A stretch of DNA of 34,675 bases from assembly GCA_009927045.1 (NCBI GenBank), contig RFNT01000222.1, positions 1 through 34,675 of the forward strand. Reading direction: 5' to 3'. This document shows, one piece after another, positions 1-34,675 of the stretch. The notes below the pieces were generated by a model. The model did not search any database. It saw nothing but the letters and a program-made list of their open reading frames with translations, and was not told where the DNA came from. Source of the DNA: a bacterium. Lineage in GTDB: Bacteria; Bdellovibrionota; FAC87; UBA2466. Made by a program: the position numbers and the translations under genes. Positions within the stretch are counted from its first letter, which is position 1. Each line of letters opens with the position of its first letter.

Positions 1-3000
1 CAATCCAGGGCCGTGCTTGTGGGCAAGTTCTTTCGCTGCCACAATAAATTGCGAAATTACCGATGGTTGAAGAGCCCGAGGCGCCGTAAATATTGGTATC
101 TAAAGCGGGCGAAGCCAAATCGACAGTGACAGCCAAAGTGGCAGATTGAGAGAAAACTGAAAGTGCGCCACCCGTCGCGCCTACTCTCACACGGTACTTA
201 TCACCATGATCCAAACTGAAAAACGGTGTGTTGACAGAGTACGATGAGCTAGTAGCGCCTTCAATATCCACAAAACTACCAATGCCACCTTCTTGCTTTT
301 GCCATTGATAAAAGAGAGTCGCATTCTGGGTGACACTCGCGCCTACGGTGAATGTGGCTGCCCCTTGATGGGAAACAGCAGTAACGGAAGTGGGCTCAGT
401 GTCGATGGAAATCACGGCAACGGGTCCTACATAGGAACCATCCACATAGTAATCGCCGTTGACGGCTCCAGTTCCTGGTTGGCCATTCACGTAGTAGTTA
501 GAATTGCACAGTCCGGTGCCATAGCTATCAATGCCAGATACGAGCTGGCCGGAGGAGTAGCAGTTATAGAGTGTTCCGTAGTTGGGGATTTGCGAAGAAG
601 GCGGCGAAAACGGCCCCGTGTAAACAGCCGCCCCTTTGACTATTCGCAAGTCATCCATGTGCCCTGCAAAGTAGTGGCTGCCGGCATGAGAACCGATATG
701 AACGGTGTTGCCGAACGAATAACTCTGGGAACTAGTGCCCGAGGCAACTAAGGCGCCATCCAAAAAGACTCTGACAGTGCTGTTTTCTCTGCTGACTGCT
801 ACGTGATACCAAGTGTTGGCACTCACACTCACAGCCCCATCCACATCCCAAGCTACGCTTCTTCGCGCAATCCCCAACCGAGTTCCGTTGGAGTGAAAAC
901 CAAAACAGAGTCCATTGTAATCGCTCGAACAGGCAACTAGCTGATGATCCGAAGGTGAATTGAGGCTCGTTAAATAAATCCAGCTTTCCAACGTGAAGTC
1001 GCCCGTACCGAAATTAAACGGTGTGCCTCCGCTGAGTCTCAGATCAGAATTGGAAGTTCCGTCGAAGTAGGCACTGGCACCCCCAAATTGGCTTTTATTG
1101 GTTCTGAGGCGAGCATTTCCATAGGCGGTGACCGTTTTCGGGTTTTGAGAAACATCTATGATACTGGTGGAATGATCCGCTCCATTGAAATTAAGTAACA
1201 GCGCCGTGGTATTGTTGGTGTGATCGGCAATCAATCCATTCGCTGGAGCTCCGGACCAGTAAAATACATTCGAGGCGTTTAACCCATTCACGTTGAGGCT
1301 GAGCGAAGCAGTTCCTGTACCTACCGCATTTGAAGCCGTGATCGTGTGATTCGATGTCGCCCCTCCATCAGTGGGAGTTCCAGTGATCACACAGGTGGTT
1401 GTGTTCAATGACAGGCCTGCGGGAAGCGCCGGAGACACCGAACATGAGTCGATGGTCCCTGCTGAAAGTGTCACGGTGATCGGTGAAATCGAAGTACCCG
1501 CTGTGAGTGTGCGACTTGAAGGACTGAAACTGATTTCAGGTGGCATCGCTTGTAAACTATTCGGGAAAGCCGCTGTGGGAACGGTGTAGGTATCGCCGGT
1601 GTAACGAGCTTTACTGGTTAAACGAATATCGTCCATCGCAGCTGGGAAGCTATTATTGAGATAGCCCCAGTCATTCCAGCTTCCAAAGGTAATGGTGCTT
1701 CCCAAAGTGAAGGATCCAGAAGGTACTCCCGTGGTGTCGATATTTTCGGAATAATTGATGCTGATGGTGTGACTGGCTCCCAATTTCTGACCGTCCAAGA
1801 AAAGCGAAATAGAATCTCCCTCTCGGACTAAAGCAATGTGGTGCCACTCAGATGAGAGAGAACCTCCCGGGAGTGAGCGATTAAAAGAATTCGAAATATA
1901 AAAATAGCCTTCATAGTCGTAGTATTCATAATTAAAGCTAACACTCAGTGAGCCACTGCTCACTCCCAGGCTCAGATATCGATAATAATCCTCTCCCCAG
2001 TGCATGAAAGTTCCGCTACTGGACAGGGCAGAATCAGGCTTCACCCAAAACTCAGCCGTGAATTGAGGAGGTAACGAAGAGGGGTGATTGGAGACTATCG
2101 CTGCACCATTGTAAGTGTAATCGGCCGGAGCAAGACGCAAGCCCTGACTTCCAAATTTAGCTGCCTCTTCGGAAATGAATGCGTTATTTTCCCCAGTGCT
2201 TTGTAAACTGGCTGTCCTCGGAGACGGAGAAGCATCTGTCAGGTCCCCATCTAAGTGGAGTAACAACGTCACATCGTTATAATCCGGATCGCCACCAGAG
2301 GGCGCATTGGGATTCGGTACAGTCAGAAGTGCGGCTTCGGAAGTCGCAGTGACGTTTGAATTACTCGCTGCCACTAGAACCACACGGTATTGAGTGTTGT
2401 TATCGGTAGCGTAAGTAAGACCTGTCAGCGAAAGCGCATTTTGCCCTACAACGCTTGTTCCGACATCCGCCCAGGTAGATCCATTGCTGCTTTTTTGCCA
2501 CTGGTAGGAAATAGAATCGTTGAAAACAGTCGAGGCTAGCACTCCAAATGAAGCTTCTCCATTGCTCGCAGTTTGAGCAGTGGGCTCTGCCGTGATCTGT
2601 ATTTGATCGGTCAGTGTCAGTACGGCAGCATCGCTCGTAACAGGTGTCGCGCCATCTGTTCCAAAAACGATGGCTCGGAAGAATTTTCCGTTATCCGAAA
2701 TAGTTAAATTACTTTTCGTATAACTACTGGCAATAGCACCATCAATGCTGGTGAAGTTGACGCCATCGGTACTTTCTTCCCACTGGTATGAAGACAGGCT
2801 CCCTCCATTGGAAATCGAGGCGCTGACAGAGAAAGTTGCAGTGGTCACGGTGGTAGTGACTGGTTGTGGGTGAGAGGAAATGGAGATGGCTGGAGGATCA
2901 ACTCCGAGTTGTGCAGAACTGCTCGTGACTGCCGTGGCCTGAGGAGCACTTACAACCACTTGGTAGAGGTCGCCATCATCACTTAAGAAAGTCAGACCAC

Positions 3001-4471
3001 TCAAAGTCAATGTGGCACTATCCGTTCCTACATTTTGCCAGGAGGCCCCAGCATCATCACTGCGTTGCCATTGGTAGGACATAGAAAGGCCGGCTGTGTT
3101 TGAAGCCGTGACGGAGAAGCTAGCCCCGCCATTGGAAGCATTTTGATTTTGGGGAGGCACTGTGATGCTGATCACCGGAACTACAGAAACGGTAACGGTG
3201 TTTGAAGTCACCGAAGTTGCGCCCGTCGCGCTCACGACTACTCGAAATTTCCACCCATGTACAGCGTCAGTAAGGCTCAGGGTCCCCACGTATTCATTGT
3301 TTCCGTTCAGAGCAGCTGTAGCAGTGCCTCCGTGGGATGTGGACCACGTAGTGCCCCCATCCGTGCTTTTTTCCCAAGAATAAGTGGGTGTAGCACCCGT
3401 AGTGACTGAAGCTATGACAGAAAGTGAAGCGTTACGGGTCGAGGTGCTGACCTCTGCTGGTTGCTGATCGATAACGATTAAAGTGCCGACACTTAAAGTA
3501 GCCGCATTACTTGTGACGGCAGGAGCTCCATTCGAACCTGAGACCACTACTCGGTACTGGTAGCCATCCGCATTATTTGCATTCACTGAAAGGGTCGTTG
3601 CAGTTTTCCCAGGGAGGTTAGAGAAAGTGGCCCCACTATCGGTGCTTCGCTGCCACTGATAAGAGAGTGTAGCTCCGGCTGAAATATTGGCCGTCACACT
3701 GAAGGTCACTGAGCCCCCAGTTACGGACTGGCTCTCTGGGTGTGCAGTAATGGTGATGGCAGGAACTACACTTAAAGTAGCTGCCGCGGAAGTGACCGAA
3801 GTGGCACCGCCGGTGGCTGCTACAACCACTCGATATTGGTAGCCGTTTGCTGCTGTTGTGAAGCTAAAGAATGAAAGCGTACTTTCCACTTCTCCATTGA
3901 TATTGGTGAAAGTTGTTCCACTGTCTGTGCTGCGTTGCCATTGGTAGGAAAGGGTTTCGCCCCCAGTGACTGAAGCTTGCACAGAGAAAGTTGCTGAGTC
4001 ACCCGAGCTCGTTACACTTTGGGGAGGGGTTTGAATGCTGATGACTGGGGCTTGCACAGTGAGTGTAACGACATTGGAGGGCATCAGAGTTGCACCACCA
4101 GTGGCGCTTATAACTACTCGGTATTTATCACCATGATCGGCAGAGAAAGTGAGTCCAGACAAACTCAGAGTTGCGCTGTTGCTGCCAACCACTGTCCACG
4201 CATTTCCACTTTCCGAGCTTTCTTGTTTCTGCCACTCGTAAGAAAGGGTTGCACCTGCAGAAACTGAAGCAGCCACTTGAAAAGAAGCAGTGCCAGCGCT
4301 GGCTGTTTGGTCCGTTGGTTGAGCGGAAATGGTGATGGCCGGAGTGACTGAAACAGTAACAGGGGTGCTCGTAACAGGAGTCGCTCCGCCATTCGCTGAC
4401 AGGATCGCTCGATATTCTGAGTTATGATCTTGATAAGTGAGTTCTGAAAGAACCAGTGTGGCAGAGTTCGC
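1..4471 (-). CDS. Giant Ig-like/LamG lipoprotein, C-terminal part (out of frame with its N-terminal part; runs off left edge)
   Basis: This is the continuation of the same gene after the frameshift. I checked the frame as open from about 4471 down to 2640 by eye for Ig pattern and codon by codon from 2640 to 1, with no stop. It starts in mid-domain (ANSATLVLSEL matches the strand expected after DIPG) and holds about seven more Ig-like domains down to about 2290. Then come a LamG/concanavalin-like domain (about 2285-1610; LLLHLDG, FTAEFWV, WHHIALVR, SLFLDGQ), a putative-Ig (He_PIG-like) domain (about 1550-1300; PALPAGLSL, GTPT) and a second LamG domain (about 1225-590; ALLLNFNG, FTLESWIY, WYHVAVSR). 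A short Cys/Gly/Tyr-rich linker and one more Ig domain precede the left edge. LamG pairs commonly bind glycans or matrix proteins. There is no start codon of its own, so alone it would not be expressed. Confidence 0.8.
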
Positions 4472-7400
4472 CCGGGAATATCCAAAAAGCTGGTCTCGCC
4501 ACTGAGTTTTTTCTGCCATTGATAAGAAAGAGTAGCCCCTAAATTCACTGATCCTGCAACAGTGAATTCAGCAAAGCCGTAGCCGGCAAGTGTTCTTCCT
4601 CCGTTATCCCCATTGAGTTGAGCAGTTTGAGAAGTGGGTTGAGAAGAGATTTCAATCAGGGGAACGAGTGTGAGTGTAGCAGTATTACTTGTGACCGGTA
4701 GAGCACCATCGGGCCCTTCCACAAGCACTCGGTATTGGTTGCCATTAAAAGAAAGGGTCAAGTTGGAGAGGGAAAGTGTAGTGCCAGTTTCCCCAGAAAG
4801 ATTCGTAAAGCCTGTACCGGAGTTGACTTGCCATTGGTAAGTGAGCATCCCAGCTCGAGTGCTTGTCGCTGCAATTGAAAATTCAGCAGTTTCATCGGAA
4901 GTGGAGAGACTCTGCGGTTGTTGTGAGATTGAGATTTCAGGTGCAGGAACCGTGAGAACGGCTATTTCACTGGATCGGGTAGTGCCTGTTCCACCTATGG
5001 CGCTGAGGATAACGCGGTATTTTTCGCCGTTATTCCCGAGATGAGTTAACGAAGTGACCAAAAGACCAGCTGTGTTGCTCCCAACCTGTGACCATGTATT
5101 CCCATGCTCGGTGCTAGCCTGCCGTTCCCATTGATAGCTCAGGGAAGTCCCAAAATTCACAGAAGCAGCGACGGAAAATAAGGCATCCCCATTGACTGCA
5201 GTAGTGGCACTGGGTTGAGAAGAGATTGTAATCACCGGGGCGATTGAAAGAAGAGCTGAAGTGCTATAAACATCCGATGCTCCATCAGAACTCATCACTT
5301 TAGCTCTGAACAACTTTCCGTGGTCCGCAATTGTAAGACCCGTCAATTGGAGAGTGCTCGAAGTTTCACCTGTCAAATCGGAGAAACCAGCCCCTGAGCT
5401 CACTTGCCATTGAAACGTGGGTAAAGATCCATCGGAAACAGTCGCTGAAACACTGAAAGACGCAGTTTCATCCGTACTGGTCACGTTCTCGGGTTGGGCC
5501 ACCACAGTAATCACAGGTGCTTCTACGGAAAGCGTAACGACATTGCTGGTCACTGAACTTCCGAACCCACTTCGGATCACAACGCGGTACTGTTTCCCAT
5601 GATCATACGGGAAGGTGAGATTCCTCAGATTTAAGGTCTGACCAGTCTCGTCCGCCAAGGACCAATAACCCGAGTTGACCTCCTTTTCCCACTCATAAAA
5701 AAGTGAATCACCGAAGTTGACTGAGGCACTCACCGAGAAAGTAGCCGCTCCAGCGATAGCAGTCTGGTTACTTGGCTGGGTGTTGATAGTAATCACCGGC
5801 AGAACCGAAAGCAGCGCAAGACCGCTATCCACTGGCGCCGCGCCATCAAGGCTGCTCACCCTAACTCTAAAATATTTACCGTGATCCGAAAGCGTGAGGC
5901 CCGTGAGATAGAGCGTACTCGCGGTTTGTCCAGGAATGTCCATAAACCCTGAACCAGTATCCACTTGCCACTGGTAAGAGGGTGTGGAGCCAGACGAAAT
6001 GGAAGCTGAAACTGTGAAGAGTGCTGTTTCATCGGTACTGATCACCGCTTGAGGATCTGAAAGAATGGTAGCGACTGGGTCCCCAATGGAAAGAACGGCA
6101 ACTCGACTGATCACGGGATCTGCAATTTCAGAAGTCACTACTACTCGGTATTTATCTCCCTCATCCGCCACGCCACTTAGGTTATTCACAGTGAGTGAAG
6201 GACCACCATTCCCTATGTTAGTCCATGTGTCTCCGCTCTCCGTGCTTTCTTGCTTTTGCCATTGGTAAGAAAGGCTTGCGCCAAAGTTGACGGTTGCAGC
6301 TGCATTGAAAAGAGCAGTTCCACCTGGATTAGCTATTAGGTCAGCAGGTTCCGAGGTGAAAGCAATGACGGGCTGGATGGAAAGAGTGGCCTCTTCGCTA
6401 ACGATAAAATTTGAATCGGGGCCAATGACTCGGACTCTAAAAGTTTTGCCCTGATCCGAAATTCCTAGACCCGAAAGCACGAGCGTGTCCGAAGTTTGTC
6501 CGGTGAAATTATTGTAGCCTCCTCCAGCATTTACTTCCCACTGATAACGGGGAGTGGATCCATCCGAAAGCGAAGCTGACACAGAAAACAGTGCAGTTTC
6601 ATCGCTACTCACCATGCTTTGGGGGTGGGATTGAATAGAAAGTGTAGGAGCGTCCACGGAGAGCGTCACAGTTTCACTGGTCATGGAACTAGCGCCTCCC
6701 GTGCTACTGACGACAACTCGATATTTATCTCCCCGGTCATTGGGGTAAGTCAGTCCCGTGAGCGAAAGAGTCGAGCTATTAGTCCCAACGTTGGTCCATG
6801 TGTCTCCGCTCTGCGTGCTTTCTTGTTTTTGCCACTGATAGGAAAGAGTTGCCCCGAAGTTGACTGAAGCTCCGACGGTGAAAGTAGCCACCCCCGCCGT
6901 CGCCGTCTGGTCCGCAGGCGGATTGGTTATCGAAACAACTGGGAGAATGTACAGGGTGGCCGGGTCGCTATGAACTGAAACTGCACCTCCGGGTCCGCTC
7001 ACGATCACTCTAAACTGTTTTCCATTATCGGTGAGCGTGAGTCCCGTGAGCGAAAGCGTATTCGAGGTTACACCAACAAGATTGGTAAACCCCGATCCAG
7101 TATCCACTTGCCACTGGTAAGTAGGAGTGGCTCCGTTGGACACTGTTGCTCCCACAGAAAATGTAGTAGTTGGAGTGCTGATCACGATACTTTGGGGATG
7201 GGTTTGGATGCTGATGGTGGGAGGAGGAGCATCAGTCACAGACAGAGTGGCTAGAGAACTCACAACTGAAGTGGCACCCGGGGATGTGGCAATCACTCGG
7301 TATTTATCCCCGTTGTCGTCAGCGATGGATAGAGCACTTAAAGTAAGGGAAGGGCCCGTAGCATTGGGAATATCTGTCCAGGTGTCACCACTTTCGGTGC

Positions 7401-7810
7401 TTTCCTGCTTTTGCCACTGCAAAGAAACCGAGGCCCCAAACGTCGCCGAAGCGGTCACCGAGAAAGAAGCAGTGCCGTTTTCTACCACGGCGATATTTCC
7501 AGGAGCTGAAACAGAGAGCGTGGGAATTAGACTCAGCTCCGCAGCTTCGCTCGTGACGGGCTCGGCACCATGGGCCCCGAACACTCGGACACGATAAAAA
7601 GTTCCGTGATCGGTTAAAGCAAGATTATCCAGAACCAGAGTCGCATCAGTTCCTGAAATATCCTCGAAGGGTCCGTTCACGCCACTCACACTTTTTTGCC
7701 ACTGATAGGATAGTTCGGTGCTTGGAGTGCTTGTGGCCAAAGCAGCAAATGTGGCATCACTGGTGTGGGAGATGATCGCTTGAGGCTGCAAGTTGATTTG
7801 AATGACCGGT
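2290..7810 (-). repeat. Tandem array of Ig-domain coding repeats with a two-domain period
   Basis: About 19 degenerate repeats of 270-300 bp, all in the coding sense of the giant lipoprotein. Similarity is highest between every second repeat. For example 6221-6292 and 6794-6865 (offset 573 bp, 191 codons) are nearly identical, and a more diverged relative lies near 7378. The array most likely grew by duplication of a two-domain block. Confidence 0.75.
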
Positions 7811-8223
7811 TTTCTATACGCTGCGATCGAAGCTGTTCTTCCCACTCGGGTATCTGCGGAATCGGCTATCGAAACTGCCGTGACGATCGCTTTCAAATAA
7901 AAGATGGGTGCGGCCACGGAAGTAATTTGACTGATCTCAAGTTCCTGAGCATTCATTCCAGTCAGATTGGTAAACGTTGAATTGTCTGTGCTGATTTGCC
8001 ACTGGTAAGTAAAATTGAAAGCTTGAGCATCTAATTCCGGCGCGGCCGCGAGCAAGGCGGGATGTGCGCCATCGGTATCGAGAGTCGAAGTCAGGTTGAC
8101 GTTAAAAGAAACAACTTTGGAGGATTCGATGGGGGCTGGTTCTACCGATACGGGGACAATAATGCGTGGCTTGCACCCAGTTATTGAAATTAAAAAAGCT
8201 GTGAAGAAAACAAAAAACTTCAC
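4165..8223 (-). CDS. Giant Ig-like repeat surface lipoprotein, N-terminal part (ends at a frameshift)
   Basis: Likely a cell-surface adhesin or binding protein anchored by lipid. The N-terminus is a lipoprotein signal with lipobox I-T-G-C about 17 residues in. I chose GTG at 8223 because GGGAGAG lies just upstream with good spacing; an in-frame TTG at 8238 sits upstream of that site. After the signal come about twelve Ig-like domains of 90-100 residues, each with the YQWQ tryptophan strand and a D-x-G-x-x-Y/F-R-V strand. From the second full domain on, two kinds alternate: one with a QKQESTESGDTW-type insert and one with QVDTGSGF. The frame breaks inside a domain at CCCGGG (4471-4476). The last ~100 codons (to the stop at 4165) have none of the Ig pattern, and the Ig pattern resumes in the next frame. 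Family-level function is inferred; no ligand can be named. Confidence 0.85.
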   Translation of the reverse strand: MKFFVFFTAFLISITGCKPRIIVPVSVEPAPIESSKVVSFNVNLTSTLDTDGAHPALLAAAPELDAQAFNFTYQWQISTDNSTFTNLTGMNAQELEISQITSVAAPIFYLKAIVTAVSIADSADTRVGRTASIAAYRKPVIQINLQPQAIISHTSDATFAALATSTPSTELSYQWQKSVSGVNGPFEDISGTDATLVLDNLALTDHGTFYRVRVFGAHGAEPVTSEAAELSLIPTLSVSAPGNIAVVENGTASFSVTASATFGASVSLQWQKQESTESGDTWTDIPNATGPSLTLSALSIADDNGDKYRVIATSPGATSVVSSLATLSVTDAPPPTISIQTHPQSIVISTPTTTFSVGATVSNGATPTYQWQVDTGSGFTNLVGVTSNTLSLTGLTLTDNGKQFRVIVSGPGGAVSVHSDPATLYILPVVSITNPPADQTATAGVATFTVGASVNFGATLSYQWQKQESTQSGDTWTNVGTNSSTLSLTGLTYPNDRGDKYRVVVSSTGGASSMTSETVTLSVDAPTLSIQSHPQSMVSSDETALFSVSASLSDGSTPRYQWEVNAGGGYNNFTGQTSDTLVLSGLGISDQGKTFRVRVIGPDSNFIVSEEATLSIQPVIAFTSEPADLIANPGGTALFNAAATVNFGASLSYQWQKQESTESGDTWTNIGNGGPSLTVNNLSGVADEGDKYRVVVTSEIADPVISRVAVLSIGDPVATILSDPQAVISTDETALFTVSASISSGSTPSYQWQVDTGSGFMDIPGQTASTLYLTGLTLSDHGKYFRVRVSSLDGAAPVDSGLALLSVLPVITINTQPSNQTAIAGAATFSVSASVNFGDSLFYEWEKEVNSGYWSLADETGQTLNLRNLTFPYDHGKQYRVVIRSGFGSSVTSNVVTLSVEAPVITVVAQPENVTSTDETASFSVSATVSDGSLPTFQWQVSSGAGFSDLTGETSSTLQLTGLTIADHGKLFRAKVMSSDGASDVYSTSALLSIAPVITISSQPSATTAVNGDALFSVAASVNFGTSLSYQWERQASTEHGNTWSQVGSNTAGLLVTSLTHLGNNGEKYRVILSAIGGTGTTRSSEIAVLTVPAPEISISQQPQSLSTSDETAEFSIAATSTRAGMLTYQWQVNSGTGFTNLSGETGTTLSLSNLTLSFNGNQYRVLVEGPDGALPVTSNTATLTLVPLIEISSQPTSQTAQLNGDNGGRTLAGYGFAEFTVAGSVNLGATLSYQWQKKLSGETSFLDIPGRTLPHWFFQNSLIKIITQNIERSCQRMAERLLLRAPLLLFQSLRPSPFPLNQRTKQPALALLLFKWLLQFLQVQPFLTSGRNKKARKVEMRGQWLAATAQL

Positions 8224-8273
8224 GGAATTCTCTCCCAACGTTCAGCTCGCTACCATGCTTGCTTGACACCTTT

Positions 8274-8279
8274 ATTATA
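8274..8279 (-). promoter_or_regulatory. Candidate -10 element for the giant lipoprotein gene
   Basis: On the minus strand there is an exact TATAAT about 50 bases upstream of the GTG start at 8223. No convincing -35 hexamer lies at 16-18 bp spacing, so this is a weak call. The rest of the 168-base gap to pyrE (8224-8391) is AT-rich with homopolymer runs, and I see no terminator hairpin in it. Confidence 0.35.
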
Positions 8280-8391
8280 GGGTCCGGCTGAGCTTGAAAT
8301 ATGAAGCAATTGTGAAAAGAATTTTGTGAAAAAAAAACAAAAACCCAGTGTCAACTACTTAGACGATTTCAGCGGGGTGAAAAAAATGGCA

Positions 8392-9006
8392 CTAAGCTTG
8401 CTTGCTGCCTTTGCCTATTGACATGTTAACGGGGATTTTTTTTGCGCAGAGAGGACATTCAGCAGCATCCCAAGCTTCCAATTGAATGTGAAAGAGGGAC
8501 TGAAGCCGAGGAACATTTCCTAAAAGTTCAGCAGTGAGAGCACCTCGATTGCAGAGCGCAGAAACTCCAACGACCTCACATGGAATAGTTCGGGCGACTT
8601 CAATCACTTTTCTAACAGATCCCCCGGTGGTGAGCACGTCTTCTACGACGAGCACTTTCTGATTGCGAATGAGTGCATCGTAACCGCGCTTGATCACAAA
8701 ACTCTTCTCTGGCGTTTGTTCTGCATATACAGAAAGAATTTCTTTTTTCTGGTGCCGAGATAGCGCTGCAGCTATCCCATGTCCCAAAATCATACCGCCA
8801 ATGGCCGGGGCCAGGACGGCATCTATTTCTGTTGTGTAAAAGGGTTCTGCCATTGCTTGGCAAATGCGTGCTGTGAGTTCTGTGTGAGGATAAATGGCAT
8901 CTTTATTCACATAGCTCTTGCCATGCTTCCCCGACGTGTACACGACGTGGCTTTCGGTGATGAGAGCTCCAATCGATTCCAAAAAATTTAAATTTAAATC
9001 AGCCAT
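8392..9006 (-). CDS. pyrE: Orotate phosphoribosyltransferase
   Basis: Transfers phosphoribose from PRPP to orotate to make OMP, the fifth step of UMP synthesis, in the cytoplasm. The PRPP-binding motif VLVVEDVLTTGGS sits at residues 118-130, with conserved KHGKSYVNKD near the N-terminus. Near the C-terminus is a CPLC pair (about 184-187) in a DAAECPLCAKK context, as I recall from longer PyrE-like proteins. Start ATG 9006 gives 204 residues, the usual size; a longer reading from 9057 would run into pyrF. It overlaps the end of pyrF by 8 bp, so the two are translationally coupled. Last gene of the bcp-pyrF-pyrE operon. Confidence 0.93.
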   Translation of the reverse strand: MADLNLNFLESIGALITESHVVYTSGKHGKSYVNKDAIYPHTELTARICQAMAEPFYTTEIDAVLAPAIGGMILGHGIAAALSRHQKKEILSVYAEQTPEKSFVIKRGYDALIRNQKVLVVEDVLTTGGSVRKVIEVARTIPCEVVGVSALCNRGALTAELLGNVPRLQSLFHIQLEAWDAAECPLCAKKIPVNMSIGKGSKQA

Positions 9007-9727
9007 TTTCGGCAAGCTCCGCCAAAATCGCTTTGGCAGCATCAATGGGGTTTCCAATCCCCCGTGGAGGACTGCTGATGGGGCGTCCCACCACTAAGTG
9101 GGTTGCACCAGCGGCAATCGCTTCTTTCGGAGTGAGTGTTCTTTTTTGATCATCACTCTGAGCCCATTGAGGCCGTACTCCGGGAGTTACTTTTAAAAGG
9201 GATTGGAGCTCCGGATGTTCATTGAGCAAAGCGAGCTCTTGGGGCGAGCAAATCAAGCCATCAGCTCCAGCTGAGACTGCTTCTTTGGCAAATTGAATCA
9301 CTTTTTCTTTTACAGTGGTTCCAAAAACTGATTCACACATCGTCTCATCAATCGAGGTGAGCACGGTAACCACCAGTAATTTAGAACTGCCTTTCACCGA
9401 GGCAGCCGCTTCCACGGCTTCTAAGCCTGCTGAAGCATGGACGTTAAAAAACTGAACTCCTAGATTTGCGATGACACGCGAAGCGCCCATGACAGTGTTA
9501 GGAATATCATTCAGCTTACAATCCACAAAGACTTGTCCGCCATGGCGTAAAACATGCTGAACTGCTTGTGGAGTGCCCACCGCATTCATCAATTCCAAAC
9601 CAATTTTAAAACAACCCACATACGGAGAGAGGGCTTCAATAAATGGGGTGGTCTTCACTAGAGCATCTACATCTAATGCGAAAATGAGTTTTTCTTTGGG
9701 GTCTCCCACGGGATTAAAGGACCTCAA
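8999..9727 (-). CDS. pyrF: Orotidine 5'-phosphate decarboxylase
   Basis: Decarboxylates OMP to UMP, the last step of pyrimidine synthesis. The catalytic D-x-K-x-x-D signature is present as [11 protein letters not shown] (Asp69, Lys71, Asp74), preceded by FALDVD and followed by VTVLTS and VTPGVRP. The phosphate-binding end is VVGRPIS. The start is uncertain: TTG at 9727 overlaps bcp by 14 bp, and GTG at 9709 would start seven bases after the bcp stop. No ATG precedes the conserved [11 protein letters not shown]. It is followed by pyrE with an 8 bp overlap, so the product of PyrE is handed straight to PyrF within one transcript. Confidence 0.92.
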
Positions 9728-10166
9728 GCACTTCGTCCGTGTGCCCTTTCACTTTAACCTTTTCAAAAATATGTTCGATTTTTCCAGTGGGGCCAATGAC
9801 AAAAGTGGTTCTCGCAATTCCCATATATTTTTTCCCATACATGGATTTTTCCTGCCACACTCCGTAGGCCTCACACACTTTACCCGCCTCATCAGCCAGA
9901 AGAGGAAAGTTCAAATCGTGTTTGTCTTTAAATTTTTGGTGAAGCGCTACCGAATCTTTGCTCACGCCCAAAACAACTGCTTTTTTCTTCTTGAGCAAAG
10001 ATGCAGCATCTCGAAAATCGCAAGCTTCTACAGTGCACCCGGGGGTGAGGTCTTTGGGATAAAAATAGAGGACTACTTTTTTCCCCTTAAAGTCTTTGAG
10101 GGCCACTTTGTTGCCTTGATCATCCAATAACGTGAAAGCTGGAGCGGGATCGCCTACTTTTAACAT
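9714..10166 (-). CDS. bcp: Thiol peroxidase of the Bcp/PrxQ peroxiredoxin family
   Basis: Reduces hydroperoxides using a peroxidatic cysteine. The motif [13 protein letters not shown] gives peroxidatic Cys44 and a second Cys49 five residues later, the typical atypical-2-Cys arrangement of PrxQ. The [13 protein letters not shown] and FPLLAD segments also fit. I chose ATG 10166 (150 residues, family size) because AGGAAGAGG lies 5-6 bases upstream; a longer in-frame reading to 10196 lacks a ribosome site. First gene of an operon with pyrF and pyrE, with a candidate promoter at 10192-10220. The pairing of a peroxidase with pyrimidine genes is a positional observation only. Confidence 0.93.
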
Positions 10167-10191
10167 AAACACCTCTTCCTGATGCATCCGT

Positions 10192-10220
10192 ATCATGGCG
10201 TAGCCCTAGTTTTTCGTCAA
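10192..10220 (-). promoter_or_regulatory. Candidate sigma-70 promoter of bcp-pyrF-pyrE
   Basis: Minus strand TTGACG (10220-10215) and CATGAT (10197-10192) are separated by exactly 17 bp. They match the consensus at 5/6 and 4/6. Predicted transcription starts near 10185, about 20 bases before the bcp ATG. Confidence 0.5.
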
Positions 10221-10251
10221 TTGCCAGGTTGCCCCGGGGTTTGCTAGGGTA

Positions 10252-10905
10252 ATGCACTTCATGAAACAAAAACACGACGCATTGATTTTTGATCTCGATG
10301 GGACTTTATGGGATTCCACTCAGGCTTGTGCTGAAGGCTGGACCCAAGGCGTTCGCAAGCTCAAGCCCGATTCCAAAGCATTCAGTCCCGAAGAGCTGGC
10401 ATCTATCATGGGACTCACTTTTGACGAGGCCGTGGAAAAACTCATGCCTGGTTCCAAGAAAGAAGAGCGCGAGCAGCTGGGACAACTCTGCTACGAAAAA
10501 GAAATGGAACAAATTGAAAAGATGGGAGCTGCCTTTTACGAAGGGGTGGGGGAGGGAATTCAAACCCTTGCCGAACACTATCCCCTATTTATTGTGAGTA
10601 ATTGTCTGGAAGACTACTTGGTGCTCTTCTTTCAAATGTCCGGCCTAAAAAAATGTTTCAAAGATGCTGAATGCTTTGGGCGCACAGGACAACCCAAAGG
10701 GAACAATATCCAAGCTCTGATGGAACGCAACCAACTCGTGCATTCAGCTTATATTGGCGATACCAGCGGGGATCAACGCGCAGCGATTTTTGCAAAAGCC
10801 ACTTACTACCACGTGAACTATGGGTTCGGCACTCCATCGGAGCCATGCCATCGGTTTGCTTCATTTCCGGAGCTGGTTCGCTATTTTGTAGATTCCGCGA
10901 AGTGA
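10252..10905 (+). CDS. HAD-family phosphatase (phosphoglycolate phosphatase-like)
   Basis: Haloacid-dehalogenase fold hydrolase acting on a small phosphorylated metabolite. Motif I is FDLDGTLWDS (nucleophile Asp14, acid Asp16), motif II is IVSN, the motif III lysine is in GQPKGN, and motif IV is GDTSGD. The all-helical cap inserted after motif I fits the Gph/PGMB subgroup. The substrate cannot be read from sequence. Start could be ATG 10252 or ATG 10261; AGGG at about 10244 is better spaced for the second. It is followed 15 bases later by a glycosyltransferase on the same strand, probably co-transcribed. Confidence 0.85.
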   Translation: MHFMKQKHDALIFDLDGTLWDSTQACAEGWTQGVRKLKPDSKAFSPEELASIMGLTFDEAVEKLMPGSKKEEREQLGQLCYEKEMEQIEKMGAAFYEGVGEGIQTLAEHYPLFIVSNCLEDYLVLFFQMSGLKKCFKDAECFGRTGQPKGNNIQALMERNQLVHSAYIGDTSGDQRAAIFAKATYYHVNYGFGTPSEPCHRFASFPELVRYFVDSAK

Positions 10906-10920
10906 GCTAAAATAAGCGCC

Positions 10921-11850
10921 ATGGCCCAACTCACTGTCGGCATTACTTATTTCAATGAAGGGCCCCTGCTCACTCAGTGTTTAGAAAGTTTTTGGAGGGG
11001 TTCCAGGCGTCCGGAACAGATCGTGCTTTATGACGATGCTTCGCAGGATCGTCCGGAAAGCTATATCCCCAAAGAAATTCCAGTAAAAATTTTGCGTGGA
11101 GAAAAAAATCGAGGCCCTGCTTATGGTCGAAATCGGATTCTTGAAGCTGTTGAGACGGATTGGGTGCACTTCCATGATGCGGATGACACCGTGGATGTGT
11201 CCTGGGCTGAAAAAGTCATGGCAGCAACGACAGCTTCAGACGTTGTTCTGACCGAATTGGTTTCCTATCAGAATGGCCGTATCTTGAGTGGCGCGGTTCT
11301 GGGGCTTTCTGAATGGAAAACATCCGATGGGTTGGCCTTTGCCATCCGGCACTTCATTTTGCCCGCAGCTGGAACGTTTCGAACAGAGCTTGCCCGAAAA
11401 ATTGGGGGTTATCGGGAAAGTTTGTGGCAATCAGAAGATTGGGATTTTTATATTCGACTCCTTCTGACGGGACCGCGCGTTTGTATTTTGGAAGAGAGTT
11501 TAGTCAGTATTCAGGTGCGGTCTGAGAGTCGGAGTCAGAAACAAGTAGAAACCCTCAGCTGTGTGCTTCAAGCGATTTTGCTTTTGGAACGTGAAGTCCC
11601 CCGGGAGTACCGTCAAGCGCTTGCTGAAAAAGCAGCTTGGGCCGGCTCTCGACTGTTTCAATTGCAGGAAAAACAAATGGCTCGAGAAGCCTTTTCACTG
11701 GCTGAAACACTGGGTCCCGCGACTCATTCCCAGAAAAACAAACCGTACCGATGGATTGCGCACCATTGGGGCCAAGAAGCAGCGGAATGGATGGCTTGGA
11801 CGTATCGCCAAGTACTTCCGCAAACGCTTCGAAGAAAACTCAATGGATGA
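10921..11850 (+). CDS. Family 2 glycosyltransferase
   Basis: GT-A fold transferase that likely moves a sugar from a nucleotide-sugar to a polysaccharide, lipid or protein acceptor on the cytoplasmic face of the membrane. The N-terminus has the GT2 pattern VGITYFNEGPLL, YDDAS at 37-41 and GPAYGRN. The metal-binding DxD equivalent is HDADD (85-89), and the catalytic-region acid is SEDWDFYIRL (171-180). The roughly 100 residues after this are helical and do not resemble a known domain to me. No transmembrane segment is seen. Its last 11 bp overlap the end of the convergent YiiX-like gene. There is no polysaccharide gene cluster around it, so the acceptor is unknown. Confidence 0.87.
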   Translation: MAQLTVGITYFNEGPLLTQCLESFWRGSRRPEQIVLYDDASQDRPESYIPKEIPVKILRGEKNRGPAYGRNRILEAVETDWVHFHDADDTVDVSWAEKVMAATTASDVVLTELVSYQNGRILSGAVLGLSEWKTSDGLAFAIRHFILPAAGTFRTELARKIGGYRESLWQSEDWDFYIRLLLTGPRVCILEESLVSIQVRSESRSQKQVETLSCVLQAILLLEREVPREYRQALAEKAAWAGSRLFQLQEKQMAREAFSLAETLGPATHSQKNKPYRWIAHHWGQEAAEWMAWTYRQVLPQTLRRKLNG

Positions 11851-13066
11851 GGTGTCGAGTGGAGGGTCCGGTTCCTGGATCTTCACAAGCGTTTTTCAAA
11901 AAAGTGCCCGCGTAACTGTAATCGCTGCTCACATCTTTCACCGCATCGAGGAAGTCTAAAGGCGTGATGACTCCTTTATTTCCTGTAACTCCACTCCAGG
12001 CCAGTAAGCCATTGCGAATGAAGGCAGGAAAACTCCACACCCATTCTACGTTTGCTTTCAGTTCGGCGACTTTCTTTGGAAGTAGCTTGTTATTGCCCTT
12101 TTCTTTGCGCTCGCGGAGCACAGCATCTTGCTCGTCGTCATCCACTCCGAGGTTGCTCCACACTTCTCGATTTTCAAAAAAAGCATCAACGCCTCGTTGA
12201 AACACTTGGGCATCGGTTTCACCGGACTTTTTGAAAAAAGGCAGTACTTCTTTTTCTAGTCGATCCAGATAAAACTGACCTGACTTTACTTTGGGAAGCT
12301 CAGCGCCCGCGACACTGTAAATGGTCGCTACGAGTTCGGAGCAGTACTGAGAAGGCACAGAATCACAAGTCTCTCCACCTAAAATCCACCGTGTGAATTT
12401 CTCTTTTTCTTTCGGGTCTAAAATTTGAGTGTTTCGGGCCGAATCGTAATAGGGGACATTCTTTTCGAAAAATTCGATCCCTTTTTTAATTTTAGCGATG
12501 ATTTCCCGGCGTTTGATTTGCCAGTCTTTAATCTTTTGATACTTCAACGGGCTGCTTTTCCATTCTGCTAAGATTTTTGCACTCGTGATCTCAGCAGGGA
12601 ATTCTCGTAAGCGAACAATATGATAAGAAGCATGGTTCAATTTTCCCTGAGGCCAGTAATTGCGAGGTGTTCCTAACGCATAAAGGCTCCCATCTTCTCG
12701 TTTGGCCACAATAGCTGCATGTGGACTTTTCATGAGCAGATCATAGACATGCTTAGGATCTTTCGAAATGGGATCTACTTGCAAGAGAATATCCCCTTCT
12801 TGCAGGTGTTTCTCAGGTTCACATTCCAAAATGATAAAGTTGTTATCAGCTTCCGGCCGAGCGGAATGCTTGGGGAGAGGGAATCCTGCATGGGCATACG
12901 AAGGATCTGTGACCGTGAGGGTCCGGGCTCGATGCTGGCTCCCTTGGGTGGCTACTCGGCAACCATGCCACCAACACTCGGACGCCTCTTCCGCTTGAGC
13001 TATTGGAATAAATATAAAGCCTAATAAGAATACTGTTCTGAACGACCACAAACGCACCACAGGCAC
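11840..13066 (-). CDS. Exported YiiX-like (permuted NlpC/P60) cysteine hydrolase
   Basis: Probably a periplasmic papain-fold hydrolase of amide or thioester bonds; the true substrate is unknown. I chose GTG at 13066 because GGAG lies 9 bases upstream and because it gives a clean signal peptide ending AQA (residues 1-25). The permuted order of the family is visible: GDILLQVDP at 91-99, catalytic His116 in SPHAAIV, then Cys242 in QYCSELVATIY. The N-terminal mature region (about 26-85) has Cys31 and Cys36 and looks like a separate module. About 140 residues after the catalytic Cys are charged and unassigned. It ends inside the convergent glycosyltransferase gene (11 bp overlap). Confidence 0.72.
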   Translation of the reverse strand: MPVVRLWSFRTVFLLGFIFIPIAQAEEASECWWHGCRVATQGSQHRARTLTVTDPSYAHAGFPLPKHSARPEADNNFIILECEPEKHLQEGDILLQVDPISKDPKHVYDLLMKSPHAAIVAKREDGSLYALGTPRNYWPQGKLNHASYHIVRLREFPAEITSAKILAEWKSSPLKYQKIKDWQIKRREIIAKIKKGIEFFEKNVPYYDSARNTQILDPKEKEKFTRWILGGETCDSVPSQYCSELVATIYSVAGAELPKVKSGQFYLDRLEKEVLPFFKKSGETDAQVFQRGVDAFFENREVWSNLGVDDDEQDAVLRERKEKGNNKLLPKKVAELKANVEWVWSFPAFIRNGLLAWSGVTGNKGVITPLDFLDAVKDVSSDYSYAGTFLKNACEDPGTGPSTRHLIH

Positions 13067-13110
13067 CCCCGCTCTCTCCGGGCAGGCCAAAATGCAAGGG
13101 GTGTACCCAA

Positions 13111-13137
13111 TGAGTCTACGCCCACCGTGAGTCTACG
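13111..13137. repeat. Direct repeat TGAGTCTACG x2 in a divergent intergenic region
   Basis: TGAGTCTACG occurs at 13111-13120 and 13128-13137, a 17 bp period. CCCACC at 13121-13126 can also pair with GGTGGG at about 13140-13145. It lies between the YiiX-like gene (minus) and adhC (plus), upstream of the adhC promoter candidate. It could be an operator; this is speculative. Confidence 0.35.
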
Positions 13138-13167
13138 GGGGTGGGGGAAACGGGGTAGGGCTGTAAT

Positions 13168-13196
13168 TTGTCAGTCAGGTGTTTTTAAGTTATGAA
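13168..13196 (+). promoter_or_regulatory. Candidate sigma-70 promoter of adhC-fghA
   Basis: TTGTCA (13168-13173) and TATGAA (13191-13196) are separated by 17 bp, matching the consensus at 5/6 and 4/6. Transcription would start near 13203, leaving a leader of about 25 bases with AAGGA ahead of the ATG at 13228. Confidence 0.5.
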
Positions 13197-13209
13197 GGGA
13201 CGTCACTGA

Positions 13210-15176
<1,967 letters not shown>

Positions 15177-15845
15177 TCAGCGAGCGAGTACGCCCACGGG
15201 TCGAGCCCAATGGATTATCCCGTAGTTCTCTTGCACTTCGAAAAGTCGGTTGTAATCAGCTTTATTCATCCATAAATCATTCATGGGATCGGCTACTTTA
15301 TTCACTTGAGGGAGGACTAACCAGACATGTTCCCCGCGGCCGGCATCGCCGCTGACTGAGCCAGTCGCGAGCTGAGAAGTGATTCCCAACCGGGCGAGCA
15401 GGGCTTTTAGAATTAAAGCTTTGTGACGGCACATATTCTCTGGAGGCGGGTTTTCCCCGAAATATTGAGAGGCCATGACAGGATTTAAATAGGGCCAAGG
15501 TTTGACCGCATCGCCTGAAAGTTTTGCCAAACGATGATTGAGGATGGGAAGAATCTGATCCAAGTTCTTTTCAGGGCTCAATAAAATCCGTTGTTCCTCA
15601 GCGCTGAAATGGCTGAGAATATTTTCAAAGTCGAAGTAAATAGAAAGGCCAATCAGGGGAGTTCCTTGGCTCAAGCCCACTGTTTCGGAGCCAGCCCACG
15701 CGCCAACCAACGTAAGTCCGATCAAAGCAGTATTTTTGACTGCGGCCTGAGCAATACTCTGGAAAAGAGAAGCGCATCCGGCTTCTGCCGGGGCTGAAAA
15801 CAAATAAACCCCTACGAGTATTGAAAAAAAAGAAGCTCTTCGCAC
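15177..15845 (-). CDS. Exported transglutaminase-like cysteine peptidase/hydrolase
   Basis: I read a transglutaminase-type Cys-His-Asp triad: Cys139 in MCRHKALILKALL, His173 in GEHVWLVL and Asp186 in ADPMND. This spacing and the helix after the Cys fit the bacterial transglutaminase-like/EDR1-type families, which are mostly peptidases or amide hydrolases. I chose GTG 15845 because it gives a clean signal peptide (residues 1-22, ending AEA) and has GGGA at good distance; GTG 15869 is the alternative but its GGGGAG is only two bases away. A hydrophobic stretch at 38-50 might hold it in the membrane. It follows the 377-residue unknown gene by about 60 bases and may be the third gene of the dCMP deaminase operon. 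Confidence 0.65.
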   Translation of the reverse strand: MRRASFFSILVGVYLFSAPAEAGCASLFQSIAQAAVKNTALIGLTLVGAWAGSETVGLSQGTPLIGLSIYFDFENILSHFSAEEQRILLSPEKNLDQILPILNHRLAKLSGDAVKPWPYLNPVMASQYFGENPPPENMCRHKALILKALLARLGITSQLATGSVSGDAGRGEHVWLVLPQVNKVADPMNDLWMNKADYNRLFEVQENYGIIHWARPVGVLAR

Positions 15846-15903
15846 TGCCAACGTCCCACTTTCATCCACTTCTCCCCAGAAGTAGACAAGCGGTATTCAG
15901 CAA

Positions 15904-17037
15904 TTAGGAGGCCAGAAAATAATCACACTTTCTTGCCCATTGGGCTTCAAAACGTGCTTGAGAAACATCACACAACTGCCGAAGGGCGCCGCTTGTCCAC
16001 AGCTTAGCCACTCGAGAGGGCAGTGCTTTTAAGAGGTTGCGAATCCCTCCCGGGGCATGGGTTTCCAGACCTGCTAAGGCTCTGGAATAGCCGACAGGAC
16101 CTTTCAAACGGAGCCACCCCTGAATGAGGGCTTCTGCGATACTGCTCAAATCCTCAGGGGTGAGATCGGGATGCAAGGCCAACTGTTTTCCCCAGTCATC
16201 AAAGAAAGGCCCCAAGGGCAGTAAAAACTCCCGATTCTTCCTGAGCGCTCGCGGCTCTCGAAGAGCAAAGTGGCGTGAGTTTTCCACCGCCATCAAATCC
16301 CGATTGATTTTTCCTGCAAGTTCCAACGTGGGAGTGTTTAACCGTTCCGAGAGCAAGTTTGGCAAACCCCAAATTTCCATCACTCGGACTAAATCCCCTA
16401 AATTGTGGGCAACTAAAACTGAAGCACGTAGCAAGCCGAGTTTGTCTTTCGCATCTAACAATTCTTGAATCACGCGTTCTTCATGACTGATTTCCTGATG
16501 GATGAGCGCCAAGAGTTCTTGTGCGTGCCGGGGGAATTTGAAGCGACTGGCACCGTAAGCGGCTGCTGCAATACTGAACCACTCGCCCTTGTGTCCTTCT
16601 AAAAGATGTCCTGAAGGACTGTGAACCCAACGAGTCGAGAGCGGCGTTGTATCCCAATGATAGGCTTTTAAGACCACCGGGATCATCTGGAGCAGTGCCT
16701 CTGCATCCGGTGCGGAATCCCACAATTTAAAACGAATGTGATTGTCTACATCCGTGGGTACGAAAGTAGCCACAGTGGTGAAATGAGCTGCGACACAAAG
16801 TTCAAAATACTGACTCCAGCTGAAATGCTCCCAGCTTGCACCCTCGAAGAGCGGTTCTAGAACTTCTAGATACTGATAGTGGGGACCCTTTAGGTTGAGC
16901 GAAGCGAGGTAAGGGACCGTGTTGAGGACTTGTTTGAGCAAAAGCTGAGGCTCGATTCCGCGCGGACGGGGAACTTCAGGAATGATGACTTCAAGCGGGA
17001 GATTCGAATGAGCGGGATTCAGCGTTTGTAAGTCCAC
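15904..17037 (-). CDS. Conserved-looking protein of unknown function, 377 residues
   Basis: I do not recognise the family. It has no signal peptide and no transmembrane segment, so it is likely cytoplasmic. The protein is rich in Leu, Trp and His and mostly helical. Notable segments are a Trp-rich region around residue 70 (ASWEHFSWSQYFEL), a GEWFSIAAAAYGASR segment near 155, and HQEISHEERVIQELL, where H-x-x-x-S-H-E-E could bind metal. It begins with GTG four bases after the last base of the dCMP deaminase gene, so it is almost certainly co-translated with it. A link with nucleotide metabolism is suggested by position only. Confidence 0.75.
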   Translation of the reverse strand: MDLQTLNPAHSNLPLEVIIPEVPRPRGIEPQLLLKQVLNTVPYLASLNLKGPHYQYLEVLEPLFEGASWEHFSWSQYFELCVAAHFTTVATFVPTDVDNHIRFKLWDSAPDAEALLQMIPVVLKAYHWDTTPLSTRWVHSPSGHLLEGHKGEWFSIAAAAYGASRFKFPRHAQELLALIHQEISHEERVIQELLDAKDKLGLLRASVLVAHNLGDLVRVMEIWGLPNLLSERLNTPTLELAGKINRDLMAVENSRHFALREPRALRKNREFLLPLGPFFDDWGKQLALHPDLTPEDLSSIAEALIQGWLRLKGPVGYSRALAGLETHAPGGIRNLLKALPSRVAKLWTSGALRQLCDVSQARFEAQWARKCDYFLAS

Positions 17038-17040
17038 TCG

Positions 17041-17598
17041 TCAGAGATCCTTCAAAAGCCCAAGTAAATAAGTGTGAACGCGATCGATCAATTGCGGATC
17101 CAAAGTGAGGGCACGATAGCGGACACCGGAGAGATCAAAAATCTTTTTAGAAATTTTATTTTCGGGGGTGTTTCGATATTTGTCGGAAAGGTAGATAATT
17201 TCAGTAACCCGTTGATTCGCAATCAGCTTTGCGCACTCGTTGCAGGGGAATAACGTGATGTAACCCCGAGAGCCTTTTAAACTGCCGCGTGCATGCGAGA
17301 TCGCATTGGCTTCACTGTGAATGACATAGCCATACTTTTGGTACTCCAAAGGGACTGAGCGATCGTTGCCCCAGGGAATTTGACTTTCATCCACGCCAGC
17401 AACTGCCCCGTTATAGCCCATGGTGATTTGATGATTGTTTTCGTCTACAAAAACACAACCCACTTTGGTATTGGGATCTTTGCTTTTATAGCTTGCCAGC
17501 ATCGCTTGAAGCATGAAGTATTCATCCCAGTGGAGCTGTGAAGCTACAGGGACAAAATTCACCAAATGGTGGGGGGCAATCTGAGATAAGTCTTCCAT
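17041..17598 (-). CDS. comEB: Deoxycytidylate (dCMP) deaminase-type enzyme
   Basis: Zinc-dependent deaminase of the cytidine deaminase superfamily, likely converting dCMP to dUMP for dTTP synthesis. Zinc ligands and catalytic acid are HSE (His94, Glu96) and PCNEC (Cys119, Cys122). The YFMLQAMLASYKSKDPNTKVG opening and the long insert between VGCVFVD and HSEAN are typical of dCMP deaminases rather than cytidine deaminases. Length of 185 is slightly long because of an N-terminal extension of about 20 residues. No good ribosome site is seen before the ATG. The start codon lies 41 bp from that of the divergent Smr gene. Confidence 0.88.
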   Translation of the reverse strand: MEDLSQIAPHHLVNFVPVASQLHWDEYFMLQAMLASYKSKDPNTKVGCVFVDENNHQITMGYNGAVAGVDESQIPWGNDRSVPLEYQKYGYVIHSEANAISHARGSLKGSRGYITLFPCNECAKLIANQRVTEIIYLSDKYRNTPENKISKKIFDLSGVRYRALTLDPQLIDRVHTYLLGLLKDL

Positions 17599-17639
17599 GG
17601 TTTGTGGGTAGTTCTTGCAAATTTCAGAAGGTACGTCAA

Positions 17640-18104
17640 ATGGGTGAGCAAACCTTTAAACCGGGTGATTGGGTCAAAGTAAAAAAGTTAGGACGAGAAG
17701 GCCAAGTGCTCGAAATCACTGCTAAGGGGTCTTATCGAGTGGCTTTAGGGGGGCTCACGATGGAAGTGAAGCCCCTGGAAGTGGTAGCTGCAGCTCCCGA
17801 GCGGTGGAAAAAAGAAAGCGAGCGCCTCAAAGCCAAAAAGTTGCCAGTGGAAGGCAAAATCACTCAAGAAAAAATGCCCGAGATTTTAGATTTGCATGGG
17901 CTGCGAGTGGAAGAAGCATTGCCTCGAGTCGCACACTTTTTAGATCAAGCGATTCTTCAAGACAAAGATGAAGCGAGAATCCTCCACGGACTGGGAACGG
18001 GAAGGTTGCTCGAAGCGGTCCATCAGTTTTTGAAAAAAACACCTACAGTGAAGCATTTCGAACTGGATCCCAACAATCCAGGAGTTACTCGAGTTTATTT
18101 TTAA
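17640..18104 (+). CDS. Smr-domain protein with KOW-like N-terminal segment (MutS2 C-terminus-like)
   Basis: Residues 80-154 form a Smr domain: ILDLHGLRVEEAL at 82-94, HGLGTG at 116-121, and terminal DPNNPGVTRVYF. Smr domains act as endonucleases or nucleic-acid binding modules, for instance on ribosome-bound mRNA or branched DNA. Residues 6-50 (GDWVKVKKLGREGQVLEI...VKPLEVV) resemble the KOW-like segment before the Smr domain in MutS2, so this looks like a stand-alone MutS2 C-terminus without the ATPase. I chose ATG 17640 because AGAAGG lies 8 bases upstream. It is convergent with the DUF493 gene, sharing the TTAA at 18101-18104. Confidence 0.85.
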   Translation: MGEQTFKPGDWVKVKKLGREGQVLEITAKGSYRVALGGLTMEVKPLEVVAAAPERWKKESERLKAKKLPVEGKITQEKMPEILDLHGLRVEEALPRVAHFLDQAILQDKDEARILHGLGTGRLLEAVHQFLKKTPTVKHFELDPNNPGVTRVYF

Positions 18105-18439
18105 AGCACTAGGATAGCGCCTTGAATTTTTACGAGCTCTTCGTAAATGCGAACCACTTTGTCTGGAGATTCGGCACGGACTTCCAAAGTAACAGCGCTG
18201 TGTTTGCCGCTATCAGTTTCGCGCACAGTGTATTTGGGCTGACATTCTGGACCCACAGCGCGAAGGGCCGCTTCCACAACGCGCTCAGGAAAACTGTTTT
18301 GATGTTCCCCAATCACTTTAAAGGTATAGCTCCCGGGAAACGTATGCGTGGCTCGAAGTAATTCTAAGGACGGAAATTTATGAGGTGTGGTCATGCGTGG
18401 TCTTGGACTTAATTCCTGAATGTGAAAAACGTCAAACAT
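18101..18439 (-). CDS. DUF493 (YbeD-like) family protein
   Basis: Small ACT-like fold protein of unknown function. The recognisable core is TFPGSYTFKVIGEH, then SGKHSAVTLEVRAESPDKVVRIYEELVKI, ending GAILVL, close to the YbeD/DUF493 pattern. The start is unclear: ATG 18439 has AGGA almost touching it, while ATG 18394 gives a 97-residue protein nearer the family size but without a ribosome site. The stop is shared with the convergent Smr gene (TTAA). Confidence 0.82.
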   Translation of the reverse strand: MFDVFHIQELSPRPRMTTPHKFPSLELLRATHTFPGSYTFKVIGEHQNSFPERVVEAALRAVGPECQPKYTVRETDSGKHSAVTLEVRAESPDKVVRIYEELVKIQGAILVL

Positions 18440-18598
18440 TCCTACAAGTGCCGCATGTTACGACAGGGGGCGAAAGTGTCCAAGAAAACGACAAAAAACA
18501 CATTAAAAATCAATAAGTTAAGTGTATTCCCGGGGTCTACGTCAAAAACTTCGGCAGCTGTATAAAAATAACTGCTTGAAATCACAGGCAAAAAAAAT

Positions 18599-18613
18599 TG
18601 GCACCAGCGCTGC
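18599..18613 (+). promoter_or_regulatory. Candidate sigma-54 (RpoN) -24/-12 promoter
   Basis: TGGCAC at 18599-18604 and CTGC at 18610-18613 put GG and GC exactly 10 bp apart, matching TGGCAC-N5-TTGC with one mismatch. Transcription would start near 18624, about 70 bases before the lipoprotein gene at 18697. No conventional -35/-10 pair is clear in this 257-base gap. The remaining upstream sequence (18440-18598) is AT-rich and could hold enhancer sites, but I see no obvious palindrome. Confidence 0.55.
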
Positions 18614-18651
18614 ATCAAGAGTTACCTGTCAGATTCCGATAACAACACTGG

Positions 18652-18685
18652 TGGGGTGATCTCTTTCACTTTTAAAAACACCCCA
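18652..18685 (+). promoter_or_regulatory. Stem-loop in the leader, ending at the ribosome binding site
   Basis: TGGGGTG (18652-18658) is the perfect reverse complement of CACCCCA (18679-18685), with a 20-base AT-rich loop. The 3' arm ends on the first base of the AGGGGG ribosome site (18685-18690), six bases before the ATG at 18697. This could affect translation of the lipoprotein. The stem is short, so the call is tentative. Confidence 0.4.
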
Positions 18686-18696
18686 GGGGGACGTGT

Positions 18697-20949
18697 ATGC
18701 GCTTAGGAAAATTCATTTTCATCATTACCGCTTTGACTACGATGACTTCGTGTATGAAGAAGTCGAGGATTGGTAGTCGAGACACTCAATCCACTATTAC
18801 GGATCCATCCACGCCCACAGCGGAATGTCCGAACGGAGTAGTCCTCACTGCGGAGCCGCTCTCTGTAACGGGCGGAGTTCCCGTTTTTTATACGTATTCA
18901 CCGGTCACTTTCAAAATTGTCGCAAGCGGATGTAAGTACGGCTACGTCCTGAACGGGACGACTAGTAGAAATTTTTCTCGAACCATTTACACCAATAAAA
19001 CGTACACAACGGCCCAGACTGAAGATATCGAAACCTTTTCAGTGAGCATCCGGGATGCTGCTGGCAATGCGGTTCGGGAATTTGAAGTGGAATCCGATCC
19101 CTTTAGAATCGAAACGATGGTGCAACCCCAATGTGATCTTGAGCCTGCTCAAGCTTTTGTTGATGGCTCAGGCATTGTCCGTGTCAAATTCACTCCGAGT
19201 GAATCCGGTAAATTGCTCAGTATTGCACCCCAAGCGAATCAAACAGTGGCCATCAGCAGCACTTCTCCTGGCCCACTTCCTTCGGCTGGCCGAGACGTAG
19301 TGGCGAATAGAAGCTACGATTACATTCTAACCACTAACGGGGGTAGTGGATTGATTGATTTTAAATACCGCAAGAATTTAGCAGCTGGGGTCACGGCGCC
19401 GTCCAACCTGGATCAAATCACAGGGACCTGTTCCGTGGAAGTGATTCCTTCTTTATGCAATGCGGGCGTGCAAGCAGACTTTTTAGGGAACGGGGGCTCA
19501 CAAGATTTACGTATTGTGTGTGATACGCGAACGATTCAAGTCACTCCCGTATCCGGTGGGGCAGTCAATGTGTTTGCCACTTTATCGAATATCAGCAATA
19601 TCCGGCAGCTGATTCCTGGAAACATCAATGGCGATAGTAAAGCGGATCTCTTAATCTTTAAAAAGAACGTTGCCAATGATGAAGCCACTTTCCACTTGGG
19701 CATCACGCAGTCCTCGAACACATTCAATTCAAAAATTAACGACGCTTGTGCCACCAAGTGGAAAATAGACGGGAAAAGCTTGCCAGAGCAATTCCACTTT
19801 GAACCTAAAGGCACCGGACCTGCAAAAATTTGGGCCCTGATTGGTGCTGATCAGGCCTCTCTGGTCCGCTATGAAGCGACTATTCAGGCGAATAGTGATG
19901 GTTCGTGTAACTTGAGTTCACCCACTGCCTCAAGTGCTAGCGTCTCCATTAGCGCGAGTAAGAGTACGATTTCGCATGGTGAGAGCGTAGTGATCACTTG
20001 GGGTGCCGTGAACGTGGCGGGAGCTACTTGTAGTTTAAAGAAAAAGCTCAGCTCGGAATTAGATACGAGTTACCAATCAGTTTCTGGCGAAGAAAATAAA
20101 AATGCAGGTGGTGCTCAAGTGGTATCTCACCCAGTCGATAGCGGTGCCATTACGGCCAGCACAGACTATCAGGCAAGCTGTGAGGGCGGGGGCATCTCTA
20201 AAAAGGAGAAAGTCACCATTCAGGTAGACGATGCGAGCTTCCCACTACAAGTGCGCGAAAGCACCTTGAATGGAAGTCCTTCTATATCCTTTTTCAATCC
20301 TGAAATTGCAGCGGATAAGAACATAGGGCATTTTTCTGGGAAAGATCTCTTTCTCACTTGGAATCGACCTGCCGGAGCTTCGAGTTGTCGATTACATCGC
20401 CTACCTGTTGGTGGGACAGAGACGAGTGAAACAATCTCTCGAGAGAGCAATGGGCCTCGTACAGTGAAAGTAGACCGAACCACTACATTTTCAGTTCGCT
20501 GTAGTGGAGTGGACGATGTTTCAAAAATGATTGTGATGGGCGGCGCTCCAGACATCAAGCCTGGTACGGCAGTTCAAGCAAGTTGGGCCAATGTGGCTCC
20601 CAATGCGGCTCAAGCGGCTAAGCCTCTTATCATGAGTGCCAGTGGACGAGGCGCCAAAATAAAAGTGATTTCTGTTTCCATTGGAAATCCGGCTGGTTCA
20701 GGAAGCTTTTCAGTCAACGACGGGTGCAATAATCAGGATTTGAACCCGGTTGGAAGTAGTGAATGCACAGTGAGCGTTACTTACACTTCAGGAGCGCAGG
20801 GCACCAGCGCTTATGGTTGGCTAAAAGTTAAGTATAAGCGCTACAATGATAGAGGCGAACTCTTACCGGAGGAATACGAGAACTTACTCCACTATGTCAG
20901 TGGCACTGTTCAAAGGCCTGCAGGTGGAGGCGGTAGAGGCGGCAAGTAA
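18697..20949 (+). CDS. Large lipoprotein with Ig-like and choice-of-anchor-like domains
   Basis: Surface or periplasmic lipoprotein of 750 residues. The signal peptide ends in M-T-S-C with Cys19 as lipid anchor. Visible parts are an FG-GAP/dockerin-like Asp loop GNINGDSKADLLIF near residue 308, then two Ig-like domains of the type with ITWGAVNVAGATC and LTWNRPAGASSC tryptophan strands (about 405-500 and 520-610). Near 667 is a segment GSGSFSVNDGC...SSECTVSVTY resembling choice-of-anchor D domains. The tail is Gly/Arg-rich. No enzymatic motif is seen. A strong AGGGGG ribosome site supports ATG 18697. It is followed 18 bases later by a membrane-protein gene, so the two probably share the sigma-54-like promoter. 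Confidence 0.82.
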   Translation: MRLGKFIFIITALTTMTSCMKKSRIGSRDTQSTITDPSTPTAECPNGVVLTAEPLSVTGGVPVFYTYSPVTFKIVASGCKYGYVLNGTTSRNFSRTIYTNKTYTTAQTEDIETFSVSIRDAAGNAVREFEVESDPFRIETMVQPQCDLEPAQAFVDGSGIVRVKFTPSESGKLLSIAPQANQTVAISSTSPGPLPSAGRDVVANRSYDYILTTNGGSGLIDFKYRKNLAAGVTAPSNLDQITGTCSVEVIPSLCNAGVQADFLGNGGSQDLRIVCDTRTIQVTPVSGGAVNVFATLSNISNIRQLIPGNINGDSKADLLIFKKNVANDEATFHLGITQSSNTFNSKINDACATKWKIDGKSLPEQFHFEPKGTGPAKIWALIGADQASLVRYEATIQANSDGSCNLSSPTASSASVSISASKSTISHGESVVITWGAVNVAGATCSLKKKLSSELDTSYQSVSGEENKNAGGAQVVSHPVDSGAITASTDYQASCEGGGISKKEKVTIQVDDASFPLQVRESTLNGSPSISFFNPEIAADKNIGHFSGKDLFLTWNRPAGASSCRLHRLPVGGTETSETISRESNGPRTVKVDRTTTFSVRCSGVDDVSKMIVMGGAPDIKPGTAVQASWANVAPNAAQAAKPLIMSASGRGAKIKVISVSIGNPAGSGSFSVNDGCNNQDLNPVGSSECTVSVTYTSGAQGTSAYGWLKVKYKRYNDRGELLPEEYENLLHYVSGTVQRPAGGGGRGGK

Positions 20950-20967
20950 ATCCTGGAGACAAAGAAC

Positions 20968-21552
20968 ATGTACTATGTGTTGAGTGGTTTGTTTCTCATT
21001 CTCTGGGCGGTTGTTAACCTGTTCGTGGATATCCAAGAATATGGTTGGGCCGAAGGGAACTACTGGTGGTTTTGTAATTTAGCGCTCTTTGGAATGGGCA
21101 TTGGGCTCATCATAAAAAGCCGCGGAGTTCTCACCGGCTTTCTCTCAATTGCTTCCTTCACTCAAACATTCTGGGTCATCGATAACTTGTACCGCCAAGT
21201 GAAAGGGGTCTCCTTATTTGGACTCACGGACTTCATGTACCGACCGGGCTACCCCCTTTCTAAGTTCGTATTATCCCACTATCACTATTTCACGCTCCTC
21301 ATTGGGCTTTATGCGCTTTGTTTTTTACCGCGGGTACGAAACCATACGTTACTTCTCAGTGCTATTTTCAACCCCTTCATTTTTGCGGTTTCCTATTTTG
21401 CATTTGGGGCAGATAAGAACGTCAATTGCATTCACAGCTCCTGTTTGCCCGGTCTCATTCCTGGTGAAGGGCCTGTCTTTGCAGTCCTCTTCTGGGCCGG
21501 TGTTTTTTTATTCATATGGCTATTGCTTACGGCATGGACCGCTTCTTTTTAA
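20968..21552 (+). CDS. Six-helix integral membrane protein of unknown function
   Basis: I do not recognise the family. 194 residues with about six hydrophobic segments: 3-20, 34-50, 54-76, 104-121, 127-146 and 166-190. A loop with two cysteines (NCIHSSCLPG, about 153-162) lies before the last helix, and several Trp and Tyr residues are at the helix ends. GGAGA 12 bases before ATG 20968 is a usable ribosome site. It directly follows the 750-residue lipoprotein and is likely co-expressed with it. Transport, sensing or anchoring are all possible. Confidence 0.8.
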   Translation: MYYVLSGLFLILWAVVNLFVDIQEYGWAEGNYWWFCNLALFGMGIGLIIKSRGVLTGFLSIASFTQTFWVIDNLYRQVKGVSLFGLTDFMYRPGYPLSKFVLSHYHYFTLLIGLYALCFLPRVRNHTLLLSAIFNPFIFAVSYFAFGADKNVNCIHSSCLPGLIPGEGPVFAVLFWAGVFLFIWLLLTAWTASF

Positions 21553-21618
21553 ATCTCGATTTAAAAGTCCACCAACAAAGTTTGTGCACGCTAGTTTCGC
21601 TTAGGGCTCCTGGCGGCT

Positions 21619-21972
21619 TTGGGGTTTTCCGTTCACGATGTGCAGTACCGGATGGCAATGCCCAAGTTTGCCTGTCTTCAGAAACGACCGGACGGGATTT
21701 CCACAGGATGTAAAAATACGAAGCCTTACATGAGTGACGAGTTCTTGATTAATTATTTTATTAAAAACGATGGTATTTATGACCAAGTCTGCCAAGTGGT
21801 GCTGGATGTTGATGGAAAAGAGATCGTACCGCAAGAGCCTGGCAACTTGATGATTGGCGCTGCTTACACGGAGTCGCATCCGCTCCCCCTTCCAGATAAG
21901 GATATGACCGTGGCAGTAAAGTCGAAATGCACACGCATTCCGGGGCGTGAAGTCGCTTCGGAACGTCAGTAA
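21619..21972 (+). CDS. Small Cys-containing protein, start unclear, possibly exported or a remnant
   Basis: The open frame runs from just after a TAG at 21592 to the TAA at 21972, with no ATG until 21652. The codons just before and including TTG 21619 read RLGLLAALGFSVHDVQ, which looks like the hydrophobic core of a signal peptide without its start. Thus the 5' end may be frameshifted or damaged, or an unusual start is used. The mature part has Cys at FACLQK, TGCKN, QVCQVV and KSKCTR, and segments like SDEFLINYFIKNDG that look protein-like. No family recognised. It sits between the membrane protein and ftsH, same strand. Confidence 0.5.
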   Translation: MGFSVHDVQYRMAMPKFACLQKRPDGISTGCKNTKPYMSDEFLINYFIKNDGIYDQVCQVVLDVDGKEIVPQEPGNLMIGAAYTESHPLPLPDKDMTVAVKSKCTRIPGREVASERQ

Positions 21973-22015
21973 ATTTGATTTCCCTCCGTCTCGTAAAGAG
22001 CATATATTGGGGGCC

Positions 22016-23845
22016 ATGAACCCCAAAGCACGCTTCAATTTAGCCTATTTAATTTTTGCCTTCTTCCTCATCGTTTGTTTCACGAGGGGTGGACCAATAT
22101 ACTCAAGTGCGCATATCCCTTTCAGCGAATTTCAAACGCTCCTTGAGGGCAATAAAATTTCGGAAGTAGTGATCAATGACAACCAGATCATTGGGAAACT
22201 GAAAGACCCCCAAGGCTCTGAAAAAAAGCAATTTGCTACCAATCGAGTAGAGCCCGATATTGCGAAACTTCTGGATGCTCATGGAGTGAAGTACAGCCGC
22301 GTCATTCAGAATGGCTTTTTTAAAGATCTGCTTTCTTGGGTGGTTCCCGTTTTTGTGTTTTTTGGCCTCTGGCTACTTCTGATGCGTCGAATGGGGGGTG
22401 GGCGAGGCGGCATGGGCGGATTCATGTCTGTGGGGCAAAGCAAAGCCAAAATTTACGTGGAAAAAGATACCAAAGTGACTTTCAAAGACGTAGCGGGCGT
22501 AGAAGAAGCAAAAGAAGAACTTAAAGAGATTGTCGACTTTCTCAAAGACCCCAAAAGCTATGGTCGTTTGGGGGCTCGGGTTCCCAAAGGGATTTTATTA
22601 GTGGGGCCTCCTGGAACTGGAAAAACTCTCTTTGCGAAAGCAGTCGCCGGGGAAGCCGGCGTCCCCTTTTTCTCTATCAGTGGCTCCGAGTTTGTGGAGA
22701 TGTTTGTTGGCGTGGGCGCTGCGCGGGTGAGGGATTTGTTCGAGCAGGCCCGAAAGAAAGCCCCCTGTATCATTTTCATTGATGAACTGGATGCCCTCGG
22801 GAGAGCTCGTTCTGTGGGGGGGTTCTCTGCTGGTAATGACGAAAAAGAACAAACGCTGAACCAGCTCTTGGTGGAACTGGATGGATTTGATTCTTCTACC
22901 GGAATTATTGTGCTCTCGGCTACCAACCGGCCAGAAATTTTGGATCCGGCGCTCCTCAGAGCCGGCCGGTTTGATCGGCAAATTCTCGTCGACCGTCCAG
23001 ATAAAAAAGGGCGTGTGGAAATCTTGAAAGTCCACTCAGGCAAAGTGAAATTAGATCCTGGCACCAGTCTCGAACAGGTTGCGGCGCTCACCCCGGGTTT
23101 TACCGGAGCTGATTTAGCAAACTTAGTGAACGAAGCCGCACTCGTTGCCACTCGTCGTAAAGCTGAACAGATCAATTTGAGTGATTTCACAGCAGCCATT
23201 GAACGAATGGTGGCAGGGCTTGAAAAGAAAAACCGCCTCTTGAATCCGGAAGAGCGCAAAGTGGTGGCTTATCATGAAATGGGCCATGCTTTAGTCGCTG
23301 GGTGCTTGCCCAGTGCAGACCCGGTTCATAAAGTTTCCATCATTCCCAGAGGCATGGGTGCTCTCGGATACACATTACAGCGACCTGCGGAAGACCGGTA
23401 TTTGATGACTCTGGAAGAACTCGGCAACAAAATGGCCGTGCTTTTGGGAGGAAGAGCTGCAGAAAAACTCATTTTCAATCACTTTTCCACGGGAGCTGCT
23501 GATGATATTGCCCGTGCGACGGATATCGCAAGGAGCATGGCCACTCGGTATGGCATGGAGTCTTCTTTGGGCAGCGTGAGTTACGATAGCGAAACGGGGG
23601 GCTATTTGGGAGGAGCTGGGGCTGTAAATCCATTTCAGTACCGGCGTTACAGTGAAGAAACTGCCCGAGAAATCGATCTTTCAGTAAAGGAGCGAGTCAA
23701 TCAAGCGCTCCTAAGAGCAGTGACTCTGATTGACGCTAATCGAGGTATTTTAGAGCAGGGTGCCCAGCAACTTTTAGAAAAAGAAACCCTCGTGGAAGAA
23801 GATTTGAAAACGCTATTTGCTACGTTAAAAAGGGAGAGCACATGA
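22016..23845 (+). CDS. ftsH: ATP-dependent zinc metalloprotease FtsH
   Basis: Membrane-anchored AAA+ protease that extracts and degrades misfolded membrane proteins and unstable regulators. Two transmembrane segments (about 8-24 and 104-123) flank a periplasmic domain. Then come Walker A GPPGTGKT (197-204), Walker B IIFIDE (252-257), the second region of homology ATNRPEILDPALLRAGRFDR, and the zinc site HEMGH (His420, Glu421, His424). The zinc motif has Met where most FtsH have Ala. Start ATG 22016 has GGGGG closely upstream and gives 609 residues; an in-frame start at 21947 would overlap the preceding ORF and is less likely. The stop overlaps the next gene (ATGA). Confidence 0.96.
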   Translation: MNPKARFNLAYLIFAFFLIVCFTRGGPIYSSAHIPFSEFQTLLEGNKISEVVINDNQIIGKLKDPQGSEKKQFATNRVEPDIAKLLDAHGVKYSRVIQNGFFKDLLSWVVPVFVFFGLWLLLMRRMGGGRGGMGGFMSVGQSKAKIYVEKDTKVTFKDVAGVEEAKEELKEIVDFLKDPKSYGRLGARVPKGILLVGPPGTGKTLFAKAVAGEAGVPFFSISGSEFVEMFVGVGAARVRDLFEQARKKAPCIIFIDELDALGRARSVGGFSAGNDEKEQTLNQLLVELDGFDSSTGIIVLSATNRPEILDPALLRAGRFDRQILVDRPDKKGRVEILKVHSGKVKLDPGTSLEQVAALTPGFTGADLANLVNEAALVATRRKAEQINLSDFTAAIERMVAGLEKKNRLLNPEERKVVAYHEMGHALVAGCLPSADPVHKVSIIPRGMGALGYTLQRPAEDRYLMTLEELGNKMAVLLGGRAAEKLIFNHFSTGAADDIARATDIARSMATRYGMESSLGSVSYDSETGGYLGGAGAVNPFQYRRYSEETAREIDLSVKERVNQALLRAVTLIDANRGILEQGAQQLLEKETLVEEDLKTLFATLKREST

Positions 23846-24093
23846 AAACTATTTTAAGTCTGCTGGTTTTAGTTACGGCCTGTGCCACTGCTCAGCCAAA
23901 AAAGTGTGTGGTTTCGGGATGCAATGGGGAATTATGTTCAGAGCCTGGTAAGCAACTGATTTCACCCTGTGTGGTGCTTCCCCAGCACGAGTGTTTGAAA
24001 AAATCTCGGTGTGAAGTTCAGAGTTCCAATAAATGCGGTTGGACACCTACTCCGGAATACATGGAGTGCATGAAGAAGTTTAAAACCAAATAA
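23842..24093 (+). CDS. Small eight-cysteine lipoprotein
   Basis: 83 residues with a lipobox V-T-A-C (Cys14) and exactly eight further cysteines in the mature part (KKC, SGC, ELC, SPC, HEC, SRC, NKC, MEC). The order CVVSGCNGELC ... CGWTPTPEYMEC recalls the eight-cysteine-cluster domain seen in myxobacterial and related lipoproteins; that link is from memory. Likely disulfide-bonded in the periplasm or at the surface. It overlaps the ftsH stop by 4 bp and must be translated with it. A strong terminator starts at its stop codon. Confidence 0.8.
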   Translation: MKTILSLLVLVTACATAQPKKCVVSGCNGELCSEPGKQLISPCVVLPQHECLKKSRCEVQSSNKCGWTPTPEYMECMKKFKTK

Positions 24094-24121
24094 AAAAGGA
24101 CGGGATGACTCCCGTCCTTTT
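24094..24121. terminator. Bidirectional intrinsic terminator
   Basis: AAAAGGACGGG (24094-24104) pairs with CCCGTCCTTTT (24111-24121) around a six-base loop, giving an 11 bp stem with A-runs and T-runs on both sides. It ends the ftsH-lipoprotein operon on the plus strand and the SWIB gene on the minus strand. Confidence 0.9.
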
Positions 24122-24141
24122 CATTGAAAGATGCTTTAAGC

Positions 24142-24459
24142 TTACTTGCTCTTCAAGTGTTTGCTTACCAGCTTGGTCATTTCAAACATCGAAACAACTT
24201 TCTTTCCACCGAAGACAGGTCCTAATTTAGCATCGGCGCGAACATTGCGACGATTTTTAGGATCTTGCAGTTTTGCTTTCTTAATGTAAGCCCACAGTTT
24301 CTTCACCACTTGTGTGCGGGGAAGAGGCTTGGAGCCGACAATTACGGAAAGAGCAGCGCTGGGCTGTAGCGGAGCCATGAACTTCGCATTAGGCTTACGC
24401 TTGCCACCTTTTTTTGCTGCTTTTTTCTTAGTTGCTTTCTTTGCTTTCTTTTTTGCCAT
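24142..24459 (-). CDS. SWIB/MDM2-domain protein with lysine-rich histone-like tail
   Basis: 105 residues. Residues 1-27 are almost only Lys, Ala and Arg, like histone H1 or bacterial histone-like tails, and probably bind DNA. Residues 28-103 form a SWIB/MDM2 fold: MAPLQPSAALSVIVGSKPLPR, VVKKLWAYIKKAKLQDPKNRR, GKKVVSMFEMTKLVSKHL. SWIB domains are typical of eukaryotic chromatin remodellers, and stand-alone bacterial copies are known in Chlamydiae and some predatory bacteria. AAGGAG upstream of the ATG is a strong ribosome site. Probably a nucleoid-associated protein; targets unknown. Confidence 0.9.
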   Translation of the reverse strand: MAKKKAKKATKKKAAKKGGKRKPNAKFMAPLQPSAALSVIVGSKPLPRTQVVKKLWAYIKKAKLQDPKNRRNVRADAKLGPVFGGKKVVSMFEMTKLVSKHLKSK

Positions 24460-24499
24460 TTGTTTCTCCTTAATACTGGTAACGGCTTAATTAAGTGTA

Positions 24500-24529
24500 A
24501 TGATAAATACAAATACACTCATAACACAA
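24500..24529 (-). promoter_or_regulatory. Candidate promoter of the SWIB gene with flanking inverted repeat
   Basis: Minus strand TTGTGT (24529-24524) and TATCAT (24505-24500) are 18 bp apart. AGTGTA (24494-24499) and TACACT (24514-24519) form a 6 bp inverted repeat placed around the -10. A 10 bp palindrome CTTAATTAAG (24486-24495) lies in the leader. The rest of this 144-base gap is A/T-rich, with TTTTTCCCTC occurring twice. Confidence 0.4.
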
Positions 24530-24582
24530 ACAAAAATCTTCAAAAAACGTATTTTTTCCCTCTGAAAATCGTGTTTTTCCCT

Positions 24583-24601
24583 CGAAAAAAGGCTTTTTTC
24601 G
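24583..24601 (-). terminator. Weak hairpin just downstream of leuS
   Basis: CGAAAAAA and TTTTTTCG pair around a three-base loop, two bases after the leuS stop. The stem is nearly all A-T and its T-run is inside the stem, so termination strength is doubtful. Confidence 0.3.
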
Positions 24602-24603
24602 CT

Positions 24604-27144
24604 CTAGACAACAAAATTCACAAGGCGTTGAGGCACTACAACGGCTTTTTTGATGGATTTTCCCTCGAGGAGTTTTGCTACTTTAGGAGCTGTCTTTGCT
24701 GCGGCTTCGAGGGCGGCTTTATCTATCGTGCGACTCACTTCTAAGCGTTCAACGAGCTTTCCATTCACTTGAACTACTATCGTAATTTGATCTTCTGTAC
24801 AGAGAGCGCTATCAAAAGCTGGCCAGCTCGCAAGTGAAACCAGTCCCGAGTAGCCTAATCGTTGCCAAAGTTCTTCTGCCAGATGAGGCGCGTAGGGGCT
24901 CAAAATTCGCAAAAAGGCATTTAGCATTTCTTTGGGGAGCGAAGCGCTTTGAGTGGCTTCATTCACAAAAATCATCATTTGAGAAATGGCCGTATTGAAT
25001 TGCAGCCCTAAAGTATCCTCTTGCACTTTTTGAATGGTTTTATGAAGGGCTTTCCACAGAGCGGGCTCTGAGGTTCCTGGCTGATCCGATATTTTGGATT
25101 GGAGTTGGCCTGTTTTCTCATCCACTACAAGCCGCCACACGCGACCTAAAAACCGATACACGCCCTCGGGGCCATCCATTTTCCACAACTTCACTTGATC
25201 CAAAGGCCCCATGAACATTTCATAGAGCCTCATAGCATCGGCCCCATACTTTTGAATGACGTCATCGGGATTGATCACGTTGAGTTTAGATTTCGACATT
25301 TTTTCAGTCTGCACCTTGAGCGGAGCTCCGGTCCCTTTTACAACGAACTGCCCACCTTGTTTTTCGGTGTCCTCAACGGAGTAGTACTTGCCGCGAGCAT
25401 CCTGGTAACTGTCTCCCAAAATCATGCCTTGGTTAAAAAGCTTTTGGAAAGGCTCTGGGGTGCTCACGATGCCCAAATCGTAGAATACTTTGTGCCAGAA
25501 GCGAGCATAGAGTAAGTGCAAGACCGCGTGCTCAACCCCTCCAATATACAGATCGACCGGCATCCAATAACTTTCGAGGTCTTTTCCCACTGGAGCCGTG
25601 GTGTTTTTTGGATCAATAAAGCGCAAATAATACCAACAAGACCCCGCCCATTGGGGCATGGTATTTGTTTCTCTCAAGCCGCGCTGTCCGTCTGGCAATG
25701 TCACTTCCAACCACTGTTGATTGGCGCGTGCGAGGGGCGGTTCCCCGGTTTCCGTGGGACGGTACTCATCAATAGGAGGGAGTTCTACAGGGAGCAACGA
25801 TTCTGGCAGTGGGACTACTTTGCCCTCCGGCGTGTGAATCATTGGGAAAGGCTCTCCCCAGTACCTCTGACGGGAGAACAGCCAATCCCGTAAGCGATAA
25901 GTCACTTTTTTGGTGCCCCGCTTGTGCTCTTCGAGCCAAGCGATCATTTTCTTTTTGGCATCGCTCACTCCGAGGCCGTTTAAAAAATCAGAATGAATCG
26001 CCGTGCCTTCTCCCGTATGGGCTTTCTCTGTGACGGGGACCTCTCCTCCAGAAATCACAGGTAAAATCGGTAGGCCGAATTTTTTCGCAAACTCATGATC
26101 CCGCTCATCGTGGGCGGGCACTGCCATAATGGCTCCAGTCCCGTAAGTCATTAGGACGTAGTCGGCTATCCAAATCGGGATGGCATTTCCCGTGACGGGA
26201 TGGACCGCGTAGCTGCCTGTAAAAACGCCCGTTTTTTCTTTGGCCAAGTCGGTGCGTTGGAGATCCGTCTTGTCTTTGGTGAGGCGAATATAAGCTTGAA
26301 CAGAATCCTTTTGTTCTGAAGTAGTGAGTGAAGTAACTAACGGGTGTTCGGGAGAAAGCACACAATAGCTTGCTCCAAAAAGGGTGTCAGGACGGGTAGT
26401 GAAAACAGTGAAACTCGCTTTTGAGTTCTGAACTTGGAATTGAATTTCAGCTCCTTCTGATTTTCCAATCCATTCTCGTTGCATTTCTTTTACGCCGGCA
26501 GGCCAATCGAGAGCTTCCAAATCTTCTAACAAGCGTTCGGCATAAACAGTAATTTTGAGCATCCATTGACTCATTAAGCGGCGCTCAACGGGATCTCCGG
26601 TTTCTACGTACACCCCTTCTTTGACTTCCTCGTTGGCAAGCACAGTTCCCAGAGCCGGACACCAGTTCACTGGCACTTCAGCGCGATAGGCGAGCCCTTT
26701 TTCATAGAGCTTTAAAAAGAGCCATTGCGTCCAATGGTAATAATCGGGATCGGTCGTGCTGAATTCTCGGCTCCAATCATAGCTAAAACCCAGTCGTTTG
26801 ACCTGTCTGCGGAAATTATCAATGTTGCGCTTGGTGATAATAGCCGGATGGATATTTTCCCGCATGGCTGCCCGCTCTGCGGGTAAGCCGAAGGCATCCC
26901 AACCCATCGGATGGAGCACATGAAAGCCCTGCATGCGCTTGAGCCGAGCCACAATGTCCGTAGCGGTATAGCCTTCTGGGTGCCCCACGTGCAGACCGGC
27001 GCCTGAAGGGTAGGGAAACATGTCCAAAATATAATACTTGGGCTTTGTCTTTAAGAGGGCGAGATCCTGGGGCAACACAAAAGCGGCCTGTTTCTCCCAT
27101 TCGGCTTGCCATTTGGGCTCTATGGAGTGTGGATCGTATTGCAT
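24604..27144 (-). CDS. leuS: Leucyl-tRNA synthetase
   Basis: Class I synthetase that charges tRNA-Leu. The HIGH motif is HVGH (52-55) in [19 protein letters not shown], and KMSKS is at 615-619. Between them is the CP1 editing domain, with [12 protein letters not shown] and [16 protein letters not shown], so proofreading is intact. The C-terminal anticodon-binding and terminal domains ([13 protein letters not shown]) are complete. At 846 residues it has the normal bacterial length. ATG 27144 has AGGA four bases upstream and the usual opening with IEPKWQAEW. It is divergent from msrA with a 60 bp gap. Confidence 0.97.
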
Positions 27145-27165
27145 GAGGTCCTAACACTAAACGAA

Positions 27166-27216
27166 TTTGCCCTTTTCGGCAAAAGTTTGATACCGTTTTT
27201 CCCAATGAATGGGAAA
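27166..27216. promoter_or_regulatory. Two inverted repeats in the leuS-msrA divergent region
   Basis: TTTGCC/GGCAAA (27166-27171 and 27178-27183) and TTTCCCA/TGGGAAA (27198-27204 and 27210-27216). The second straddles the ATG at 27205. They could be operators or RNA hairpins for either gene; no convincing -35/-10 pair was found here. Confidence 0.3.
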
Positions 27217-27792
27217 GCTCTTTTTATAATCCTGATGAGTGTTGGACTGGTTTCAAATCCGGTTCTGGGAGGCGAGAAAAAAATGAAAACTTCGGGCACT
27301 ACAGAAATTGCGACTTTGGCAGGCGGTTGTTTTTGGGGAATGGAGGAACTCGTTCGGAAATTACCCGGCGTTAAGGGAACTACCGTGGGGTACACCGGCG
27401 GCTCTACTTCTGGGCCGTCTTATGAAACGGTGAAAACAGGAAGCACGGGGCATGCGGAGTCCTTGCAAATTGAATTTGATCCTCAGCAGCTTTCGTATGA
27501 AAAACTCCTGCTCTTCTTTTTCAAAATTCATGATCCCACCACCCCCAATCGACAAGGCAATGATATTGGCAGTCAGTATCGGAGCGCTATTTTCTTTCAC
27601 TCTCCGGAGCAGAAAAAAATCGCTGAAACTGTGAAGGCCCGAGTGGAAGCTTCTGGAAAATGGAAGCGTCTTGTCGTCACGGAAATAGTCGCAGCATCGC
27701 CATTTTATCCTGCAGAGATTTATCATCAAAAGTACTTACAAAAAAATCCTGGCGGCTACACCTGTCACTATGTGAGAAACTATGACTTCTGA
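27205..27792 (+). CDS. msrA: Peptide methionine-S-sulfoxide reductase
   Basis: Reduces methionine-S-sulfoxide in oxidised proteins. The catalytic motif GGCFWGMEE is present (Cys42 counted from ATG 27205), with GYTGG, GHAESLQIEFDP, HDPTTPNRQGNDIGSQYRS and a C-terminal YTCHYV cysteine for recycling. Two starts are possible. ATG 27205 adds a signal-peptide-like stretch (ALFIILMSVGLVSNPVLG), predicting export, but lacks a ribosome site. ATG 27283 begins MKTSGTTEIATLAGG like a cytoplasmic MsrA and has GGGAGG about 10 bases upstream. The end overlaps the next gene by 11 bp. Confidence 0.94.
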   Translation: MNGKALFIILMSVGLVSNPVLGGEKKMKTSGTTEIATLAGGCFWGMEELVRKLPGVKGTTVGYTGGSTSGPSYETVKTGSTGHAESLQIEFDPQQLSYEKLLLFFFKIHDPTTPNRQGNDIGSQYRSAIFFHSPEQKKIAETVKARVEASGKWKRLVVTEIVAASPFYPAEIYHQKYLQKNPGGYTCHYVRNYDF

Positions 27793-28549
27793 TGGGTTCA
27801 TTGATGCCCATTGCCATCTAGCCGATCCCAGCTTTGATTCTGATTTTGAAGCAGTCATCCAACGTTCCCAAGCGGCGGGCGTTACCGGGTGGATTCAAGG
27901 AGGCGTGGGACCCGAGGATTGGAAAAAACAAAAAGTACTGCAAAAGCGACTCAAGCCCCACTGTTATTTGGCTTTTGGAGTACATCCCTGGTGGGCCTCT
28001 CAGGAGTCTGAGAGTTCCGTCGTGGCCGCTCTGAAAGTGTTAGAGCAGGAGCTACCGGAAGCTCACTTTTTGGGAGAATGTGGATTGGACCAGGCTCCGC
28101 GCTTTGCGAATAAAATCCAGTGGCAGCTTGAAGTGTTTCGTTTGCAATTGCTTTTGAATCAGACGTTCAAGAAACCCCTGATTCTCCATGTGGTTCAAGC
28201 ACACGCGGAGGCATTGAATGCGTTGAAGGGCCATTCGGGTTCTGGAGGCATCGTGCATGCGTTTTCTGAAGGAAAAGAAGTTTTAAAAAAATACCTCGAT
28301 TTGGGTTTTTTAATCTCAGTGGGAGGAGCCGTTACCCGGCCAGGCTACCGAAAACTGAAAGAGGTCCTTCAAATGATTCCCCTCGATCGCTTAGTAGTGG
28401 AAACGGATGCTCCGGATCAGACGCCCTTACTTGAAAACTTGAACCGAGAATCACGCAATGAACCCTGCTACTTAGTGGGAATTGCGAATGTTTTAGCGCA
28501 AACTCGCGGGGGGCTTTCCGGGGACCGAACTTTTATGGAAATCCACTGA
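27782..28549 (+). CDS. TatD-family metal-dependent deoxyribonuclease
   Basis: TIM-barrel metal hydrolase of the amidohydrolase superfamily; TatD proteins are 3'-5' DNA exonucleases involved in DNA quality control. Metal ligands are visible: DAHCHL (His10, His12), GECGLD glutamate, HVVQAH histidine, HAFS histidine and ETDAP aspartate. Length of 255 is normal. It starts inside the end of msrA (11 bp overlap), so translation is coupled. A role in repair under oxidative stress together with MsrA is a positional inference. Confidence 0.9.
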   Translation: MTSDGFIDAHCHLADPSFDSDFEAVIQRSQAAGVTGWIQGGVGPEDWKKQKVLQKRLKPHCYLAFGVHPWWASQESESSVVAALKVLEQELPEAHFLGECGLDQAPRFANKIQWQLEVFRLQLLLNQTFKKPLILHVVQAHAEALNALKGHSGSGGIVHAFSEGKEVLKKYLDLGFLISVGGAVTRPGYRKLKEVLQMIPLDRLVVETDAPDQTPLLENLNRESRNEPCYLVGIANVLAQTRGGLSGDRTFMEIH

Positions 28550-28601
28550 AAACTTGCGCCAGCTCCTTGCATCTTCGTGAGAGGCGCGCTAATGACTCCC
28601 C

Positions 28602-29438
28602 ATGCAAACCCCTTCAGAGCGCTATAAACTCCATCGTCGTTTCGACCGCATGGGACGTCTCATCGGCGATGAGAAAATGGCAGCACTTTTCAACAGCCAC
28701 GTCATGATCATTGGGGTCGGAGGCGTTGGGTCTTGGTCGGCGGAATCTATTGCTCGCTCAGGCATTGGGACCATCACGCTCGTAGATTTCGACGAAATTT
28801 GTGTCACAAACTTTAATCGCCAGCTTCACGCTTTGGATCGCACGGTGGGCTCACAAAAAGTAGATGTGATGGCTGAACGGCTTCAAAAAATCAATCCAGC
28901 AGCCAAAATCAAGCCCATTCCCCAGTTTTACAACGCTGAATCCAGCCAAAGTATTTTTGAAACCACTCCTGACTACGTGATTGATGCCATTGATAATGTC
29001 ACTGCAAAGTGCCACCTTCTGGCTTTTTGCCGGGAAAAGAAAATCCCGGTCATTACCTGCACGGGTTCCGGGGGGCGCTTAGATCCGACCGCAATTCAAG
29101 TGGCGGACTTAGCATTTACAACAGTGGATCCGTTGGCTCGAGCACTGCGAGGAATTCTTCGAGAGAAATATGCCTTCTCTCGTAATGAAAAAGAAACGTT
29201 CGGGATCCCCGCAGTGTACTCCACTGAGCCCGCGCTGGAGCCTCGTGAATTGCATTACGACGAAGGCAAAGGATTTCAATGTGTGTGCCCTCAAGGCGAT
29301 AATCCTTATTTCCAGTGCGAAAATCGGAATGTTATTATGGGCAATGCAAGTTTTGTAACCGGGGCTTTTGGGCTAGTAGCTGCTTCTTTTGTTATTCGCG
29401 CCTTGTTGGCTTCGGCTTCGGAAACACGGGTTGAGTAG
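28602..29438 (+). CDS. tcdA: tRNA threonylcarbamoyladenosine dehydratase
   Basis: E1-like enzyme that cyclises t6A37 in ANN-decoding tRNAs to ct6A using ATP. The nucleotide-binding GVGGVGS (38-44) is followed by VDFDEICVTNFNRQ, the E1/ThiF-type Asp-Asn-Arg pattern. SGGRLDPTAIQVADL and the end GAFGLVAASFVIRALL are typical of TcdA/CsdL. It follows the tatD gene by 52 bp. The last 47 bp overlap the end of hrpB on the other strand. Confidence 0.93.
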   Translation: MQTPSERYKLHRRFDRMGRLIGDEKMAALFNSHVMIIGVGGVGSWSAESIARSGIGTITLVDFDEICVTNFNRQLHALDRTVGSQKVDVMAERLQKINPAAKIKPIPQFYNAESSQSIFETTPDYVIDAIDNVTAKCHLLAFCREKKIPVITCTGSGGRLDPTAIQVADLAFTTVDPLARALRGILREKYAFSRNEKETFGIPAVYSTEPALEPRELHYDEGKGFQCVCPQGDNPYFQCENRNVIMGNASFVTGAFGLVAASFVIRALLASASETRVE

Positions 29439-31890
29439 TATCGTCGGGCCAAGCATGCCTGGGATATTTTCGTGAGAGCTCTTTTTTAATCTGCGGGTAA
29501 TGATTCTTCCAGAAACTGTCCAAATCCTGGGTTACTTGAATAGCGCGCTGATTGGGCGCTAAGAGATGCAGGGTAATGGGGCGCTGGCCGTTCATCAGGT
29601 GCGGGGTTCGGGTCCATCCAAAAAAATCCTGTAATCGAGACTCAATCCATGGGCCCCTGTCCAAGGGGTAGTGAATCAGCACTTTTCGCCCATTGGGAAG
29701 ACTGAGGCTGCTAGGACACAGTTTTTCGATTAGAGCCACTTGGTCTTTTAGAAGAAAGCGTGGGAGGTGCGCACTCCAATCAAAACTTTTAAAAGCAGCC
29801 ACCGAGAGTTCATCCCAGTCGTGCTGCTCAATCGCTTCCCAGAGTGCCGAGGGCAGCAGGGTTTCGCCCCAGGTTTGTGCAGCAAGAATGCTGCGGCTGA
29901 TCAAAGTCTCAATAGCTTCTTTGGCGTGGAAATGCGCGAGAAGTTCAATCCATCCATGCCATTCAACGATTTGCATTCCTTCTTTTCCAGTGGCCTGTTT
30001 CAAAAAGAACCGCAGGGCCTCAGGAGAATTCCGAGCAGGAGTTTGAGTTTCCTCCAGAATAATTTTTCCGTATTGGAGTGCCATTTGTGAAAAGACTCGC
30101 TCTTTATCAGCAGCCCAAATGAAAGACGCTGTCTCCTGAAGGAGACCGCCTTCGATATTCAGAAGGTCCGCAGCATCTATAGCCAGGAGGGATCTTGCAT
30201 GAGTTCGGTTGGAACCAGAAGCACGTGAAGATTCCTGTACATCCAAAATGAGGTAAGTGTCATGGGCTTCTGTAAACGCCGTGGAAGGTACTTGAACGGT
30301 GCCCCCAAGAGCCAAAACTAAATCCAGAGGGGATCCCGCTATCCGAGAGGTAGAAGTCTGCTTTCGCTTTTGAGCCACTCGGTCTGGGAAAGCTTTCAAT
30401 ACAGCTTGAGGAAGTCTCTCGGGATGTTGTGAGGAGACTTCCCAATTGGGAAATAGGCGTCGGTACTGTTCCAAGGATCGCTGAGAAGAAAATGCTAGAG
30501 GGCTTTTCACGCTATCTTCGGTATTGAGATCTTCCAACTGGCCTTCCGAAATTTTGGCACTTAACCGTAAAGCGGGCTCCAGACAGCCCAGTTCTTGAGC
30601 TTCCAGTAACAGTTTTGAAAGCCTCGGGTGGGCTGGGATCTGACTCATTTTTTTTCCAAGTGCTGTGAGCGGCCCCTTCAATGCTGGAGTTGCTCCTAGA
30701 AGGAACAAAAGTTCTTCTGCTGCATGGAGCGATTCTGCAGAGGGAGATTCCAGCCAACTGAAGGTCGGAGAATGAAGAACCCCGAGTGTCTTGAGTTCTA
30801 AGACCGTTTGAGCAAGATCCGATCGTAAAATTTCGGGAATTGTGAAAGAAGCGCGTGTTTCGTAATCATGCTGAGAAAACAAGCGAACACAGCGCCCCGG
30901 GCCCGTGCGTGCAGCTCTTCCTGCGCGCTGCTGGGCGGAAGCTTTGCTGATAGTTCTCAGCTTTAAGGACGGCAACCCAGTCCACCAAGAAAACCCAGCT
31001 TGTTTTTCTAGTCCGCTATCAATGACGTTGGAAACCCCTTCTACCGTGAGTGAGCTCTCTGCCAAATTCGTGGAGAGAATGATTTTCCGGCGGGTCTGAG
31101 GGCTTAAGGCCCGAGCCTGCTCTTCAGAGGTCAACTCTCCATACAAAGGTAAAACAGAGAATGCTCTGAGTGCCGGGTGCTTGGAAAGTTGGGCGTGGCT
31201 TTTTCTGATTTCAGCTTTGCCGGGTAAAAAAACGAGAAAATCTCCAGTCGTTTTTTCTGGATTCATTTGAAGAATTGCATTTTGAACTTGGAGCTCTAAA
31301 CTTTTTTCTCTCGGAGAGGGTAAGTATTCAATACTCAGAGGAAATGGGGGGGATTCCAGCTCTAAACACACGGAATCGGGAAGAAACTGTTCTAGTTCGT
31401 GGGTCGCTAAAGTAGCGGACATCACCACTAGCTTGAGATCCGGTCGCGAAGTCGCTTGAAGGTGCCGAAGCACGCTCAAAGCGATATCCGAATGAATGTG
31501 CCGCTCATGGAACTCATCGAGAATGACGATTCCCACTGAACCGAGCTTCGGATCTCCCAAGAGAAGCCGCGTGAACATCCCTTCCGTGAGGAACTTCAAT
31601 CGCGTTCGAGGAGAAGTTTTGTTTTCAAATCGAAAGTGGTACCCCACTGTTTGGCCAATGGGCTCTCCCATTTCTTCAGCTACTCGCAAAGCCGAATACT
31701 TAGCAGCGACTCGCCGAGGTTCTAGAACCCAAATTTCTTTTCCGGGCTCCATCGCAGGTGATTGGAGGAGTGCTGGAGGAACTCGCGTGGTTTTTCCCGA
31801 GCCAGGGCTTGCTTTCAGAATAATATTTTTATGAGCTTGAACACTGTCCAAGAGTTTGGGAAGAAGGGAATCAATAGGCAGGGAAACCAT
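29392..31890 (-). CDS. hrpB: ATP-dependent RNA helicase HrpB
   Basis: DEAH-box helicase. Walker A ASPGSGKT (27-34), DEFH (125-128), SAT in VVMSATL, and motif VI QQRAGRAARTGPG. The HrpB-specific C-terminal domain is recognisable by HYPLDRGPWIESRLQDFFG and the PRHAWPDD tail. At 832 residues it has full length. Its cellular role is poorly known in most bacteria. I chose ATG 31890, giving MVSLPIDSLLP as the family opens; GTG 31899 is an alternative. No ribosome site is obvious. The ATG lies within the same CCATGG as the divergent rluA-type gene. Its 3' end overlaps tcdA by 47 bp. Confidence 0.93.
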   Translation of the reverse strand: MVSLPIDSLLPKLLDSVQAHKNIILKASPGSGKTTRVPPALLQSPAMEPGKEIWVLEPRRVAAKYSALRVAEEMGEPIGQTVGYHFRFENKTSPRTRLKFLTEGMFTRLLLGDPKLGSVGIVILDEFHERHIHSDIALSVLRHLQATSRPDLKLVVMSATLATHELEQFLPDSVCLELESPPFPLSIEYLPSPREKSLELQVQNAILQMNPEKTTGDFLVFLPGKAEIRKSHAQLSKHPALRAFSVLPLYGELTSEEQARALSPQTRRKIILSTNLAESSLTVEGVSNVIDSGLEKQAGFSWWTGLPSLKLRTISKASAQQRAGRAARTGPGRCVRLFSQHDYETRASFTIPEILRSDLAQTVLELKTLGVLHSPTFSWLESPSAESLHAAEELLFLLGATPALKGPLTALGKKMSQIPAHPRLSKLLLEAQELGCLEPALRLSAKISEGQLEDLNTEDSVKSPLAFSSQRSLEQYRRLFPNWEVSSQHPERLPQAVLKAFPDRVAQKRKQTSTSRIAGSPLDLVLALGGTVQVPSTAFTEAHDTYLILDVQESSRASGSNRTHARSLLAIDAADLLNIEGGLLQETASFIWAADKERVFSQMALQYGKIILEETQTPARNSPEALRFFLKQATGKEGMQIVEWHGWIELLAHFHAKEAIETLISRSILAAQTWGETLLPSALWEAIEQHDWDELSVAAFKSFDWSAHLPRFLLKDQVALIEKLCPSSLSLPNGRKVLIHYPLDRGPWIESRLQDFFGWTRTPHLMNGQRPITLHLLAPNQRAIQVTQDLDSFWKNHYPQIKKELSRKYPRHAWPDDTTQPVFPKPKPTRRE

Positions 31891-32581
31891 GGACGCCACT
31901 GTAACTGAAATGCAAGTATTTGAAAATAATAACTTTTTATGTGTTGATAAGCGCCCGGGCTTTTTAACGGTCCCTTCACGGTGGGGAGCCCAAGACCCTA
32001 GGCCATGCGAACTGATCGATTGGAGTCAAAAAAAACAGATTCACCTTTGGCCCATCCATCGTTTAGATGAAGAAGTGAGCGGAGTGCTCTTGTTTGCGAA
32101 AACACCAGAAGCGCACCGCACCGCCAATCGATGGTTTGAACACCATCAGATCCAAAAGACCTATGAAGCTCTTACCGCCTCTGCCAAAGCTCCCTGGACT
32201 CCGGAAAAAATGGAAGTGTGGAAAAGTCATTTGCTTCGAGGGAAAAAACGAGCGTATGAAAAGCCCTTTGGAAAAGAGGCTATCACCGAAGCGGTTCTTC
32301 AGAGCCAGACGTCTTCCACTCCTTCGGGATGCAGTCTCTGGCGATTGTCTCCACTCACCGGACGTGCGCATCAGCTCCGCTATGAACTCAGCAAACGAGA
32401 ATTGCCGATTCTTGGAGATAGCCTCTACGGGTCTCAGAAAAATTTTTCAGTCCCCCAAGCTATTGCTTTACGGGCTGTAGAGCTCAACTTATCAAAATGT
32501 CCTGAAGCTGCGTCTTTAGGATTGCCCCAACGACTTCAAGTCAAAGGATTGTTAGAATGGTCACTCGGCTCAGCCAATTAA
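31889..32581 (+). CDS. RluA-family pseudouridine synthase
   Basis: Isomerises uridine to pseudouridine in rRNA or tRNA. Motif II is HRLDEEVSG, with catalytic Asp60; most relatives have HRLDxxTSG, and here Val replaces Thr. The PLTGRAHQLRYEL and PILGDSLYG motifs complete the family pattern. No S4 domain is present, so it resembles the short RluA/TruC-type enzymes; the target position cannot be told. I chose ATG 31889 because AGGG lies five bases upstream. The end overlaps the dus gene by 25 bp. Confidence 0.87.
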   Translation: MDATVTEMQVFENNNFLCVDKRPGFLTVPSRWGAQDPRPCELIDWSQKKQIHLWPIHRLDEEVSGVLLFAKTPEAHRTANRWFEHHQIQKTYEALTASAKAPWTPEKMEVWKSHLLRGKKRAYEKPFGKEAITEAVLQSQTSSTPSGCSLWRLSPLTGRAHQLRYELSKRELPILGDSLYGSQKNFSVPQAIALRAVELNLSKCPEAASLGLPQRLQVKGLLEWSLGSAN

Positions 32582-33609
32582 AAGTCGATTTTCCGTTCAT
32601 GGTAGCCCCCATGGTGGGGCTCTCTCATGTAGCGTTTCGAGAACTCATTCGAGCCTACACTCCAGAAGCCATCACTCCGCTTTTGTTTACGGAAATGCTT
32701 TCAAGTCGTCGACTGCCCAGTGAACGTTTGGAACGTGCTGAAAACTTATTTGTGGCTGAAAATGAAAGAGGTCTCGTTCCCCAGATTCTAGGCAATGAAG
32801 AGCGGTTCATTGCTCCTAGTATCGAAAAACTCATGGCTCTCAATCCTTGGGGCATTGATATCAACATGGGCTGCCCGAAGAAAAAAACGCTTTCTCATAA
32901 TTGGGGCGTTCTACTCCTGGGGGATAAAGACTATGCCGCCGATGTCGTTCGAGTTACAAAAAAATATTGTAATGTCCCAGTGAGTGTCAAATTGAGAGCA
33001 GGCTTGGGGGATTCAATTGATCTCGACTATCTCCACGCGTTTACGGATGCGTTGGAAGCAGCGGGGGCGGATTGGATGACCATCCATTGCCGGGCAAGCC
33101 GTCAAAAGCACCGAGGACAGGCCGATTGGGAAATCCTTCAGACACTGTCTCAGCGGAGAAATATTCCTATCGTTGCGAATGGGGATATCCAAACTGCACA
33201 AGACGCCCTTCGCTTGATTACGGAATTTGGAGTGGATGGGGCCATGATTGCGAGAGCTGCTACTGCACGCCCTTGGATTCTATGGCAAATTGCTCACCAG
33301 CTTGGGGAAGGTGCTCCCGCACGAGGGCGGGATTTAGTGAACCCTCCGACAACTCCGGAAGAGGAAGGCCGGGAGTATTTTCAGGCCGTTTTAAGATTTG
33401 CCTTTATGCTAGAAAAATACTTCGGAAAGTCTCCCGAGAGTCTGCAGCGCCTCAAGTTTTATATTGGAGTGAGTTCTCCTTGGCTGCCGTATGGCCATCA
33501 CTTTTGGAAAACGATTTACTCATCACGAGAAATGGATGAGGCCGTGGACCGAATTGCAAGTTATGCAACTCAATATCCACAGCCTCTTCGGAGCCGCGTC
33601 AGTCACTAG
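32557..33609 (+). CDS. dus: tRNA-dihydrouridine synthase
   Basis: FMN enzyme that reduces uridine to dihydrouridine in tRNA D-loops. The family pattern is clear: FMVAPMVGLSHVAFREL near the N-terminus, DINMGCPKKK with catalytic Cys106, VSVKLRAG, IHCRASRQKHRG, IVANGDI and GAMIARAA. After the Cys the usual Val/Gly-rich segment reads TLSHNWGVLLLGD, slightly divergent. It resembles DusB most, but assignment to A, B or C is unsure. Start ATG 32557 lies inside the pseudouridine synthase gene, so the two RNA-modification enzymes form one translational unit. The stop is three bases from that of the convergent coiled-coil gene. Confidence 0.92.
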   Translation: MVTRLSQLKVDFPFMVAPMVGLSHVAFRELIRAYTPEAITPLLFTEMLSSRRLPSERLERAENLFVAENERGLVPQILGNEERFIAPSIEKLMALNPWGIDINMGCPKKKTLSHNWGVLLLGDKDYAADVVRVTKKYCNVPVSVKLRAGLGDSIDLDYLHAFTDALEAAGADWMTIHCRASRQKHRGQADWEILQTLSQRRNIPIVANGDIQTAQDALRLITEFGVDGAMIARAATARPWILWQIAHQLGEGAPARGRDLVNPPTTPEEEGREYFQAVLRFAFMLEKYFGKSPESLQRLKFYIGVSSPWLPYGHHFWKTIYSSREMDEAVDRIASYATQYPQPLRSRVSH

Positions 33610-33612
33610 GGG

Positions 33613-34675
33613 TTATTTTTTCTTTTTAGCCGCTTTTTCTTGGGCCTTTCTCTCTGCTTCTATTCGTTTTTTCTCTTCGAGTTCTGCTTTTTTGCGAGCA
33701 GCTTCAGCTTCTTTCTCAGCTTTGATGCGAGCAGCTTCTTCAGCTTTGGCTCGAGCAGCTTCAGCTTTTTTACGAGCAGCCTCTGCTTCTTGAGCTTCTT
33801 TCTCAGCTTTTTTACGAGCAGCTTCTGCTTCTTTTGCTGCTTTTTCCTGAGCCTTTCTTTCAGCTTCTAATCGTTTCTTTTCTTCAGCTTCAGCTTTTTT
33901 ACGAGCAGCTTCAGCTTCTTTCTGAGCTTTCAGCTCAGCTGCTTTTCTTGCTTTCTCTGCAGCTTCTTCAGCTTTTTTACGAGCAATTTCTGCTTCGCGA
34001 GCTTCTTTTTCAGCCTTTTTGCGAGCAGCTTCAGCTTCTTTCTCTTGGCGTTTACGCTCCTGTTCAGCCTTTTTAGCTTCCTCTTGCTCTTTTTTAATTC
34101 GAGCTTTGGTGGCCTTTTCTTCTTGAGCTTTTTTGAGTTCATCGGCTTCTCGTGCTGCTTTTTCCCGAGCTAATCGGGCTTGCTCAGCTTCAACTGCTGA
34201 TTTGTTGGTAGCTTGTTGTGCCTGGGCTGCTTCTTTTTGAGCTTTCACTTCAGTCTGTTGAGCAGTCTTTTGGGCTGCCACTTCTTGTTGCGTGGCCTTT
34301 TTCAAATCAGCTTGCGCCTTTTGAGATTCTTTTTGAGCTTGTTTAGTTTCTTGGGTCGCTTGAGGGAGCGGGGGAATTCCTTTTTGAGTTACAGCTTCTA
34401 ACAGTTTTTGAGCTTGGTCGCCTTTTTGAGTTGCAACGGCTTTAGCACTTTCAGCTTCCTTTTCTTCTTTTTGTGCTTTTTGCTCAAGCTTCACAGCCGC
34501 TTTTTGTGTGGTGTTTGCTTGTTGTATCGCCGTTTTTAATTCTTGAGTGGCTTGGTTGGAATCCCGTTGCGCTTGTACACGTTCTTGCGTTAATAGGGAA
34601 AGCGGTTTGTCGGCTGCAGCGTCCGCTTGGGCTTTCGTAAGGGTGGCGGCGGCGGCAGCAGCGTCGTCTTGAGCT
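33613..34675 (-). CDS. Ala/Lys/Glu-rich coiled-coil protein (TolA-like repeats), N-terminus beyond right edge
   Basis: The frame is open to the right edge; the visible 353 codons begin mid-protein and an internal GTG at 34494 is not the start. The sequence is a continuous helix-forming repeat (AEAARKKAEKEA units) preceded by an Ala/Gln/Thr-rich part. It ends AAKKKK without any globular C-terminal domain, so it is not a complete TolA, whose third domain would follow. Two 27-residue blocks (EEKKR-I/L-EAERKAQEKAAK) are nearly identical, and the DNA is highly repetitive (TTTTTACGAGCAGC recurs several times). Probably a structural or envelope-spanning rod. Similarity searches will give many false hits because of composition. 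Confidence 0.75.
   Translation of the reverse strand, partial: AQDDAAAAAATLTKAQADAAADKPLSLLTQERVQAQRDSNQATQELKTAIQQANTTQKAAVKLEQKAQKEEKEAESAKAVATQKGDQAQKLLEAVTQKGIPPLPQATQETKQAQKESQKAQADLKKATQQEVAAQKTAQQTEVKAQKEAAQAQQATNKSAVEAEQARLAREKAAREADELKKAQEEKATKARIKKEQEEAKKAEQERKRQEKEAEAARKKAEKEAREAEIARKKAEEAAEKARKAAELKAQKEAEAARKKAEAEEKKRLEAERKAQEKAAKEAEAARKKAEKEAQEAEAARKKAEAARAKAEEAARIKAEKEAEAARKKAELEEKKRIEAERKAQEKAAKKKK

Follow-up and report, generated by a model that had tools for sequence, protein, structure and literature searches.

A putative sigma-54-dependent operon for an exported lipoprotein and a membrane protein in a Bdellovibrionota genome

A near-consensus -24/-12 element in front of a cluster of unrecognized envelope genes raises the question of whether sigma-54 controls these genes, and of how many genes such a unit would comprise. 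The DNA analysed here (the window) is an entire contig of 34,675 nucleotides (RFNT01000222.1; G000:C87) from a Bdellovibrionota genome of 2.39 Mb, which is assembled in 263 contigs and is 95.42% complete. The locus is flanked by a divergent DUF493 gene and by ftsH (Table 1). Searches of the window with Rfam at gathering scores and with a tRNA scan gave no matches, and no activator gene was seen in its Pfam-scanned parts. On the basis of sequence comparison, the locus is best described as a putative sigma-54-dependent two-gene envelope operon, in which a box-bound activator would control the synthesis of a lipoprotein and its membrane-protein partner; a rough probability of 0.6 is assigned to this reading.

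Table 1. Features in and around the locus (positions in the window)
Feature	Position	Strand	Basis and remarks
DUF493 gene	18101..18439	-	Pfam PF04359, E 6.9e-17; divergent upstream flank, outside the operon
TGTATTC box, candidate activator-binding site	18523..18529	+	76 bases before the -24 TGG
Sigma-54-type -24/-12 element, TGGCACCAGCGCTGCA	18599..18614	+	GG at 18600-18601, 10 bases, GC at 18612-18613
Leader hairpin	18652..18685	+	Abuts AGGGGG; not supported as a feature
AGGGGGA, likely ribosome site	18685..18691	+	Sequence, by eye
Predicted exported lipoprotein of 750 residues with Ig-like and FG-GAP-like parts	18697..20949	+	Domain matches mainly in relatives
Single membrane-protein gene, broken into ORF 20968-21552 and ORF 21619-21972	20968..21972	+	Profile match 20959-21942
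ftsH	22016..23845	+	Pfam domains; ATG at 22016 by eye; next same-strand gene; also downstream in G006

The -24/-12 element and the leader

The -24/-12 consensus of sigma-54 promoters, scored over 12 positions, has GG and GC dinucleotides separated by 10 bases. The element of the window agrees with this consensus at 10 of the 12 positions, and a transcript directed by it would be expected to start at about 18624-18625. When the 260 bases that precede the lipoprotein gene were shuffled by dinucleotides, a GG-N10-GC site of equal or better score arose anywhere in 30 of 5000 sequences, and at -145 to -90 in only 5 of 5000. Elements were also present before the orthologous genes of two relatives, G002 and G006, on which the judgement of recurrence rests; in a further relative (G003), the lipoprotein gene starts at a contig edge. 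The G002 element, TGGCATTCATATTGCT at -108, matches 10/12 positions (51/5000 shuffles anywhere and 12/5000 in position), and the G006 element, TGGCCTCGGCACTGCA at -104, is a weak match of 8/12 (1095/5000 and 262/5000, respectively). Furthermore, the window contains two exact matches to TGGCACN5YTGCW, at 18599 and 8387, where a first-order model predicts 0.095. When one mismatch is allowed, the four matches in the window versus 2.9 expected, a number reached by 31 of 100 shuffles, indicate no enrichment.

The genome also encodes RpoN (PF04552, 213.6 bits), on which the original prediction depended, and RpoN was found in 14/14 genomes of the family, two of which gave partial matches. The activator domain PF00158 is matched 17 times in the same genome, 11 times below E 1e-50. 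A sigma-54 promoter is, to judge from the sequence, the best reading of the element, and the near-consensus element of the original prediction is upheld by its score, its position and its recurrence. The same prediction included a leader hairpin that ends at the ribosome site. A hairpin does lie there, but the leader folds no better than shuffled sequence (z +1.51; 190 of 200 shuffles fold equally well), and neither G006 nor G002 showed such a hairpin in its leader; a role as a riboregulator was rejected on these grounds.

The lipoprotein gene and its broken neighbour

The first gene encodes the predicted 750-residue lipoprotein, in which a lipobox-like MTSC is found at residues 16-19. The G006 orthologue, which is 33% identical, has LSAC instead (both motifs were identified by eye), and the window lipoprotein aligns at 20-21% with the G002 and G003 proteins whose genes lie beside the membrane gene. 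Among relatives of the lipoprotein, FG-GAP is matched weakly in 2/4 proteins (best E 0.0035), ASH in 1/4 (E 3.4e-06), and choice-of-anchor D in 1/4 (E 6.2e-10). The window lipoprotein gave no curated domain below E 0.05; it has sub-threshold Ig-like matches, with a best Pfam value of E 0.051, and NCBIfam gave nothing. Among the matches listed in a literature search for FG-GAP in Bdellovibrio was work on serine proteases; this does not imply that a unit of this kind is absent from print.

Downstream of the lipoprotein gene, two genes had been predicted, one for a six-helix membrane protein and one for a small Cys-containing protein. Seven full-length homologues are single ORFs of 335-342 residues in which both parts stand together, and the homologue profile runs through both ORFs of the window, across one TAG and two TAA stops. 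Because the full-length homologues carry both parts and the profile spans both, the two ORFs are one gene, and ORF 21619-21972 was rejected as a separate third gene, being the C-terminal part of the second. The gene call is corrected accordingly from two apparent genes to one, and the three-gene unit is abandoned. As read from the alignment, the homology departs from the frame of 20968 somewhere between about 21490 and 21531 and rejoins it between about 21582 and 21613.

Searches with seven homologues (E limit 10, HMMER filters on) gave no credible Pfam or NCBIfam match for the membrane-protein family. Its profile matched 11/15 genomes of the order and 12/368 of the phylum, and 11 of those 12 belong to one family. 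A model of the intact G006 orthologue (pLDDT 83.9) consists of helices up to residue 230 followed by eight strands, and the helical part modelled alone reached a pLDDT of 81.9. Cys 154 and Cys 159, located in an inter-helix loop, are invariant, and Cys 237, 250, 277, and 323, in or beside the Ig-like part, are all kept in the window; pairs of these residues may form disulfides. WWFCN, LSHYHYF, and NxNC are conserved motifs of the homologues. A sequence search of the membrane protein against solved structures gave no match at E 1, and Foldseek gave none at E 0.001 or below for either the whole model or the helical part. In a second structural comparison the Z values were middling: 7.0 for the Ig-like part (79 residues, rmsd 3.0) and 5.7 for the helical part (100 residues, rmsd 3.2).

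The lipoprotein gene is adjacent to and precedes the membrane gene in G000, G006, G002, and G003. In the window, 18 bases separate the two genes, and 43 bases separate the membrane gene from ftsH. The gene that comes next is ftsH in G000 and G006, which represent one genus, a different ORF in G003, and an opposite-strand gene in G002. The partnership of the two proteins is not obligatory, because G004, G008, and G012 possess the membrane protein without the lipoprotein; the G004 orthologue is cut by a contig end and follows a dehydrogenase-like ORF (by eye). The contig ends in G009 and G011 are too near for the gene order to be read. Neither protein was matched in G007, a member of the same genus; its DUF493 gene, at 19860-20171, is close to the end of a contig of 20225 bases, so that the operon may lie beyond the contig edge. 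Of the predicted conserved order of three ORFs, a two-gene order in four genomes therefore stands, whereas the third ORF is part of the second gene.

The TGTATWC box and a candidate regulon

In the whole genome, the exact pattern TGGCACN5YTGCW was found 18 times (11 forward, 7 reverse), where a first-order model of the window predicts 6.6; the reversed-pattern control gave 0 versus 2.1 expected. Eleven of the 18 matches (L022, L024, L025, L027, L028, L029, L030, L032, L034, L035, and L038, with a doubtful ORF at L028) are outside ORFs of more than 100 residues and have a same-strand ORF beginning 36-221 bases further on. L023 and L033 may also precede ORFs, if the listed ORF starts are placed too early; L031 has no ORF downstream, and the other four (L026, L036, L037, and L039) overlap coding regions and do not point towards a new gene. 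Since about 96% of positions 4165-34494 is coding by our gene list, this placement before ORFs is unlikely to be random. Signal- or lipoprotein-like N-termini, which were judged by eye throughout this work, are present in 7/11 of the downstream ORFs (L022, L025, L027, L029, L030, L034, and L035). The products include FliL (L032), a subtilase (L022), a trypsin-like protease (L035), and a CBS-domain protein (L024).

Upstream of the element, the TGTATTC box of the window has a counterpart in G006, the closest relative, where TGTATAC stands at the same distance of 76 bases before the -24 TGG; G002 has TGTATAC at -51 and -112 and none at -76. The combined pattern TGTATWC-N46..76-TTGGC-N7-YTGC gave 14 matches in 8/14 genomes of the family versus approximately 2.0 expected, and 0 in the reversed control. 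Three of the 14 matches (window, L127, and G006) had already been known before the pattern was drawn up, which leaves 11 as independent. Nine of the 14 (L117, L121, L122, L123, L124, L125, L128, L129, and L130) precede or overlap the starts of ORFs with exported-type N-termini. The others lie inside large ORFs (L118 and L119), some distance before other ORFs (L120 and L126), or before none (L127). Pfam searches with eight of the box-downstream proteins found little, namely a weak DUF4347 match at L117 and a metallopeptidase at L125. None of the matches listed in a literature search for TGTATAC with an enhancer binding protein was bacterial by title.

The distances between box and promoter cluster near 56, 66, and 77 bases, which is suggestive only. 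In an exploratory phasing test, for which the period was picked after the distances had been seen, R was 0.67 for all 14 matches (reached by 27/20000 random sets), 0.65 for the 12 non-coding matches (81/20000), and 0.62 for the 11 that remain when the G006 orthologue is also dropped (242/20000). The signal is weakened because L118 and L119, inside large ORFs, are also in phase. A lineage-specific activator could read TGTATWC boxes that are set in helical phase with sigma-54 promoters, at distances of about 56, 66, and 77 bases, and serve a few targets per genome across the family: exported proteins, the lipoprotein operon reading into ftsH, and, in the genome of the window, a sigma-54-dependent small RNA (a transcript of about 130 bases without an ORF, with a strong terminator at its end, expected to start about 12 bases downstream of the site at G000:C125:15062-15077). 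This wider regulon is tentative, and in its full extent rather doubtful.

Alternative readings, proposed mechanism, and known systems

The -24/-12 match may be due to chance, the operon being read from an ordinary or other promoter. The genome-wide excess leaves room for chance matches, including the four in coding sequence, and the 8387 site, which fits the consensus better than the 18599 element (11/12), has no gene after it on its strand. Against chance stand, however, the position of the element, its presence in front of two orthologues as well, and the fixed distance of the box. Moreover, no sigma-70-like site is listed on the + strand in 18440-18697, and the four promoter-like sites in 18100-22300 are not above the shuffle level (5.4), so that a chance match is considered unlikely. 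It is somewhat less improbable, although still on the unlikely side, that both frame changes are real and that the second gene is a pseudogene or yields two separate pieces in the source organism. Two frame changes do stand in the assembled sequence; against their being real, the C-terminal piece retains the four Cys that the homologues conserve and, over 119 codons, is 39.5% identical to G006. Synonymous sites between the window and G006 are saturated, and dN/dS is therefore unusable. Consensus errors are likely but unproven, since the giant Ig-repeat gene at 1-8241 of the same contig also switches frame, between about 4168 and 4567.

With respect to function, the membrane protein might be a remote YwaF/TMEM164-like acyltransferase, with lipids or the lipoprotein as its substrate; TMEM164 itself is an acyltransferase. 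By eye, WWFCN, LSHYHYF, and NxNC are laid out like LHLC, THG, and TNY of a TIGR02206 protein (L093). The TIGR02206 and TMEM164 models, however, were unmatched by the seven homologues at an E limit of 10, profile comparison gave probabilities of 0.1% and 0.7%, most of the divergent paralogues lack the WWFCN Cys and the LSHYHY His, and the helical part had no clear match among solved structures. TIGR02206 was matched neither in the genome of the window nor in G006, and no further TIGR02206 proteins came from a plasmid search or from four genomes of the family of G040. The YwaF/TMEM164 relationship was rejected, being without model or profile support, and an acyltransferase of this type is improbable.

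For the preferred sigma-54-dependent two-gene operon, a possible mechanism can be proposed. An enhancer-binding-type activator would bind the TGTATWC box, some 100 bases ahead of the expected start, and, on sensing its signal, would open RpoN-polymerase at the -12 region of the element, with transcription starting near 18625. One transcript could then direct the synthesis of the exported lipoprotein, with its Ig-like and FG-GAP-like parts, followed by that of the membrane protein. The latter may reside in the inner membrane through approximately seven predicted helices and expose its Cys-rich Ig-like C-terminal domain to the periplasm, where this domain could bind, hold, or position the lipoprotein. 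Read-through into ftsH may occur in the genus of G000 and G006. Of all this, the sequence elements, the identities of the genes and their order are seen directly, and each functional step is inferred. The regulated envelope unit of the original prediction is thus retained as a two-gene unit, supported by sequence and inference, and loses its third gene. If correct, the proposal would provide a concrete sigma-54 target set for an uncultured, probably Bdellovibrio-like lineage, linked to exported proteins via a defined box, and would name an undescribed membrane-protein family that neighbours an exported lipoprotein and may be its partner.

Among known systems, YwaF, TIGR02206, and TMEM164 proteins resemble the membrane protein in being helical and, by eye only, in motif layout; they differ in that no sequence or profile match was found and in that the window family has an extra Ig-like C-terminal domain. 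Exported FG-GAP, ASH, and choice-of-anchor D proteins are matched by relatives of the window lipoprotein, whereas no match of the window copy falls below E 0.05. The control of exterior genes by sigma-54 is an established theme (Francke et al. 2011, PMC3162934), with which the RpoN-type promoter before an exported-lipoprotein gene agrees; in contrast, Bdellovibrio goes unnamed in the main text of that paper, and the passages considered here mention neither the box nor the two protein families. The suggestion of an undescribed system consequently holds for the membrane-protein family but not for the principle of its regulation, and what may be new is this family, along with a regulon that the box may define, made up of exported proteins and perhaps a small RNA.

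A sigma-54-type site followed by a hairpin

On another contig of the window's own genome, a perfect sigma-54-type site (-24/-12 promoter pattern) stands with no ORF behind it, and a TGTATTC box, a candidate activator-binding site, is located 65 bases 5' of it. Approximately 100 bases downstream of the expected start there is a 13-pair hairpin with a run of Ts (z = -3.34; 0 of 200 shuffles). The locus is a candidate for a sigma-54-dependent small RNA. In the Rfam comparison here, every match was far under the gathering score. The hairpin shares bases with the 3' end of the convergent gene, which it may serve instead.

Other features of the window

The second exact sigma-54-type match in the window, which overlaps the end of an opposite-strand phosphoribosyltransferase gene and has no plus-strand gene downstream, is probably a chance occurrence. 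At the contig edge, the gene for a giant exported Ig/PKD-repeat protein carries a single frame change between ~4168 and ~4567, which suggests that the contig sequence contains indel errors.

Coordinates of the features
Feature	Location	Strand	Remarks
Sigma-54-type site, no ORF	G000:C125 15062-15077; L031 1501-1665		same place as L127
Second match, TGGCACTAAGCTTGCT	window 8387-8402	+	11/12 consensus positions
Ig/PKD-repeat gene	window 1-8241	-	>2,700 codons; continues past contig end
Divergent membrane-protein paralogue	L109 5626-6636
Divergent membrane-protein paralogue	L110 5260-6270
Divergent membrane-protein paralogue	L111 4082-5101
Divergent membrane-protein paralogue	L112 6291-7304
Divergent membrane-protein paralogue	L113 6317-7330

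Membrane-protein paralogues in a sister genus

The divergent paralogues of the operon's membrane protein (loci L109-L113) all come from a single sister genus, where the genes around them are conserved. The WWFC Cys and LSHYHY His are mostly gone from these proteins, and the NC...C loop is retained.
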